Both the position numbers and the translations under genes were made by a program. The notes under the pieces were generated by a model. It worked only from the letters and a program-made list of their open reading frames with translations. It searched no databases and was not told the DNA's origin. Positions 1-64,000 of a stretch of DNA of 64,000 nt are shown here, piece by piece. Source of the DNA: Alcaligenes ammonioxydans (lineage in GTDB: Bacteria; Pseudomonadota; Gammaproteobacteria; Burkholderiales; Burkholderiaceae_B); the NCBI RefSeq assembly GCF_019343455.1, contig NZ_CP049362.1, positions 806,001 through 870,000 of the forward strand. The letters are read 5' to 3'. Position 1 is the stretch's first letter. Every line of letters starts with the position of its first letter.

Positions 1-224
1 GATTGATCGCTGCTGTTTTGCAGGCCCACGATATTCCTCATCGTTTTTGCGAGGGCTTGGAAGCGGCCGTGCAGGCTGCCGCCGGGCAAGCGCGTTCGGG
101 TGATGTGGTGTTGCTGTCGCCTGCCTGCGCCAGCATGGATATGTTCAAGAGCTATCACCATCGTGGTCTGTGCTTTGTGGCGGCAGTCACTGAAATGGCT
201 CTGGATAGAGGAGAGCTGGCATGA
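1..224 (+). CDS. murD: UDP-N-acetylmuramoylalanine--D-glutamate ligase, C-terminal fragment
   Basis: Only the last ~73 codons lie in the window; the gene runs in from the left edge. The segment [19 protein letters not shown] is the characteristic C-terminal motif of MurD, the cytoplasmic ATP-dependent ligase that adds D-glutamate to UDP-MurNAc-L-Ala. Its stop codon overlaps the ftsW start (ATGA), as expected in a dcw cluster. The first in-frame TTG is not the real start because the ligase core is missing. Confidence 0.93.
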
Positions 225-1414
225 GTCTGTTTGCTGAGCTGACCTCGGGTGTCAATGCCGTTCGCCCTGGACGTACGGCATTACCCGTGTTTGATCGCCC
301 CTTGTTGGCGGCCACTCTGATGCTGACCCTGTTCGGGCTGCTGATGGTGTACTCGGCCTCGATCGCTCTGGCAGACGGACCACGTTATGAAAGCTACGGC
401 CGCTACTATTTTGTCATTCGCCACGCTCTGTTCATTGTGGTTGGGGTGGTGCTGGCCATGTTCACGGCCACCGTACCCATGCGGGTCTGGCAGAAGCTGG
501 CCGTCCCCCTGTTTGCATTTTCCATTTTTCTTTTGCTGGTGGTTCTGATTCCCGGCATTGGTCGTGAGGTGAACGGGGCCCGCCGTTGGTTGCCCCTGGG
601 CATCATCAACTTCCAGCCCTCGGAACTGATGAAGGTAGCCATGGTGCTGTACGCCGCCGATTACACGGTGCGCAAGCAGCAGCATTTGCAAACCTTTGTG
701 CGGGGCTTTTTGCCTATGGCTGTGGCCTTGGGCCTGGTGGGGGTTCTGTTGCTGATGGAGCCCGATCTGGGCGCCTTCATGGTGATTGTGGCCATTGCCG
801 TGGGCATTTTGTTTATCGGCGGAATCAATGGCAAGTTGTTCTCGGCGTTGCTGGGCATACTGGTCAGCAGTTTTCTTTTGCTGATCTGGCTCTCTCCCTG
901 GCGTCGGGAGCGGCTTTTCGTTTATCTGGACCCCTGGAATCCTGATAACGCCTATGGCAGTGCTTATCAGCTGTCGCATTCGCTCATTGCGCTGGGTCGT
1001 GGCGAATGGTTTGGGGTGGGCCTGGGTTCCAGCGTGGAAAAGCTGCATTACCTGCCTGAAGCGCATACCGACTTTATCGTTGCCGTGATAGGCGAGGAAC
1101 TGGGTTTTGTGGGTGTTTCCGCCCTGATCCTGACCTTTGGCTTTCTGGTCTGGCGCAGCTTCAATATCGGCCGCCAGGCCAGTGCAATGGATCGTCTTTT
1201 TAGCGGCATCGTTGCCCAAGGCGTGGCTTTGTGGTTTGGCGTGCAGGCTTTCATCAACATTGGCGTGGTGCTGGGTCTGTTGCCGACCAAAGGGCTGACC
1301 TTGCCTTTGGTCAGTTATGGCGGCTCGGGGATTGTGATGAATCTGATGGCCTTTGCCTTGTTGCTGCGGGTGGATTTTGAGAACCGGCAAATGATGCGAG
1401 GTAAGCGCACATGA
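221..1414 (+). CDS. ftsW: Septal peptidoglycan polymerase FtsW (SEDS family)
   Basis: A 397-residue polytopic inner-membrane protein of the SEDS (RodA/FtsW/SpoVE) family, which polymerises lipid II at the septum together with its partner transpeptidase FtsI. About ten hydrophobic segments are visible. Family signatures include the [10 protein letters not shown] region, the FQPSELMK motif, and the C-terminal [15 protein letters not shown] motif. The length is normal. ATG at 221 overlaps the murD stop and its own stop overlaps murG, so it is translationally coupled in the cell-wall operon. Confidence 0.96.
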
Positions 1415-2484
1415 GCACGCCAACCATTCTGATCATGGCAGGCGGCACGGGCGGGCATATCATGCCTGGTCTGGCCGTGGCACAGGCCATGCAGCAGCGC
1501 GGCTGGAACGTGCTGTGGCTGGGGCATCCAGAGCGTATGGAAGGTAGCCTGGTTCCTCAGCATGGGATTAAAATGCTGCCTCTGCGATTTTCCGGATTAC
1601 GAGGCAAAGGCGTGAAAGCGTTGCTCTCCTTACCCTTTACCTTGCTCAGTGCCTGCTGGCAGGCGCATCGCTGTCTGCAGCAAGCCAAACCGGATGTCGT
1701 GCTGGGCATGGGCGGCTATGTCGCCTTTCCGGGGGGGCTGATGTCCTTTGTGTCGCGTCGCCCGCTGGTGGTGCATGAGCAAAATGCGGTGGCGGGAACG
1801 GCTAACCGCTATCTGGCCAAAATGGCGACCCGCGTGCTGACCGGTTTTCCCGGCGCCTTGCCCGGTGCGGTGACAGTCGGCAACCCGGTGCGGGACGCCT
1901 TCGTGGGTCAAGGCCCTGCCGCTGAACGCTATGCCAAACGTAGCGGTCCCTTGCGCCTGTTGGTGGTGGGTGGCAGCCTGGGGGCCGCCGCGCTGAACCA
2001 GGTGGTACCCGAGGCCTTGGCCTTGATCCCGCCCGAGCAGCGCCCGCAGATCACGCATCAGTCCGGCCAGCAGCATCTGGACAGCTTGCAACAACGCTAT
2101 GCACAGCATCAGGTGCAGGCCGAGTGCACTGCCTTTATTGGTGACATGGCGCAGGCCATGAAAGAGGCTGATGTGCTGATTTGCCGAGCTGGCGCCATGA
2201 CGGTGGCCGAAGTTGCCGCCATTGGGGTGGCCGCCCTGTTTGTGCCGCTACCTCATGCCATTGACGACCACCAGACAGCCAACGCCCGTTATCTGAGCGA
2301 CTGTTCGGGCGCGTGGCTCAAGAAACAATCGGAGTTGACGGCCCAGTGGCTTGCACAGTGGTTGCAAGGGCTGGATCGTGAAGAGTTAAGTCGTGTGGCC
2401 AGCCACGCGCAAGAACATGCACAGTTGAATGCCACGCAGCAAATTGCCGAAGCATGTCAGCAGGCGGCAAGGAGGGTGAGATGA
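1411..2484 (+). CDS. murG: UDP-GlcNAc:lipid I N-acetylglucosaminyltransferase MurG
   Basis: A 357-residue membrane-associated GT-B glycosyltransferase that converts lipid I to lipid II on the cytoplasmic face. The N-terminal [16 protein letters not shown] loop is the classic MurG glycine-rich motif. The [12 protein letters not shown] segment and the second domain motif [18 protein letters not shown] with [14 protein letters not shown] complete the family signature. It overlaps ftsW upstream and murC downstream by four bases each. Length and order are typical. Confidence 0.97.
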
Positions 2485-3887
2485 AGCACCGCATTCAACG
2501 TATTCATTTTGTAGGGATTGGCGGTTCGGGCATGAGCGGCATTGCCGAGGTCATGCTGAACCTGGGCTTTGCCATCAGTGGGTCCGATATTCAGGAAACG
2601 GCGGTCACTCGTCGCCTGGAGCAGCTTGGCGCCCGTATTGTTATCGGCCACAAGGCGGAAAACGTCGCCGGCATGGGCGCGATCGTCACATCGACCGCGA
2701 TTGCCGGCGATAACCCCGAAGTGCTGGCTGCTCGTGCTGCGCGCATTCCTGTGGTGCCTCGCGCCCTGATGCTGGCTGAACTGATGCGCCTGAAGCGCGG
2801 CATTGCGGTGGCCGGTACTCACGGCAAGACCACCACCACCAGTCTGGTGGCCAGTTTGCTGGGGGCCGCCGATCTGGACCCGACTTTTGTGATTGGCGGG
2901 CGCCTGAATTCAGCCGGTGCCAACGCCCGACTCGGGCAGGGCGATTACATCGTGGTGGAAGCCGACGAATCCGACGCTTCGTTCCTGAACCTGTTGCCGG
3001 TGATGGCCATCATCACCAATATCGACGTGGACCATATGGATACCTATGGTCATGATGTGGCCCGACTGAAAAGCGCCTTTATCGATTTCACACACCGTCT
3101 GCCGTTCTACGGTAGTGCCATCGTCTGTAACGACGATGCCAATGTGCGCGAAATCATTCCTTTTGTATCGCGCCCTGTCACCACGTATGGCATTGATACG
3201 GAGGCTCAGGTACGTGCAGTCAACATTGAAAGCCGTGGTACCACCATGTGTTTTGATGTGCAGCGCAAGGGGGCGAGCGGCGACCTTCCCTTGTTGTCCG
3301 TGTGCCTGAACCTGCCCGGAAAACACAATGTACTCAATGCCTTGGCGGCTATCGCCGTGGCCACGGAACTGGGCGTGAGCGACGAGGTCATTGCTCGCGG
3401 TCTGAAAGAGTTTACCGGTGTGGGCCGTCGTTTCTCCCTGGTGGGCGACTTCCCGGTTCCCCAGTCGCAAGGCGGCGGCACGTTTACCGTTGTTGACGAT
3501 TATGGTCACCATCCTGTCGAAATGGCTGCTACCTTGGCGGCCGCACGGGGTGCTTGGCCAGATCGCCGGATCGTGTTGGCGTTCCAGCCGCACCGCTATA
3601 CGCGTACCCGTGATTGCTTTGAAGATTTCGTGCAGGTGCTCAGCCAGGCCGATGCGGTTCTTCTCGGAGAGGTGTATCCCGCTGGCGAGGCCCCCCTTGT
3701 GGCCGCCGATGGCCGAGCCTTGAGTCGCGCAGTGCGTGTGCTCGGCAAGGTCGAACCCATTTTCGTGGCCGAAATCAGCGATATGGCACAAGCCGTACTG
3801 GACTTTGTCCGTGACGGCGATGTGGTGTTGGTAATGGGTGCAGGGTCCATCAGCCGGATTCCTGCTCAACTGGGAGAAATGGCATGA
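2481..3887 (+). CDS. murC: UDP-N-acetylmuramate--L-alanine ligase MurC
   Basis: A 468-residue Mur ligase that adds L-alanine to UDP-MurNAc, the first step of stem-peptide synthesis. The start at 2481 is chosen because AAGGAGG (2469-2475) sits just upstream and the ATG overlaps the murG stop; an in-frame start at 2454 would add nine residues inside murG. Visible features are the N-terminal [16 protein letters not shown]ossmann loop, the ATP-binding [10 protein letters not shown], the central [10 protein letters not shown] motif and the [10 protein letters not shown] ligase motif. Confidence 0.96.
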
Positions 3888-4834
3888 CTGCGGATTTTGG
3901 TCGGGTCGGCGTGTTGTACGGCGGCAAGTCCGCCGAACGGGAAGTGTCCTTGATGTCCGGTCAAGGTGTGCATGAAGCCCTGCGTAGCATGGGTGTGGAC
4001 GCGCATTTGTTCGATATGGGCGAGAAAGGATTGACCGAACTGGCGCAGGCTGGCTTTGATCGTGTGTTTATCGCTTTGCATGGTCGTTACGGCGAAGATG
4101 GCACGTTGCAGGGAGCCTTGGAATGGTTGGGCATCCCTTACACCGGCAGCGGTGTGATGGCCTCCAGCCTGGCCATGGACAAGATCATGACCAAGCATGT
4201 GTGGCAGCACCTGGGTCTGCCAACCCCCGGCTTTGCGCAGCTGGATCATGTCAGCCAGGTTGCTGGGGCAGTGGAGCGTCTGGGCGTACCGCTGATCATG
4301 AAGCCGCCCCACGAAGGTTCTACGGTCGGTGTCGTGCGTGTGGACCGTGCCGATCAGGCGGTCGCCGCCTTTGAAACCGCCATGCATTACGACACGGTTG
4401 TGCTGGCTGAGCAATTCATTCGTGGTCGCGAGCTGACGGTGCCCATTATCGGCCAGGGTGAGCAGGCACGCGCCTTGCCCGTCATCGATATTGTGGCGCC
4501 CCAGGGTAACTACGACTTCGAGCACAAGTACTACTCGGACGAAACCCAATACTTCTGCCCGGCGGATTTGTCGCCTGAATTGACGGCCCACATCCAGGAT
4601 TTGTCGGTCCGCGCCTTTAATGCGCTGGGCTGTGAAGGCTGGGGCCGTGCCGACTTTATGCTGGACGAGCAAAATCGTCCCTGGTTGCTGGAGATGAACA
4701 CCTCTCCTGGCATGACCAGCCACTCGCTGGTGCCGATGGCAGCCAAAGCGGAGGGCATCAGCTATGCCCAGTTGTGCGTGAACATTTTGGCAACAGCCCG
4801 CTGCAAAGTGCAGGCTATTGCCCGCAGCCTATAG
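3884..4834 (+). CDS. ddlB: D-alanine--D-alanine ligase
   Basis: A 316-residue ATP-grasp ligase that makes the D-Ala-D-Ala dipeptide joined by MurF to the stem peptide. The N-terminus [19 protein letters not shown], the [10 protein letters not shown] loop, [12 protein letters not shown] and the metal-binding C-terminal end [17 protein letters not shown] are all diagnostic. ATG overlaps the murC stop. As in other dcw clusters it precedes ftsQ, hence the ddlB name; a second ddl gene elsewhere cannot be excluded. Confidence 0.95.
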
Positions 4835-4851
4835 AACGGGGAGCCTGATTC

Positions 4852-5643
4852 ATGTTTTCCGATGCACGTCTGACCAACCTGATCGCCAATACGCTGGCTC
4901 TGCTAGCAGTATCGGCATTGGTGATCGGTGTTGTGATTTGGGCTGTGCGTCGTCCGTACTTCAATATCGAGCGCATTCAGATCGAGTCCACGCAAGGCGA
5001 GCCGCTGGCCTACGTCACGGCAGAAGGGGTGAAAGCCACTATCGCCGGTCGCCTGCAAGGCAACTTCTTCACCGTCGATCTGGACCAATCCCGCGCCTTG
5101 ATTGAAACGGCCCCCTGGGTACGACGCGCGCAGATCCGGCGCGTCTGGCCCAACAGCCTGTCAGTACGGATTGAAGAGCAGCAGCCGCTGGCCTATTGGA
5201 ACGAAGACGAAATGATCAACACCTGGGGTGAATCGTTTTCTGCCAACAAGGCGGTAGTGCCCGATGAAATGGATTTGCCCCAGTTAAGCGGCCCTCCGAA
5301 CTCGGAGCGTCTGGTGGTGCAACGGTATGCCGAGCTGGCTCGCTGGTTCGGACCTCTGGACGTGCAGGTCAGTGAAGTGACCCTGAGCCCGCGCTATGCC
5401 TGGGATGTGGTGTTGTCCAACGGAATGCAGCTGAGCCTGGGCCGCGACCCGGCAGCGGATATTGCAGACCCCCACGGTCGTAAAGGGGCTTTGCCCTTTG
5501 CGGTTCGTGTTGAACGATTTGTGCAGGCATGGCCTGCCTTGATGCAGCGGCTTGGCGACCGTGCTTTGCAAAGTGCCGACTTACGTTACCCGAATGGCTT
5601 TGCGATAACGCTGGCTCCGGTTTCATCTACCCCTGTGAAGTAA
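4852..5643 (+). CDS. ftsQ: Cell division protein FtsQ
   Basis: A 263-residue bitopic inner-membrane protein of the divisome, linking FtsB/FtsL to the septal machinery. A single transmembrane helix lies at about residues 12-32 (ALLAVSALVIGVVIWAV), followed by a periplasmic POTRA domain that begins at YFNIERIQIES and includes ETAPWVRRAQIRRVWPNSL, the usual FtsQ wording. It starts 17 bases after ddlB, with GGGAGC as a possible ribosome binding site. FtsQ sequences vary, so identity rests on POTRA wording and position. Confidence 0.94.
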   Translation: MFSDARLTNLIANTLALLAVSALVIGVVIWAVRRPYFNIERIQIESTQGEPLAYVTAEGVKATIAGRLQGNFFTVDLDQSRALIETAPWVRRAQIRRVWPNSLSVRIEEQQPLAYWNEDEMINTWGESFSANKAVVPDEMDLPQLSGPPNSERLVVQRYAELARWFGPLDVQVSEVTLSPRYAWDVVLSNGMQLSLGRDPAADIADPHGRKGALPFAVRVERFVQAWPALMQRLGDRALQSADLRYPNGFAITLAPVSSTPVK

Positions 5644-5650
5644 AGAACAT

Positions 5651-6877
5651 ATGACTCGTGACATCAAAGACCTGATCGTTGCATTGGATATCGGCACCAG
5701 CAAAGTGGTTGCGGTGGTAGCCGAAGTGCTGCCGGAAGGCCGGTTTGAAGTGCTTGGTCTGGGCCAGCATGAATCCCAGGGCATGCGCAAAGGGGTAGTC
5801 GTCAATATCGAGACGACGGTCAATTCCATTCAGCGTGCGCTGGAAGAGGCCGAGCTGATGGCTGACTGCAAGATCCGCGAAGTCTATACCGGAATTGCGG
5901 GCAGCCACATCACCAGCTTCAACTCCAGTGGCATGGTGGCGGTAAAGGATAAGGAAGTGACCGCCACGGATGTGGCGCGTGTGATCGAAACGGCCAAGGC
6001 CGTGAATATCCCTACCGATCAGCAGGTGCTGCATGTGCTGACGCAGGAATTCATCGTGGACTCGCAAGAGGACATCCGCGAGCCTATCGGCATGAGCGGG
6101 CTGCGTCTGGAAGTGCGGGTACACATTGTGACTGGTGCCGTCAGTGCCGCCCAGAACATTGTCAAGTGCGTGCGCCGTTGCGGCCTGGAAGTGCAGGATC
6201 TGATCTTGCAGCCTTTGGCCTCCAGCCTGTCCTGCCTGACGGCCGATGAGAAAGAGCTGGGCGTAGTGCTGGTGGATATTGGCGGCGGTACGACCGATAT
6301 TGCCATTTACACCGGCGGTGCCATCCGTCACACCGATGTGATCCCGATTGCCGGCGACCAGATCACCAGCGATATCGCAGCCATGCTGCGCACGCCGACG
6401 CCAGATGCGGAAGAAATCAAGTTGCGCTTTGGGGTTGCCAAGCAATCGCTGGCTCATCCCGAGGAAATGATCGAAGTGCCCGGTTTGGGTGATCGTCCCA
6501 ACCGTCAGGTCAAGCGCCAGGCTTTAGGTGCCGTGATTGAGCCACGCGTCGAGGAGTTGTTCACGTTTGTGCAACAAAGCCTGCGCGAGTCGGGCTACGA
6601 AGATCTGCTGTCGTCGGGCGTGGTGCTGACTGGTGGCACGGCCATGTTGCCGGGCATTGTGGAACTGGCCGAGGACGTATTCCTGAAACCGGTGCGTATT
6701 GCGGTGCCCAGCTACGAAGGCAGCCTGGCGGATGTGATGCGCAACCCGCGCTTTTCGACGGTGATGGGCCTGTTGACGGAAGCTCGCCTGCAAAGTGCGC
6801 GTGGTCGCAAGGTGGCACAGCAAAAAGGCAGTGTCAAAGGTCTGGTGGCCCGCATGAAAGAATGGTTTATGAATTAA
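5651..6877 (+). CDS. ftsA: Cell division protein FtsA
   Basis: A 408-residue actin-like ATPase that tethers FtsZ filaments to the membrane. It has the actin-fold phosphate loops LIVALDIGTSKVVAVVAEV and LVDIGGGTTDIAIY, the FtsA-specific SHITSFNSSG segment and the C-terminal nucleotide motif VVLTGGTAMLPGI. The C-terminus ends in a short basic amphipathic stretch, GLVARMKEWFMN, the membrane-targeting peptide. It begins seven bases after ftsQ and is followed by a ~170-base leader before ftsZ. Confidence 0.97.
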   Translation: MTRDIKDLIVALDIGTSKVVAVVAEVLPEGRFEVLGLGQHESQGMRKGVVVNIETTVNSIQRALEEAELMADCKIREVYTGIAGSHITSFNSSGMVAVKDKEVTATDVARVIETAKAVNIPTDQQVLHVLTQEFIVDSQEDIREPIGMSGLRLEVRVHIVTGAVSAAQNIVKCVRRCGLEVQDLILQPLASSLSCLTADEKELGVVLVDIGGGTTDIAIYTGGAIRHTDVIPIAGDQITSDIAAMLRTPTPDAEEIKLRFGVAKQSLAHPEEMIEVPGLGDRPNRQVKRQALGAVIEPRVEELFTFVQQSLRESGYEDLLSSGVVLTGGTAMLPGIVELAEDVFLKPVRIAVPSYEGSLADVMRNPRFSTVMGLLTEARLQSARGRKVAQQKGSVKGLVARMKEWFMN

Positions 6878-6900
6878 GGGCGTTGCAAGACGCTCAGGTC

Positions 6901-7047
6901 GGGCCGCCTGAAAGGGCGGTCCGGGAGGCAGTTCAAACCGGGTGCGAACCCCCTGGTTGGCAGATGTTTTGAGCTGATTCCAAATTTTGGTTGTATCGGG
7001 GAAGTACGTAGAAACTTGACTAATTAGTGTTTGAGTGGGAGTCAATC
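6901..7047 (+). promoter_or_regulatory. ftsA-ftsZ spacer with two stem-loops (ftsZ leader)
   Basis: The only sizeable gap between dcw genes. GGGCCGCC (6901-6908) can pair with GGCGGTCC (6915-6922, one G-U), and AACCGGG (6936-6942) can pair imperfectly with CCCTGGTT downstream. GGGAG (7037-7041) is the ribosome binding site for the ftsZ ATG at 7048. No convincing -35/-10 pair was found, although ftsZ often has its own promoters. The role is inferred. Confidence 0.35.
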
Positions 7048-8214
7048 ATGATGAACTTTGAAATGTTAGATACCAGCAGCAGCGGCACGGTCATCAAGGT
7101 CGTGGGCGTGGGCGGCGCAGGCGGCAACGCAGTGACGCATATGATCAAGTCGGGCGTGCAGGGCGTGGATTTCATTTGCGCCAATACCGACTCGCAAGCG
7201 CTGGCCAGCAGCGATGCTCCTATCCAGATCCGTCTGGGACGCAGTGGCCTGGGTGCTGGCGCCAAGCCCGATCAGGGCCGTGCGGCTGCTGAAACCGCTC
7301 GTGAAGAAATCCGTGCCGCCCTGAACGGTGCCAACATGGTGTTTATTACGGCCGGTATGGGTGGTGGTACCGGTACCGGTGCCAGCCCCGTTGTGGCTGA
7401 AGTGGCCAAGGAGCTGGGCATTTTGACCGTGGGCGTGGTCACCAAGCCTTTCTCTTTTGAAGGCAACCGCCGTCTGCGCATGGCCGAAGAAGGAATCGAG
7501 GAGCTGAGCAAGCACGTTCACTCCCTGATCGTGGTACTGAATGAAAACCTGTACGACTTGATGGACGAGGATGCGACTCAGGCCGATTGCTTCAAGGCGG
7601 CGGACGACGTGCTGCACAATGCCTGCGCCGGTATTGCCGAGATCATCAATGTTGAAGGGAATGTGAACGTTGACTTTGAAGACGTGAAAACCATCATGGG
7701 TGAGCAAGGTCAAGCCATGATGGGTACGGCGGTGGCCTCCGGCTCGAACCGTGCCCGCGAAGCGGCTGAACGTGCAATTGCCTGCCCATTGCTGGAAGGG
7801 GTGGACCTGCACGGTGCTCGCGGCATGCTGGTGAACATCACTTCCTCGTCCTCGCTGAAGATGCGCGAAACCCGCGAAATCATGGACACCATCCGTGGTT
7901 ACGCCGCAGAAGATGCAACCGTCATCTTCGGTACGGCTTACGATGAGTCCATGGGTGACAGCCTGCGCGTGACGGTCGTGGCTACGGGTCTGGGTCGCAA
8001 GCAAGCACGTCCACAGTTGGTACAAAACAACGAGGAAGTGTTACGTACTGGTACGGACAATATGCCCGTGATTGGTGCTGATTACGCCAATGCGGATGTG
8101 CCTGCGGTTATCCGCAATCCACGCAGCCAGGCCTCGGCTCAGGTGCGTGCTCTGGAGACGGCCGGTATGGATCATTTCGATATTCCGGCGTTCTTGCGCA
8201 AGCAGGCTGATTAA
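7048..8214 (+). CDS. ftsZ: Cell division protein FtsZ
   Basis: A 388-residue tubulin-like GTPase that forms the Z ring. The tubulin signature GGGTGTGASPVVAEVAKELG, the N-terminal GVGGAGGNAV and the synergy-loop region around NVDFEDVKTIM are visible. A linker leads to the conserved C-terminal tail DIPAFLRKQAD, the docking peptide for FtsA. The start is ATG 7048, six bases after GGGAG; an in-frame GTG at 7027 would add an unlikely FEWESI extension. The linker is short, as usual in betaproteobacteria. Confidence 0.97.
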   Translation: MMNFEMLDTSSSGTVIKVVGVGGAGGNAVTHMIKSGVQGVDFICANTDSQALASSDAPIQIRLGRSGLGAGAKPDQGRAAAETAREEIRAALNGANMVFITAGMGGGTGTGASPVVAEVAKELGILTVGVVTKPFSFEGNRRLRMAEEGIEELSKHVHSLIVVLNENLYDLMDEDATQADCFKAADDVLHNACAGIAEIINVEGNVNVDFEDVKTIMGEQGQAMMGTAVASGSNRAREAAERAIACPLLEGVDLHGARGMLVNITSSSSLKMRETREIMDTIRGYAAEDATVIFGTAYDESMGDSLRVTVVATGLGRKQARPQLVQNNEEVLRTGTDNMPVIGADYANADVPAVIRNPRSQASAQVRALETAGMDHFDIPAFLRKQAD

Positions 8215-8265
8215 AAATCAAGTTCGGCGATTACCCGAGTCGTCAATTTGATTTCTCCCACGACT

Positions 8266-8291
8266 CCCCCTGAGCGTTCGCGTTCAGGGGG
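8266..8291 (+). terminator. Hairpin after ftsZ (possible terminator or processing site)
   Basis: CCCCCTGAGCG and CGTTCAGGGGG form an 11-pair stem (one G-U) around a TTCG loop. There is no U-tract after it, so it is either a weak or Rho-assisted terminator or an mRNA 3'-stabilising hairpin between ftsZ and lpxC. Confidence 0.45.
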
Positions 8292-8325
8292 CGTAAGTGT
8301 TTCGTAGTGTCGCTATGTTTGACGC

Positions 8326-8360
8326 TTGACAATTGCGTATGTTTTTAGAAAGCGTATAGT
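8326..8360 (+). promoter_or_regulatory. Candidate lpxC promoter
   Basis: TTGACA at 8326-8331 and the overlapping TTGCGT at 8333-8338 precede TATAGT at 8355-8360. The TTGCGT/TATAGT pair has a 16-base spacer; TTGACA itself is too far (23). A further TACAAT lies at 8380-8385. The transcript would have a leader of about 60 bases before the lpxC ATG at 8425. An in-frame start at 8326 would put coding sequence over this promoter and is rejected. Confidence 0.45.
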
Positions 8361-8424
8361 GGATAACCCGTATTACGGTTACAATAGTCTTTGCGAACAA
8401 CACTTTACAAATACAAGAATAGCC

Positions 8425-9348
8425 ATGCTCCGTCAGCGCACCATCAAAAATGTCATCAGTACCAAAGGGGTCGGCCTGCACTCCGGTCGTCGTGTCGAGC
8501 TGACATTACGCCCCGCCGCGCCTGACACCGGTATTGTGTTTCACCGTATTGATCTGCCGGAGATTGTGGATCTGCCTGCGCAGGCCGACAAGGTCGGTGG
8601 CACGCGCATGGCCTCGGTGCTCATCAAGGACAATGTTCGTGTCTCAACGGTTGAGCACCTGATGTCTGCCATTGCGGGTTTGGGTATTGATAATCTGCAT
8701 GTGGACCTGACTGCTGAAGAAGTGCCCATCATGGATGGCAGCGCAGGCACGTTCGTGTATTTGTTGCGCTCGGCCGGCTTGCAAGAGCAGGAAGCGCCCA
8801 AGAAATTTTTGCGTGTCCTCAAGCCCGTTGAAGTCTCTGAAGGCGAGGGAAAGGACATTAAATGGGCCCGTCTGGAGCCCTATGAAGGCTTTGCCCTTCA
8901 GTTTTCGATTGATTTTCATCACCCGGCAATTGATGCAACGGCCAATTTTGCCGAGGTGGATTTTGCGCATGACTCGTATGTGAAGACGATCTCACGTGCG
9001 CGCACCTTTGGCTTTGCCAGCGAGGTCGAGGCGTTGCGTGCGGCCGGTCTGGCCCGTGGTGGCAGTCTGGACAATGCCATCGTCATGGACGAATACCGCG
9101 TCCTGAATAGCGACGGTCTGCGTTACGAGGATGAGTTCGTCAAGCACAAGATTCTGGATGCGATTGGCGACTTGTACCTGATTGGCCACCCCTTGATTGC
9201 CCGTTATGTAGCGTGCAAATCCGGCCACGGCCTGAACAACCAGTTGGCGCGTGCCCTGCTCGCCGCCCAGGACAGTTGGGAATTGGTCACGTTCGAGTCT
9301 GCGGCTAGCGCGCCTCATGCGTTTTCCAGCGAGTGGAAATTCGCTTGA
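8425..9348 (+). CDS. lpxC: UDP-3-O-acyl-N-acetylglucosamine deacetylase LpxC
   Basis: A 307-residue zinc amidase catalysing the committed step of lipid A synthesis. The start is ATG 8425 ([11 protein letters not shown]), matching the family N-terminus and usual length. The active site is intact: [15 protein letters not shown] supplies the first zinc histidine, [15 protein letters not shown] the second histidine and aspartate, and [11 protein letters not shown] the catalytic histidine. Directly after ftsZ is the usual place for lpxC in proteobacteria. Confidence 0.96.
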
Positions 9349-9381
9349 TACGGGTGTAAGGGCGCTATCCGCGCGCCCGGT

Positions 9382-9864
9382 TTAACTGCGATGATGACGC
9401 AACAGGCGTTCGATGGCTTGGGCCAGAGGACCTTGCGGTAATGAGTCATGCAGCTTTTCAAATGATTCCAGGGCCCGCTCGTCCAGGACTTGTACCTGGC
9501 GTGCGGGCTTTTCTGTCACAGCTGCAAACAAATGGGCTTGCACGTGAACCAGCGTCTCGCTAATGTTCCAGCCAGCGGCATTCATCTGTCGGGTGACGGT
9601 GGGCAAAAGCTGACGCAGCTTGGCCGCATGCGCTGCGCTGGGAACTGCCAGCGTCAATTGCTGTCTGTCTATACGTGCAACTTTACAGGCCTTGCCCAAA
9701 GCAGGGGGCAGGGCTTTGCTTACATGGGTCTGGGCTGCCATCAGCTGCCGGGCCATTTCCAGTACCTGGGAACCTTGCTGGTCCTTGGCCAGCCAACCCA
9801 AAGCGTGGCTTTGCCCGCTACTGCGTTTTGGCGCGGATGAGGAAAAAGGGGGCTTCCAGGTCAT
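9382..9864 (-). CDS. dciA: DUF721/DciA-family protein (probable replicative helicase loader)
   Basis: A ~160-residue basic protein. The N-terminal half, LGWLAKDQQGSQVLEMARQL, and the later KH-like region LTLAVPSAAHAAKLRQLLP fit the DUF721 family. DciA members of this family assist loading of the replicative helicase DnaB in bacteria that lack DnaC. Its place between lpxC and the M23 peptidase/secA is common in this group. The start is uncertain: ATG 9864 gives the shorter N-terminus usual for the family; an in-frame ATG at 9894 would overlap the divergent peptidase gene. Confidence 0.78.
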   Translation of the reverse strand: MTWKPPFSSSAPKRSSGQSHALGWLAKDQQGSQVLEMARQLMAAQTHVSKALPPALGKACKVARIDRQQLTLAVPSAAHAAKLRQLLPTVTRQMNAAGWNISETLVHVQAHLFAAVTEKPARQVQVLDERALESFEKLHDSLPQGPLAQAIERLLRHHRS

Positions 9865-9882
9865 GTTCGAGGTTATACAAGA

Positions 9883-10815
9883 GTGGATCAACATAAAGAC
9901 TATACGTCCTTAGATGTTAAAGCCAAAGGGGTGCGCCGCACGGTGATCGCCGTGGTGGCCTTGGTATCGCTGGGCGTTTCTGCTGCGGCGGGCGCTCTGG
10001 TGCAGTCGCACTGGAGTGAGCGCAACGGCGTTTCGCTGGATACGGAGATGGCCCAGAGCCAGGCCGCCGCGATGCAGGACAACGTCACCCGCCTGGCTGA
10101 AAAAGTGGGCGGTTTGCAGGCCAAGCTGATCGAAATGGACGGTGTCAGCAAGCGCGTTGCCAAGGCGGCGGGCATCGAGTACACCGATCCGGAGCTGGCC
10201 GGTTCCATGCCGGTTCAGGATCTGGCCGTGATGGACAGCATGGATGGCGCCGACCTGGTGTGGAACGCCGATCGTCTGGGCGAGCAACTGGACAATCTGG
10301 CCAAACAGATGTCCGAGCAGCAAGACTGGTTTCAGATGCTAGACAGCGTGCTGACCGAGCGCACCGGCAACGAGGCCCGCCTGCCCAATTATCGCCCGGT
10401 GGATTACGATGAGGTCGCGTCTTCCTTTGGCTGGCGGCGTCACCCGATTTCGGGTCGCCATGCTTTGCACGAAGGCCTGGATTTTCCTGCTCCCAAGGGT
10501 ACGCCCATCTATGCCGCCTCCGGCGGCGTGGTGTCCGAGGCGCGTTACATGACAGGGTATGGCAAGCTGGTGGAAATCAACCATGGCAATGGCATGAGCA
10601 CGCGATATGCCCATGCTTCCTCGATCGTTGTTAAATTAGGCGACGTAGTGGAAAAAGGGCAGTTGATTGCCCGAGTCGGCTCCACCGGGCAGTCCACAGG
10701 TTCGCACCTGCATTTTGAAGTGCGCATGGCCGGACACGCCCTGGACCCCAAGCTTTTTCTGCCGGCGCGTGAGTACGTAGAGCAGCAGATCGCGCAATTG
10801 GATTCGGACAAGTAG
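9883..10815 (+). CDS. M23-family (LytM-type) envelope metallopeptidase
   Basis: A 310-residue inner-membrane-anchored peptidase. After a basic N-terminus there is one transmembrane segment (about residues 21-42), a coiled-coil region (~50-150), then the LytM domain with the zinc motifs HEGLDFPAPKG and GSHLHFEV, so the domain looks catalytically competent. Such proteins cleave peptidoglycan cross-links or act with division amidases. The start is GTG 9883 with a weak upstream GAGG. The gene lies just before secA, as in Bordetella-type genomes. The exact substrate is not known from sequence. Confidence 0.88.
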   Translation: MDQHKDYTSLDVKAKGVRRTVIAVVALVSLGVSAAAGALVQSHWSERNGVSLDTEMAQSQAAAMQDNVTRLAEKVGGLQAKLIEMDGVSKRVAKAAGIEYTDPELAGSMPVQDLAVMDSMDGADLVWNADRLGEQLDNLAKQMSEQQDWFQMLDSVLTERTGNEARLPNYRPVDYDEVASSFGWRRHPISGRHALHEGLDFPAPKGTPIYAASGGVVSEARYMTGYGKLVEINHGNGMSTRYAHASSIVVKLGDVVEKGQLIARVGSTGQSTGSHLHFEVRMAGHALDPKLFLPAREYVEQQIAQLDSDK

Positions 10816-10934
10816 TTCCGTCTTGCAGCATGTGCGTTAAACTGATCGTTTGCTTGCGCATCCCTTTTAACCAGAGATAGGCTCGAGGCACAGATTCAAG
10901 CCCTTGCGGCCTCGCCTACATTGACGACACAAGA

Positions 10935-13661
10935 ATGGTTTCATTGCTGAAAAAGCTTATTGGCAGTCGTAACGACCGACTGCTCAAACAGTACCGTAAG
11001 CAGGTCGCCCAGATTAATGCTCTTGAGCCTGCCATGCAGGGACTCAGTGACGAGGCCTTGGCAGCCAAGACGCAGGAGCTGCGCCAGCGTGTTCAGGATG
11101 GCGCCTCGCTTAACTCGCTCCTGCCCGAGGCCTTTGCCGTGGTGCGCGAAGCGGGTGTCCGTGTGTTTGGCATGCGTCACTTTGACGTGCAGATGCTCGG
11201 CGCCATTGCCTTGCACAATGGCAAGATTGCAGAAATGCGTACGGGCGAAGGCAAGACGCTGACCGCTACCTTGGCCGTGTATTTGAATGCGCTCTCGGGT
11301 AAGGGCGTGCATGTGGTGACGGTGAACGATTACCTGGCTCGACGGGATGCCGCCTGGATGGGCCGTCTGTACAACTTCCTGGGTATGAGCGTGGGTGTGG
11401 TGGTTCCTCAGCAAGACAACGCTGAGAAGATTGCCGCCTATCAGGCTGACATCACCTACGGTACCAATAACGAATTCGGTTTTGACTACCTGCGCGACAA
11501 TATGGAATACCGCGCCGAGGATCGCCGCCAGCGCGGCCTGTCCTACGCGATTGTCGACGAAGTTGACTCCATCCTGATCGATGAAGCCCGTACACCGCTG
11601 ATCATCTCCGGCCAGGCCGAAGACAATACCGAGCTGTACGTGCGCATGAACGTGGTTCCGCCCATGCTGACCCGCATGACGCAAGAGCCTCGTCCACACG
11701 AGCCCGAGCCTGAAGGCGACTTCTGGGTCGACGAGAAAGGTCAGCAGGTTCATATTTCCGAAGCCGGTCACGAACGTGCCGAGCAGATTCTGACGGAAAT
11801 CGGTCTGTTGCCCGAAGGCGAGTCGTTGTACGAGCCACGCCATATTTCCCTGATGCACCACCTGATGGTCGCCTTGCGCGCCCACAACCTGTTCTTCCGC
11901 GATCAGCAATACGTGGTTCAGGATGGTGAAGTGGTGATTGTGGATGAATTTACCGGTCGTTTGATGGCGGGTCGCCGCTGGTCCGATGGCTTGCATCAGG
12001 CGGTGGAAGCAAAAGAAGGCGTACGCATTCAGAACGAGAATCAGACGCTGGCCTCGATTACTTTCCAGAACTACTTCCGCATGTACGACAAGCTGGCCGG
12101 CATGACCGGTACGGCCGATACGGAAGCCTACGAGTTCCAGGAAATCTACAGCCTTGAAACCGTCATCATCCCGCCTAACCGTCCTTTGGCGCGTAAAGAT
12201 CAGAACGATCAGGTTTTCAAAACCGATGACGAGAAGTTCAATGCCATTCTGAAAGATATTCAGGACTGTCACGAACGCGGTCAGCCTGTACTGGTGGGAA
12301 CCACCAGCATCGAGAACTCCGAGCTGATTTCCACGCGCCTGAACGCTGCCGGCGTCAAGCACGAGGTTCTGAACGCCAAGCAACATGCTCGCGAGGCCGA
12401 TATCGTGGCTGAGGCTGGCAAGCCGGGTCACGTCACGATCGCCACCAATATGGCCGGTCGTGGTACCGACATTGTGCTGGGTGGCAGCATCGAGCGTGCC
12501 ATTTCCGCCGTGCGTGAAGATCAGTCGCTGAGTGCCGAGCAGAAAGAGGCTCGCATTCAGGCTATCCGTGCCGAATGGGAGCCGCTGAACCAGCAGGTTA
12601 AACAGGCTGGCGGTTTGCGCATTATTGGCACCGAGCGCCACGAGTCCCGACGTATCGACAATCAGTTGCGTGGTCGTGCCGGTCGTCAGGGCGACCCAGG
12701 TTCGTCGCGTTTTTACCTGTCGCTGGAAGATTCCTTGATGCGTATCTTCGCTGGCGATCGCGTCCGCGCCATCATGGAGCGCCTGCGTCTGCCAGAAGGC
12801 GAGCCTATCGAAGCCCGCATGGTGACGCGCTCCATCGAGTCGGCCCAGCGCAAGGTCGAGGCGCGTAACTTCGATATTCGTAAACAGCTGCTGCAGTACG
12901 ATGACGTGGCCAACGATCAGCGCAAGGTGATCTACGCCCAGCGTAATGAGGTGCTGGAGTCGGGCGATATTACGGAAACGATCAGCAGTTTGCGTGAAGC
13001 GGCCGTCAGCCGCCTGTTCCGTGAGTACGTGCCGCAAGACACGATGGAAGAGCAATGGGATATTCCGGGCCTGACCACCGCCTTGCAAAGCACTTTCCAG
13101 ATTGATCTGCCTCTGGCCGAAATGCTGGAGAAAGAATCCAACCTGACAGACGACGATTTGCACGATCGTGTTATCGAGGAATCCCAACGTCTGTTGCAGG
13201 CCAAGATCGATCAGGTTGGTCAGCCCAACTGGGGTAATTTCGAGCGTGCAGTACTGTTGCAATCGATCGATACACAGTGGCGCGGGCACCTGCAGGCACT
13301 GGATCATCTGCGTCAGGGCATTCATCTGCGTGGCTATGCCCAAAAAGATCCTAAACAGGAATACAAGCGCGAAGCCTTCGAGCTGTTTTCCGATATGTTG
13401 GACCGGGTGCGTGACGAAGTGGTCAAGGTGCTGATGACGGTACGTATCCAGACGCCGGAGCAGGTTGAGGAAGCCGCTGCTGAAGTTCCCGCCAACTCCA
13501 ATGTCCGTTTCCATCATTCTGACTACGATGCTGCCCTGAGCGGTGAAGATCCCGGTCTGGATGAAGTGGCCAAAGGCGAAGTGCCACGTGTGGGCCGTAA
13601 CGATCCTTGCCCATGCGGCAGTGGCAAGAAATACAAGCAGTGTCATGGCCGATTGAACTGA
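10935..13661 (+). CDS. secA: Protein translocase ATPase SecA
   Basis: A 908-residue motor that drives preproteins through SecYEG. Visible in order: Walker A region [20 protein letters not shown]-like [15 protein letters not shown], preprotein cross-linking domain, helicase motif [31 protein letters not shown], helical scaffold, and the C-terminal zinc-binding [18 protein letters not shown] that contacts SecB and lipids. Length is standard. There is no strong ribosome binding site before ATG 10935. A strong terminator follows. Confidence 0.97.
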
Positions 13662-13693
13662 TCCCGGTTCAGATCGTCCTGCACGCTGGCAGC

Positions 13694-13728
13694 AACCCCA
13701 TGAATCTTCGGTTCATGGGGTTTTTTTT
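13694..13728 (+). terminator. Rho-independent terminator of secA
   Basis: CCCCATGAA (13696-13704) pairs with TTCATGGGG (13712-13720) around a seven-base loop, followed by eight T. It closes the lpxC/secA side of the cluster. Confidence 0.93.
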
Positions 13729-13863
13729 CGGGTAAAGGCAGCGATCCGGGCGGCGACGTTGCGTTTGAATGTCTCTTGGCCCTCAGGGAAGTTTTACCGT
13801 TAAGCTACAGCCTGCAGCCGACTAAAGACGGCTGTCACTTCTCGTTTTCTCCGTGTGTTTTCT

Positions 13864-14778
13864 ATGACAACAACTCCCTTATTGCATCGTGTCGCCCTGG
13901 TCGGGGCGGGTGAGGTGGCGCATTTTTATGGCGCAGCCCTGACGTCGGCTGGCGTACAGGTTCCGTTTATCTTGGTGCGCCGCGAAAGTGCAGTTGCCCG
14001 TGAGCTGGCCGAGCAATTGGGTGCGCAGCTGTGCCGGCAGGCAGATGCGCGCTGGCGGGATTTGGACGGGGTGTTGTCAGCCGTTACAGGGACGCAGGCT
14101 GGCGCCGTTGCCCGCGCGGTCATGCCCTGCTTGACGACCGGTGCCTTGTATATGGATTTGTGTACTGCTGAACCTGAGGACATGGAAGGCATGGCTGTCC
14201 TGGCGCAGCAGTACGGTGTTGAGTTGGCTGATCTGGCGATTATGGGCTCAGTGCCCGCTACAGGCGCTCAGACGGCGTTGCTGGCCGCCGGGCAGGGGGC
14301 TGGCAGGGCTGCGGCTTTCTGGCGGGCTCAGGGCGCTCCTGTGCGTGTTTTGCCGGGACAGGCCGGAGATGCGATGCGCCTTAAGTTACTGCGTAGCCTC
14401 ATGACCAAGGGCTTGGAAGCCTTGGGGATTGAAAGTCTGATGCTGGCCGAACGCATGGGTTTGCGGGCCGAGCTGTACGAAGTGCTGGAGGATTTGAACC
14501 AGCGTGGCTTGCAGGACTTTATGGAGTCTTGCTTGCGCAGCCACCTGGTGCATGGTGTGCGCCGTCGTGATGAGGTTCTGCAAGTACGTCGTCAATTGGA
14601 ACTGGCTGGCATTGCGCCACGGGTGACCAATGGCGTATTGGATTTCTTTGAGCACACAGCGCAGACAGCGTCTTTGCAAAGAGATCAGGCCGTAGGGACG
14701 GAGGAGAGTCTGGAGGTGTTTCTGGAAGAGGCTCGTTGCTCGTCTCCCCGGTCGTCGTTGCTTGGAAAACCTGTTTAG
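13864..14778 (+). CDS. NAD(P)-binding DUF1932 (6-phosphogluconate dehydrogenase-like) protein
   Basis: A ~304-residue two-domain protein. The N-terminus VALVGAGEVAHFYGAAL is a Rossmann dinucleotide loop as in beta-hydroxyacid dehydrogenases. The C-terminal helical domain (KLLRSLMTKGLEALGIESL) resembles the DUF1932 domain found in some 6-phosphogluconate-dehydrogenase-like proteins. The lysine in KLLRSLMTKG corresponds to the helix carrying the catalytic lysine in that superfamily. Substrate unknown. ATG 13864 is preferred to GTG 13855; neither has a good ribosome binding site. Monocistronic, between two terminators. Confidence 0.7.
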   Translation: MTTTPLLHRVALVGAGEVAHFYGAALTSAGVQVPFILVRRESAVARELAEQLGAQLCRQADARWRDLDGVLSAVTGTQAGAVARAVMPCLTTGALYMDLCTAEPEDMEGMAVLAQQYGVELADLAIMGSVPATGAQTALLAAGQGAGRAAAFWRAQGAPVRVLPGQAGDAMRLKLLRSLMTKGLEALGIESLMLAERMGLRAELYEVLEDLNQRGLQDFMESCLRSHLVHGVRRRDEVLQVRRQLELAGIAPRVTNGVLDFFEHTAQTASLQRDQAVGTEESLEVFLEEARCSSPRSSLLGKPV

Positions 14779-15003
14779 CGCTCCTGTCGGATGCGTCGCC
14801 TCTGGGTTTGAGACACTTTATGGGATTGGTCATCAAGGCTTGCACCGGAAGGGTAGAGAGCTTGTATCTAAGGAAATGAAGTCAACATACTGGAAGCTGA
14901 CACGCCGACGCCCCGATAATCGGGCATACCAGTGTTTGGATGTTCAGATTTCCCTGGACCAAACGATTAAAAGACGTGATTGATTTCCTTTGATGCCGAT
15001 ATA

Positions 15004-15032
15004 AAGAAACCGGCCAGAAGCCGGTTTCTTTA
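15004..15032. terminator. Bidirectional terminator between DUF1932 gene and mgtE
   Basis: AAGAAACCGGC (15004-15014) and GCCGGTTTCTT (15020-15030) form an 11-pair stem around CAGAA. It serves the plus gene ending at 14778 and the minus mgtE ending at 15051. The 225 bases from 14779 to 15003 hold no gene I can support; a small palindrome CCCGATAATCGGG sits at 14912-14924. Confidence 0.8.
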
Positions 15033-15050
15033 ATCGTGCCTGCTGGCGAT

Positions 15051-16532
15051 TTATAGCAAGAATACCGTTGCCAATCCCAGGAACAGCAGGAAACCCAGCG
15101 AGTCCGTTGCGAAGGTTAGCAGTACCGAGGAACCCACGGCGGGATCATTGCCGAAGCGATCACGCAGAATCGGGATCATCACGCCCAGTGCTGCGCCGAT
15201 CAGCATATTGCCGATCATGGCGGCCATCATCACCGCGGCAATCGCAATCGAGCCGGAGATAAACCAGGCAAAAAAGGCCGTTACCGCACTGCCACAGACG
15301 CCGACCAGAAAGGTCACCAGCAACTCACGCTTGATCAGCGGCAGGACGTTGGAACCGGTGACACGGCCCGTCGCAATGGCACGAATAATCATCGTCATGG
15401 TCTGGTTGCCGGAGTTGCCGCCAATCCCGGCCACAATCGACATCAGGAAAGCCAGGATCACGATGTGGCTGACGGTGTCCTCAAAGCGCGACGCAATGAA
15501 AGAGGCAGTGGCCGCCGTACAGAGATTGATCAGCAGCCAGGGGGCCCGGTTGCGGATGGCGGTACGGATGGGCGAGAAAATGTCATCCTCTTGCAGACCC
15601 GCACGCGACAAGGCTTGCTCTTCGGAGTCTTCTTGCAGCACGTCCACCACTTCGTCAATGGTGACTCGGCCTATCAGTCGGCCCATATCGTCGACGACCG
15701 GGGCCGAGACCAGGTCATAGCGCTCGAAAGCCCCGGCCGCATCCGAGTCCGAGTCCAGGGGATTGAGAGTCAGATAATCGGTGGACATGACCGAGGACAC
15801 CAGCGTCTCGGGTTCACTGACCAGCATGCGGGTCAGGGACAGGGTGCCCTGCAATTTATCGGCACGGTCCACCACAAAAATCTGGTCAGTGTGGTCTGGC
15901 AGTTCCTGTAGACGGCGCAGGTAGCGCAGGACCACCTCCAGGGTGACATCCTCACGCACACGCACCATGTCAAAGTCCATGATGGCGCCCACCGTGTCCT
16001 CGGGGTAGCCCATGGCTTCAATCAGTTGCGCACGCTCTTCATCCGTCAGGCCGCGTTGCACGGCAGCCACCACATCGGGCGGCAGGTCGGGCACCAGATC
16101 AGCAATCTCGTCGGCATCCATATTGCCGGCGGCAGCGATCAGGTCTGCGGTATCCATGGAGCGAATCAGCGATTCGCGTGCCCAATCCGCCACTTCCAGC
16201 AGCACGTCCGCATCGTGTTCGGCGTCCACCAACTGCCAGATGGCCTGTCGTTCCAGCTCGGGCAAGGACTCCAGGATAAAGGCGATGTCGGCCGGGTGCA
16301 GATCATTGAGGATGGCCTTGATCTCGCTTTCATGCTGGCGATGGATCAGACCCTCAAGCAGGTTGGAGCGGTCGTCGTCCTCGAACTGACGCTGGGCCAG
16401 TGATTCGACGACCTCCTGGCGCTTCAGGATGTTCTTTAGGCGATAAAGCGCCTGTTGCGCATCCTCGGGCTCCAGGCGGCGCGGTTTGGGGGTGTCGCTG
16501 GGCGAAGTGGGGGGTACCAGGTTTTCCTGCAT
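15051..16532 (-). CDS. mgtE: Magnesium transporter MgtE
   Basis: A ~493-residue magnesium channel/transporter of the inner membrane. In order: an N-terminal superhelical MgtE_N domain with the LHPADIAFILESLP wording, two CBS domains (around EDTVGAIMDFDMVRV and VSSVMSTDYLTLNP to VTIDEVVDVL) that sense Mg2+, and a C-terminal membrane domain of five helices including AGIGGNSGNQTMTMIIRAIA, the pore motif. ATG 16532 is preferred to GTG 16547. It stands alone on the minus strand. Confidence 0.93.
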   Translation of the reverse strand: MQENLVPPTSPSDTPKPRRLEPEDAQQALYRLKNILKRQEVVESLAQRQFEDDDRSNLLEGLIHRQHESEIKAILNDLHPADIAFILESLPELERQAIWQLVDAEHDADVLLEVADWARESLIRSMDTADLIAAAGNMDADEIADLVPDLPPDVVAAVQRGLTDEERAQLIEAMGYPEDTVGAIMDFDMVRVREDVTLEVVLRYLRRLQELPDHTDQIFVVDRADKLQGTLSLTRMLVSEPETLVSSVMSTDYLTLNPLDSDSDAAGAFERYDLVSAPVVDDMGRLIGRVTIDEVVDVLQEDSEEQALSRAGLQEDDIFSPIRTAIRNRAPWLLINLCTAATASFIASRFEDTVSHIVILAFLMSIVAGIGGNSGNQTMTMIIRAIATGRVTGSNVLPLIKRELLVTFLVGVCGSAVTAFFAWFISGSIAIAAVMMAAMIGNMLIGAALGVMIPILRDRFGNDPAVGSSVLLTFATDSLGFLLFLGLATVFLL

Positions 16533-16553
16533 AGGCCTGCCTGTCACGAATAC

Positions 16554-16955
16554 TTAGAGAGGGGGCAGCGGACGGCTGCGGCGCTCGTCATCGGTGGCCA
16601 CGTAGGTCAGTGTGGCTTCCGTTACTTTGACCGTTTCCAGTTGCAGGCGTTTGCGCTCCGCGTACACTTCCACCGAAACCGTAATGGAAGTGCGGCCGGT
16701 TTTGATGATTTCCGTGTAAAAGCTGAGCAAATCACCCACAAACACGGGTTGCTTGAAGGTAAACGCATTCACCGAGATGGTGGCAACCCGGCCTTGAGCG
16801 CGTCGTGTTGCAGGAATCGCGCCGGCAATGTCCACTTGGGACATGATCCAGCCACCGAATACGTCACCGTGAATATTGGCGTCCGTAGGCATGGGCATGA
16901 CGCGCAAGGTGGGGGCTCCGTCCGGAAGCGAAGAAAGGTTGCTTGATGTAGTCAC
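16554..16955 (-). CDS. Acyl-CoA thioesterase, hotdog fold (YciA-like)
   Basis: A 133-residue single hotdog-domain protein. NIHGDVFGGWIMSQVDIAGAI is the catalytic helix region of YciA/BFIT-type acyl-CoA thioesterases, followed by VATISVNAFTFKQPVFVGDLL. It would hydrolyse acyl-CoAs in the cytoplasm; chain-length preference cannot be told. The start is GTG 16955, five bases after GGGAG; upstream in-frame ATG 17048 would add 31 residues that do not look like the family. Just upstream of mgtE (21 bases), so possibly co-transcribed. Confidence 0.85.
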   Translation of the reverse strand: MTTSSNLSSLPDGAPTLRVMPMPTDANIHGDVFGGWIMSQVDIAGAIPATRRAQGRVATISVNAFTFKQPVFVGDLLSFYTEIIKTGRTSITVSVEVYAERKRLQLETVKVTEATLTYVATDDERRSRPLPPL

Positions 16956-17082
16956 AAAGACTCCCGTAGTGGAAGAAAGGGTGGGGCACTGATGCCCGTC
17001 GCGCGGGGTGGCTGCCCTCAGCAATAGAGCCTGCCATTGTAACGGCAAGCTTTAGGCCCGCTATGAAACATTTGTTAAAGCG

Positions 17083-18282
17083 TCAACGGTGTTGGGCCAG
17101 CCAGTCCAGAGCCAGTTTTACCCAGTAACTGGCGCCGACCGGAATCAGGGCATCGTTAAAGTCGTAGCTGCCGTTGTGCAGCATGCACGGGCCCATGCCG
17201 TGACCTGGGCTGCGGTGTTCGCCCTCGCCATTGCCCAGCCAGACATAGCAGCCTGGGACTTCCTGCAGCATGAAGGAGAAGTCTTCGGCCCCCATGGAGG
17301 GACGAATGTCCTGGCGCAGCTTGTCGGGGCCGACCAGTTCCCGGATGACTTGCGCGCAAAAGGCCGCTTGTTCGGGATCATTGATGGTGGGTGGGTAGCG
17401 GCGGTCAAAGTCAAACTCGGCCTTGCAACCCTGAGCGGCGCAGAGTTGTTCACACAGTTCGCGCATGCGGGTCTCGACCAGATCCAGCGCTTCGTTGGAA
17501 AAGGTGCGTACGGTGCCGCGCATGACAGCGTCGTTGGGGATGACGTTGTCGGCAGAGCCAGCATGAATCTGGGTAATGCTCAGCACCACGGGCTCGAGTG
17601 GGTCCACATTGCGGCTGACGATGGTTTGCAGGCTTTGCGCCAGTTGCACGGCCGCCATGATGGGGTCCACGCCCAGGTGGGGCATCCCACCGTGGGCCCC
17701 TTTGCCTTCAATACGAATTTCAAAGGTATTGCTCGAGGCCATCATGCCGCCTGGCAAAACCCCGAAGCTGCCTGCTGGCATGCCGGGCCAGTTATGCAGG
17801 CCAAAGACGGCCTGCATGGGGAACAGCTTGAACAAGCCGTCCCTGATCATTTCCCGTGCGCCGCCAAAGCCTTCCTCTGCCGGCTGGAAAATAAGGTAGA
17901 TGGTGCCCGCGAAATCGCGGTGCTCAGCCAGATAACGAGCTGCGCCCAGCAGCATGGCGGTATGCCCATCGTGCCCACAGGCGTGCATCTTGCCATCGTG
18001 GCGGCTTTTGTGTTCAAACTCGTTCAGTTCCTGCATGGGCAAGGCGTCCATATCGGCACGCAGTCCCACGGACGGGCCCTGGCCGCCTGTGCCTTCCAGA
18101 ATTCCCACTACGCCTGTGACGCCCAGGCCCCGATGCACCGGAATGCCCCATTTCTCCAGCCAGGATGCGACCTGATCGGCCGTCCGGGTTTCCTCGAAAG
18201 CCAGCTCGGGATGGGCGTGCAGATCACGCCGTATGGCTGCAATTTCATGGGACCAGGTGGAAATGGGTTCAAACAGCTTCAT
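17083..18282 (-). CDS. M20 family amidohydrolase (hippurate hydrolase-like)
   Basis: A 399-residue zinc amidohydrolase of the M20D group (HipO/AbgA/IAA-amino acid hydrolase type), removing acyl groups from amino acids. Motifs present: RRDLHAHPELAFEE, GLRADMDALPMQE, the metal-binding KMHACGHDGHTAMLLGAA, the catalytic-base region FQPAEEGFGGA, FGLHNWPGMPAG and the C-terminal metal ligand region LHNGSYDFND. All ligands appear kept. Divergent from the acyl-CoA synthetase gene with 80 bases between. The substrate is not predictable. Confidence 0.9.
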   Translation of the reverse strand: MKLFEPISTWSHEIAAIRRDLHAHPELAFEETRTADQVASWLEKWGIPVHRGLGVTGVVGILEGTGGQGPSVGLRADMDALPMQELNEFEHKSRHDGKMHACGHDGHTAMLLGAARYLAEHRDFAGTIYLIFQPAEEGFGGAREMIRDGLFKLFPMQAVFGLHNWPGMPAGSFGVLPGGMMASSNTFEIRIEGKGAHGGMPHLGVDPIMAAVQLAQSLQTIVSRNVDPLEPVVLSITQIHAGSADNVIPNDAVMRGTVRTFSNEALDLVETRMRELCEQLCAAQGCKAEFDFDRRYPPTINDPEQAAFCAQVIRELVGPDKLRQDIRPSMGAEDFSFMLQEVPGCYVWLGNGEGEHRSPGHGMGPCMLHNGSYDFNDALIPVGASYWVKLALDWLAQHR

Positions 18283-18362
18283 GATGCGGGCTTGTCCTTG
18301 GGCTTGAACAATAAAGTAGAGTAGAGTTAACCATAAATAAACACGTATTAGGTGACAAGCCC

Positions 18363-20060
18363 TTGGATACTCAGCAAAAACCTTGGCTCGAGCATTATCC
18401 GGCCTCCGTGCCCCACGACATTCAGCTGGGGGCCGGGCAGACCCTGATCGATTGTCTGGATGCTGCGATTAAAAAGCATAAGGACAGGACGGCGCTGACC
18501 TTTATGGGGCACGATATTTCCTACGACGAACTGGACCGCCGGGCCGATGCCTTTGCCGCCTGGTTGCAGGCACAAGGTCTGGAGCGCGGCAGCCGCATCA
18601 TGTTGATGCTGCCCAATGGTTTGCCTTTTCTGATTTGTTTGCTGGGAAGCCTGCGGGCAGGCATGGTGGGCGTGAACACCAACCCCCAATACACCGAACG
18701 CGAGCTGGAGTTCCAACTGGCCGACAGTCAGGCTCAGATCATCGTGATCCTGGAAACCTTTGCGCATGTGCTCGAACAGGTTCCGGCCAAACTCAGACCG
18801 GCCCATGTTGTGCTCAGTACCGTGGGCGATCTGATGGGGTTCAAAGGCAGTGTGGTGAATTTTGCCGTGCGCTATCTGAAACGCATGGTGCCCCCTTATT
18901 CCTTGCCGGGGGCGCAGCGCCTGCAGGCCGTGCTTGAGCAGGGCGGGCAAGCGAGCCTGCACCGGCAAGCAGCCAAGCCTGACGATCTGGCGCTGTTGCA
19001 ATACACGGGGGGCACCACCGGGCGCCCCAAAGGCGCCATGCTCAGTCAACGCAATCTGATGGCTAACGTTTTACAGGTCGAGGCGGTCGGCTTTCCCGCG
19101 TTGGGCGATTTTAAAGGTCCTGCTTACACCATGATGGTGGCCCTGCCGCTCTATCATATTTTTGCGCTGACGGTATGCGGGCTGTTTGCCGTGTATGCGG
19201 GTATGCACATGGTGCTGGTGATGAATCCGCGTGATCTCAATTCCGTGTTCAAAGCCTGGAAGCGCAATCCACCTGAAGTTGTTCCCGCAGTGAACACCCT
19301 GTTTAACGCCCTGGCCAATCATGAGAAGTTTCGCAGCCTTCCTTTTGATCAGCTCAAGCTGTGCCTGGCCGGAGGGGCTGCGCTGCAAAAGACGGTGGCC
19401 GAGCGCTGGCTGGCGGTGACAGGCTGCCCTTTGATCGAAGGTTATGGTTTGTCGGAAACCTCGCCGGTGGTGGCGGTGAACTCCACGGATTCGCGTGACT
19501 TCAGCGGAACCATCGGTTTCCCGGTGCCTTCTACCGATGTATTACTGCTCGATGAACAGGGCCAGCCTGTGGCGATGGGCGAGCAGGGGGAGGTGGCCGT
19601 CAAAGGGCCGCAAGTGATGTCCGCCTACTGGAATCAGCCCGAAGAAACAGCGAATGTCTTTACGCCCAATGGATTTCTGAAAACCGGAGATATTGGCGTG
19701 ATGGACCAGCAAGGGCGCATTCGCCTGGTGGACCGCAAGAAAGACATGATTCTGGTGTCAGGTTTCAATGTCTACCCCAATGAGATTGAGGAAGTGGTCG
19801 CCGCTCATCCGGATGTGCTGGAAGTGGCCGCCGTGGGGGTGCCCAGTGAGCACAGTGGCGAGAGCATCAAGCTTTTCGTGGTAAAGCGCAATCCTTCCCT
19901 GACAGAAGCGGATATCAAACAGTGGTGCAAAGAACGGCTGACGGCCTACAAGCGTCCCCGGATTATCGAGTTCCGGAACGAATTGCCCAAGAGCAATGTG
20001 GGCAAGATCTTGCGACGGGTTCTGAGAGATGAAGAGATCAAGCCCAACACGCAAGCCTGA
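18363..20060 (+). CDS. fadD: Long-chain fatty acid--CoA ligase (FadD-like)
   Basis: A 565-residue adenylate-forming enzyme that activates fatty acids to acyl-CoA. Diagnostic motifs: the AMP-binding loop LLQYTGGTTGRPKGAMLS, the EGYGLSETSPVVAVNS box, KTGDIGVMDQQGRIRLVDR and the C-terminal lysine region LPKSNVGKILRRVLRDEE. Size and wording fit FadD-type enzymes, often linked to membranes. The start is TTG 18363 with AGGTGA upstream. A strong terminator follows. Exact chain length is not determinable. Confidence 0.88.
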   Translation: MDTQQKPWLEHYPASVPHDIQLGAGQTLIDCLDAAIKKHKDRTALTFMGHDISYDELDRRADAFAAWLQAQGLERGSRIMLMLPNGLPFLICLLGSLRAGMVGVNTNPQYTERELEFQLADSQAQIIVILETFAHVLEQVPAKLRPAHVVLSTVGDLMGFKGSVVNFAVRYLKRMVPPYSLPGAQRLQAVLEQGGQASLHRQAAKPDDLALLQYTGGTTGRPKGAMLSQRNLMANVLQVEAVGFPALGDFKGPAYTMMVALPLYHIFALTVCGLFAVYAGMHMVLVMNPRDLNSVFKAWKRNPPEVVPAVNTLFNALANHEKFRSLPFDQLKLCLAGGAALQKTVAERWLAVTGCPLIEGYGLSETSPVVAVNSTDSRDFSGTIGFPVPSTDVLLLDEQGQPVAMGEQGEVAVKGPQVMSAYWNQPEETANVFTPNGFLKTGDIGVMDQQGRIRLVDRKKDMILVSGFNVYPNEIEEVVAAHPDVLEVAAVGVPSEHSGESIKLFVVKRNPSLTEADIKQWCKERLTAYKRPRIIEFRNELPKSNVGKILRRVLRDEEIKPNTQA

Positions 20061-20120
20061 CAGGGCAGGTTCGTGATGGGTGTCCGCCGTGCAGCGTGGG
20101 GACAGCCTACCCCTAGAGGA

Positions 20121-20158
20121 AAAACAGCGGTCCATTTCAAATGGGGCCGCTGTTTTTT
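20121..20158. terminator. Rho-independent terminator after fadD
   Basis: AAAACAGCGG (20121-20130) pairs with CCGCTGTTTT (20147-20156), with further inner pairs CCATTT/AATGG, then T residues. It can also act for the minus-strand phosphatase gene ending at 20204. Confidence 0.9.
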
Positions 20159-20203
20159 AATGTGATCCGTCCCGCTCACGAGGGGGCACGGTGCCTGCGC
20201 AGC

Positions 20204-21067
20204 TTAAGGGGCAGGTTTGACGGGACGCTGCGTCAGCGAAGGGCTCACCACGGCCAGCAACTCATCGGCTATATGGGCGTTACCCGCGTAGACATGACCA
20301 CTGACGGGCCAGGGCTCTTCCTGATACAAATCCTGGCATACGCCCTTGGCTTCGCGTACCAGCAGTGTGCCAGCGGCAACATCCCAGGGCGCCAGGCCCA
20401 TCTCCCAGTAGCCGTCGTACCGGCCGCAGGCAACCCAGGCTAGATCCAGGGCGGCTGCCCCCATGCGGCGTACCCCACGGCTGCCCGTGATGGCGGCGTT
20501 CAGGCCGGGCATGTATTGGTCGGAAAAAGAGAAGTCGCGAAAGGGGAAGCCGGTGGCCAGGACCGAGTCGGCCAGCTTTTGCGAGGATGACGTCTGAATG
20601 CGGCTGCCGTTCAGCCAGGCACCCACCCCGTACATGGCAGTAAACAGTTCTTCGCGGTTGGGGTCGTAGACCACGGCAATGACCGGAGTGTCCTGCGCCA
20701 GAATGCCGTTATCCATGGGCGTGCCGGCAGGTGCAATCAGGGCGACCGATACGGCATAGTGGGGAATACCATGCAGAAAGTTGGTCGTGCCGTCGAGCGG
20801 GTCGATATACCAGGTGGGGCGTCCCGTATTCACCCCGCCGCTTTCCTCGGCCACGATATCAATGTCCGGGGTGCGCTCCATCAGTACACTGATGCAGGCC
20901 TGTTCCGCTTCGTGATCCGCTTGCGACACCAGGTCGTTGTGCATTTTGCTGCTGATCACCAAAGCGCTACGGTCCGACGCATAGGCTTGTAAAATGGCGG
21001 CGGCGGCATGGGCTGCGGTAACGGCAGCGTCCAGGCAGGCGCTGAGCGGTAAACGTGACAATGGCAT
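20204..21067 (-). CDS. Inositol monophosphatase family protein (SuhB-like)
   Basis: A 287-residue Mg2+-dependent, Li+-sensitive phosphatase fold. Motif WYIDPLDGTTNFLHG (metal binding), the upstream glutamates in VAEESGG, and the C-terminal WDVAAGTLLVREAKG box are all kept. The family includes inositol-1-phosphatase/SuhB and 3'-phosphoadenosine phosphatases; wording is nearest SuhB, which in E. coli also takes part in rRNA antitermination. The gene is alone; ATG 21067 gives the expected N-terminus. Confidence 0.87.
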   Translation of the reverse strand: MPLSRLPLSACLDAAVTAAHAAAAILQAYASDRSALVISSKMHNDLVSQADHEAEQACISVLMERTPDIDIVAEESGGVNTGRPTWYIDPLDGTTNFLHGIPHYAVSVALIAPAGTPMDNGILAQDTPVIAVVYDPNREELFTAMYGVGAWLNGSRIQTSSSQKLADSVLATGFPFRDFSFSDQYMPGLNAAITGSRGVRRMGAAALDLAWVACGRYDGYWEMGLAPWDVAAGTLLVREAKGVCQDLYQEEPWPVSGHVYAGNAHIADELLAVVSPSLTQRPVKPAP

Positions 21068-21199
21068 GGCAATCCGGTTCTAAAAAAGAAAAGTCAGAAG
21101 CAAAGACTTTTTATTGTACGTGTTTGTTGGTGTCAGTTTGATTAAGGCCAGTTTAAGGGGTTCGAGCGTGTATGAGTGTTGTGAAGGGCGGGGAAATTA

Positions 21200-23065
21200 A
21201 TGGCGGCCTCTGCGTTTGAGCCCTTGGTGCCCGCCGTCCTTGCGTTCAACGAGCAGGGCGTACCCGTCAGCGCGGTCTATCAGGACACGTATCATCCGGC
21301 CGATGGCCCGCTGGGGCAGGCGCGGCGGGTGTTTCTGCAAGGTAATGGCCTGCCTGAACGGTGGCGGGGGCGAGCCCAGTTTACGATTTGTGAAACCGGC
21401 TTTGGACTGGGGGCCAGCTTTCTGGCCACCTGGCAGGCGTGGCGGCAGGACCCGCAGCGAAGCCACAGACTGCACTTTGTATCGGTAGAGGCGCATCCTT
21501 TTCACCGCTCTGATTTGGCTCTTTTATACGAGCGCTTGCCCCAGGAGCTGCAGGCGCTGGCTCAGGAGCTCTTGGCTGCCTGGCCCATTTTGGTGCCGGG
21601 GATACACCGTCTGGAGCTGGATCAGGGACAAGTCACCCTGACCTTGGCGTTCGGGCAGGCGCACACCATGATGCGTGAGCTGCAGTGCCATGCGGATGCG
21701 TTTTATCTGGATGGCTTCGCGCCTCGCGGCAATCCGTCCATGTGGTCACGTGCGGTTCTCGGACAACTGGTCCGTCTGGCGGCGCCGGGAGCCACGGCGG
21801 CCTCCTGGTGCTGTGCCGGGCAGGTACGCCGGGACTTGGCCTCAGTTGGTTTCGAGGTGGAGAAGGTGCCGGGAGCGGGTGGGAAATGGTGCACGATACG
21901 CGCCCGTCTGCGTTCACATCTGGGGCGCCGCCGTCCCGTGCCAAGTGCGCAGGGGCGAGTGCTTGTGGTGGGGGCCGGTTTGGCGGGGGCCGCCTGCGCC
22001 TGGGAAATGGCCCGCAAAGGGGTGCCCGTTCTGGTGTGTGACCCCGTGTTGAGCAAGGGGCTGGATGCCAGTCACCATGGCCACCGTCTGGCCGCGATCT
22101 CGCCGGTCTTTGCGCTGGATGACGCGCCGTTGGCCCGGTTGAGCCGCAATGCCGTGCTGCGTGTCTGGCAGGGCTGGAAAACACTGCCGCAGGCTGCCCG
22201 GCCCCGTCGGGTCGGCACGCTGGTATTTGGGCAGGCGGGCAACGGCGATGCCGAGATTCAGCAAGCCTTGGCCCGTTTGGCTTTGGACCCGGACTGGGTG
22301 CATTGGCAGGATCGTGAGCAGGCTTCCGCACTGGCTGGCGTGCCCTTGCAGCGTGGCGGCCTGTATTTTCCGCAGGGTATGGTGCTTGACCCCGGGGCAC
22401 TGGTCGCTCATTTGCTCGATCACCCCTTGATTGAGTGCTTGCCAGAGCGGGTCTTTTTGCGTGCCGGACACGAACCCGGTGTCTGGCAAGTATGCAATCA
22501 GCACGGGGACTGCCTGGAAAGCAGCAATCGGGTGGTGGTGGCGGCAGCGGCGCAAAGCCTGAGCGTGTTGCCAGCCGAACTGTTGACCGAGTGCCTCATG
22601 CCCAGGCTCATGGCCATGCAGCGTCTGGCCGGACAGGTCAGCTATCTGCCTCCTGGGCAGTCCTTGACCCGTGGGGAGGTGACTTTAAGCGGCCAGGGCT
22701 ATATCCTGCCGGTTGATTCCTACGGCCAGGTTATCGGCAGCACGTACGAGCGTTCTGGTGACGCTGCTCAGATCAGTCGCCTGGGGCATGCGCAAAATAT
22801 AGAAAAAGTGTCTGCCATGTTGGCCAATCCCGCGGTTGGGGGGGATTTGCCCGAGCAGGGTTGGGCTGGCTGGCGCTGTGCATTAAGTGATCATTTGCCT
22901 GTGATGGGTTTTGTGCCGGGGCAGCCCGGTTTGTTTATGGCTGCGGCTTACGGCTCGCGTGGTTTGAGCTGGAGCCTGCTGGCAGCCAGTTTGTTTGCCG
23001 CCTATTGTCTGGAGGAACCCGTTCCTTTGGAGCGGCGTTTGGAGCAAGCCCTCCTACCTCGCTAA
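21200..23065 (+). CDS. mnmC: Bifunctional tRNA mnm5s2U34 biosynthesis protein MnmC
   Basis: A 621-residue fusion that finishes the mnm5s2U modification at the wobble base of tRNAs for Lys, Glu and Gln. The N-terminal methyltransferase part (about residues 1-240) has the SAM-site wording CETGFGLGASFLATW and FYLDGFAPRGNPSMWS. The C-terminal oxidase part begins with VLVVGAGLAGAACAWEMA (FAD loop) and ends with a DAO-type GSRGLSWSLLAAS box. A tRNA-Lys(UUU), a natural substrate, is encoded 2.6 kb downstream. Confidence 0.95.
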   Translation: MAASAFEPLVPAVLAFNEQGVPVSAVYQDTYHPADGPLGQARRVFLQGNGLPERWRGRAQFTICETGFGLGASFLATWQAWRQDPQRSHRLHFVSVEAHPFHRSDLALLYERLPQELQALAQELLAAWPILVPGIHRLELDQGQVTLTLAFGQAHTMMRELQCHADAFYLDGFAPRGNPSMWSRAVLGQLVRLAAPGATAASWCCAGQVRRDLASVGFEVEKVPGAGGKWCTIRARLRSHLGRRRPVPSAQGRVLVVGAGLAGAACAWEMARKGVPVLVCDPVLSKGLDASHHGHRLAAISPVFALDDAPLARLSRNAVLRVWQGWKTLPQAARPRRVGTLVFGQAGNGDAEIQQALARLALDPDWVHWQDREQASALAGVPLQRGGLYFPQGMVLDPGALVAHLLDHPLIECLPERVFLRAGHEPGVWQVCNQHGDCLESSNRVVVAAAAQSLSVLPAELLTECLMPRLMAMQRLAGQVSYLPPGQSLTRGEVTLSGQGYILPVDSYGQVIGSTYERSGDAAQISRLGHAQNIEKVSAMLANPAVGGDLPEQGWAGWRCALSDHLPVMGFVPGQPGLFMAAAYGSRGLSWSLLAASLFAAYCLEEPVPLERRLEQALLPR

Positions 23066-23156
23066 GGTCAGTCTTTCGATTTATTTCGACGAATTTTGAA
23101 GCAACATTTTCCTTTGTAGCGCAAATACGTCAAAATAGTGACCTTGTTAAGTAATC

Positions 23157-25385
23157 TTGAGCGTGACCCTGCGATCAGCATCGTGCCGTTCGCTCCACTC
23201 TGACGACGTGACACAATTGTTTAATCATCTGAGTTTGTTGACGACGAAACCGGCCCTGGCCGATTTCGCTTTTGTCGAAACCGATTTTGCGCTGCGTATC
23301 GAAGCTCATGCGCCGGGTGTTTTTCGTTTCCGCTGTATGCCACTGGCCCGGCTGGATAACGAAAAGCTCAGTGCTCGTGCCAAAGCTTTGGGCGACATGC
23401 TGCTGGCCCGCCACGAGGCGGTCAGCGAGTTTCAACTGGAAGCTGCCGATTCGGGGTGGCGGATTGAGCAAGGCGAAGTGGCCTTGCATATTCAGTCCAA
23501 CCCCTGGCGCTTTGAGGTCCGGCGGGGCGAGCAACTGCTGTTGAGCAGTGCGGCGCAACCGCTGACCTTTGTCCAAGAGCCCAGCCCATGCTGGCAACTG
23601 GATCTGGCCCTGGCCGAGGAAGACGCCCTGTATGGTCTGGGCGAAACCCTCGGTGAGCTGGACCGGCGCGAGGAAACGGTTGACTCCGATCGTCCGGAAG
23701 ATCGCAGCCTGCCTTTGCTCTGGAGCACTCAGGGCTGGGGGCTGTACATCAATACGTTCGAGCGGGTTGAACACGATCTGGGGCAGCACGATTTGGATGC
23801 GTATCGTGCTCGTGTCCATGCCGCCGACCTGGATTTTTTCCTGTTTTTGGGCGATCCCAGCGAAATCATCAATCAGTATTCGGCCCTGACGGGACGAGCC
23901 GGCCAGCCGGGTGTCACACCGATGGGGTTGTGGCTGGATGGCGCCCAGGCTCGGGACGTGACCTCCTTGCGTGAGCTGGCCAGTCAGTGTCGCGAACAGG
24001 GCATTGCCCTGGATGTGGCTGTCCTGCCGCCACCGGAGCCCTACGATTTTCAACAGGACAAGCCTACATTGGAATGGGACGCGGCACGCATGGCCGATCC
24101 CCGTGAGTCCTTCTCGGCCTTGCAAAACGACCAGTTGCAACTGGCTGCCTGGACGCGCCCTTGTGTGCTGGCCGGCACCAGCTTGTTTGAAGAGTGGGAA
24201 GACCGCGGCTGGTTGCTCATCAATGATGATGACGGTTGCGCCCATGTGTTCCCCGGTGACGAGCTGAGCGGTGGCCGAGACTACGGCTTGCTGGACCTGA
24301 CTCACAAGGACGTGTTCCGCATGTGGGCCGAGCGTCAGCGTCAGATGGTCGATGATGGCCTGGGGGCGGTGTTGTGCAATGCCCGCTTTGAGATTCCTGA
24401 TGCCATCACCAGCCGTGGTGGCGAGTCCGGCGCTTTGTTGCGTGCGATTTACCCTGTGCTGGCCCGTCAGGCTTTGTTTGACGCGGTTGCCGGTCACAAG
24501 ACGCCGCAAGAAGGAGTCGTAGCCAGCCGCGACCTGAGTCCGTCCTCCCAACGCTTTGCCTGGCAGTTGGGGCCTCAGGTCGATAACACCTGGGCCGGGT
24601 TGACCCAGTCGTTGAAGTCGGCTCTGGCCACCGGTAATAGTGGCGTGCCCATCCAGATTCATGGCTGGGGCAATGCGGCAGCGCCCACCGATGCCATGAC
24701 GCCTGAGCTGTACCTGCGGTGGTTGGCGATGTCGGTCTTTTCAGCCAATTTCAGCCTGCAAGGGGTCCCTGCGCTGCGTCCAGATGCATTTGACCAGGAA
24801 ACGCAGGCGCTGGTTGCGCATTGGCTGGAGTGGCGTTTCCGTCTAGTGCCTTATGTGCTGGGCATTATTGAGGACGCCGTGCGTACCGGTCTGCCGGTGC
24901 AACGTTCCATGGCTCAAAGTTTCCCCGCCGATGCTCAGGCCCGCTTGTGGGATACCCAGTATTTGTTGGGGCCGGCCTTGCTGGTGGCACCTGTTTTGCA
25001 GCCTGGTCAGGATATTGAGGTCTATTTGCCTGCAGGCGATGCCTGGTGGGATCTGAGCACGGGTTGGCGTTACGAAGGTGGCACGACCCTGAAAATGACG
25101 GTGGGTCTGGATCGCTTGCCGGTCTTTGGCCGCGAAGGCCATATGTTGTGTCTGGGGCCGGTGGTCAAGCACACCTCCGAGTTCAACTCGGCGCGTTTGC
25201 TCGACGAGGTCTGGATGTTTGGCATGCCCGAGCACAGCCCGGTTGTGATGCGCAACAAGATTCGCGTCATGCAGATGCAGGGGTCCAGCTATATCAAGGG
25301 GCTGGAAGGGTTGAAGATCCTGCCGTCTGAGGGCTTGGAAGTCAAACGCCGTGGCGCCGAGGTTCGTATTTCTCGCGCCCGTTAA
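23157..25385 (+). CDS. GH31-like glycosidase homologue with a degenerate active site
   Basis: A ~742-residue protein with the overall plan of glycoside hydrolase family 31: N-terminal beta domain (LYGLGETLGELDRRE), a TIM-barrel core starting at TPMGLWLDGA, and C-terminal beta domains (WDTQYLLGPALLVAPVLQPG, YLPAGDAWWDLSTGWRYEGG). Where family members carry the nucleophile Asp (WxDMNE or KTDFGE), this protein reads AVLCNARFEIPDA; the likely equivalent is Asn408, and no Asp lies near. A possible acid/base Asp is in QVDNTW (~residue 476), and the usual GADVCGF-like loop is IHGWGNA. No sugar genes are nearby. Possibly a non-catalytic carbohydrate-binding protein. TTG 23157 is the longest start; GTG 23163 and GTG 23208 are alternatives. 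Confidence 0.72.
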   Translation: MSVTLRSASCRSLHSDDVTQLFNHLSLLTTKPALADFAFVETDFALRIEAHAPGVFRFRCMPLARLDNEKLSARAKALGDMLLARHEAVSEFQLEAADSGWRIEQGEVALHIQSNPWRFEVRRGEQLLLSSAAQPLTFVQEPSPCWQLDLALAEEDALYGLGETLGELDRREETVDSDRPEDRSLPLLWSTQGWGLYINTFERVEHDLGQHDLDAYRARVHAADLDFFLFLGDPSEIINQYSALTGRAGQPGVTPMGLWLDGAQARDVTSLRELASQCREQGIALDVAVLPPPEPYDFQQDKPTLEWDAARMADPRESFSALQNDQLQLAAWTRPCVLAGTSLFEEWEDRGWLLINDDDGCAHVFPGDELSGGRDYGLLDLTHKDVFRMWAERQRQMVDDGLGAVLCNARFEIPDAITSRGGESGALLRAIYPVLARQALFDAVAGHKTPQEGVVASRDLSPSSQRFAWQLGPQVDNTWAGLTQSLKSALATGNSGVPIQIHGWGNAAAPTDAMTPELYLRWLAMSVFSANFSLQGVPALRPDAFDQETQALVAHWLEWRFRLVPYVLGIIEDAVRTGLPVQRSMAQSFPADAQARLWDTQYLLGPALLVAPVLQPGQDIEVYLPAGDAWWDLSTGWRYEGGTTLKMTVGLDRLPVFGREGHMLCLGPVVKHTSEFNSARLLDEVWMFGMPEHSPVVMRNKIRVMQMQGSSYIKGLEGLKILPSEGLEVKRRGAEVRISRAR

Positions 25386-25412
25386 GCGCTAGACGAATCT
25401 GAATCGTCTTGG

Positions 25413-25461
25413 AATGCCTCCCGGCATTGAGGTCTGACCTCAGTATCGGGAGGCATTTTTT
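25413..25461 (+). terminator. Rho-independent terminator after the GH31-like gene
   Basis: AATGCCTCCCG (25413-25423) pairs with CGGGAGGCATT (25447-25457), with an inner GAGGT/ACCTC stem, followed by a T run. Confidence 0.92.
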
Positions 25462-25597
25462 ATGGCTGAGTGGTAGCTCATGTTCAGATTTTGTTTCTGC
25501 GGCAGGCAAAAGTGGGGTGGGAAAGGGCCTCGCGGCCTTCATTTTCAGGTCGTTTTAAAAAAAATCACCTTTTTGCGCATTATTTTGCATTTAGTGC

Positions 25598-25626
25598 TTG
25601 ACGAGAGTTCGGGATCAGGACATAAT
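25598..25626 (+). promoter_or_regulatory. tRNA-Lys promoter
   Basis: TTGACG (25598-25603), a 17-base spacer and CATAAT (25621-25626) form a strong sigma70-type promoter, with transcription expected to start about ten bases before the tRNA. Confidence 0.8.
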
Positions 25627-25642
25627 TTCATCTTTCAGTAGG

Positions 25643-25718
25643 GGGTCGTTAGCTCAGTCGGTAGAGCAGCGGACTTTTAATCCGTTGGTCGCGCGTTCGA
25701 GTCGCGCACGACCCACCA
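25643..25718 (+). tRNA. tRNA-Lys (anticodon UUU)
   Basis: A complete 76-base cloverleaf: acceptor GGGTCGT pairs with ACGACCC, D-arm AGCTCAGTCGGTAGAGC, anticodon stem GCGGA/TCCGT with loop CTTTTAA (anticodon TTT), T-arm GCGCG TTCGAGT CGCGC, and encoded CCA end. It is flanked by a good promoter and a terminator, so it is an independent transcription unit. Confidence 0.97.
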
Positions 25719-25738
25719 CTACACTGAAACGTAGAAAC

Positions 25739-25765
25739 AAGGCCGCGCTTAGCGGCCTTTTTCTT
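25739..25765 (+). terminator. Terminator of tRNA-Lys
   Basis: AAGGCCGC and GCGGCCTT form an eight-pair stem around GCTTA (25747-25751), followed by TTTTTCTTT. The 200 bases from here to metN hold no gene; TATAAC at 25933-25938 may be a -10 for metN but lacks a clear -35. Confidence 0.9.
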
Positions 25766-25966
25766 TGGGCGCTTGCCTTGCACAGCCAAGGTCACATCCG
25801 CGCGCATTGGCCGGTCGGAAATCTTGCTATACAGTGCAGCCCTCAGTATGGTTTCAATATTTCCATGGGTTATATCTATCTGGTCATCGCCAAATTTGCT
25901 TTATGGTAAATTTCGCTTACAGCTCAGGCTTTTATAACTCGACTGACTAACTAGGCTGAGTTCATT

Positions 25967-26977
25967 TTGATTCGTCTTGAACACATCTCAAAAACCTATT
26001 CCCTGGCAGGCAAGACCGTTCACGCCTTGAACGACGTTTCCTTGCAGATTCACCAAGGAGAGGTCTTCGGTATTATTGGTCGCTCGGGTGCCGGGAAAAG
26101 TACGCTGATCCGCATGTTGAATCTGCTTGAGCAACCCAGCTCGGGCCAGGTCTGGGTGCAGGACCAGGACATCACGCGTTTTTCGGGCGCACAGTTGCGC
26201 GCCTTCCGGCAAGGCGTGGGGATGGTATTCCAGCATTTCAATCTGCTTCATTCCCGTACCGTTCTCGATAATGTTTGTTTTCCCTTGCGTTTGGCCGGGG
26301 TGGGGCGTGCCCAACGCCAACAGCGCGCTCTGGAAGTCCTGGAGCTGGTGGGCTTGAAGGACCACGCCAACAAATACCCGCGTCAGTTATCGGGCGGGCA
26401 GCAGCAACGTGTCGGTATTGCGCGTGCCCTGGCCAATCGTCCACAGCTTTTGTTGTGTGACGAGGCCACCTCGGCACTGGACCCGGAAACCACCCAGTCC
26501 ATCCTGCGTTTGCTGCGCCAGATCAACCAAGAGCTGGGACTGACGATCGTTCTTATTACTCATGGCATGGATGTGATTCGTTCGGTTTGCGACCGGGTGG
26601 CCGTGATTGATGCTGGCAAGATTGTGGAATGTGGCGAAGTGCTGGATGTGTTCCTGCACCCGCATCATCCCACCACCCAGTCCTTGCTCAGTGAAAGTGG
26701 AGTGAATATCGACGACTGGCTTGCCTTGGCAGAAGGTGTACCTGGCAGTGTCATGCGCCTGAGTGTGCGTGGGGTGGCCACTACCGAGCCATTAATCAGC
26801 CGTATTACCAGCCAGTTGGGCCTGAATGTCAGTATCTTGCAAGGCGCCATTGGCCGTATCAAAACCGAGCCTTATGGGCAGTTGGTCGTGGCGGTGCAAG
26901 GGGATGCTCAGGCCAAAGCAGGGCTGGATGCCTTGCTGGATGAATTGAATGTGCAGTTTGAGGTATTGCGACCATGA
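25967..26977 (+). CDS. metN: Methionine ABC importer ATP-binding protein MetN
   Basis: A 336-residue ATPase of the D/L-methionine importer. N-terminal MIRLEHISKTYSLAGK, Walker A IGRSGAGKSTLIRMLN, signature [15 protein letters not shown], Walker B LLLCDEATSALDPETT. The extra C-terminal ~100 residues form a NIL domain that binds methionine and inhibits transport when cellular methionine is high. TTG start at 25967, after AGGCTGAG. The stop overlaps metI. Confidence 0.95.
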   Translation: MIRLEHISKTYSLAGKTVHALNDVSLQIHQGEVFGIIGRSGAGKSTLIRMLNLLEQPSSGQVWVQDQDITRFSGAQLRAFRQGVGMVFQHFNLLHSRTVLDNVCFPLRLAGVGRAQRQQRALEVLELVGLKDHANKYPRQLSGGQQQRVGIARALANRPQLLLCDEATSALDPETTQSILRLLRQINQELGLTIVLITHGMDVIRSVCDRVAVIDAGKIVECGEVLDVFLHPHHPTTQSLLSESGVNIDDWLALAEGVPGSVMRLSVRGVATTEPLISRITSQLGLNVSILQGAIGRIKTEPYGQLVVAVQGDAQAKAGLDALLDELNVQFEVLRP

Positions 26978-27633
26978 ACTTTAGCAATTTGGATTGGGCG
27001 CTGATTGGTGAAGCCACCATCGATACCTTGTTGATGACGGGTATCTCGCTGGGCTTTACCGCCATTATTGGTTTGCCCCTTGGCGTGCTGTTGTTTCTGA
27101 CCAGTCGCAAGCAGATGCTGGACAACGCCTGGGTGTACCAGACTTTGTCGCTGATTGTGAACATTTTGCGGTCGGTGCCGTTTCTGATTCTCTTGATCGT
27201 CATTATCCCTTTGACCCGCATTCTGGCCGGTACGTCTTTAGGGGTGCAGGGGGCGATCCCGCCGCTGGTCTTAAGTGCTGCGCCGTTTTTTGCCCGTCTG
27301 GTGGAAAACGTCCTGCGTGAGCTGGACCCCGGCGTCAATGAAGCCTGTCGCGCCATGGGAGCCAATTCCCGTCAGACGGTTCTGCTGGCCTTGCTGCCGG
27401 AGGCGACCACGGGGATTGTGGCGGCCTTGATCGTGACTGCCATTGCCCTGGTGGGCTATTCAGCCATGTCTGGTGTGATTGGGGGCGGCGGTCTGGGTGA
27501 CCTGGCGCTGCGCTTTGGTTATCAACGTTATCAAACGGATGTCATGGTGGTTACCGTGGCTATCCTGGTGGTGCTGGTGCAACTCCTGCAAGTGTTTGGA
27601 GACGCCATGGTGGCTCGTTTGAGCCGAAAATAA
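26974..27633 (+). CDS. metI: Methionine ABC importer permease MetI
   Basis: A 219-residue inner-membrane permease with five to six helices. The EAA-type coupling loop ELDPGVNEACRAMGANSRQTV and the SAMSGVIGGGGLGDLALRFGYQRY segment are typical of MetI. It overlaps metN by four bases and precedes metQ by 50 bases, forming metNIQ. Confidence 0.95.
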   Translation: MNFSNLDWALIGEATIDTLLMTGISLGFTAIIGLPLGVLLFLTSRKQMLDNAWVYQTLSLIVNILRSVPFLILLIVIIPLTRILAGTSLGVQGAIPPLVLSAAPFFARLVENVLRELDPGVNEACRAMGANSRQTVLLALLPEATTGIVAALIVTAIALVGYSAMSGVIGGGGLGDLALRFGYQRYQTDVMVVTVAILVVLVQLLQVFGDAMVARLSRK

Positions 27634-27683
27634 GTCCCGGCAGTGGTGGTTATCGTCCTGCCTTTCTGAAACTGGAGTCGCTC

Positions 27684-28475
27684 ATGTCTTTGAAGAAATT
27701 TGTTCCCGTTCTGGCCTTGTCCGTGTCGGCTCTGCTGGCCAGCGTGGCCCAAGCTGCCGAGACCCTGTCGGTCGCTGCTACCCCTGTACCGCACGCCGAA
27801 CTGCTGGAGTTTGTAAAGCCTGCTTTGGCCAAAGAAGGCGTGAACCTGGATATCAAGGTGTTCACCGATTATGTGCAGCCCAACCAGCAAGTGGCTGACG
27901 GTCATATCGATGCCAACTTCTTCCAGCACAAACCTTACCTGGATACCTTCAATAAAGAGCACAAAACCGATCTGGTGTCGGTGGCCCTTGTTCACGTTGA
28001 ACCCTTTGGTGCTTATTCCTCCAAGATCAAGAGTCTGGACGAGTTGAAAGAAGGCGCGCTGGTGGCGATCCCCAATGATCCTTCCAATGGTGCGCGTGCC
28101 TTGCTGCTCTTGCAAAAGGCGGGTGTGCTGACGCTGAAAGATCCTAGCAATATCTTGGCGACCTCGCGTGATGTGGATCAGAACCCTAAAAAACTGAAGT
28201 TCAAGGAGCTGGAAGCCGCGACGCTGCCTCGCGTGCTGGCTGACGTGGATATTGCCCTGATCAATACCAATTACGCCCTGGAAGCCGGCCTCAATCCCAC
28301 CAAGGATGCCCTGGTGATTGAAGGCGCTGATTCGCCGTACGCCAACCTGATCGCCGTGGCTGCCAAGTCCAAGGACGATCCACGGGTGGCCAAGCTGATC
28401 CAGGCATTGCACAGCGAGGACGTGAAAAAGTTCATCGCCGACAAATATAAAGGTTCGATTGTTCCTGCGTTCTAA
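27684..28475 (+). CDS. metQ: Methionine-binding protein MetQ (NlpA family)
   Basis: A 263-residue periplasmic substrate-binding protein of the NlpA/MetQ family. Family wording includes VAATPVPHAELLEFVKPAL, YVQPNQQVADGHIDANFFQHKPYL and IPNDPSNGARALLLLQ. The signal sequence ends LLASVAQA-AET, a signal peptidase I site with no lipobox cysteine, unlike the E. coli lipoprotein, so it is probably freely soluble in the periplasm. It ends the metNIQ operon before a strong terminator. Confidence 0.94.
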   Translation: MSLKKFVPVLALSVSALLASVAQAAETLSVAATPVPHAELLEFVKPALAKEGVNLDIKVFTDYVQPNQQVADGHIDANFFQHKPYLDTFNKEHKTDLVSVALVHVEPFGAYSSKIKSLDELKEGALVAIPNDPSNGARALLLLQKAGVLTLKDPSNILATSRDVDQNPKKLKFKELEAATLPRVLADVDIALINTNYALEAGLNPTKDALVIEGADSPYANLIAVAAKSKDDPRVAKLIQALHSEDVKKFIADKYKGSIVPAF

Positions 28476-28503
28476 GCCGGGTTTGGGCAGGACTGTCTGG
28501 ACA

Positions 28504-28539
28504 AAAAACCTCGGGATTTCCCGAGGTTTTTCTTTTTTT
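28504..28539 (+). terminator. Terminator of metNIQ
   Basis: AAAAACCTCGGG (28504-28515) pairs with CCCGAGGTTTTT (28520-28531) around ATTT, then C and seven T. Confidence 0.95.
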
Positions 28540-28674
28540 AAAACACATAAAGCCAAAGAAGCAGTCCGCTTCGGGTAGCATAGATCAACGCTGGGGCAGG
28601 TCATGAGCCTGTGCCAGACTTGGGTAAACATCGAACTGGCTGATTGTGGGTCAGTCCCTACAGAGGAGTAACGG

Positions 28675-29433
28675 ATGTTCAATAAGAAAATGAAAACCCT
28701 GATGGCCGGCTTGGCCTTGGCGTTGGCTTTGCCCGCGGGGCAGGCCCTGGCGCAACAAGGCAAAGAGCTGGTGGTCGCAACCGATACGGCGTTTGTGCCT
28801 TTTGAGTTCAAGCAAAACGGTAAGTACACCGGCTTTGACATCGACTTGTGGGATGCCATCGCGAAAAAAGCCAATCTGAATTACCGGTTTCAGCCCATGG
28901 ACTTCAACGGCATTATCCCAGGTTTGCAAACCCGTAATCTGGATGCGGCGCTGGCAGGGATAACCATCCGGGACGATCGCAAGCAAGTCATTGATTTCTC
29001 CGATCCTTACTACGAGAGCGGTCTGGCCATTTTGGTGAACACGGATAACTCCGCCATCAAGTCCGCCTCCGATCTGGAAGGCAAGACGGTTGCGGTGAAG
29101 ATTGGGACTGCCACCGTAGACTTCATGCAGCGTTCGGTGCCAACTGCCAAGCTCAAGCTGTTCCCCAATATCGATAATGCCTTCCTGGAACTGGCCACAG
29201 GTCGGGTGGATGCCGTGGTGCATGACACACCAAACGTGCAGTATTACGCTCAGACCGGCGGCAAGGATCGTGTGAAAGTTACCGGCGCGGTGAAAAGTGG
29301 CGACTTCTACGGTATTGCGTTTCCCAAAGACAGCGAACTGGTTCCTGTTGTAAACCAGGCATTGAAAGATATTCGGGCCGACGGCACTTACGACAAAATC
29401 TACCAGAAATGGTTTGGCAAGCAGCCTGATTAA
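28675..29433 (+). CDS. glnH: Glutamine ABC transporter periplasmic binding protein GlnH
   Basis: A 252-residue family-3 solute-binding protein. Signal peptide MKTLMAGLALALALPAGQALA; mature domain starts KELVVATDTAFVPFEFKQNG, with FDIDLWDAIAKKANLNY and AGITIRDDRKQVIDFSDPYY as in GlnH. The arginine in TIRDDRK contacts the amino acid carboxylate in this family. AGAGGAGT precedes the ATG. It leads glnHPQ. Confidence 0.93.
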   Translation: MFNKKMKTLMAGLALALALPAGQALAQQGKELVVATDTAFVPFEFKQNGKYTGFDIDLWDAIAKKANLNYRFQPMDFNGIIPGLQTRNLDAALAGITIRDDRKQVIDFSDPYYESGLAILVNTDNSAIKSASDLEGKTVAVKIGTATVDFMQRSVPTAKLKLFPNIDNAFLELATGRVDAVVHDTPNVQYYAQTGGKDRVKVTGAVKSGDFYGIAFPKDSELVPVVNQALKDIRADGTYDKIYQKWFGKQPD

Positions 29434-29545
29434 ACAGGCCTAGAGCCAAACGCATGCCAGGCGGTGATCGCGTGTCGTAACGGGATCACCGCTTTATTTT
29501 TTGACGCTCTGTTGTGGGCGTTTATTCAAAGACAAAGGTAGCACG

Positions 29546-30385
29546 GTGACTTTTGAATGGGACGCTATCTGGGGGGCCTTACCCAGCCTTCTGGAAGGAA
29601 CAAAGATGACGCTGCTCATCACCCTGTCGGGTTTGGTGGGCGGCGCCATATTGGGTTTTTTGACCGGCGTGATTACCACCTATGTGCGGGTGCCGGTCAC
29701 CTGGCGCCGGGCCGCCTGGTTTGTGCTGGGGCTGCTTGTGCTCGGCTTTTTGCTCAAGGGTCTGTCCTGGCTGATGGATAACGGGTTGAGTTTTGTGCCC
29801 GCCTGGGTCTGGACCTCGCTGCAAGTGGTACTTGCCGTGTCGCTATTGGGCTTTTTCAGGCGTTATCTGCTGTTGACGCTCTCTATCCTGTGTCAGCTGT
29901 ATGTGCTGATTATTCGAGGCACCCCGATTGTCGTACAGGTGATGTTCATCTATTTTGCCCTGCCCATGCTGGCCAATATTCGTATTGATGGCCTGACGGC
30001 AGCGATCTTTACCCTGATGATCAATTCGGGAGCTTATATTGCCGAGATTGTGCGTGGGGCCTTGCAGTCCGTGCCCAAGGGGCTGAAAGAGGCCGGTGAG
30101 GCAATGGGGCTGCCGTTTCACAAAATTTTGCGCCATATCATCGGGCCGGTGGCATTTCGCCGCATGATTCCGGCCATGGGCAACCAATGCATTATCAGCT
30201 TGAAGGACTCCTCGCTGTTTATTGTGATTGGGGTGGCCGAGCTGACTCGTCAAGGCCAGGAGATTATTGCCAACAACTTTCGTTCGGTGGAAATTTGGGG
30301 AGCGGTTGCCGTGATCTATCTGATCCTGACTGGCTTGATTGCCCTGACCTTGAAGTTGATTGAACACCGCATGAGGATCGTATGA
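29546..30385 (+). CDS. glnP: Glutamine ABC transporter permease GlnP with an extra internal segment
   Basis: A ~279-residue permease. The C-terminal part ([54 protein letters not shown]) is clearly GlnP, as is the N-terminus [20 protein letters not shown]. About 60 residues lie between the first helix and the IRGTP loop (residues ~45-105); they look like two more hydrophobic segments and are absent from E. coli-type GlnP of about 219 residues. GTG 29546 with AAGG upstream fits the family N-terminus; TTG 29501 is in frame but unlikely. The stop overlaps glnQ. Confidence 0.92.
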
Positions 30386-31110
30386 GTATTGTCGAGTTCA
30401 AGGAAGTAACCAAGCGCTTTGGAGACAATATCGTGCTCGACAATATCAGTCTGCAGATTGATAAAGGCGAGGTGGTTGTCGTGGTCGGCCCCTCCGGGTC
30501 GGGGAAGTCGACTTTTTTACGCTGCATCAACAAGCTGGAAGATATCCAGGCCGGTGATATTGTCGTCAATGGTTTGAGTGTCAACGGGACGGCGGCCCAG
30601 GTGCGCGAACTGCGCCGGGAAGCGGGCATGGTGTTTCAGCAGTTCAATCTGTTCCCGCAGATGAGCGCTCTGGAGAACGTCATGTTCGGCCCGGTTCATA
30701 CGCGAGGAACGAGTCGAGCCCAGGCACGTCAGGAAGCCCTGGATCTGTTGGCCAAAGTGGGGCTGGCTGAGCGGGTCAATCATTATCCCAACGAGTTGTC
30801 CGGTGGCCAGCAGCAGCGGGTGGCCATCGCCCGCGCCCTGGCCATCAAGCCCAAACTCATGCTGTTTGATGAGCCGACGTCCGCGCTGGACCCGGAGTTG
30901 CGCCAGGAAGTGCTCAAAGTCATGCAATTGCTGGCTGAGGAAGGCATGACCATGGTGGTGGTGACTCATGAGATGGATTTTGCACGTCGTGTCGGCAGCC
31001 GCCTGATCTTTATTGATCAGGGACGGGTGGCCCATGACGGCCCCCCGGCCGAGCTGCTCAGCCATCCTCCCAGCCAGCGTTTGAAGGACTTCCTGCAACA
31101 CGTGGCCTAA
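30382..31110 (+). CDS. glnQ: Glutamine ABC transporter ATP-binding protein GlnQ
   Basis: A 242-residue ATPase of the polar amino acid type. Walker [22 protein letters not shown]-loop [19 protein letters not shown], signature [15 protein letters not shown], Walker [15 protein letters not shown] and switch [14 protein letters not shown] are all intact. ATG overlaps the glnP stop. With GlnH and GlnP it completes a high-affinity glutamine importer. Confidence 0.95.
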
Positions 31111-31131
31111 AGCCCCGCGCAGGATGGCCGC

Positions 31132-31184
31132 AAAAAAGCCCTTCGGCATATTGGCAGTTGAGCCAGATGCCCGAAGGGCTTTTT
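31132..31184. terminator. Bidirectional terminator after glnQ
   Basis: AAAAAGCCCTTCGG (31133-31146) pairs perfectly with CCGAAGGGCTTTTT (31171-31184). A- and T-runs on both sides let it stop glnHPQ and the convergent minus gene ending at 31225. Confidence 0.92.
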
Positions 31185-31224
31185 GGTGACGGTGCAGCCT
31201 GCACGCGTCAAGCTGAGCCTATGC

Positions 31225-31932
31225 TCAGCGAGAAGGCGTCACGTAGATCGTACGCGTGGCAACCACGCGGTTCGCACCGTCGGGTTTGATGCGGATGGTG
31301 ACCTGGCGGGGCGTAAAGCCCGCGGGCAGCTCTGCAGTACCGTTGATGTAGGCATAGCGGCCCACGCTGACCGTCTGGCTGGGCAGGTCCACATTGCCGG
31401 AGCGGCCATTGCTGTACCGGCCGGCGGCGACAAACTCCATGGTGCCCTTGAATTCGGTCTCTTTGCCCTTGTCCTGCATCAGCAGTACAAAATGATTCAA
31501 CTGGCCGTCCTGGACGGTGAACTCGGCAGCGCGAATGCCGGGTGAGGTGCCCCGTGGGTCGGGCGGCATGGCATCGGCAAACAAGGCAATGTCTTTTTCC
31601 AGCTTGGCGACCATAGCCTGCAGCTCGCTGGTCTGTTTATCCAGCCTGTCCTCTTTCTGGCTGACGTCCTCCAGTTCACGACTGGTCTGGTTCAACTGAG
31701 CTTGCAGACGCTGCTTTTCAGCATTGGCGCTGTTCAGATCATAGTGCAGCTGTTCCGACTGCTCCACGGTCAGACGTGTGGGGCCATAACTTTGTTGCAA
31801 GAACAGCAGGCCGCCGGCGCCCAGGGCGATACCGGTCAGCAGCAGGACAAACCAGCGTGGGATGCGGCGTTTTCGACGGCTGGAGCCGTAGGCGGTGGGC
31901 TTGAATACGGTGCGTTTGGAGGAACCAAGCAT
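31225..31932 (-). CDS. Membrane-anchored coiled-coil protein (DUF6776-like)
   Basis: A 235-residue protein of unknown function. A basic N-terminus (SSRRKRRIPRW) precedes one transmembrane helix (about residues 27-46), then a charged coiled coil (~57-115; SANAEKQRLQAQLNQ) and a C-terminal beta-rich domain (AEFTVQDGQLNHFVLLMQ to TIRIKPDGANRVVATRTIYV). Topology predicts a periplasmic coil and C-terminal domain. The layout resembles DUF6776-type betaproteobacterial proteins, but I cannot confirm the family. It is alone, convergent with glnQ. The 163 bases upstream to murU hold no gene. Confidence 0.6.
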   Translation of the reverse strand: MLGSSKRTVFKPTAYGSSRRKRRIPRWFVLLLTGIALGAGGLLFLQQSYGPTRLTVEQSEQLHYDLNSANAEKQRLQAQLNQTSRELEDVSQKEDRLDKQTSELQAMVAKLEKDIALFADAMPPDPRGTSPGIRAAEFTVQDGQLNHFVLLMQDKGKETEFKGTMEFVAAGRYSNGRSGNVDLPSQTVSVGRYAYINGTAELPAGFTPRQVTIRIKPDGANRVVATRTIYVTPSR

Positions 31933-32095
31933 GAGAACAGACGTTCCTGTCAGACAAGGGACTCAAGACAGCTCAAGTCCTGATTACAAAACCCATTAGC
32001 ATAGACGTCATTGGGGCGAGGAAGGCGCGGATAGCTGGCTTTGTTGCCCTTTGTTGTGCTTGGAAACGTCTGCCAGCTAGCCGGGAAATCTCAGT

Positions 32096-32806
32096 TTACT
32101 GTGAGGGTGCCCGCGATTCCAAGTATTGGTTTAACTGTGCAAGGCGCTCGGGGGTGCCAATATCCATCCAGAAGCCTGCATGCAGAGTACCCAATACCTG
32201 TTTTCGTGCGATGGCCGCATGCAACAGCGGAGCTGCTTTGGCTGGCTGGCCTTTGGGCAACTGCGCAAAGAGCTCGGGCTTGTAGACCCCGATGCCGCTG
32301 AGTGTGGCACTCTGGGCGTTTGCGCAGGTTTTGGCGCATAGGTGCGCTTGACCATCCAGCATGCCAAAGTCCCCATCGGGATGGTGGGGCGGGTTCGGGG
32401 CCAGAACCAGCCAGGCCAGTTCCGGGCCTGTGTGCAGGCGCTCGGCCATGGCAAAAGCCTGCGCAAGGTTCCAGTCTGACCAGATATCCCCATTCATCAG
32501 CAAGAAAGGCTGACCCTGGAAAAAATCAAGCGCCTTGGCAATACCGCCGGCTGTCTCCAGAGCCGATGGCTCCGGGGAGTAGCTCAGGTGCAGTCCCCAT
32601 TGGCTGCCATCGCCCAGGGTGGATTCAATCTGCTCACCCAGCCAGGCGTGGTTGATGATGACCTCACGAAAACCGGCTTTGGCCAGAGCCCGCAAATGCC
32701 AGACGATCAAGGGCTGGCCACCTGCCGGAATCAGGGGTTTGGGGCAGGTATCGGTCAAGGGCCGCATGCGCTCACCGCGACCGGCTGCCAGAATCATGGC
32801 ACGCAT
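32096..32806 (-). CDS. murU: N-acetylmuramate alpha-1-phosphate uridylyltransferase MurU
   Basis: A 236-residue nucleotidyltransferase that turns MurNAc-1-phosphate into UDP-MurNAc in the peptidoglycan recycling route known from Pseudomonas putida. MILAAGRGERMRPLTDTCPK is the NTP-transferase loop; FLLMNGDIWSD carries the metal-binding aspartate; VLAPNPPHHPDGDFGMLDG and the C-terminal GFWMDIGTPERLAQLN follow MurU closely. The start overlaps the amgK stop (TAATG), so the two are coupled. Confidence 0.9.
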   Translation of the reverse strand: MRAMILAAGRGERMRPLTDTCPKPLIPAGGQPLIVWHLRALAKAGFREVIINHAWLGEQIESTLGDGSQWGLHLSYSPEPSALETAGGIAKALDFFQGQPFLLMNGDIWSDWNLAQAFAMAERLHTGPELAWLVLAPNPPHHPDGDFGMLDGQAHLCAKTCANAQSATLSGIGVYKPELFAQLPKGQPAKAAPLLHAAIARKQVLGTLHAGFWMDIGTPERLAQLNQYLESRAPSQ

Positions 32807-33852
32807 TAGACGGTCATGCCCAAAACAGTCTGGCGTCCTTCCAGACGGTTGAGCAGGCGCAGCAGGCCGTTGAAGCTTTCGTAGCGGCTGGCAACCTGAT
32901 GAACGTAGCCCAGCAGGCGTGGCATGTGGTCCAGATAGTGATGTTTCCCGTCACGCAGGGACAGGCGGGCGAATACGCCCAAAATACGTAGATTGCGTTG
33001 CAGGCTCATCCACTCGTATTGCTGGTGGAACACGGCAAAGTCAGCAGGGACGTCCAGGCCCGCTTCCATGGCCGCCTGCCAGTAGCGAATTGCCCAGTCC
33101 AACTGCTGTTCCTCGGTCCAGGTGACGCGTGCGTCCATGACCAACGAAGCAATGTCATAGGTGATGGGGCCAGCCAGCGCATCCTGGTAATCGATGACGC
33201 CCGGCTCAGTCTGGCCGGGTAGGGGCATCATCAGATTAGGGCTGTGAAAATCCCGGTGTACGAGTACAGTAGCGCTTTGTACATTGGCCTGAACCAGCTC
33301 TGCAAAGGTTTTGCGCAGCATGTTATGGTCTTTTTCGCTCAGTTCGAACTGGCGATGCTTTTGTACGTACCATTCGGGAAAGACTTGCAGCTCCTCGAGC
33401 AGGCGCTGTTCGTTGTAGGGCGGCAGGCCGGTGGTGTCGGCTTGTTGCAGTTTCACCAGGGTCAACAGCGTACTGCGGTACAGTTTGTCCAGCTCGCTTT
33501 GGGGCATGGGGGTTTTCAGCGCGGTCTGGAAGTTGTCCTGGCCCAGATCACTGAGCAACAAAAAGCCTTGTTCGGTATCGGCGGCCAGGATGTCAGGGAC
33601 ATGGATGCCCGTCGGGGCCAGCAATTGGGTGACCTGTACAAAGGGCTTGCAGTCTTCGGTTGCAGGGGGCGCGTCCATCAGAATCAGGCTGCGGTTCTGG
33701 GCTTGCAAACGAAAGTAGCGGCGAAAGCTGGCGTCGCTGGAGGCCGCTTGCAGGCTGTCCAGATCCAGCCCGAATTGGGTTTTCAGGGTGTTGAGCCAGG
33801 TGATCGCTTGCTGCAAACGAGGATCGGCAGCGGCAGAAATAGAAGCAGACAT
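32806..33852 (-). CDS. amgK: N-acetylmuramate/N-acetylglucosamine kinase AmgK
   Basis: A 348-residue aminoglycoside-phosphotransferase-fold sugar kinase making the anomeric 1-phosphate of MurNAc (and GlcNAc). Brenner-type catalytic loop VLVHRDFHSPNLM and the metal motif VIDYQDALAGPITYDIAS are intact, and LMDAPPATEDCKPFVQV matches the AmgK lid region. Paired with MurU it bypasses de novo MurNAc synthesis, and in pseudomonads confers intrinsic fosfomycin tolerance. It is divergent from lptD, the same neighbourhood as in Pseudomonas. Confidence 0.9.
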   Translation of the reverse strand: MSASISAAADPRLQQAITWLNTLKTQFGLDLDSLQAASSDASFRRYFRLQAQNRSLILMDAPPATEDCKPFVQVTQLLAPTGIHVPDILAADTEQGFLLLSDLGQDNFQTALKTPMPQSELDKLYRSTLLTLVKLQQADTTGLPPYNEQRLLEELQVFPEWYVQKHRQFELSEKDHNMLRKTFAELVQANVQSATVLVHRDFHSPNLMMPLPGQTEPGVIDYQDALAGPITYDIASLVMDARVTWTEEQQLDWAIRYWQAAMEAGLDVPADFAVFHQQYEWMSLQRNLRILGVFARLSLRDGKHHYLDHMPRLLGYVHQVASRYESFNGLLRLLNRLEGRQTVLGMTV

Positions 33853-33919
33853 AAATAAAAGGAAGCAGAAGAACGTAACGGATTAGTGTTTAGCAGTGCC
33901 GCTAAACGGCAGGCTTAAC

Positions 33920-33925
33920 TATAAT
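33920..33925 (+). promoter_or_regulatory. Possible -10 element for lptD
   Basis: A perfect TATAAT lies 66 bases before the lptD GTG at 33992 in the amgK-lptD divergent region. No good -35 sits at the expected spacing, so the promoter is only suggested. Confidence 0.3.
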
Positions 33926-33991
33926 ACCGGGTCGCCAGGGTTTTTCACCTGGTACGAGCAAATGCAGGACACAACTGGAGGCGCGGTCTTA

Positions 33992-36355
33992 GTGCGAGTT
34001 GCGACGTTGTATACCGTCTTGATGATGACAGGCATGGGGCTTGCCCAGGCCGAGTCATCCGTGCGTCCGTCTTTAAAGACGTCCCCCAGCTTGCAGGTGC
34101 GCAATCTTCAGGAAGAAGACATGGCCGTCTATCTGATAGGCGACCAGATGAAAACCCTGGAGGACGGCACCTTGCGTCTGGAAGGCGGCGCGCAGGTGCG
34201 TCGTATTGATTCTGTCGTCAAAGGCGACCGCATCGACTACCAGGAAAAAACCGGCCAGGTGCAGGTGCGTGGCAATGGCCTGATCATGCGTGACGGTGCC
34301 CTGGTGCGCAGTCCTGAGTTTGATTACAACCTGGATGCAGACACCGGGCGCATGTCCTCTCCGGAGTTCTGGCTGGGGGCAAGCGGCGGCAGTGGAACGG
34401 CGACCCAGGCGGACATTCTCAACTCCAACCATATGCGTCTGGCCGATGTGAATTACTCCGGCTGCCCGTGTCCCGACCCTGCCTGGTACATCCGCTCCCC
34501 CAAGGTGGATCTGTATTCCAAAGAAAACGAAGGGGTGGCGCGCAATGGTGTGCTCTACTTTAAAGGCGTGCCGCTCCTGTATTCGCCCTACCTGACCTTT
34601 CCGCTGCGCAAGGAGCGTAAATCGGGTTTTCTGCTGCCCACTTATGGCATGACGACGCGGGGCGGTCTGGACCTGACGGTACCGTATTACCTGAATCTGG
34701 CCCCCAATTACGATGCCACCCTGGCCCCTCGTTTGATGAGCAAGCGTGGCGCCATGTTGGGCAGCGAGTTCCGGTATCTGGGTGACAGTTTCTCGGGGGA
34801 GCTGACCGGCAATTATTTGCCTGATGACAAGGAGCTGGGCTACAAGCGCTGGCTGTTCATGGGACAGTATCGCCAGAATCTGCCTGCCAGTTTCTACCTG
34901 AATGCCGACATCCGCCGCGTCTCGGATGATGATTATTTCCGCGACTTCAGCAGCTTTGGCCTGAACGACTCCACGATCCAGGATCTGGCCAGCACGGTCA
35001 CCCTGGGTTGGGCAGGTTCCAAATATTTTCGCGCTCACGTTAGTGGGACCCGCTATCAAACCCTGCAGGACGCCACCAGCAACTACCGTCAGCCGCAATA
35101 CGACAAGTTGCCGGAATGGTATCTGGGCGCCTCTCGCTATAACTGGGGCGGCTTTGATGTGGTCAGCGATAACTACGCGACTCGTTTCCGCTTGCCGTTC
35201 TACAGTGGCAATCTGAGCGAATTTGACGATATGCGCAGTACCCGTCTGGCGCCAGATGGTACGCGTTTATCGTCCTATACGACGGTCGCTTACCCTATCA
35301 TCCGCCCGGGTTGGTACATCACGCCCAAAGCTGGCTTGCACATGAGCCAATACCAGACCGACTGGTATGTGGGTGATCCTAGCCCTTACATGGCCAAGTA
35401 CGCTGGGCGTTCCCGCACGCAGAGCCGTGTGTTGCCCATCCTGTCCCTGGACTCGGGCATGACCTTCGAGCGCAATACCACCTTGTTTGGCAACGACTCC
35501 ATTCAGACCCTGGAGCCGCGTGTGTACTACCTGTACGTGCCCTATCGCGATCAGTCCACGCTGCCCGTGTACGACACCAGTCTGGCCAGCTTCAACTTTG
35601 CCCAGGCATTTAGCGAAAATATCTTCTCGGGTGGCTGGGACCGGATTTCCAATGCCAATCAGGTGACGGTCGGTTTGACCTCCCGCTGGCTGGATGCCGA
35701 TACCGGGTATGAGCGTCTGGTCTTGCAAGCGGCACAGCGCCTGTATTTTGACAAGCAAACGGTCACCCTGAGTGACGAAAAGGCGCGTACCAGTACGCGT
35801 TCGGACTATCTGGTGGGGGCCAGCGCGGCCTTGACCAACACGTTTTCGGTCAACTTTGATGCCCAGTTCAATCCGGATGAGAGTCGTCGCAACCGCCTGA
35901 CGTCCGGCATTCGCTGGCGGCCCAAGCGTCTTGCCACGCTGGGGGTGAACTACCGCTACGAACGTGATCCGCGTCAGGTTGTCGATCCGACCTTTACGCC
36001 GCTTGAAGAAGATCAGCGTGGCAAAGAATATGTTTCCATGACAGGCCAATGGCCCCTGAGCAACAGACTGTATGCAGTAGGACGTTACGACTATTCCATT
36101 CAGGAAAGTCGTGGTACACAAACTGTGTTGGGCCTGGAGTACAAAGGCGACTGCTGCTGGGCGGCGCGCGTGGTTCTGCAACGCTATGCGGTTTCGGCCA
36201 GGGAAACCAATAAAGCCATGTTCTTCCAGCTGGAGTTGTCCGGTCTGGGTGGCATTGGCAACGACCCCATCAAATTGCTGCGTGATCGCGTGATCGGCTA
36301 TGAACCCATCTCGGACCCCGTACAGGAAAAAATGATTCATGAGAGGTATGAATAA
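33992..36355 (+). CDS. lptD: LPS-assembly outer membrane protein LptD
   Basis: A ~787-residue outer-membrane barrel that inserts LPS into the outer leaflet with LptE. A signal peptide (VRVATLYTVLMMTGMGLAQA) is followed by an LptA/OstA-like jellyroll (GDQMKTLEDGTLRLEGGAQV, about residues 60-190) and the LptD barrel, starting around GVLYFKGVPLLYSPYLTFPL. Cysteines for the interdomain disulfides are present: SGCPCPDPAW in the N-domain and GDCCWAARVV near the end. GTG 33992 is chosen because GGAGG lies ten bases upstream; in-frame ATG 33962 and GTG 33896 are alternatives. surA and rsmA follow, as in many proteobacteria. Confidence 0.93.
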   Translation: MRVATLYTVLMMTGMGLAQAESSVRPSLKTSPSLQVRNLQEEDMAVYLIGDQMKTLEDGTLRLEGGAQVRRIDSVVKGDRIDYQEKTGQVQVRGNGLIMRDGALVRSPEFDYNLDADTGRMSSPEFWLGASGGSGTATQADILNSNHMRLADVNYSGCPCPDPAWYIRSPKVDLYSKENEGVARNGVLYFKGVPLLYSPYLTFPLRKERKSGFLLPTYGMTTRGGLDLTVPYYLNLAPNYDATLAPRLMSKRGAMLGSEFRYLGDSFSGELTGNYLPDDKELGYKRWLFMGQYRQNLPASFYLNADIRRVSDDDYFRDFSSFGLNDSTIQDLASTVTLGWAGSKYFRAHVSGTRYQTLQDATSNYRQPQYDKLPEWYLGASRYNWGGFDVVSDNYATRFRLPFYSGNLSEFDDMRSTRLAPDGTRLSSYTTVAYPIIRPGWYITPKAGLHMSQYQTDWYVGDPSPYMAKYAGRSRTQSRVLPILSLDSGMTFERNTTLFGNDSIQTLEPRVYYLYVPYRDQSTLPVYDTSLASFNFAQAFSENIFSGGWDRISNANQVTVGLTSRWLDADTGYERLVLQAAQRLYFDKQTVTLSDEKARTSTRSDYLVGASAALTNTFSVNFDAQFNPDESRRNRLTSGIRWRPKRLATLGVNYRYERDPRQVVDPTFTPLEEDQRGKEYVSMTGQWPLSNRLYAVGRYDYSIQESRGTQTVLGLEYKGDCCWAARVVLQRYAVSARETNKAMFFQLELSGLGGIGNDPIKLLRDRVIGYEPISDPVQEKMIHERYE

Positions 36356-36356
36356 T

Positions 36357-37799
36357 ATGCGTTTCAGCTTGAAAAACCGCACCCTGTCATTGGCCCTGAT
36401 GGCCGTCATGGGTCTGGGTACGACCCAAATGGCACAGGCGCAGTCCAAGCCCGCCGCATCCAACAAGACGTCCACGGCCGCGCCCCAGTTTGTGGATGGC
36501 ATCGCTGCCGTCGTCAATGACGAGGTGATTACCCTGCGTCAAGTGGACCAGGAGGCAGCGCAGGTGCTGGCGCAGTTAAAACAGCAGAAAATTCCTGCCC
36601 CGGATCAGGAGATATTGCGCAAACAGGTTCTCCAGCGTCTTATCAATGAACGCCTGGAGCAGCAGGAAGCGCGTGCCATGGGGATTTCTGTCGGCCCCCA
36701 GCAGGTGGAAGAGGGCGTGCGTATGATTGCCTCGCGCAACAATATGACGGAAGCCCAGTTGCGTGCCGAAATCGAAAAAAATGGTATTAGCTGGGAGCAG
36801 TACCGCGCCAATCTGAAACAGGAAATTTTGCTGGATCAATTGCGCATGCGCGCTGTGGACAGCAGCATCAATATTACGGATGCCGATATTGACATTTATC
36901 TGCGCTCTCAAGGCGGCGCCGGTTTAGGCAATCTGGGGCAGTCTGCGGCACAAAGTCAGGATGCGCCGGTGAGCCTGGCACAAATCCTGGTGCGGGTGCC
37001 TGAAAGTGCCAATTCCAGCGAAGAAGCCCGTTTGCGTACCAAGGCCGAGGGCTTGTTGGCTCAGGCCCGTTCAGGGGCGGATTTTGCCGGTCTGGCTGCT
37101 TCCAGTTCGGATGGGCAGGAGGCGCTGAGTGGCGGCGTCATGGGCACCCGTCCCTTGTCGGACTGGCCGGACCTGTTCGCGCAGGCGGTGCAGGATCTGG
37201 CCCCTGGGCAGGTGTCCAATCTGATTCGCAGTGGACAAGGCTTTCATATTCTGAAGGTGCTTGAACGTGGCGGCAGTGCTCCCGCCAATACCTCACCCGT
37301 ACCGGGTGCGGCGGCGGTTCAATCTGGCCCCATGATGGTGACTCAGACTCATGCTCGTCATATTCTGGTCAAACTCTCCAAGGTCATGACCTCGGAGCAG
37401 GCTCGTCAGCGTATTGAGCAACTGCAAGAACGTCTGCGTAATGGCGAATCTTTCCAGGATCTGGCCAAGCGCTACTCGGAAGACAGCAGCGCACCACAAG
37501 GTGGCGATCTGGGCTGGCTCTCGCCAGGGGAAACCGTGCCTCCGTTTGAGCAGGCCATGAACAAGCTGCAGCCCGGCAATGATACGGCAGTCGTGGAATC
37601 CCAGTTTGGCTGGCACCTGATCCAGGTTATTGAGCGTCGCACGCGCAATATGGAAGATGAGTACAAACGCATGCAAGCCCGTCAGGCACTGTTCCAGCAG
37701 CGTGCCGAGCCTGCGTTTGAGGATTGGCTGAACAGCCTGCGCGGCCGTGCCTATATTGATAACCGTCTGGACCCCGAGTCCAGCACCCGCCGTCGCTAA
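36357..37799 (+). CDS. surA: Periplasmic chaperone/peptidyl-prolyl isomerase SurA
   Basis: A ~480-residue periplasmic chaperone for outer-membrane proteins, including LptD encoded just upstream. The signal peptide ends near QMAQAQ; then the N-terminal chaperone domain ([18 protein letters not shown]), a first PpiC parvulin domain ([19 protein letters not shown]) and a second ([39 protein letters not shown]). ATG 36357 is preferred: AGAGG (36341-36345) is 11 bases upstream; in-frame ATGs lie at 36348 and 36339. Confidence 0.95.
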
Positions 37800-37807
37800 G
37801 GACAAGT

Positions 37808-38599
37808 ATGGCCCAGCATCAGGCGCGCAAGCGCTTTGGACAGAATTTTCTGGAAGATGAGGCCGTCATCGACCAGATCATCCGTGCGATTGGCCCTCGG
37901 CCCGTCGATAATATGGTGGAAATCGGTCCGGGCCTCTCCGCCCTGACCCGGCCTCTGACGCAAGCGCTGGAGCGCCTGCGGGTGGTCGAGATTGACCGTG
38001 ATCTGGCCGCGCGGCTGCGCAATCACTACTCGCCCAGCAAGCTGGAGATCATCGAGGCCGACGCGCTCAGTGTGGATTTTGGTGCATTAGGGCCGAATCT
38101 GCGCATTGTCGGCAATTTGCCCTATAACATTTCCAGCCCATTGCTGTTTCATTTGCTGGAATACGCGGATGCAGTGGTGGATCAGCATTTCATGCTGCAA
38201 CGCGAAGTGATCGACCGCATGGTTGCCCAGCCCGGCTCGTCGGATTACAGCCGTCTGTCGGTAATGCTGCAGTCGCGCTACCGCATGGTCAAACTGTTTG
38301 AAGTGCCTCCCGAGGCCTTCAATCCACCGCCACGCGTGGTATCTGCCGTGGTGCGTATGGTGCCGTTGCCTGCGGATCGGCTTCAGGCGCGCGATGCGGG
38401 TGTATTCAGTCGGGTTGTGGCTAGGGCCTTTGCGCAAAAGCGCAAGATGTTGCGGGGTGGCCTGGGAGACTGGACGCCGCATATCGATTGGGATGGCCTG
38501 GGTATCGCACCCACCAGCCGCCCTGCTGATTTGTCTTTGGCGGACTATATAGCCTTGGCAGATCATCTGATGGATAAAGGCGTCGTGCAAGTTGCCTGA
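37808..38599 (+). CDS. rsmA: 16S rRNA dimethyladenosine transferase RsmA (KsgA)
   Basis: A 263-residue methyltransferase that dimethylates A1518 and A1519 of 16S rRNA late in 30S assembly. [20 protein letters not shown] is the family N-terminus, [14 protein letters not shown] the SAM loop, and [17 protein letters not shown] the catalytic NLPY motif. It follows surA by eight bases with AAGGA. Normal length. Confidence 0.96.
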
Positions 38600-38602
38600 T
38601 AA

Positions 38603-38634
38603 TAAAAAAGCCCCGCGAGGGGCTTTTTTATTTG
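38603..38634. terminator. Bidirectional terminator after rsmA
   Basis: AAAAAAGCCCC (38604-38614) pairs with GGGGCTTTTTT (38619-38629) around GCGA. It ends lptD-surA-rsmA and also lies just past the stop of the minus gene at 38642. Confidence 0.93.
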
Positions 38635-38641
38635 TCCCCGC

Positions 38642-39871
38642 CTAGCCGAAGAACCAATAACAAACGGCGATGGCGGCCAGCACGCCAGCCAGATCAGCCA
38701 GCAAGGCGCAGGAGACCGCATGGCGAGCGCGTTGGATGCCCACCGCTCCAAAATACACGGCCAATACATAAAAGGTTGTTTCCGTGCTGCCTTGTACCGT
38801 AGCCCCCAGGAGTGCGGGGAAGCTGTCTACCCCATGATGCTGCATGGTTTCGATCAGCAGGGCGCGGGCTGCCCCAGCCGAGAAAGGTTTGACCAGAGCC
38901 GTCGGCAAGGCATCGATGAAACGAGTGTCCAGACCGGTCAGGTTGACCAGCCAGCGGATCATGTCCAGGACGATATCCAGCGCGCCTGAGCTTCTGAGCA
39001 CGCCGACGGCACACAGCATCGCAACCAGATAGGGCAGCAAGTCCCTGGCAACGGCAAAGCCTTCTTTGGCGCCCTCCACGAAGGTTTCATACAAGGGGAT
39101 GTTGCGACGCCACCCTATCAGTAGGAACAGCCAGATAATGGACAGCAAGGTCAGGTTGCCCAGCAGGGAAGACAGCGACTGAATGGCGGCCGCGCTCAGG
39201 GTGGCCAGCAAGGCCATGAACGAACCCAGAATAAGCGCAAACACCCCGAACCACAGCATCAGCACCGGATCAAACAGACGCAGGCGCTGTACCAACGCGA
39301 CGCTGAGCAGTCCTGCCAGCGAGGAGGCGGTGGTGGCCAACAGAATGGGCAGAAACACCATGGTCGGGTCAGGCGCGCCCTGTTGAGCCCGATACATGAA
39401 GATGCTGATGGGGATCAGTGTCAGCGACGAGGCATTGAGCACCAGAAAAAGGATCTGGGCATTGGTGGCCGTGTCAGGATGCGGGTTCAGTGTTTGCAGC
39501 GACTTCATGGCACGCAGACCGATGGGAGTCGCCGCATTGTCCAGACCCAGACCGTTGGCGGCGAAGTTCAGGGTGATCAGACCCAGGGCCGGGTGACCGG
39601 CGGGCACGCCAGGCATGAGGCGGCTAAACAGCGGGCCCAGCCAGCGTGCCAGCGTATCGATCAGCCCGGCTTTCTCGGCGATCTTCAAAAACCCCAGCCA
39701 CAGGGTCAGCGTGCCAAAAAGCAGCAGCATGAGTTGGACGGACAGGGCAGCCATATCGAACAGGCTACGCACCATCTGCGCAAAAATTTCGCTATTTCCC
39801 CCTACCAGCCATTGGTAAAAACCGCTGACAGCGGCAATCAGGAAGAAAAACAGCCAAAGAGTATTGAGCAT
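38642..39871 (-). CDS. SpmA-SpmB fusion (nucleoside-recognition/Gate domain membrane protein)
   Basis: A 409-residue polytopic membrane protein that reads as spore maturation proteins A and B joined. The N-terminal half has LWLGFLKIAEKAGLIDTLAR and NFAANGLGLDNAATPIGLRA (SpmA); the second half, from about residue 245, has EGAKEGFAVARDLLPYLVAM and GATVQGSTETTFYVLAVYFG (SpmB). Both belong to the Gate family seen in nucleoside transporters. In Bacillus they affect spore core dehydration; this organism does not sporulate, so the role is unknown. Alone on the minus strand. Confidence 0.85.
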   Translation of the reverse strand: MLNTLWLFFFLIAAVSGFYQWLVGGNSEIFAQMVRSLFDMAALSVQLMLLLFGTLTLWLGFLKIAEKAGLIDTLARWLGPLFSRLMPGVPAGHPALGLITLNFAANGLGLDNAATPIGLRAMKSLQTLNPHPDTATNAQILFLVLNASSLTLIPISIFMYRAQQGAPDPTMVFLPILLATTASSLAGLLSVALVQRLRLFDPVLMLWFGVFALILGSFMALLATLSAAAIQSLSSLLGNLTLLSIIWLFLLIGWRRNIPLYETFVEGAKEGFAVARDLLPYLVAMLCAVGVLRSSGALDIVLDMIRWLVNLTGLDTRFIDALPTALVKPFSAGAARALLIETMQHHGVDSFPALLGATVQGSTETTFYVLAVYFGAVGIQRARHAVSCALLADLAGVLAAIAVCYWFFG

Positions 39872-39994
39872 AGTGTTGGCAGTAAGCAGGGCAGGGAAAA
39901 GCCAGACTAGATTGTCGCAGAATCCAGCCCGGTTTTATCGGCTACGGTATGTAAGGGTATTGGCACAAGCAGTCGCAAAACACGCATGGGAGTC

Positions 39995-40049
39995 AGAGCG
40001 CTGCCTGTTGGATGAGGTTTGCCTAAGGCACACAGCCCAAGGGCGCTCT
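39995..40049. other. 55-base inverted-repeat element, possible structured RNA
   Basis: AGAGCGC (39995-40001) pairs with GCGCTCT (40043-40049). Inside, TGCC-TAA-GGCA can form a hairpin and CCTGTTGGATGAGG and GCCCAAGGGC can form two weaker arms, giving a multi-branched fold on either strand. It lies ~124 bases upstream of the SpmA-SpmB gene start. I recognise no RNA family. Confidence 0.3.
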
Positions 40050-40085
40050 TGATTCACAGGGAAAGAAGCGGTAGGTAACGGCTTA

Positions 40086-40270
40086 TTGGTAAAACGGAGA
40101 GTGGACGACAGCAAGACGGCTCGGAAAGAGTGGCAAGCAGCAGGGGGGCGGGAACGTGGCGTGGAAGGCGGGACCGGCAAGGGGCGGTGTGAAAGAGACG
40201 TGGAAAGACAGTGCGTCAGAAAGAGAGAGGAGGTACAAAGGATCGGGAGGAAAGGAAGGGGTGCAGCAGC
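40086..40270. other. Strongly purine-biased, gene-free stretch
   Basis: Within the 482-base gap between the SpmA-SpmB gene and gloA, the plus strand here is overwhelmingly A and G. Open frames in both directions are low-complexity and have no family signature, so I do not call a gene. Confidence 0.5.
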
Positions 40271-40316
40271 CCGCGGGCAAGGCGTGTCATCACTGAGACG
40301 TTTTGACGGCCAGACA

Positions 40317-40344
40317 ATCAAAAACCGGCCTCTCAAGGCCGGTT
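40317..40344 (-). terminator. Terminator of gloA
   Basis: On the minus strand AACCGGCC, loop TTGAGA, GGCCGGTT (plus coordinates 40323-40344) is followed by a short T run (40324-40320). Confidence 0.85.
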
Positions 40345-40353
40345 CCGTTGGCT

Positions 40354-40749
40354 TTAATCCACGCGCCCTTTGGCCTGGATCAGTTCAATTTTATAGCCGT
40401 CCGGATCTTCCACAAAAGCAATCACGGTCGTGCCGTGCTTCATGGGGCCGGCTTCGCGTACCACCTTGCCACCACGGGCCTTGATGTCCTCACAGGCTTT
40501 GTAGGCATCGGGCACTTCCAGTGCAATGTGGCCGTAGCCATTGCCCAGATCATAAGAAGGGGTGTCCCAGTTGTGGGTCAGTTCCAGCACAGCGGCTTCG
40601 GATTCGTCCTGATAGCCCACAAAAGCCAGTGTAAAGCGGCCGTCCGGGTAGTCGGACTGGCGCAGCAGCTTCATGCCCAAGACCTCGGTGTAAAAGGCCA
40701 GAGAACGGTCCAGATTGCCGACACGCAGCATGGTGTGCAGGATACGCAT
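40354..40749 (-). CDS. gloA: Lactoylglutathione lyase (glyoxalase I)
   Basis: A 131-residue vicinal-oxygen-chelate metalloenzyme that converts the methylglyoxal-glutathione hemithioacetal to S-lactoylglutathione. [20 protein letters not shown] is the family N-terminus with the first metal His; [19 protein letters not shown] gives the second His and glutamate-bearing strand; [16 protein letters not shown] ends the metal site. Start ATG 40749 with AGGAG upstream. Normal length for Ni-type bacterial GloA. Confidence 0.95.
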
Positions 40750-40778
40750 AAGGTAGAGCTCCTAGAGTTCAACCTGCC

Positions 40779-41660
40779 TTAAAGCAGGGGCAGGGTGCCT
40801 GGATCATACTGTCGTAGCTGATTGCGCGCATGGACAAAATCAGGATAGAGCGTTTCGACTAAGGCCCAGAAACGCGGACCGTGATTCATCTCTTGCAGAT
40901 GCGCGACCTCGTGAGCGACGACGTAATCAATGATGGATGGGTGAAAGTGTATCAGGCGCCAGTTCAGCATAATCGTTCCGTCGCTATTGCAGGACCCCCA
41001 GCGTTTGGCGGGGGCGGCCAGACGTAATTTGCTGGCGCGCAGGCCTGACAGGTCCAGGTAGTGTTGCAGCCGCTGCTCAAACCACTGTTTGGCCTGTTTC
41101 TGCAGCCAGGCCTGAGTCAGCTCTTGAACGCGCAACGGCTCCGCATCGACTGGCAGGGGAAGCAATAGGCGCTGGCCCTGCCGGATCTGGCCCAGTATGC
41201 CCTCGAAATGAATCTGTTGAACCTGCGGGTCCAGGCCAAGACGGATCGGTGTTCCCATAAAAGGCAGGGTATCGCCATCGACCCACTGCAGGCTTTGCAA
41301 CGCCAATTGTTCGCGACGCTGTTGGTACTCGCGCAGCTTGCGCAGTATCCAGGCGCTTTTGCTATGCAGAATTTGTTCGGCCTGGCTGAGTTTGACCCAG
41401 GAGGGCAGAGCGACGGTCAAGCCACTGTCATTGATAGTCAGGCCTAAAGTGCGGCGACGCGAGCGCTTGAGCTGATAACCGATAAGTTGACCCTCAAGCT
41501 GCACCTGCTGCCACTGTACGCCTTCGGGCAGGGTCTCGGGCCGAACCGTTAAATCAGCTTGGGGTGACACAGCAGAACCGGCAGGCGGCCGGGCGGGCCG
41601 CTGCGCCGGGTGGGGGAAGGCCGTGTCAGGAAACAGGGCCAGTTGTGGGGGGACCGTCAT
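40779..41660 (-). CDS. YgjP-like (DUF45/M48-related) metallopeptidase
   Basis: A 293-residue putative zinc protease. The C-terminal domain has VVAHEVAHLQEMNHGPRFW, an HExxH motif with a downstream His as in the YgjP/WLM clan, and LRLAAPAKRWGSCNSDGTIMLNWRL before it, a family marker. The N-terminal ~40 residues are proline-rich and probably disordered. Substrate unknown. It overlaps the plsC end by 35 bases, so it belongs to the glyQ-glyS-gmhB-plsC transcript. Confidence 0.85.
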   Translation of the reverse strand: MTVPPQLALFPDTAFPHPAQRPARPPAGSAVSPQADLTVRPETLPEGVQWQQVQLEGQLIGYQLKRSRRRTLGLTINDSGLTVALPSWVKLSQAEQILHSKSAWILRKLREYQQRREQLALQSLQWVDGDTLPFMGTPIRLGLDPQVQQIHFEGILGQIRQGQRLLLPLPVDAEPLRVQELTQAWLQKQAKQWFEQRLQHYLDLSGLRASKLRLAAPAKRWGSCNSDGTIMLNWRLIHFHPSIIDYVVAHEVAHLQEMNHGPRFWALVETLYPDFVHARNQLRQYDPGTLPLL

Positions 41661-42375
41661 AGCGTTCCGGATTCAAGACGCGCATTTCGGTTTCAATCCA
41701 AGTTTGTACGCGTTGGTTGACTTCTTCAGGGGTCAAGCCCGTGGGATCAATGGGCGGCCCAAAGGAGATAGTAACCAAGCCCGGCGTCTTGATAAAGGCA
41801 TTGCGACGCCAGCATTCGCCCGCGTTGTGCGCCACAGGGATGACCGGTGTGCCCGTACGGCTGGCCAGCAAGGCGCCGCCCATTTTGTAGCGGCCTGTCG
41901 TGCCTGGTGCGGTGCGGGTGCCTTCGGGAAACAGCAAGGGCCAGCGGCCTTCGTCAATGCGTTGTTGGCCAATCTTGATGACTTGTTCAAAGGCATCGCG
42001 GCCTTTGGCACGGTCAATCGGGATCATGCGCAGCAAAGCCAGCCCCCAGCCAAAGAAGGGCACTTTGTGCAGCTCGCGCTTGTAGACAAAGCACACCTGG
42101 CGCGGCATGTACGAGGGAAAGAACAGTGTTTCCCAGGCCGACTGGTGCTTGGACAGGATGATGGCCTTGCCATCAGGCAGGTTTTCCCAGCCTTTGGTCT
42201 GCCAGCGTATCCCCAGGATCGTGCGCGCACCCCAGATAGCCAGGCGTGGCCAGCCGGTCGTAAAGCGATAGCGTATATCTAGCGGCAAAGGGGCGATGAG
42301 CAGGCAGGCAAATGCGTAGGGAATGACGGTGATCAACAAGAACAGTTGATAAAGTGAAGCGCGGATAATGCCCAT
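41626..42375 (-). CDS. plsC: 1-acyl-sn-glycerol-3-phosphate acyltransferase (PlsC-like)
   Basis: A ~249-residue membrane acyltransferase that adds the second acyl chain to make phosphatidic acid. One N-terminal helix (LLITVIPYAFACLLIAPL), then KHQSAWET in place of the usual NHxxxxD box (an HX4E variant), and the substrate motif LLFPEGTRTAPG. ATG 42375 begins one base after the gmhB stop; an upstream in-frame ATG at 42405 is inside gmhB and less likely. The variant box leaves slight doubt about the exact acyl acceptor. Confidence 0.88.
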   Translation of the reverse strand: MGIIRASLYQLFLLITVIPYAFACLLIAPLPLDIRYRFTTGWPRLAIWGARTILGIRWQTKGWENLPDGKAIILSKHQSAWETLFFPSYMPRQVCFVYKRELHKVPFFGWGLALLRMIPIDRAKGRDAFEQVIKIGQQRIDEGRWPLLFPEGTRTAPGTTGRYKMGGALLASRTGTPVIPVAHNAGECWRRNAFIKTPGLVTISFGPPIDPTGLTPEEVNQRVQTWIETEMRVLNPERYDGPPTTGPVS

Positions 42376-42376
42376 A

Positions 42377-42916
42377 TCAGTTTCCGTGGAGCCATTTGTC
42401 GACAACAGCGGCCAGGTCGGCCTCGACGCGCGTGCCTTCGGGCAAGCCGCCTTTCTCTAAAGTACGCATGCCTTTGCCAGTCTGGACCAGCCAGGGTGCA
42501 CAACCGGCCTGGCTGGCCGCTTGCAGATCGCGCAAGGAATCGCCTACCGAGGGTACGGTTTGCAGGTTTATTTCATAGCGCTGTGCAATGTCGCGAAACA
42601 TGCCGGGGGCAGGCTTGCGGCAGGCGCAGCCATCATCGGGACCGTGCGGACAAATAAAGATGGCGTCGATCAAACCGCCCAGCAAGGCCAGCTCCCGACG
42701 CATCTTGGCGTGGATGGCGTTTAGCGTGGTCATGGAAAACAGACCACGCGCCAGACCGGACTGGTTGGTGGCAATCACCACCTTCCAGCCGTTTTCGGTC
42801 AGGCGGGCCAAGGCCTCCAGACTGCCTGGAATGGCCTCCCACTCTTGCGGGCTTTTGATAAAGGCATCGCTGTCATGGTTGATGACACCGTCCCGATCAA
42901 TGATGGCAAGTTTCAC
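42377..42916 (-). CDS. gmhB: D-glycero-beta-D-manno-heptose-1,7-bisphosphate 7-phosphatase GmhB
   Basis: A 179-residue HAD phosphatase in ADP-heptose synthesis for the LPS core. LAIIDRDGVINHDSDAF holds the catalytic aspartates; ATNQSGLARG is motif II; ICPHGPDDGCACRKPAPGM is the zinc-binding Cys/His loop specific to GmhB; PSVGDSLRDLQAA is motif IV. GTG start at 42916 overlaps the glyS stop by one base (TAGTG). Confidence 0.94.
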   Translation of the reverse strand: MKLAIIDRDGVINHDSDAFIKSPQEWEAIPGSLEALARLTENGWKVVIATNQSGLARGLFSMTTLNAIHAKMRRELALLGGLIDAIFICPHGPDDGCACRKPAPGMFRDIAQRYEINLQTVPSVGDSLRDLQAASQAGCAPWLVQTGKGMRTLEKGGLPEGTRVEADLAAVVDKWLHGN

Positions 42917-45048
42917 TAGTTGGCCAGCCTGGAAAGATCCGCAACCTGGTTCATCAGTGCATGCAGCTTGGCAAGCAGGGCCAGACGGTTGGCGCGGATG
43001 GCTGGGTCTTCGGCCATGACCATGACGTCCTGGAAGAAGTTGTCCACGGCACCACGAGCCTGGGCCAGGGTGGCCAGGGAGGCGTCAAATTCACCCGCTT
43101 CAAACTGGGCCTGGGCCACAGGCTGCAATTCCTGAATCTTGGCAGCCAGCTCGCGCTCGGCTGGTTCGACCAGCAGCTTGTCGTCCAGCGTTGCCAGTTC
43201 GCCTTCGGCTTTCTTGAGCAGATTGCTGACGCGCTTGTTGGCAGCTGCCAGGCTCTCGGCTTCAGGGCGCTGGGCAAAGGAGGCGCAAGCCTGTATACGG
43301 GCGTGCACCTGCTCCAGCGGTGGACGCAGCGCCAGCACGGCATCCACCACGCTGCGCTCGTAATCGTTGCTGAGCTGGTTACGGTAGCGTTCATAAATGA
43401 AGGCTTGGACCGCATCGACCGTGTCAGCAGCCAGCACGCCATCCTTGAAGAAGGAGGCAGTGGTGTTCAGCAGGGTATCCAGATTCAGGCGGTTGGCCTT
43501 CAATTGGGCACCGGCCTGCAATTGCTCGTAGGCGCTGATCAGGCCCAGGGCCGCACGGCGCAGGGCGTAAGGATCGCGCTCGCCGGTTGGAGCCAGACCA
43601 ATGCCCCAGATACCGACCAGAACTTCGGCACGCTCAGCCAGGAACAGAATGGCTTGAGTCAGGCTGGCTTCTGTGACGGGCTGGTCCAGACGGTGACGGT
43701 ATTGCTCGCGAATCGCCAGCACGATGTCCTCGGGCTCGCCATCGCCTTGGGCGTAGTAAGCCCCCATCACGCCTTGCAGCTCGGGGAATTCGCCCACCAT
43801 ATTGGAGTTCAGGTCTGCCTTGGCCAGAAGGGCGGCACGACGGGCGTGCTCTTCATTGGCACCCAGTTGCTTGGCGATGTAGCCAGCCACGGATTGCAGA
43901 CGCTCGATACGGTCCAGCTGCGAACCCAGTTTGTTGTGGTACACGCTGCCAGCCAGTGTAGGAACACGTTCGGCCAGCGTCTGTTTGCGATCGGTTTCAA
44001 AGAAGAACTGGGCGTCCGCCAGACGGGGGCGAACCACGCGCTCGTTACCTTCGATGATGTTGCTGGGATCGTCCACCTTCATATTGCTGACGATCAGAAA
44101 GCGGTTGGTCAGTTTTTGTGTGGCAGGGTCAAACAGCGGGAAATACTTTTGATTCAGACGCATGGTCAGAATCAGACATTCGGACGGCACTTGCAGGAAC
44201 TGCTCGTCAAACTGACCCACGTACACCGTAGGGTATTCGACCAGAGCCGTCACTTCGTTCAACAGGGCTTCCACCTCGGGGTCATTGCCCAGTGTGGCGT
44301 TCAGGCGCTTGGCTTCGGCTTCCAGTTCTGTGCGAATTTGCTCGCGACGCGTTTCGAAGGAAGGAACCACCCAGCCTTGCTCCTGAACTTGGGCGACCCA
44401 GCTATCGGCATCACGGATGTCGAAGGGGGCGTCACACAGGAAGCGGTGGCCGTGTGTCTGGCGACCGGCTTGCAGGCCCAGCGCGCTGACGGGAACAATC
44501 TCTGAACCCCACAGGGCGACCAGACCGTGGGCAGGGCGCACAAAGCGGACGCTGCTGACACCATCGGCCAACTGGTAACGCATCACTTTAGGGATGGGCA
44601 GGTGGGTGATGGACCATTCCAGGGCTTCCTGCAGGCCATCCTTCAGAACGGCGCCGGTGGCAATGCCGCTGGCGTACAGGTAGTCCTGCTTGCCATCGGA
44701 CTCGCGCAGCAGATCGCTGGCCTTCAGATGTTCCAGACCTTTGGCGGCCAGACGCTTGGCCAGGGCCGGGGCGATTTCCCCATTGGCATCCAGGCCGATA
44801 TGGGCGGGCATCAGTTTTTCGGTATAAGGCTGGTCTTCAGCCTGCTGGTAGGCGGCGCTGAACCAGGCAGCCAGACGGCGTGGCGTAGCGTAAGCACGCA
44901 CTTCGCAGTTTGGGGCCAGCAGGGCCTGTTCGCTCAATACTTTTTGCAGACCGTCACTAAAGGCCTGTCCCAGCTGTTGCAGCGCCTTGGGGGGCAGTTC
45001 TTCAGTAAAGAGTTCAATCAGCAAAGGCTGTGTCGTGGAGGCGTTCAT
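42916..45048 (-). CDS. glyS: Glycine--tRNA ligase beta subunit
   Basis: A 710-residue subunit of the alpha2beta2 glycyl-tRNA synthetase. LLIELFTEELPPKALQQLGQAF is the family N-terminus; KVMRYQLADGVSSVRFVRPAHG, the HD-like central region and the C-terminal anticodon-binding part (FFQDVMVMAEDPAIRANRLA) follow. The C-terminal ending LHALMNQVADLSRLAN is typical. It overlaps glyQ by three bases (TAATG). Confidence 0.96.
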   Translation of the reverse strand: MNASTTQPLLIELFTEELPPKALQQLGQAFSDGLQKVLSEQALLAPNCEVRAYATPRRLAAWFSAAYQQAEDQPYTEKLMPAHIGLDANGEIAPALAKRLAAKGLEHLKASDLLRESDGKQDYLYASGIATGAVLKDGLQEALEWSITHLPIPKVMRYQLADGVSSVRFVRPAHGLVALWGSEIVPVSALGLQAGRQTHGHRFLCDAPFDIRDADSWVAQVQEQGWVVPSFETRREQIRTELEAEAKRLNATLGNDPEVEALLNEVTALVEYPTVYVGQFDEQFLQVPSECLILTMRLNQKYFPLFDPATQKLTNRFLIVSNMKVDDPSNIIEGNERVVRPRLADAQFFFETDRKQTLAERVPTLAGSVYHNKLGSQLDRIERLQSVAGYIAKQLGANEEHARRAALLAKADLNSNMVGEFPELQGVMGAYYAQGDGEPEDIVLAIREQYRHRLDQPVTEASLTQAILFLAERAEVLVGIWGIGLAPTGERDPYALRRAALGLISAYEQLQAGAQLKANRLNLDTLLNTTASFFKDGVLAADTVDAVQAFIYERYRNQLSNDYERSVVDAVLALRPPLEQVHARIQACASFAQRPEAESLAAANKRVSNLLKKAEGELATLDDKLLVEPAERELAAKIQELQPVAQAQFEAGEFDASLATLAQARGAVDNFFQDVMVMAEDPAIRANRLALLAKLHALMNQVADLSRLAN

Positions 45049-45953
45049 TACTTGGCCTCCGGGGATGTGTTGCTCAGCATGGGGAAACCTAGGCGTTCGC
45101 GGGAGTCGTAGTAAGCCTGTGCGACAGCGCGGGACAGATTGCGGATACGGCCAATATAGGCAGCGCGCTCAGTCACACTGATGGCGCCGCGGGCATCCAG
45201 CATATTGAAGGTGTGGGCAGCTTTCAGCGTTTGTTCGTAGGCAGGCAGGGCCAGCGGCACATCGATGATGCGCTTGGCTTCGGCTTCGTAGTCGTTAAAG
45301 TGCGCAAACAGAACGTCGGTGCTGGCGTGCTCGAAGTTGTAGGTGGACTGCTCCACTTCGTTCTGGTGGAACACGTCGCGGTAGTAAATACGCTGGCCGT
45401 TGTGACCTTCGGTCCAGACCAGATCGTAGACGCTTTCCACGCCTTGCAAGTACATGGCCAGACGTTCCAGACCGTAGGTGATTTCGCCCGTGGTTGGCGT
45501 GCAATCCAGGCCGCCTACTTGCTGGAAGTAGGTGAACTGGGTGACTTCCATGCCGTTGAGCCAGACCTCCCAGCCCAGACCCCAGGCGCCCAGCGTGGGG
45601 TTCTCCCAGTCATCTTCCACAAAGCGGATGTCGTGCGCCTTGGGGTTGATGCCCAGGGCCTCCAGCGAGCCGATGTACAAGTCCAGAATGTTTTCAGGCG
45701 CAGGCTTGAGCACGACCTGAAACTGGTAATAGTGTTGCAGGCGGTTGGGGTTGTCGCCGTAGCGCCCGTCCTTGGGACGGCGTGAAGGCTGCACATAGGC
45801 CGCGCGCCAGGGCTCGGGGCCAATAGCCCGCAAAAAGGTTGCCGTATGGGAGGTTCCTGCACCGACTTCCATGTCGTAGGGCTGAAGCAGAGCGCATCCG
45901 TGCTTGTCCCAGTATTGCTGGAGCGTAAGTATGATTTGCTGAAAGGTGAGCAT
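45048..45953 (-). CDS. glyQ: Glycine--tRNA ligase alpha subunit
   Basis: A 301-residue class II catalytic subunit that charges tRNA-Gly with Gly[21 protein letters not shown] is the usual start; [42 protein letters not shown] (motif 2 region) and [16 protein letters not shown] (motif 3) are intact. The open frame extends to 46100 but the extra 49 residues are not family-like. First gene of the minus-strand block, divergent from the crotonase. Confidence 0.96.
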
Positions 45954-46195
45954 GAGCAATGGCCAGTAAAGCGAGAATCTGCAAAATTTTTCTATTTTAG
46001 CGTGAACTGCGCCCTTACAGCAGAAAAGCGCCTGCAATGCCTGGTTTTGGCCGTCCGGACTACGGGCAAGCGCTGTTTGTACCGGGCGGTCAGCTGGCAT
46101 TTGGACGTATCATATGCGTTTGTCCAAATACTGCTTATTTGCTGGCCTGATTCCCGAGCGGGAGCCCGGGCCGCAATTTACAGGAGGCTAGGTCC

Positions 46196-46963
46196 ATGAG
46201 TGAGCTTGTCACGCTAGAGCGTAAAGGCAAGGTATTGTTGATTACCTTGAACCGTCCCGAGGCACGTAATGCCATTAACCTGGAAACGGCCCAGGCGCTG
46301 GCCCAGGCGCTTGACGCGTTCGACGCCGACTCCACTATTGCCGTGGGCGTGCTGACGGGCGCAAACAACACATTTTGTGCTGGTATGGATCTGAAGGCCT
46401 TTGCCAAAACGGGTCAGCGTCCCTATGTGGGTGACCGTGGCTTTGCGGGTATTTGCGAACGTCCACCCGCCAAGCCCCTGATTGCCGCGGTGGAAGGCTA
46501 CTGTCTGGCGGGCGGCTTTGAGATTGCCCTGTCCTGTGACCTGATTGTGGCTGCCAACAATGCCAACTTTGGTCTGCCTGAAGTCAAGCGTGGCATTGTG
46601 CCCGGTTCCGGCGGCATGGTGCGTTTGCCCAGTCGCATTCCGTACCACATGGCCATGGAGATGGTGCTGACTGGCGGCATGTACCCGGCTGCCCGTATGG
46701 CCGAACTGGGCCTGGTCAGCCGTCTGGCCGAGCCCACCCAAGCCACTGAGCAGGCGTTGGAGCTGGCCGCCCAGATTGCTGCCAATGGTCCGTTGGCCGT
46801 GCAAACCGCCAAAAGCATTATTTCCCAGTCGCGCGACTGGCGTCAGGCGGATCTGTTTGATCTGCAGCGCCCTCGCATCGCCGGCATCTTCACCTCTGCA
46901 GACGCCAAAGAAGGCGCGACGGCTTTTGCCGAGAAGCGCGAGCCTGTCTGGCAGGGCAAGTAG
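46196..46963 (+). CDS. Enoyl-CoA hydratase/isomerase (crotonase) family protein
   Basis: A 255-residue crotonase. The oxyanion-hole strands NNTFCAGMDLKAFA and VEGYCLAGGFEIALSCDLIVA are intact; the glutamate of FGLPEVKRGIVPGSGG occupies the second catalytic position. Crotonases do hydration, isomerisation or hydrolysis of acyl-CoAs; the specific reaction cannot be told. Start ATG 46196 after AGGAGG. The fumarase follows 39 bases later and may share the transcript. Confidence 0.9.
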   Translation: MSELVTLERKGKVLLITLNRPEARNAINLETAQALAQALDAFDADSTIAVGVLTGANNTFCAGMDLKAFAKTGQRPYVGDRGFAGICERPPAKPLIAAVEGYCLAGGFEIALSCDLIVAANNANFGLPEVKRGIVPGSGGMVRLPSRIPYHMAMEMVLTGGMYPAARMAELGLVSRLAEPTQATEQALELAAQIAANGPLAVQTAKSIISQSRDWRQADLFDLQRPRIAGIFTSADAKEGATAFAEKREPVWQGK

Positions 46964-47002
46964 TTTCCCCTTGTTCATCCCGTTTTTGATATTGACGCCA
47001 CC

Positions 47003-48523
47003 ATGACCACCATTAAAGAAGACGATCTGATTCAGTCCATCGCCGACGCGGTGCAGTTCATCAGTTACTACCATCCCACTGATTATCTGGAGCATCTGGC
47101 CCGCGCCTACGAGCGTGAGCAGAACCCGGCGGCCAAAGATGCCATCGCCCAGATCCTGACCAACTCGCGCATGTGCGCCGAGGGCCACCGCCCCATCTGT
47201 CAGGACACCGGGGTGGTGAACGTATTCCTGAAAGTGGGGATGGGTGTGCGTTTCGATACCCAGCGCTCCTTGCAGGAGCTCTGTGACGAGGGGGTGCGTC
47301 GCGGTTATCTGAATCCGGATAACCCGCTGCGGGCCTCCATCCTGAACGACCCTCTTTTCACGCGCAAGAACACGCGCGACAACACCCCCTGTATCGTGAA
47401 TGTCGAGCTGGTCGCCGGCGATCAGGTTCATATTCAGGTTGCAGCCAAGGGCGGTGGCTCGGAGAACAAGAGCAAGTTTGTGATGCTCAACCCCAGCGAC
47501 TCCCTGGTGGATTGGGTTCTCAGGACCGTTCCTACGATGGGTGCGGGCTGGTGTCCTCCCGGCATGCTGGGTATTGGTGTGGGCGGCACGGCCGAAAAAG
47601 CCATGCTGATGGCCAAAGAGGCCCTGATGGAAGACATCGATATGTACGAGCTGCTGCAACGCGGCCCGCAAAGCAAGCTGGAAGAGCTGCGTATCGAGCT
47701 CTACGAGAAGGTCAATGCCCTGGGCATCGGCGCTCAGGGTCTGGGTGGTTTGACTACTGTGCTGGATGTGAAGATCAACACCTTCCCGACCCATGCCGCT
47801 TCCAAGCCTGTAGCCATGATCCCCAACTGTGCCGCGACGCGCCACGTCCATTTTTCGCTGGACGGTAACGGCCCCGCCGAGTTGGTTCCTCCTCCTTTGT
47901 CAGCCTGGCCTGACATTCACTGGGCACCGGATTACAACAAGTCCCGCCAGGTGAACCTGGACGAACTGACGCCAGAAGAGGTGGCTTCCTGGAAACCTGG
48001 TCAGACCCTGCTGCTGTCGGGCAAGATGTTGACGGGCCGTGATGCGGCTCACAAACGCATCCAGGACATGCTGGAAAAGGGTGAGTCCCTGCCTGTGGAC
48101 TTCACCAACCGCGTGATTTACTACGTGGGCCCGGTTGACCCCGTGCGTGACGAAGCCGTTGGTCCAGCAGGCCCAACCACCGCTACTCGCATGGACAAGT
48201 TCACCGAGATGATGCTGTCTAAAACCGGCCTGATCTCCATGATCGGCAAGGCCGAACGCGGCCCGGCCGCCATTGAGGCCATCCGTGCTCACAAATCGGC
48301 CTACCTGATGGCCGTGGGTGGTTCCGCGTACCTGGTTTCCAAGGCCATTCGCAATGCGAAAGTGGTGGCTTTTGAAGATCTGGGCATGGAAGCCATTTAC
48401 GAGTTCGAGGTTCAGGATATGCCCGTGACCGTCGCGGTGGATTCGCAAGGTGTGTCCGTGCACAACACCGGCCCCGCCGAATGGCGCAAACGTATTGCAG
48501 AGATCTCTTTGGTCGCTGTGTAA
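47003..48523 (+). CDS. fumA: Fumarate hydratase class I (iron-sulfur)
   Basis: A 506-residue oxygen-sensitive [4Fe-4S] hydratase interconverting fumarate and malate. The N-terminal fumarase domain has CQDTGVVNVFLKVGMGV and NVELVAGDQVHIQVAAKGGG; PNCAATRHVHF holds a further cluster cysteine. The C-terminal domain has YYVGPVDPVRDEAVGPAGPT and ATRMDKFTEMML, with VGGSAYLVSKAIRNAKVVAF. Domains are fused in one chain as in FumA/FumB. A branched terminator follows. Confidence 0.93.
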   Translation: MTTIKEDDLIQSIADAVQFISYYHPTDYLEHLARAYEREQNPAAKDAIAQILTNSRMCAEGHRPICQDTGVVNVFLKVGMGVRFDTQRSLQELCDEGVRRGYLNPDNPLRASILNDPLFTRKNTRDNTPCIVNVELVAGDQVHIQVAAKGGGSENKSKFVMLNPSDSLVDWVLRTVPTMGAGWCPPGMLGIGVGGTAEKAMLMAKEALMEDIDMYELLQRGPQSKLEELRIELYEKVNALGIGAQGLGGLTTVLDVKINTFPTHAASKPVAMIPNCAATRHVHFSLDGNGPAELVPPPLSAWPDIHWAPDYNKSRQVNLDELTPEEVASWKPGQTLLLSGKMLTGRDAAHKRIQDMLEKGESLPVDFTNRVIYYVGPVDPVRDEAVGPAGPTTATRMDKFTEMMLSKTGLISMIGKAERGPAAIEAIRAHKSAYLMAVGGSAYLVSKAIRNAKVVAFEDLGMEAIYEFEVQDMPVTVAVDSQGVSVHNTGPAEWRKRIAEISLVAV

Positions 48524-48564
48524 GACGTAAAGCGGGAAGCTTGGGCTTCCCGGCGTTGTTGATA

Positions 48565-48637
48565 AAAAACCCGCATGAGTGTTTCTGGCCTGCTTGTAAA
48601 AGCAGCGTCAGTACAGCATTCAATGCGGGTTTTCTTT
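48565..48637 (+). terminator. Branched terminator after the fumarase gene
   Basis: AAAACCCGCAT (48566-48576) pairs with ATGCGGGTTTT (48623-48633); the 46-base interior has its own hairpin CTGCTT-GTAA-AAGCAG (48590-48605). T-rich sequence follows. A smaller GGGAAGC/GCTTCCC hairpin lies just upstream (48535-48552). Confidence 0.75.
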
Positions 48638-48671
48638 GGCCTGGACACTGGCTCCTTTTAGCATCACCCGT

Positions 48672-48875
48672 TCAGGACCTGAGCAACAAGCCTCGCAGCC
48701 GCAAATCCAAGGCTGCCAGCCCTTTTGCCAAGCGGGCATCGTCATCCTCGTTCTGGGCTACCCAGAATGCGGTTTCGGCCAGACTGCGGTAAATCAGACA
48801 AGCCAGGGCATGGGGGGCTGCCCGTTCAATTCGGCCTTGATCCATCAGCGCCTGGTTCCTGGCTCGGCGGGCAAC
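48672..48875 (-). pseudogene. Remnant of a TetR-family regulator (C-terminal part only)
   Basis: About 68 codons in frame, ending at 48672, read like the C-terminal ligand-binding end of a TetR protein: ALMDQGRIERAAPHALACLI, then SLAETAFWVAQNEDDDARLA and LDLRLRGLLLRS. The sequence upstream in this frame (to 49025) is proline/histidine-rich and not TetR-like, and I find no helix-turn-helix in any frame. The rest of the 48.64-49.09 kb stretch holds no gene I can support. Confidence 0.5.
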
Positions 48876-49096
48876 TGGTGCATGCGTATTGTGTGCAGGC
48901 CAATCCGGGGCTGAGCAGTGTGGGATCGGGTGTTGTGTTTCTGCTGCTCTGGGCACAGGTATTGCGTCGCCAAAACTGGATTCGGGAAGGTGGCAGGCTG
49001 TCTCTTTGGGTTTCACCAAGCGCAAGCGCGGGTTATTGCGGATTGGTATCTGGCATGCGTACTGCGACGATGATTGTCAGAACTCATTGAAATATT

Positions 49097-49181
49097 CTGT
49101 ACATCGTTATGGTGTACGGTATAGGGATGCTTTCTGGCTGACCACCGAGGGGGCCCACACAAGCGGCCCATAGAGGTGGTC
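49097..49181 (+). promoter_or_regulatory. Inverted repeat and leader hairpin before a small unknown gene
   Basis: GTACA (49099-49103) and TGTAC (49113-49117) form an inverted repeat just after TTGAAA (49087-49092), which may be a -35. Downstream, GACCACC (49140-49146) pairs with GGTGGTC (49175-49181), enclosing GGGCC/GGCCC. This could be an operator plus a structured 5' leader. Confidence 0.35.
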
Positions 49182-49198
49182 TTAATCAAGGGCCTTGT

Positions 49199-49477
49199 AT
49201 GACGCAACTTCAGCGCTCCACCACTATTCCGCAGCTCAACCCCATGATTTGGAACACGCTTGAGCTTGTGCGTTTACGCCAGACTCCCTGGCACAAGAAA
49301 CAAGCCGTGTTTGAACAATTACAGTCGCTGGGATTAGTTCAGGCCATTCCACAAACGACGCAGACTCCTTCTCCTTTTCCCGCGCCTTTGATTGCCATGT
49401 TGACCGAAGAAGGACGGCAATTGCTGGAGGCTCGCTCTCATCATCAAGAGGCATTGATCAAGCTGCTGGACGCTTGA
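49199..49477 (+). CDS. Small hypothetical protein (92 residues)
   Basis: A 92-residue soluble, mostly helical protein of unknown family. It begins MTQLQRSTTIPQLNPMIWNT, has a basic middle (RLRQTPWHKKQAVFEQL), a proline-rich linker (residues ~53-64) and an acidic helical end (LTEEGRQLLEARSHHQEALI). The shape of the N-terminal half, two helices with QAVFEQLQSLGLVQ, hints at a winged-helix-like fold, but this is weak. A leader hairpin lies upstream and a terminator downstream, supporting a real independent gene. Confidence 0.55.
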   Translation: MTQLQRSTTIPQLNPMIWNTLELVRLRQTPWHKKQAVFEQLQSLGLVQAIPQTTQTPSPFPAPLIAMLTEEGRQLLEARSHHQEALIKLLDA

Positions 49478-49498
49478 CCGTCGCTATAACGGGCCTGA

Positions 49499-49545
49499 CG
49501 GTCAGCTGCCTGGCAGCCTGACCGGTGCAAGGTTTTCTTTTTTTG
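49499..49545 (+). terminator. Terminator after the small hypothetical gene
   Basis: CGGTCAG (49499-49505) pairs with CTGACCG (49518-49524) with extra inner CTG/CAG pairs; GGTTTTCTTTTTTT follows a few bases later. It separates this gene from the repair operon. Confidence 0.65.
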
Positions 49546-49583
49546 CCGAGTCGCAGGCTTGGTGACGCCGTCGCTGAAAACGG

Positions 49584-49606
49584 TATAATACTGTTTTTAT
49601 ATACAG
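49584..49606 (+). promoter_or_regulatory. Promoter with LexA (SOS) box for the radical SAM-UdgX operon
   Basis: TATAAT (49584-49589) is followed directly by CTGTTTTTATATACAG (49591-49606), which matches the E. coli-type LexA operator CTG-N10-CAG with an A/T-rich centre. The box overlaps the expected transcription start and ends ten bases before the ATG at 49617, an ideal place for repression. TTGGTG (49559-49564) may be a weak -35. Confidence 0.8.
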
Positions 49607-49616
49607 CAATGGTGCC

Positions 49617-50822
49617 ATGGAGCTTGCGCGCAAACTTGAGATTCTGGCTGACGCGGCCAAGTATGATGCCTCGTGCGCCAGCAGTGCGGCCCCCAAACGG
49701 GATTCCCGTGGGCGCACGGGTCTGGGCGCCAGTACCGGTGCCGGTATCTGCCACAGCTTTACGCCGGACGGACGCTGCGTTTCGCTGCTCAAGATACTGC
49801 TGACCAATTTTTGCCAGTATGACTGCCTGTATTGTGTGAACCGGCGCTCCAGCAACGTGCCACGAGCGCGTTTTCGGCCTGCAGAAGTGGTGGATCTGAC
49901 GCTGGATTTTTATCGGCGCAACTATATAGATGGGCTTTTCCTGAGCTCGGGCATCATCCGCAGCTCGGACTACACCATGGAGAGTCTGGTCGAAGTGGCG
50001 CGTTCCTTGCGCGAGGATCATCATTTTCGTGGCTATATCCACCTTAAAACCATTCCGGATGCCGACCCGCAGTTGATCACGCTGGCAGGCCAGTACGCGG
50101 ACCGGCTCAGCGTCAATATTGAGCTTCCCACGGATGCCGGCCTGAATCGCCTGGCTCCGGAAAAAAGCGGTCACACGATCAAGCGGGCCATGGGGGTGAT
50201 TCGTCTGGCCCAGGAGCAGGCCCAGCAAGAGAAACGGCCCAAGGTGCCGGCGGGGCAAAGTACGCAGATGATCGTGGGGGCCGATGCGGCCGATGACCGC
50301 AATATTTTGCAAACCGCCCAGACGCTGTACGGGGCTTACAAGCTCAAACGGGTGTATTACTCCGCTTTTAGTCCTATTCCGGATAGTTCCTCGGCGCTGC
50401 CGGCGCAGCCGCCCCCGCTCTTGCGCGAGCACCGTCTGTATCAAGCCGATTTTTTGTTGCGCAGCTACGGGTTTCGGGCCGAGGAACTGTTTCAGAATAC
50501 AGGCGACCTGCCTTTGGATATTGATCCCAAGCTGTCTTGGGCCTTGTCGAACCGGGATATTTTTCCGGTGGATCTGAACCGGGCCCCTGAACGACTGATT
50601 GCCCGTGTGCCGGGCATTGGTATTCGCAATGCCAAGCGTCTGGTGGAACTGCGTCAGATGCGGGCTATTCGATACCAGGACCTGATCCGTTTGCGTTGCT
50701 CTATCCGTACATTGCAGCCTTTTGTTGTGGTGCAGGATTATCGTCCCGGGCTAGCCGAGGCGGCCTCCGACACCTTACGTCGCATGCTGTCGAGCAATCC
50801 GCAGCAACTGAGCCTGCTATGA
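49617..50822 (+). CDS. Putative DNA modification/repair radical SAM protein (TIGR03916 type)
   Basis: A 401-residue radical SAM enzyme. KLEILADAAKYDASCASS is the family N-terminus; CQYDCLYC (Cys66, Cys70, Cys73) is the iron-sulfur CxxxCxxC motif; IELPTDAGLNRLAPEK follows in the barrel. The C-terminal VPGIGIRNAKRLVELR is a helix-hairpin-helix DNA-binding motif. Such proteins are regularly encoded next to DUF4130 or UdgX proteins, as here, but their reaction is not known. ATG 49617 lies ten bases after a LexA box; there is no clear ribosome binding site. The next gene starts within about 25 bases. Confidence 0.88.
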   Translation: MELARKLEILADAAKYDASCASSAAPKRDSRGRTGLGASTGAGICHSFTPDGRCVSLLKILLTNFCQYDCLYCVNRRSSNVPRARFRPAEVVDLTLDFYRRNYIDGLFLSSGIIRSSDYTMESLVEVARSLREDHHFRGYIHLKTIPDADPQLITLAGQYADRLSVNIELPTDAGLNRLAPEKSGHTIKRAMGVIRLAQEQAQQEKRPKVPAGQSTQMIVGADAADDRNILQTAQTLYGAYKLKRVYYSAFSPIPDSSSALPAQPPPLLREHRLYQADFLLRSYGFRAEELFQNTGDLPLDIDPKLSWALSNRDIFPVDLNRAPERLIARVPGIGIRNAKRLVELRQMRAIRYQDLIRLRCSIRTLQPFVVVQDYRPGLAEAASDTLRRMLSSNPQQLSLL

Positions 50823-50844
50823 GGCCCGCTTGCCAGCTCTCCGT

Positions 50845-52392
50845 ATGGCCTACACCCGGCAAGGGCAGGCCCGGATGGTAACCCTGCAGGTAGACGGGGG
50901 GTACGCTGGCTGGCGGGAACAGGCTTTACGTGCTCTGGCCGCCAGCTGGGCACCGGAACAACTTTGCTGGGCAGACTCCTTCGCGGAACCGGGGCCCAGG
51001 GCGGGGCAAATCGGGCTGGAATATGAGCTCTCCCAGTCGCTGCCCCCCGCAACTGAGGTGTTGCAAGAGCCCCAGGGGCATGAACCCGCCAACCGGCCGT
51101 CGGTCCGTATTTCAAAAGGACTGGCTGCTTTGCTGCAAGATGCGGCGTTGTGCCGTACTGCACAGCGATGGGCCTTGCTCTATCGTGTCTTGTGGCGCTG
51201 GCACCACGGTGATCGCAGTGTGGAGTCCGTGGCCGACGAGGATGGGGCGCGTTTGTATGAGATGGCCAAGGCCGTTCGCAAGGAAAAGCACGACATGATG
51301 GCGTATGTGCGGTTTCGCCATTGTGGAACGGGCCAGTTGCCTGAGTACTGGGCTTGGTTTGAGCCCGAGCACGATGTTCTGGAGTGGATCGCTGATTATT
51401 TTTCCAGACGGATGGGGGGAACCTCTTGGTGTATTGCGACGCCTCGGCGTGTGGCGCTGTGGGATGGTCATACGCTGCAGCTACGGGATGCGCCGGACGA
51501 TCTGAAAGCCCGACAGGCTGGTCCGGGGCAGGACCAGGTAGAAGCCTTGTGGCTTCGTTATTACCAAAGCATTTTTAATCCCGCGCGCTTGAATGAAACG
51601 GCTTTGCAGCAGAGCATGCCGGTTCGATTCTGGAAGGGCTTGCCTGAAGCGAGCCTGATTCCGGCCATGGTCAGTGAGGCCCGTCGTGGAGCCCGACGAG
51701 TCGGCCAGTTCAGTGCGGTAAGTCAGATGCCAGGCAAGGTGATTGCGGTCCAGGCCGACCATGCACAGCCCGAACGCAGTGCGCCGTCGGTCCTGGAGGC
51801 CTGTCGTCGCTGCGGCCTTTGGGAGCACGCGACACACGGGGTGCCGGGGGAGGGCCCGGCAAGGGCCCGCATGATGCTGCTGGGGGAGCAGCCTGGCGAC
51901 TACGAGGATTTGGCGGGGCGCGTTTTTGTAGGGCCTGCCGGGCAGATTCTGGATCAGGCATTGCAGCGTGCCGGTATTGAGCGCAACGCGCTGTATCTGA
52001 GCAATGCCGTCAAGCATTTCAAGTGGAAAGCGAGGGGTAAGCAGCGTTTACATGTCAGCCCCTCCCAGGCCGAAGTGCAGGCATGCGGGTATTGGCTGCA
52101 AGAGGAACTGGCGCGCCTTGAACCGGCTGTCATTGTTACGCTGGGAGCCACCGCCTTGTCTGCTTTGCTGGGGCCTGAGCGACGGCTTGCCGAATATCTG
52201 GCCAAACCTTTTCTCTGGGGGCAGACTTGGGTCATTGCGACCTGGCACCCCTCCTATGCGCTGCGTGTGGGCAATGCGGCCCGTCGTGAAGAGATTGTCA
52301 GCAGCATTGCCCAGGTGCTGCAAATGGGGTGGCAGCGGGCTGCAGAGCCGGCTGCGGACAGGGCTGAAAGCAGCCTTAGCCCAGCCGTGTGA
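50845..52392 (+). CDS. DUF4130-UdgX fusion, uracil-DNA glycosylase superfamily
   Basis: A ~515-residue two-part protein. The N-terminal ~240 residues (VDGGYAGWREQALRALAA, VRKEKHDMMAYVRF) fit the DUF4130/TIGR03915 family that partners the radical SAM protein. The C-terminal ~200 residues are a family-4-like uracil-DNA glycosylase: LLGEQPGDYEDLAGRVFVGPAG (Glu348-Asp352 region), NAVKHFKWKARGKQRLHVSP and ATWHPSYALR. The His of QRLH (~residue 403) corresponds to the His that in mycobacterial UdgX forms a covalent bond to DNA at uracil. Starts TTG 50830 and ATG 50875 are also possible. The end overlaps convergent folK by 17 bases. Confidence 0.87.
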   Translation: MAYTRQGQARMVTLQVDGGYAGWREQALRALAASWAPEQLCWADSFAEPGPRAGQIGLEYELSQSLPPATEVLQEPQGHEPANRPSVRISKGLAALLQDAALCRTAQRWALLYRVLWRWHHGDRSVESVADEDGARLYEMAKAVRKEKHDMMAYVRFRHCGTGQLPEYWAWFEPEHDVLEWIADYFSRRMGGTSWCIATPRRVALWDGHTLQLRDAPDDLKARQAGPGQDQVEALWLRYYQSIFNPARLNETALQQSMPVRFWKGLPEASLIPAMVSEARRGARRVGQFSAVSQMPGKVIAVQADHAQPERSAPSVLEACRRCGLWEHATHGVPGEGPARARMMLLGEQPGDYEDLAGRVFVGPAGQILDQALQRAGIERNALYLSNAVKHFKWKARGKQRLHVSPSQAEVQACGYWLQEELARLEPAVIVTLGATALSALLGPERRLAEYLAKPFLWGQTWVIATWHPSYALRVGNAARREEIVSSIAQVLQMGWQRAAEPAADRAESSLSPAV

Positions 52393-52861
52393 TGGCCTGG
52401 TCGCGCACCTGGGCAAGCAAGTCCTTCACGCTGCCTTGCGCCAGTTCAAGCTCAGGTGCCAGATCAGCCAGCGGAACCAGCACAAAGGCACGTTCGTGCA
52501 TGCGCGGGTGTGGCACGGTCAGCCGTTCGGTGTCGATTTGTTCTTGACCGTAAAGCAACACGTCCAGATCCAGAGTGCGGGGCGCATTGCGGTACAGGCG
52601 AGTGCGACCGTGCTCTTGCTCGATGGCTTGCAGTCTGTCCAGCAAATCCTCGGGAGCCAGCGTACAGGTGAATCGGGTGACGGTGTTGACGTAGTCCGGG
52701 CCACTGGAATCCACCGGTGCGGTGCTGTAGAAGTGCGCCAGTGTCAGATCCTGGATGCCGGGAGTAGCGGCCAGCTCTGCCGCCGCGGTTTCCAGTGTCT
52801 GACGTGCCTGACCCAGGTTCGCACCCAAGGCCACATAAACCGTTGTTCCGGCTGTGCTCAT
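52376..52861 (-). CDS. folK: 2-amino-4-hydroxy-6-hydroxymethyldihydropteridine pyrophosphokinase
   Basis: A 161-residue folate-pathway kinase that transfers pyrophosphate from ATP to the pterin. VYVALGANLGQARQTLETAA is the N-terminal loop; YRNAPRTLDLDVLLYGQE and LTVPHPRMHERAFVLVPLAD are the two PROSITE-type signatures. ATG 52861 overlaps the pcnB stop (ATGA); the open frame upstream to 53026 lies inside pcnB and is not used. Confidence 0.95.
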   Translation of the reverse strand: MSTAGTTVYVALGANLGQARQTLETAAAELAATPGIQDLTLAHFYSTAPVDSSGPDYVNTVTRFTCTLAPEDLLDRLQAIEQEHGRTRLYRNAPRTLDLDVLLYGQEQIDTERLTVPHPRMHERAFVLVPLADLAPELELAQGSVKDLLAQVRDQAITRLG

Positions 52862-54237
52862 GCTGCATTTCCGCTGCTGGTACTGCTGCGCTTGGCATTG
52901 GAGCGGCGTCGGCGCGTGCGACGTTGTCCGCTGCGAGAGCCCGTGGCGGTCGCTGTAGCGGGTTTGCGCACGGCAATCATGGTGCTGCGCTCCTCGTCGC
53001 CTGCATCGGCCAGATCCATCCACCACTGTGCCTGCACGCTATCGACTTCTTTGGCTTCAGCACGAAGTTGTAAAAAGTCCACAGCGGCGCGAAAACGGGG
53101 CTGTTCGGTCATGCGCCAGATTGCACGGTTGGCGATGCGTTCAAAACGCGGCTGCATGAACCAGATTTCCCGCATATCCGATTGGAAGCGCTTTTGGATC
53201 GGCATGATGCGGCTTTGCTTTTCCAGAACCAGGTCGGCTGCCTCCAGCAGGGCTTGTTGAGGATGCATGTCCTGGCTGCTGCGTCGGTCCCACTCCTGCT
53301 TGACCAGTTTCCAGAGCAGGCAGGCATAAATAAAGCTGGGGCTGACGGATTTGCCGGCGCGCACACGGGTGTCGGTACGGGCCAGGGCCATATCCAGAAA
53401 TTCCGCGCCGCCGGGCAGGCGCTGAACCGGCTCCACCATAGGCAATAGTTTGCTGTGCAGGCCCAGCGCTTGCAGGCGCTGTATGCAGTCCATGGCGTGA
53501 CCGCAGTTCAGCAGTTTCAGCGTCTCGTCGGCCAGACGGGACTCGGGCACGTTCTCGATCAGACGTGACAAGGAACGGATCGGCGCGTCGGTGGCTGGTT
53601 CGATGGTGGCATCGAGCTTGGAGGCAAAGCGCACGGCGCGCAACATGCGCACCGGATCTTCGCGATAGCGGGTTTGCGCATCACCAATAATGCGCACCTG
53701 ACGGTTTTTCAGATCGGCTACCCCGTTGTGGTAGTCGATGACGGTCTCGGTCAGCGGGTCGTAATAGAGCGCGTTCAGCGTAAAGTCACGGCGTGCGGCA
53801 TCGTCTTCGATGGTGCCGTATTCATTGTCGCGCAGGATACGGCCATGCTCGTCCGTTTGTTTGCCGCTGTCATCGGCCCGGAATGTAGAGGTCTCGATGA
53901 CTTCCTGACCAAAGACCACGTGGACCAGACGGAAGCGGCGCCCAATAATGCGTGCGCGACGAAACAGAGGACGGATCTGTTCGGGCGTGGCATTGGTGGC
54001 CACATCAAAGTCCTTGGGCTCCAGGCCCACCAGCAGATCGCGCACGGCGCCACCAACGACATAGGCTTGATAGCCTTCGTGGTTCAGGACCTCGCACACT
54101 TTGATGGCATGACGCGAGACCAGACGCCGGTCTATGCCATGTTCTTCACGTGTGTAGCGGCGCGGCCCTTTGGGACGCGCGCTTTTGGCTGGTTTGAGCA
54201 GCCGATCGACAAATGTTTTTATTGTTCGCTTTAGCAT
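52858..54237 (-). CDS. pcnB: Poly(A) polymerase I PcnB
   Basis: A 459-residue nucleotidyltransferase that adds poly(A) tails to RNA 3' ends, promoting decay. The N-terminal YVVGGAVRDLLVGLEPKDFDVATNA holds the catalytic GG and DxD; RRARIIGRRFRLVHV and RRDFTLNALYYDPL follow; KLDATIEPATDAPIRSL begins the neck. The C-terminal tail is very basic (SGQRRTRRRRSNAKRSS), as in PcnB and unlike CCA-adding enzymes. Four-base overlap with folK. Confidence 0.93.
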   Translation of the reverse strand: MLKRTIKTFVDRLLKPAKSARPKGPRRYTREEHGIDRRLVSRHAIKVCEVLNHEGYQAYVVGGAVRDLLVGLEPKDFDVATNATPEQIRPLFRRARIIGRRFRLVHVVFGQEVIETSTFRADDSGKQTDEHGRILRDNEYGTIEDDAARRDFTLNALYYDPLTETVIDYHNGVADLKNRQVRIIGDAQTRYREDPVRMLRAVRFASKLDATIEPATDAPIRSLSRLIENVPESRLADETLKLLNCGHAMDCIQRLQALGLHSKLLPMVEPVQRLPGGAEFLDMALARTDTRVRAGKSVSPSFIYACLLWKLVKQEWDRRSSQDMHPQQALLEAADLVLEKQSRIMPIQKRFQSDMREIWFMQPRFERIANRAIWRMTEQPRFRAAVDFLQLRAEAKEVDSVQAQWWMDLADAGDEERSTMIAVRKPATATATGSRSGQRRTRRRRSNAKRSSTSSGNAA

Positions 54238-54247
54238 GCGTCTGATT

Positions 54248-54949
54248 TTACGATTTGCTGTCCATCATGTCAGCGAACAAATCGATGACTTCCCAATTAC
54301 GTTCGGTCGCTACGGCGCGCAGTTTGTCGCTGGGGTTGGTGGCAACGGGGTCCGTCACCACTTCCATCAGGGGCAGATCGTTGGGCGAGTCGCTGTAGAA
54401 CCAGCTGCGCTCGAAGTCGGACAGGGATTTGTCCATGGTCTGCAACCATTGTTGCACGCGGGTAATCTTGCCAGCCTGAAAGCTGGGCACACCACTGATC
54501 TTGCCCGTGTAGCGACCTTCCTTCATTTCGGGGGTGGTGGCTATCAGGTGGTCCACGCCCAGCGCGGCGGCAATGGGGCGGGTCACAAATTCGTTGGTGG
54601 CAGTCACAATCGCCACCAGATGGCCCTGATCCTGGTGTTTGGCCAGCAACTCGCGGGCAGCCGGGCTGATCGAGGGCAGGATCACGGCTCGCATGAACTC
54701 GTCCTGCCAGGTCAGCAGTTCTTCCTGGCTGGCGTTGGTGAGCAGGCCCAACATGAATTCGGCCGATTCTTCGGCCGTCAACAATCCCTGGTTATAGCGT
54801 TCCATCAGTTCTTCATTCAGACGGATGGCTTGGACAGGATCGCCGACGCGGCCGGTACGGGCCAGAAAGTCTGCCCACTGGTAATCGCTATCTAAAGGAA
54901 GCAGGGTGTGGTCCAGATCAAACAGGGCAATAAAAGAAGAAGCAGTCAT
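54248..54949 (-). CDS. HAD family hydrolase, subfamily IB (SerB-like)
   Basis: A 233-residue phosphatase. FIALFDLDHTLLPLDSDYQW holds the nucleophile DxDxT motif; VAIVTATNEFVTRPIA is motif II (Thr); YSDSPNDLPLMEVVTDPVA is motif IV with the metal-binding aspartates. A helical cap follows motif I, as in SerB and HAD-IB members. In betaproteobacteria this pcnB-hda neighbour has been assigned various roles (phosphoserine or histidinol phosphatase); I cannot decide. Three bases after hda. Confidence 0.85.
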   Translation of the reverse strand: MTASSFIALFDLDHTLLPLDSDYQWADFLARTGRVGDPVQAIRLNEELMERYNQGLLTAEESAEFMLGLLTNASQEELLTWQDEFMRAVILPSISPAARELLAKHQDQGHLVAIVTATNEFVTRPIAAALGVDHLIATTPEMKEGRYTGKISGVPSFQAGKITRVQQWLQTMDKSLSDFERSWFYSDSPNDLPLMEVVTDPVATNPSDKLRAVATERNWEVIDLFADMMDSKS

Positions 54950-54952
54950 GAC

Positions 54953-55651
54953 TCAACTAGAAGATTGGGTCTGGCTGTTGGCCAGAAGTTCTTTGAGCAG
55001 GGGTAAAGTGATGGGGCGTTTCTTTACCAGTGAATAGTTGTCCAGCGCATCAATCAATGCGCTCAGGCGGTTCATATCGCGATCGTAGTGAGTCAGTATC
55101 CAGCTGAGCACTTCTGCTTGCAGTTGCAGCCCGCGGGCCGCAGCCCGCTGTTGCATGGCTTCGGCCCGGTGGGCGTCCGACAGGTATTCCAGCCTGAACA
55201 CCAGGTCCCACCCCAAGCGTGTGCGCAAGTCCTCGCGCACGGACATGGTTTTGGGAGCCCGGTCGCCGGAGACCAGCAGTGTGAAGGCGTCTGGCCGGGT
55301 GGCCGACTCGCGCCAGCGATTGTACAGTGCAAATACGGCAGCCTGTCCGTGCTCGTCAAAACGTTCGATATCGTCGATGGCTAAAAGGCTGGGAGGGGCT
55401 TTGTCATCGGTAGCGATGTCAAAGATGGGCTGGAAATGAGTATCTGCACTAAAATAGCGGCTGTCGTCTCGACTGGCCATCGCCCGCAGCAGATGTGTTC
55501 GACCTGCACCGGGCGGTCCCCACAGGTAAACCGCGCGTCCTGGACTACACTGACGCAGAGCCTGCAACGCAGCCTGATTCGCTCCGGCAACAAAGTTGTC
55601 CAAAGAGGCAGGCGGTGCTGGAGATATATCCAGAATCAGTTGCTCGGTCAT
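54953..55651 (-). CDS. hda: DnaA-homologue regulatory protein Hda
   Basis: A 232-residue AAA+ protein that promotes hydrolysis of DnaA-bound ATP after initiation, with the beta clamp. The N-terminus [20 protein letters not shown] includes a QL-type clamp-binding peptide; [16 protein letters not shown] is the Walker A region (Arg in place of Lys, as common in Hda); [15 protein letters not shown] is Walker B. It lacks the DnaA DNA-binding domain. The open frame continues upstream to 55873, but that part overlaps the divergent purM. Confidence 0.92.
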
Positions 55652-55705
55652 GTGTCGTACAATTTCGTCCAACTCGCAATTTTCACATATCCCACGGCTT
55701 TTCCC

Positions 55706-56755
55706 ATGAAAAACACTACTTCTGTTTCCTTGACCTACCGCGATGCAGGCGTGGATATCGACGCGGGCGATGCCCTGGTCGACCGTATTAAACCACTGGC
55801 TGCCAAAACCATGCGTGCAGGCGTCATGGCTGGAATCGGAGGCTTTGGCGCTTTGTTTGAAGTGCCTACCCACCTTAAAGAGCCCGTTCTGGTGTCCGGC
55901 ACCGACGGTGTTGGTACCAAACTACGCCTGGCATTTGACTGGCAGCGCCACGACACTGTGGGTATAGACCTGGTGGCCATGAGTGTCAACGACATTCTAG
56001 TCCAGGGCGCAGAACCCTTGTACTTTCTGGATTATTTTGCCTGCGGCAAGTTGTCGGTGGATACGGCAGCCCAGGTGGTCGGTGGTATTGCCAAGGGGTG
56101 TGAACTGTCCGCTTGCGCCCTGATCGGTGGCGAAACAGCCGAGATGCCCGGCATGTACCCCGAAGGTGAGTATGACCTGGCTGGTTTTGCAGTGGGTGCG
56201 GTGGAAAAATCCCGCATTATTGATGGCAAGTCCATTGTGCCAGGGGATGTGGTCCTGGGTCTGGCCTCCAGCGGCGCCCACTCCAACGGCTACTCGCTGA
56301 TCCGCAAGATTCTCAAGCATGCCAATGCCAAGCCGACTGACGAGCTTGATGGCCGTCCGTTGGCGGATGTGGTCATGGAGCCCACCCGCATCTATGTGAA
56401 ATCCGTCCTGGCTGCCCTGGCTGCCCACGGTGCGGACATCAAGGGTCTGGCCCATATCACGGGTGGCGGATTGCTGGAGAACGTGCCCCGTATCCTGCAA
56501 AAGAACCTCACCGCCCGTCTGAATCGTGATTCCTGGACCATGCCAGCCTTGTTCCAGTGGCTGCAAGCCAATGGCAACGTAGCGGACGAAGAAATGTACC
56601 GCGTGTTCAACTGCGGTATTGGCATGATCATGATTGTTCCTGCCGACAAGGCTGAGGCCATCAGTGCAACCCTGTCCGAGCATGGGGAAACCGTTTACAC
56701 GCTGGGCGAGATCGTGGAACGTCAGGAAGGGCAGGCGCAGACTGAAGTGGTGTAA
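55706..56755 (+). CDS. purM: Phosphoribosylformylglycinamidine cyclo-ligase (AIR synthase)
   Basis: A 349-residue enzyme of de novo purine synthesis that closes the imidazole ring of [24 protein letters not shown] is the family start; [35 protein letters not shown] and [19 protein letters not shown] are hallmark segments, and [17 protein letters not shown] lies in the second domain. ATG 55706; the 54-base gap to divergent hda must hold both promoters, and only a TACAAT at 55658-55663 stands out. Confidence 0.96.
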
Positions 56756-56786
56756 ACCACGGAGATCGCGTTAACCCATGAAGCGG

Positions 56787-56816
56787 AAAAAGGCAGCGAC
56801 AGGCTGCCTTTTTTTT
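56787..56816 (+). terminator. Terminator of purM
   Basis: AAAAAGGCAGC pairs with GCTGCCTTTTT around GACAG, with eight T in all. From here to 57119 (about 300 bases) I see no gene; frames on both strands are short and unremarkable. Confidence 0.92.
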
Positions 56817-57119
56817 GCCCTGTTCCCGTCCCTGACGCTGCCCCTGATTCAGTTTGCAGTCCCCAGGCTCGGATTTTTCGACCTTGCTTCCCAGCCTCGA
56901 CGCTCTCCCTTGATCCAAGCTCAGGTGCCAAGCCAACGTCGCCATGCTGCCCCCTCGCGTTGAGGTAGAGCTTTGGGTCTGCAATCTTGGCCCATCGTCT
57001 TGCCTCAAGGCCTGGAACCGACGTCTTACGCGAATCGCCGGGGCTTCATCTCTATCTTGTCGCTTGCTCTTGTGTGCCGGACTTATGGCTTCTGCGCACA
57101 GCGCTGGCCTGCCAGATCC

Positions 57120-58058
57120 TCATGCAGGCCAGTAGTGGCGCGCTGCCGCTACGACGTGTTCGGCTGCCTGCGGGTCCTGGCAGTTGAATTGCAAACGGCC
57201 AGGCTCGGAGCGCAGCCAGGTTAATTGGCGTTTTGCCAGTTGTCGGGTAGCGGCAATGGCCTGCTCAACAGCCTGTTCCAGGCTCACCTCACCGTCCAGA
57301 TAAGCCCAGAGTTGCCTATAACCTACACACCGGATGGAGGTCAGACCCGGGTGCAGATCAGAGCGCTGATGCAATTTTTCGACCTCCTGCAGCAGACCCT
57401 GCTCGATCATGTCCCGGTAACGGGTGGCGATGCGACGGTGCAGCCAGGCCCGGTCTTGGGGCTCCAGACTCAGGGTGATGTAGTGGTGGCTCTTTTCTTG
57501 CGGCTGGGCTTTCTCTTGTAACCAGTCGCTCATGGTTTTGCCGCTGATATGAAAAATTTCCAGAGCACGCTGAATGCGCTGGCTGTCGCGTGGGGCCAGC
57601 CGGGCGGCGGTGTCCGGGTCGATACGGCGCAGTTCTTCATGCATCGCGGGCCAGCCGATTTCCTGGGCTCGCTCATCCAGTTGTCGCCGGATGACAGGAT
57701 CTGCCTGCGGCAGGTCATTCAGCCCTTCACGCAGGGCTTTGTAATACAGCATGGTGCCGCCGCACAGCACGGGGTAACGTCCGCGCGCCTGGATGCCTTG
57801 AATCAGGCGGCTTGCGTCGCTGGCAAACTCGGCAGCCGAGTAGCTCTCTGCCGGATCGCGAATATCCAGCAGGTGGTGGGGGATAGCGGCTTGTTCCTGA
57901 GCACTGGGCTTGGCCGTGCCAATGTCCATGCCACGATAAATCGTCGCTGAATCCATCACGATCACTTCAATCGGCCAGTATTGGGCCAAGGTGTGCGTGG
58001 TGGCGCTTTTGCCGCTGGCGGTGGGCCCTGCCAGGCAAAGAATGGGTAAATCGTTCAT
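57120..58058 (-). CDS. miaA: tRNA dimethylallyltransferase MiaA
   Basis: A 312-residue enzyme that prenylates A37 of tRNAs reading UNN codons. [20 protein letters not shown] is the P-loop; [36 protein letters not shown] and [18 protein letters not shown] are family hallmarks; [16 protein letters not shown] and [13 protein letters not shown] close the active site. The start overlaps the mutL stop by four bases, so mutL-miaA form an operon, as in many proteobacteria. Confidence 0.96.
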
Positions 58059-59929
58059 TGTCCACGCATAAAAAGTTTGTCCAGCTCACTCAGCGTCCAT
58101 TGGAACCAGGTGGGGCGGCCATGATTGCACAGGTCGGCCCGGTCGGTTTGCTCCATTTTGCGCAGCAGGGCGTTCATCTCCGGGATGCTCAGGCGGCGGT
58201 TGGCGCGCACGGCACCGTGGCAGGCCATGGTGGAGAGCAGCTCGTTACGTTGTTCGTCCAGGTGGCGTGAGGAGCCCACCTGAGCCAGGTCGCGCAGAAC
58301 AGCCCGGGCCAGGGATTCAATATCGCCTTGTGCCAGCAGTGCAGGAACGGCGCGCACAGCGATTGTGGCAGGGCCAGCCGGATTCATGCTCAAGCCCAGC
58401 TCGCTCAGGGTGTCGTGATGCTCGTCCAGCAAAGCAAGGTCCGTTTCCGAACAACTGAACACCACCGGTACCAGCAAATCCTGGCGGGGCAGATCGCGGC
58501 CATCGAGCGCCTGCTTCAACTGTTCATACACCACCCGCTCATGGGCGGCATGCATATCCACCAGAATCATGCCCTGACGGGTTTCGGACAGAATGTAGAC
58601 ACCGTGCAACTGGCCTAGTGCCATGCCCAGGGGAAACTCGTCGATAGCCGTGTCGGTATCGCTTTGATAGTGGGTGGCGGGAGGGTTGTCGTGCGTTGGC
58701 TCAATGGGGCGGTACAGGGATTTCCAGTCCGCATTGCCGCCCCCCGCGGGTTCGCGCAGACTAAAACTGGATTGCCAGCCTTGACGGGCCGGATGGCTGT
58801 AAGGCAGGGACGGTTCGTGGCTACTGTACTCGCCTGATGAGCCCAGGCCCGCAGCGCCCGCCGGTGGGGCAGAAGCCATGTCGGGCAAGGAGGTTGCGCT
58901 TTGTGGCAGGGGCATGGCGGCCACCGGTGTATCGCCGGCCATGCTGCCCTGAGCCAGAGCTTGTCCGACCGCCTGCAAGACAAAGCGGTACACGGCGCCA
59001 CTGTCGCGAAAGCGAACCTCGTGCTTGGCCGGGTGCACGTTCACATCCAGCGTAGAGGGGGCAATGTCCAGAAAGAGCGCATAGGCAGGTTGGCGATCCC
59101 CGTGCAGCACATCGGCATACGCGCTGCGTATGGCGTGCGATACCGTGCGATCGCGTACAAAGCGGCCATTGACGAACAGGAACTGCTTGTCTGCGTTGGG
59201 GCGAGCATGGGCCGGGTGGATCACCAGCCCGCGCAAGCCAATCAAACCTTGTTCTTGAGCCACGGGCAGGCTTTGTTCGATGAACTCCTTGCCCAGAATA
59301 TCCAGCAGACGCTGTTCCAGGGTGCCACTGCGCCAGTGACGCTGCGGCTTGTCATTGTGGAACAATCGAAAAGCGATCTGTGGTTGAGCCAGAGCGATGC
59401 GCTCCAAGGCGGTCACACAGTGACCGTATTCGGTTCCTTCGGTGCGCAGAAATTTGCGGCGTGCGGGAATATCGTCAAAAAGCTGGCGTACATCCACATG
59501 CGTGCCAATCTGCCCCGAGGCTGGTTGCGGTTCACTCAGGCCCAGCGAATACTCCCAGGCGTGCGGATCTTCCTGGGTGCGCGAATTGATGGTCAGGCGG
59601 GCCACCGAGGCAATGGATGGCAGGGCCTCGCCCCGAAAGCCCATCGAGGCAACGGATTCCAGCTCGTCCAGCGAGCGGATTTTGCTGGTGGCGTGCTGCA
59701 GCAGCGCCAGGGGCAGTTCGTCCTGGGGAATGCCGTGGCCGTCGTCGCTGACACAGATGCGGCGTATGCCTCCGCCGTCCAGGCGAATCTCGATGGCACT
59801 GGCTCCGGCGTCAATGGCGTTTTCCAGTAGTTCTTTCAGGACCGATGCCGGGCGCTCAATAACCTCACCGGCTGCAATTTGGCTTACAAGCAGGTCCGGG
59901 AGTGGGATAATACGGCGTCGTGATGACAT
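58055..59929 (-). CDS. mutL: DNA mismatch repair protein MutL
   Basis: A ~624-residue GHKL ATPase. [37 protein letters not shown] and [15 protein letters not shown] are the ATP-binding motifs. The C-terminal half has [15 protein letters not shown], which matches the MutL endonuclease metal motif DQHA-x2-E-x4-E except Gln to Met, and [10 protein letters not shown] near the end, so this MutL may nick DNA itself, consistent with betaproteobacteria lacking MutH. ATG 59929 (MSSRRRI) is chosen; an upstream in-frame ATG at 59977 is less family-like. Confidence 0.94.
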
Positions 59930-60074
59930 AGGGCGGCTGGCCTTGTGTGTATTCAGGGTTGAACGGTACAGGTTCAACGGGTTTCAACAGGTAGCGGCTT
60001 ATTTTACCCGCTTGCTCTAGCGGGCCGGTCTGAGCCGTATCGGACCGGCTAAATTATTATTTTGGTGTGGAACT

Positions 60075-60725
60075 ATGCCCGATTTACTCAGCATGATCCT
60101 TCATATTGACCAGTACCTGGGTGTGTGGGTCGAGCAGTATGGAGCATGGATTTATCTTGTTCTGTTCTTGATTATATTTGGCGAAACCGGGCTTGTGGTT
60201 TTGCCCTTTTTGCCAGGCGACTCCCTGCTGTTTATTGCGGGGGCCTTCGGGGCCTCGGGCATGCTGGACCCGGTGTTGCTCGGTGGGCTACTGATTGTGG
60301 CGGCAGTGCTGGGCAATACCGTCAATTACCATGTGGGACGTTATATAGGTCCGAAAGTCTTTACCCAGGAATCGCGCTTTCTGGATCGCCGCGCGCTGGT
60401 CAAGACCCATGCATTCTATGAAAAGCACGGGGGCAAGACCATTGTCATTTCTCGCTTCCTGCCCCTGTTTCGCACCTTTGCCCCCTTTGTGGCGGGGGTG
60501 GGCCATATGAACGCCTTGCGCTTTCAGGCGTACAACGTGACCGGGGCGGTGCTGTGGATTTGCAGCTTGATCACCCTGGGCTATTTTTTTGGAAATGTGC
60601 CCTTCATCAAGGCGCACTTGAACACTATTGTGTTGATCGGCATTGCGGCTGCGGCCGTGCCGGTTGTGCTCGGTGCCGTATGGAAACTGTTCAAACGCAA
60701 GAGCAAGGGGGACGCCGCGCTCTAG
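60075..60725 (+). CDS. DedA family membrane protein
   Basis: A 216-residue inner-membrane protein of the DedA/VTT family, linked to membrane lipid flipping (undecaprenyl phosphate or phosphatidylethanolamine recycling) and envelope homeostasis. FGETGLVVLPFLPGDSLLF is the conserved re-entrant motif; HGGKTIVISRFLPLFRTFAP and FVAGVGHMNALRFQAYNVTG are the second. Four to five helices. Divergent from mutL; ends at a terminator shared with apbE. Confidence 0.92.
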   Translation: MPDLLSMILHIDQYLGVWVEQYGAWIYLVLFLIIFGETGLVVLPFLPGDSLLFIAGAFGASGMLDPVLLGGLLIVAAVLGNTVNYHVGRYIGPKVFTQESRFLDRRALVKTHAFYEKHGGKTIVISRFLPLFRTFAPFVAGVGHMNALRFQAYNVTGAVLWICSLITLGYFFGNVPFIKAHLNTIVLIGIAAAAVPVVLGAVWKLFKRKSKGDAAL

Positions 60726-60751
60726 GCTGGCCGGCCATCGGGCGAGTGTAC

Positions 60752-60780
60752 AAAAAGGACGCTAAGGCGTCCTTTTTTAT
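60752..60780. terminator. Bidirectional terminator between the dedA gene and apbE
   Basis: AAAAAGGACGC (60752-60762) pairs with GCGTCCTTTTT (60767-60777) around TAAG. The apbE stop codon (60777-60779) lies within the T run. Confidence 0.9.
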
Positions 60781-61754
60781 TTTGCCTGCTTGGGGTCTGT
60801 CACCGCTTCGCTGAACCGTCCCAGCCCGACGGTGGTCAAGCGATTGTCGCGTCGCAGCAGCCACAGCGCCTCGATACCCAGGCTTTGTGCCAGTGCCATG
60901 CCATCGTTGCCGCTGACCAGCAAGGCAGTGGCCCAGGCGTCAGCCCGCATACAGTCTGGCGCCAGAACGGTGACAGAAGCGATATCGTTGCGAACGGGTG
61001 CGCGCCGCCGACCATCCATGGTGTGTGCGACTCGAACTTCACCGAGTTGTAGAAAGTGCCGGTAATCGCCCGAGGTGGCGATGGACAGATTATCCAATTC
61101 AACCACGCTGTGCGTGGCGCGTCGTCCGTCCTGGGGGTACTCGACCGCTACCGCCCAAGGTTGGCCTTGAGCCTGGCTGTTCAGAGCGCGAAGTTCGCCG
61201 TCCAGGGCCAGCAAGGCGTGATCAAGTCCATATTGACGCAGCACCAGGGCCATACGGTCTACGGCATAGCCTTTGGCGATCCCGCAAAGATCCAGCTGTA
61301 TCGGCGCGTGCTTGATGGCGCGGCCGGCGGCCACATCCAGCTCCAGTGTCTCATGAGCCGGGGCAGAAGCAGCTTGGGCAGCACGACGGATGGCAGCAGC
61401 ATCGGGGCTCTGTCGGGCCGGGCCAAAGCCCCAGGCCTGCACCAGATCCCCGACTCCAGGGTCAAAAGCACCCTGGCTGCGACGATTGACCTCCAGGGCG
61501 CAGGCCAAAACCTCAAGAATTTCTGGCGGTAAATCCAGCCAGGTGCCAGCAGGAGTGCGATTGAGCCGGTTCAGCGCGCTGTCGGGTAGCCACGGGGACA
61601 TCTGCCGGTCCACCTGCTGGACAGCGTCTGCCAACGCCTTCTGCAGGCCTGCAGCCTGTGCCGCATCGTCTGTATCCACCAAGGCAGACCATCGCGTGCC
61701 CATGGTGGGGCCGTTCAGCGTCAGACGTTGAACGTCAGAAGAGGTCTTCGGCAT
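60777..61754 (-). CDS. apbE: FAD:protein FMN transferase ApbE
   Basis: A 325-residue flavin transferase that links FMN to Thr residues of target proteins. LNGPTMGTRWSALVDTDDA is the N-terminal motif; GAFDPGVGDLVQAWGFG and QLDLCGIAKGYAVDRMA bind FAD and Mg2+; SIATSGDYRHF and ALLVSGNDGMALAQSLG complete the site. No signal peptide is obvious, although many ApbE are periplasmic lipoproteins. The start overlaps the upstream reductase gene by 20 bases, so they are co-expressed. Confidence 0.92.
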   Translation of the reverse strand: MPKTSSDVQRLTLNGPTMGTRWSALVDTDDAAQAAGLQKALADAVQQVDRQMSPWLPDSALNRLNRTPAGTWLDLPPEILEVLACALEVNRRSQGAFDPGVGDLVQAWGFGPARQSPDAAAIRRAAQAASAPAHETLELDVAAGRAIKHAPIQLDLCGIAKGYAVDRMALVLRQYGLDHALLALDGELRALNSQAQGQPWAVAVEYPQDGRRATHSVVELDNLSIATSGDYRHFLQLGEVRVAHTMDGRRRAPVRNDIASVTVLAPDCMRADAWATALLVSGNDGMALAQSLGIEALWLLRRDNRLTTVGLGRFSEAVTDPKQAK

Positions 61755-63918
61755 AGCGCCCGTTCTCCTTGAGCCAGGCCAGGCTTTTGCCCATGTCCAT
61801 CAGAATCGTGTCCAGCTCCTGTTTGACGGCCTGAGCCATGGGGCGGCTGCCACAAACACGCACAAGCGCGCCTTTTTCCAGAAGGGTACGGATCTGTTGA
61901 GCGTCACGCTGCACGGCGTTCTGGACATAACCGCCCCCATCGGGCATTCGGGAAAAAGTGGTGTGTAGTTCGCGCAGATGGCCCTGGGTCTGCCAGTCCT
62001 TGAGCTCCTTGCCAAAATAGAAATCCCGCTTGCAGTCCCGGGTACCGTAATACAGGTACATGGGACGATGGCGTGTGTTGTCTCGAATAAAGCCAGCCAG
62101 TGGGGCGACGCCGGTCCCTGCGCCGATCAGCACCACCGGGCGTCGGGAGCCGGTAAGCGTGAAGCCGGGGTTGGGTCGGATGAAGGCTTGAGTCGTGTCC
62201 CCGATGTGCAGGCTATGCAAATAGGGAGAGCAGACTCCGCCGCTGGTGTGTCGCACACAGATTTCCACGAATCCATCCTGTTTGCCTGAGGCCAGAGAGT
62301 AGTAGCGTGGGACTGACTGCTCACCGGGAGGAAGAATGCCCAGCAGGTCTCCGGCCGCGAAGCGTGCCAAGGGCTGGTCGGGCAGCGCAAAGCGCAGGAT
62401 GACGGCAGGCTGGCCCGCTGCACCGGGAAAGTCCTGGCGTGACAGCAGGGTCAGGCTTGCCATGCGCGGCAGTCGGGGTTGATAGGCCAGCGGCACAGGT
62501 TGACCCAGTACGTCGGACAGTGCGCGCCCCCAGCGGGCAAATTCCTGGGGGGACTGCTGATGGATACGCTCCAGCGCCATCAAGGGTTGCCACCCCCGTT
62601 CCCGTAAGCTGTGTTCGAGCGCGTTGGCAAATCCGCAGAAATCAGGAAACTGGCGATCCCCAAACCCTAGAACGGCGACTTGAGCGTCGGTGGGTGGCTG
62701 GCTGGCGATCCGCTTGAGTGCTTTTTGTGCGTGGGCAGGAGGCTGGCCTTCACCGTACGTGGCGGCGAGGATATACACATGGCGTGCCGCGGGCGGCACC
62801 CGCCAGTTCTCCAGCGATGTGGTATGAACCTGACGGCCCATGGCTTTGAGGGCATCGTGCAACGCTTGCGCAAAGCCCCAGGTACTGCCGCCTTCACTCG
62901 CGACAAAAATCAGGCTGTCGGCCTGGGTCAGAGGGCTATTGCCTTTAAGTCTGGGGCGGCTGCGGCGCGCTTGCCACCACATCAGAAGGCCTGTGTACCA
63001 GAACAGGGGGATGCTCGCTGCCGACAGGCACAGAAAAACAGCCCACAGCCAGGCTCCCTCTCCGGTATGCAAAAGCAGGGCCCAGTCGTAGAGGCGCTGT
63101 GCCTGGGTGGATGCTTCCCACGCCAAGGTCTGGCCCCTGTACTGGTCCGCCCAGCCCTGCCCTTGAGCGGTGACCACACGCCAGGTGTCCTGTGGATCAT
63201 CGGGCGTGGGCAGATTGAGCCGTTCCAGATCCTGCGCGCGCAAGCTCCGAAGCAGTTCGATCTGGTCCGGGGGAAGGGGTGGCTGTCCGGTGGCTTGTGA
63301 GCTCACCTCGGGCTCCGTGTCCGGACTCAGGGTAATGAGCTCGAACGTGCTGGCGCTCATGTAAAGAGCGGTGGCTGAGGACAGGGCCAGGATCAGCACA
63401 ATGACCCTGCCGCTCAGGACATGCAGGCGTTGGGGCAGGGTTCCGCGAACGGGGCCGGCAAGACCCCGCCATCCTCCCATGCGACGCAGCAGCAGTAGGA
63501 GTCCGGACACGGACAAGACCAACATGGCCAGCGCCACCATGGCGGCGGTAATGCGCCCCGGATCGTCCATCAAGAAAGTACGATGCAGGTTCTTGACCCA
63601 GCGTGGCAGCAGGGAAGCCTGGTAGTCCCCCAGAATCTTGCCATCTGCCGGGTCCACACGTACGGCCTGGGCTTGTCCGTCCTCAAACGCATAGACAACG
63701 AAGATCCCCGAGGGCAGATGACGGATTTCTTCTGCGCCAGGGACGGTGCCCTTGATGCGCTCAACCAGTGTGGCAAGCGGCAGGTCGGACTCGGTTGGAG
63801 CCGCCTGTACGGCGTTACGCAAGGGGTCAAGTGCCAACATCGTGCCCGTGATACCCAGAACCAGCGCGAGGGTGCCCGCTACCAGCCCCAGCCATCGATG
63901 GACGAATCGCCAGATCAT
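61735..63918 (-). CDS. PepSY-membrane/flavodoxin/NADPH reductase fusion (sulfite reductase flavoprotein-like)
   Basis: A 727-residue multidomain protein. The N-terminal ~330 residues are a PepSY-associated membrane domain with four helices (FVHRWLGLVAGTLALVLGIT; NLHRTFLMDD; WAVFLCLSAASIPLFWYTGL) and a periplasmic loop. Then a flavodoxin domain (SLIFVASEGGSTWGFAQALHD), an FAD-binding domain (PRYYSLASGKQDG) and an NADP-binding domain (VVLIGAGTGVAPLAGFI; YYGTRDCKRDFYFGKEL). It would pass NADPH electrons through FAD and FMN across the inner membrane. Start ATG 63918 after AAGGA. ApbE follows. Confidence 0.87.
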   Translation of the reverse strand: MIWRFVHRWLGLVAGTLALVLGITGTMLALDPLRNAVQAAPTESDLPLATLVERIKGTVPGAEEIRHLPSGIFVVYAFEDGQAQAVRVDPADGKILGDYQASLLPRWVKNLHRTFLMDDPGRITAAMVALAMLVLSVSGLLLLLRRMGGWRGLAGPVRGTLPQRLHVLSGRVIVLILALSSATALYMSASTFELITLSPDTEPEVSSQATGQPPLPPDQIELLRSLRAQDLERLNLPTPDDPQDTWRVVTAQGQGWADQYRGQTLAWEASTQAQRLYDWALLLHTGEGAWLWAVFLCLSAASIPLFWYTGLLMWWQARRSRPRLKGNSPLTQADSLIFVASEGGSTWGFAQALHDALKAMGRQVHTTSLENWRVPPAARHVYILAATYGEGQPPAHAQKALKRIASQPPTDAQVAVLGFGDRQFPDFCGFANALEHSLRERGWQPLMALERIHQQSPQEFARWGRALSDVLGQPVPLAYQPRLPRMASLTLLSRQDFPGAAGQPAVILRFALPDQPLARFAAGDLLGILPPGEQSVPRYYSLASGKQDGFVEICVRHTSGGVCSPYLHSLHIGDTTQAFIRPNPGFTLTGSRRPVVLIGAGTGVAPLAGFIRDNTRHRPMYLYYGTRDCKRDFYFGKELKDWQTQGHLRELHTTFSRMPDGGGYVQNAVQRDAQQIRTLLEKGALVRVCGSRPMAQAVKQELDTILMDMGKSLAWLKENGRYAEDLF

Positions 63919-63927
63919 GTGGATTCC

Positions 63928-64000
63928 TTACTGCAACTGATAGGTCAGGGATTGAATATATTGTTTACCTGCCTGGGGCGAACCGGCATTGGCGGCAGTC
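63928..64000 (-). CDS. C-terminal end of an upstream gene, unidentified
   Basis: The last ~23 codons of a gene entering from the right edge read TAANAGSPQAGKQYIQSLTYQLQ and stop. It lies nine bases upstream of the reductase start, so it is the first visible member of the reductase-apbE operon. Too short to assign; a periplasmic partner would fit, but that is a guess. Confidence 0.55.
   Translation of the reverse strand, partial: TAANAGSPQAGKQYIQSLTYQLQ

Follow-up and report, generated by a model that had tools for sequence, protein, structure and literature searches.

A radical-SAM and DUF4130-UdgX operon of Alcaligenes ammonioxydans with a candidate LexA operator

A LexA-controlled two-gene operon, COG1573-COG4277, has been described in Bacteroidetes, with Verrucomicrobia and Alphaproteobacteria also cited, and has been interpreted as a system of UDG-based base excision (PMC8565304). 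Related genes are covered at NCBIfam by the linked families TIGR03914, TIGR03915 and TIGR03916, whose short descriptions name no reaction and mention no extra cysteine triad. We take COG4277 to be the same HHH/radical-SAM family as the one treated here. UdgX acts on uracil DNA and bonds covalently to AP-DNA, and R107 and H109 are described as the signature residues of its R-loop (PMC10359453). DUF4130 has been associated with SplB-like radical-SAM proteins (PMC3765255). In those parts of the literature that were available, we found no reaction assigned to the radical-SAM protein or to DUF4130.

The window, a 64,000-nucleotide stretch of the Alcaligenes ammonioxydans chromosome, contains a two-gene operon whose products exceed the curated cut-offs of all three linked families (Table 1). 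The original prediction, made from the letters alone, had the gene assignments right: a radical-SAM protein comes first, and the open reading frame (ORF) of a DUF4130-UdgX fusion follows 7 bases after its stop codon. In common with the COG1573-COG4277 operon are the apparent LexA control, the two-gene layout and the joining of a UDG-family protein to COG4277, the last on the equivalence presumed above. The window operon differs in its box, CTGT-N8-ACAG, and in its core, which is radical-SAM plus DUF4130 with UdgX optional. As far as the description of the earlier system goes, LexA control of this gene pair was already known, and the window operon adds another case.

Table 1. Features of the operon, in window coordinates
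Feature	Position	Strand	Details
Sigma-70-like promoter	49562..49589	+	GTGACG 49562-49567, spacer 16, TATAAT 49584-49589; 10/12 consensus matches
Candidate LexA operator (SOS box) CTGTTTTTATATACAG	49591..49606	+	Exact CTGT-N8-ACAG
Radical-SAM protein TIGR03916 (rSAM_link_UDG), 401 aa	49617..50822	+	531.9 bits, cut-off 343.5; PF04055 37.5 bits
Three extra invariant cysteines C20, C45 (adjoining H46), C54; candidate auxiliary Fe-S ligands	49674..49778	+	
Radical-SAM cluster motif C66-x3-C70-x2-C73	49812..49835	+	Conserved 151/151
Weak helix-hairpin-helix (HHH_3), residues 318-348	50568..50660	+	23.8 bits, under Pfam cut-off 27
DUF4130-UdgX fusion, 520 aa from TTG	50830..52392	+	Alternative in-frame ATG 50845
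TIGR03915/DUF4130 domain, residues 20-274	50887..51651	+	194.5 bits, cut-off 112.25
UdgX domain (TIGR03914), residues 309-495	51754..52314	+	225.6 bits, cut-off 189.95

A LexA-type box had been predicted directly after a TATAAT and ten bases ahead of an ATG, and this arrangement was confirmed. CTGTTTTTATATACAG lies one base past the TATAAT and 10 bases ahead of the in-frame ATG of the radical-SAM gene (49617), with an out-of-frame ATG at 49609 between the two. The promoter call should be read against 50 shuffles of the region, which gave 0.8 comparable sites on average. Among same-genus loci (seven shown, of which two pairs are identical) the TATAAT is kept in 7/7 and the GTGACG in 6/7, while the flanks diverge.

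The motif alone is no proof of LexA control, since the window as a whole contains no excess of CTGTN8ACAG sites when one mismatch is allowed (18 observed versus 22.35 expected); motif density was accordingly discarded as evidence, and the proof is comparative. Being no commoner than expected, the loose motif would suit a box that is a chance or unused match, in an operon outside LexA control. We consider this extremely improbable in view of the counts from other operons given below. Across the whole 3.77-Mb genome the A/T-core pattern CTGTNWWWWWWNACAG has 10 sites, among them the operon box and one upstream of recA, versus 0 for the reversed pattern.

The original prediction had proposed looking for a LexA-like box in related operons. 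With up to one mismatch and within 150 bases ahead of the gene, the box was found in 76 of the 80 named relatives, a set that is skewed toward Burkholderiales and Pseudomonas and whose related genomes are not independent. The reversed control GACA-N8-TGTC, allowed the same mismatch, was found in 6/81 (named relatives plus the window), and the background at the same loci was 36/1107 for stretches upstream of other ORFs and 46/2000 for random stretches. An even sample consisted of 398 Pseudomonadota genomes, from which 83 other operons were checked for the LexA box proper to their lineage; 78 had it. Outside the host's class, a perfect GTTC-N7-GTTC preceded 54/54 operons (background 14/1740 random windows, 0.8%), and within the class CTGT-N8-ACAG with up to one mismatch preceded 24/29, two counts that argue strongly against a chance match. 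In one family (f18) the inverted repeat at the operon promoter differs from the lexA box. Since the box has been retained though its form differs by group, CTGT-N8-ACAG versus GTTC-N7-GTTC, selection appears to have kept the gene pair in the damage response, and this retention spans very different bacteria.

A host LexA recognizing some other motif had been named as a circumstance that would speak against the prediction. The host LexA (230.4 bits) is near-identical in its recognition region to the LexA of PDB 7b5g and, by this comparison, is of the type matching a CTGT-N8-ACAG operator. Host recA is preceded by an exact box and host lexA by a one-mismatch box. The umuD promoter was left out of the evidence: its one-mismatch site CTGTTTATTTATCCAG (locus L017, 1420-1435) falls inside umuD when its ORF is read at full length (1390-1869), a reading whose start is provisional. 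Taken together, the host LexA, the lexA and recA boxes, the conservation of the footprint within the genus and the lineage-matched boxes of the even sample strongly support the predicted LexA control of the window operon.

TIGR03916 is the only NCBIfam match of the radical-SAM protein at E 0.001. The three extra cysteines precede the CX3CX2C motif and are Cys in 151/151 aligned radical-SAM proteins, as H46 is likewise His, in an alignment that includes near-identical strains and was made without the window copy (L042), the sub-cut-off fragments L045-L047 and 53 sampled operons represented by their promoters only. Such a triad suggests that the protein binds a second iron-sulfur cluster. The predicted pairing of radical-SAM and helix-hairpin-helix held for its first part; the HHH_3 match stays under its cut-off, and P332, G333 and G335 in that region are invariant in the alignment.

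Lipoyl synthase (LipA) has an N-terminal auxiliary motif of the form CX4CX5C. A medium-confidence model of the radical-SAM protein resembles lipoyl synthase (LipA/LIAS), from which it differs in cysteine spacing (X24, X8), in its HHH-like C-terminus and in overall sequence (8% identity to 4u0o). Identity with LipA was rejected because the cysteines fall at 20, 45 and 54 and CX4CX5C is missing, so that the likeness is at most one of layout. Spore photoproduct lyase (SplB) offers another parallel, a radical-SAM protein tied to the SOS response; no SplB model appears among the NCBIfam and Pfam matches at E 0.001.

In the fusion protein, the DUF4130 domain has several invariant polar residues and is modelled with pLDDT of about 90 or above across most of residues 91-220, and lower in 51-90 and 221-274. 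A search of PDB with the DUF4130 sequence profile gave nothing convincing (best E 0.42), and in a structure search with the whole fusion the match list was filled by the UdgX domain. That domain has motif A, GEQPG (51883-51897, residues 352-356), and an R-loop KQRLH (52039-52053) containing a histidine of the cross-linking type, His408; the R and H of the loop are retained in 40/40 fused partners, the window included. Its motif B, HPSYALR, keeps the H and R of HPS(S/A)(L/V)(L/V)R and differs at two middle positions, and such departures occur in other fusions shown, for example HPSYLLR. In UdgX of Mycobacterium smegmatis the R-loop reads KRRIH; the window UdgX departs from that protein in this loop, in its motif B, in being fused to DUF4130 and in belonging to an operon preceded by a LexA box.

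The original prediction treated radical-SAM and DUF4130-UdgX as the pair. Only the DUF4130 part of this partnership proved constant: in the 398-genome sample, TIGR03915 was over cut-off in 84/84 genomes with TIGR03916 over cut-off, and UdgX, tallied over the whole genome rather than the operon, was over cut-off in 63 of these and absent over cut-off in 21. The core is thus made up of radical-SAM and DUF4130, with UdgX as an accessory whose cross-linking histidine is retained. With UdgX lacking over cut-off from 21/84, whatever the core does cannot require cross-linking by UdgX, and resolution of UdgX crosslinks was set aside as a task common to all such pairs. Genes sitting between the two operon genes, in the four genomes examined, had no shared theme.

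Constant pairing would also suit a maturase and its substrate. Radical-SAM activating and peptide-modifying enzymes modify proteins, and SRAP/HMCES proteins shield abasic sites. The radical-SAM protein might then modify DUF4130 itself, and the finished DUF4130, with or without UdgX, would shield abasic sites during SOS. The covalent bonding of UdgX to AP-DNA (PMC10359453) fits this, as does the description of SRAP as another SOS-linked DNA-damage family (PMC3765255). We regard it as unlikely, since the radical-SAM protein has a weak HHH resembling DNA-binding domains, DUF4130 has not one evident modification site but several polar residues that are invariant, and UdgX is missing over cut-off from a quarter of the genomes with the pair.

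The pair probably serves DNA repair, and action on a lesion or crosslink, as originally suggested, is plausible. We think it reasonably likely that the operon is LexA-repressed, SOS-induced and devoted to the processing of DNA lesions. LexA bound at its operator, just past the -10 hexamer, would block transcription; after damage, activated RecA would bring about cleavage of LexA, and both proteins would be produced. Of the two constant core partners, the radical-SAM protein, which probably carries a second Fe-S cluster on C20/C45/C54, would perform radical chemistry on a damaged nucleotide, and the weak HHH and DUF4130 would be DNA-holding or second catalytic parts. The optional fused UdgX would remove uracil and, by trapping the resulting abasic site with His408, anchor the complex at that point. 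Of this scheme, the sequence comparisons bear out the conserved operator, the unbroken pairing of radical-SAM with DUF4130, the optional nature of UdgX, its retained histidine and the additional cysteines; we infer that LexA binds, that damage induces the operon, that the proteins form a complex and that a second cluster is present, and likewise the chemistry and the lesion.

A more specific version, which we hold quite unlikely, has the pair as a new kind of repair enzyme, where a two-cluster radical-SAM protein and DUF4130 attack a damaged nucleotide within DNA by a reaction that depends on the auxiliary cluster (an adduct on base or sugar, or a crosslink, would be cleaved by radical means, possibly with sulfur transfer), and a suicide UdgX arm, gained in most sampled lineages, pins the complex covalently. 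With the conserved cysteines, the unbroken pairing and a UdgX that is not always present, the function of the pair becomes open to concrete testing.

An anti-phage role would have SOS-induced UdgX trapping uracil-containing or modified phage DNA, while radical-SAM and DUF4130 make or read a base modification. This appears highly unlikely, given that UdgX is optional, that LexA control is strongly conserved and that neither operon protein matched the PADLOC models at E 0.01. It would agree with the action of UdgX on uracil DNA (PMC10359453) and with the patchy distribution of the operon, over cut-off in 27/250 genomes of a family sample and 84/398 of the phylum sample, and found also on 158 plasmid records. 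Within the sampled Pseudomonadota the gene pair is common, and the plasmids that carry the operon are mostly large and non-mobilizable.

The operon consists of two genes on one strand, separated by 7 bases. Its promoter reads GTGACG-N16-TATAAT, one base, CTGTTTTTATATACAG, ten bases and ATG, in agreement with the original prediction of a LexA box right after TATAAT and ten bases before the start codon. The gene assignments made there, a radical SAM protein and a DUF4130-UdgX fusion, are borne out by all three family models; of the helix-hairpin-helix claimed for the radical-SAM protein, an HHH_3 match was found, with a score under Pfam's cut-off. A 92-aa ORF upstream of the operon gave no family match in NCBIfam or Pfam. 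Two further exact CTGT-N8-ACAG matches in the window have cores that are not entirely A/T and are probably due to chance; within the 64-kb window alone, the loose motif showed no excess over chance expectation.

Features of the operon, and related sites and loci in the window, the host genome and other genomes
Feature	Location	Strand	Remarks
Candidate LexA operator CTGTTTTTATATACAG	window 49591-49606		
Gene 1	window 49617-50822		TIGR03916, putative DNA modification/repair radical-SAM protein; over curated cut-off
Gene 2	window 50830-52392		TIGR03915 (DUF4130) fused to TIGR03914 (UdgX); both over curated cut-offs
folK		opposite	downstream of operon
Exact CTGT-N8-ACAG match	window 50487-50502		within radical-SAM gene
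Exact CTGT-N8-ACAG match	window 62991-63006		
Three A/T-core boxes (L130, L131, L132)	host C1:1831491-1838063		
Cytidine/dCMP-deaminase-fold gene, G641	L236:1726-2223	-	PF00383, 48.3 bits
Hemerythrin-domain gene, G273	L235:1722-2198	-	
Beta-helix (TIGR03805) and diheme-cytochrome-family (TIGR03806) genes, G478 and G490	L233:2261-4684; L234:2800-5042	-; +	

The single-contig host genome (3.77 Mb) has a LexA gene (230.4 bits), whose product has GFKSANAAEDHLKALARKG where its best PDB match, 7b5g (E. coli), has GFRSPNAAEEHLKALARKG. A one-mismatch box lies 11 bases upstream of the lexA start and an exact box 35 bases upstream of a recA start; with the 7b5g-like region, these point to a LexA-type operator matched to the host LexA rather than to some other motif. 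The box with an A/T core, CTGTNWWWWWWNACAG, occurs at 10 sites genome-wide and its reversed control at none. The ten are not confined to the promoters of known SOS genes: a CobW-like GTPase ORF starts 51 bases after one of them and a TrhO-like ORF 41 bases after another, and several adjoin ORFs lacking a family assignment, in a scan of the neighbours at loci other than L008, L129 and L135. Three of these boxes fall inside 7 kb, in what is perhaps a mobile element; the three adjacent ORFs that were scanned gave no NCBIfam match at E 1e-8.

TATAAT is kept in all seven same-genus loci with diverged flanks, and the box is exact in five and CTGGTTTTATATACAG in two, the seven including two pairs identical over the compared stretch. 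Within the genus the operon belongs to the accessory genome: six genomes of the family sample (host included) have it and at least four lack it.

Among 80 named relatives, a set weighted to Pseudomonas and Burkholderiales, the 150 bases upstream of the start hold a perfect box in 48 and a one-mismatch box in 28 (the source tally also counts the window), against one-mismatch reversed patterns in 6/81 and no perfect one, relatives and window together. The LexA-like box expected in related operons is thus present in 76 of the 80, nearly always 9-20 bases before the start. Background rates in the same loci, at one mismatch or better, were 36/1107 upstream of other long ORFs and 46/2000 in random stretches. 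The four relatives lacking a box are two Pseudomonas (two mismatches), one Rhizobiaceae genome and one Rhodanobacter.

An even draw of 398 Pseudomonadota genomes contained 84, host included, with TIGR03916 over its cut-off, and the other 83 promoters were read. CTGT-N8-ACAG was perfect in 9/10 genomes of the host's order and in 10/19 of its class outside that order, where 5/19 more had one mismatch; across these 29, the reversed pattern appeared with one mismatch in two and perfectly in none, and GTTC-N7-GTTC perfectly in none. In other classes GTTC-N7-GTTC, in either orientation, was perfect in 54/54 (reversed pattern 2/54; same-size random stretches 14/1740), and CTGT-N8-ACAG perfect in none, with one mismatch in three. 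These 54 presumably come mostly from Alphaproteobacteria, whose LexA motif is GTTC-N7-GTTC according to the available part of PMC8565304. Eleven named alphaproteobacterial plasmid loci and a Rhizobiaceae contig had perfect GAAC-N7-GAAC in 12/12, with no perfect CTGT-N8-ACAG or reversed control.

The expected box is missing from five of the 83 operons. Three come from a single family, f18, in which a good LexA gene is present and has TTAGTAGTAATACTACTAA, a motif known from Xanthomonas, in its own promoter. This motif was not found in the three f18 operon promoters, so control there is absent or different. Of these promoters (L186, L187, L191), two have GGTCTCATCCAATGAGACC in common and a one-sided variant stands in the third, possibly another operator. 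In G323 the LexA search gave a partial match (62.8 bits) and no full-length one; the LexA of G609 is diverged (99.6 bits, under cut-off), and the operon promoter of this genome aligned only loosely by eye with its lexA promoter, a resemblance not counted as a box.

By this comparative evidence, namely host LexA with its boxes and conservation in the genus and among orthologues, the predicted SOS operon is a true and strongly conserved one, and LexA regulation of the copy in the window is close to certain. Such control is already reported in other groups; the operon of the window is one more case. Accessible passages of PMC8565304 describe LexA-motif control, by comparative genomics, of a two-gene COG1573-COG4277 operon in Bacteroidetes, cite Verrucomicrobia and Alphaproteobacteria for the same, and propose that uracil-DNA glycosylases address SOS-polymerase misincorporation. 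Those of PMC6595937 state that most Betaproteobacteria have CTGT-N8-ACAG as their SOS box and note, as data not shown, that in Acidovorax citrulli boxes precede radical-SAM and DNA modification/repair genes; passages of PMC1839093 have nothing on the radical-SAM/DUF4130 pair. In passages of PMC3765255, DUF4130 is an enzyme predicted to be mutagenesis-related and found in association with uracil DNA glycosylases and with radical-SAM proteins resembling SplB. A role in DNA-lesion processing is what we infer from the regulation, the presence of UdgX and the weak helix-hairpin-helix match. The point of interest is the enzymatic core of radical-SAM and DUF4130 proteins; in the literature searched (titles, abstracts and some passages, subscription journals mostly outside), no reaction was found assigned to TIGR03915 or TIGR03916.

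TIGR03915 and TIGR03914 pass their cut-offs in 87 and 78 of the 398 genomes. The former is present in 84/84 radical-SAM genomes and alone in three; UdgX over cut-off occurs anywhere in the genome in 63/84, and in 15 genomes without the radical-SAM gene. DUF4130 being constant and UdgX not, the unit is radical-SAM plus DUF4130, to which a UdgX arm is often joined. DUF4130 stands alone as the partner, at about 265-325 aa when complete, in the loci examined from Pseudomonas, Salinicola and Acinetobacter. Partners are fused to UdgX in 40 of 91 loci (80 relatives, 10 plasmid loci and the window), all 40 with the R-loop form K/R-x-R-x-H; UdgX signatures in the part of PMC10359453 available are R107 and H109 with co-occurring Q53, H109 bonding to AP-DNA. 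Motif B of the window protein, HPSYALR, departs from the published UdgX form. Its DUF4130 residues 91-220 are modelled with pLDDT about 90 or more over most of their length, and invariant DUF4130 columns, in the numbering of this protein, include H154, R161, P179, W200, W241 and R253.

Some operons hold other genes between the radical-SAM and DUF4130 genes (see table). The deaminase-fold gene in G641 could be a uracil maker beside a uracil trap or merely a TadA-like gene. In a record named 'Acinetobacter phage MD-2021a' (L147), glyS and glyQ adjoin the gene pair in the stretch read, and the record looks like bacterial chromosome, not phage.
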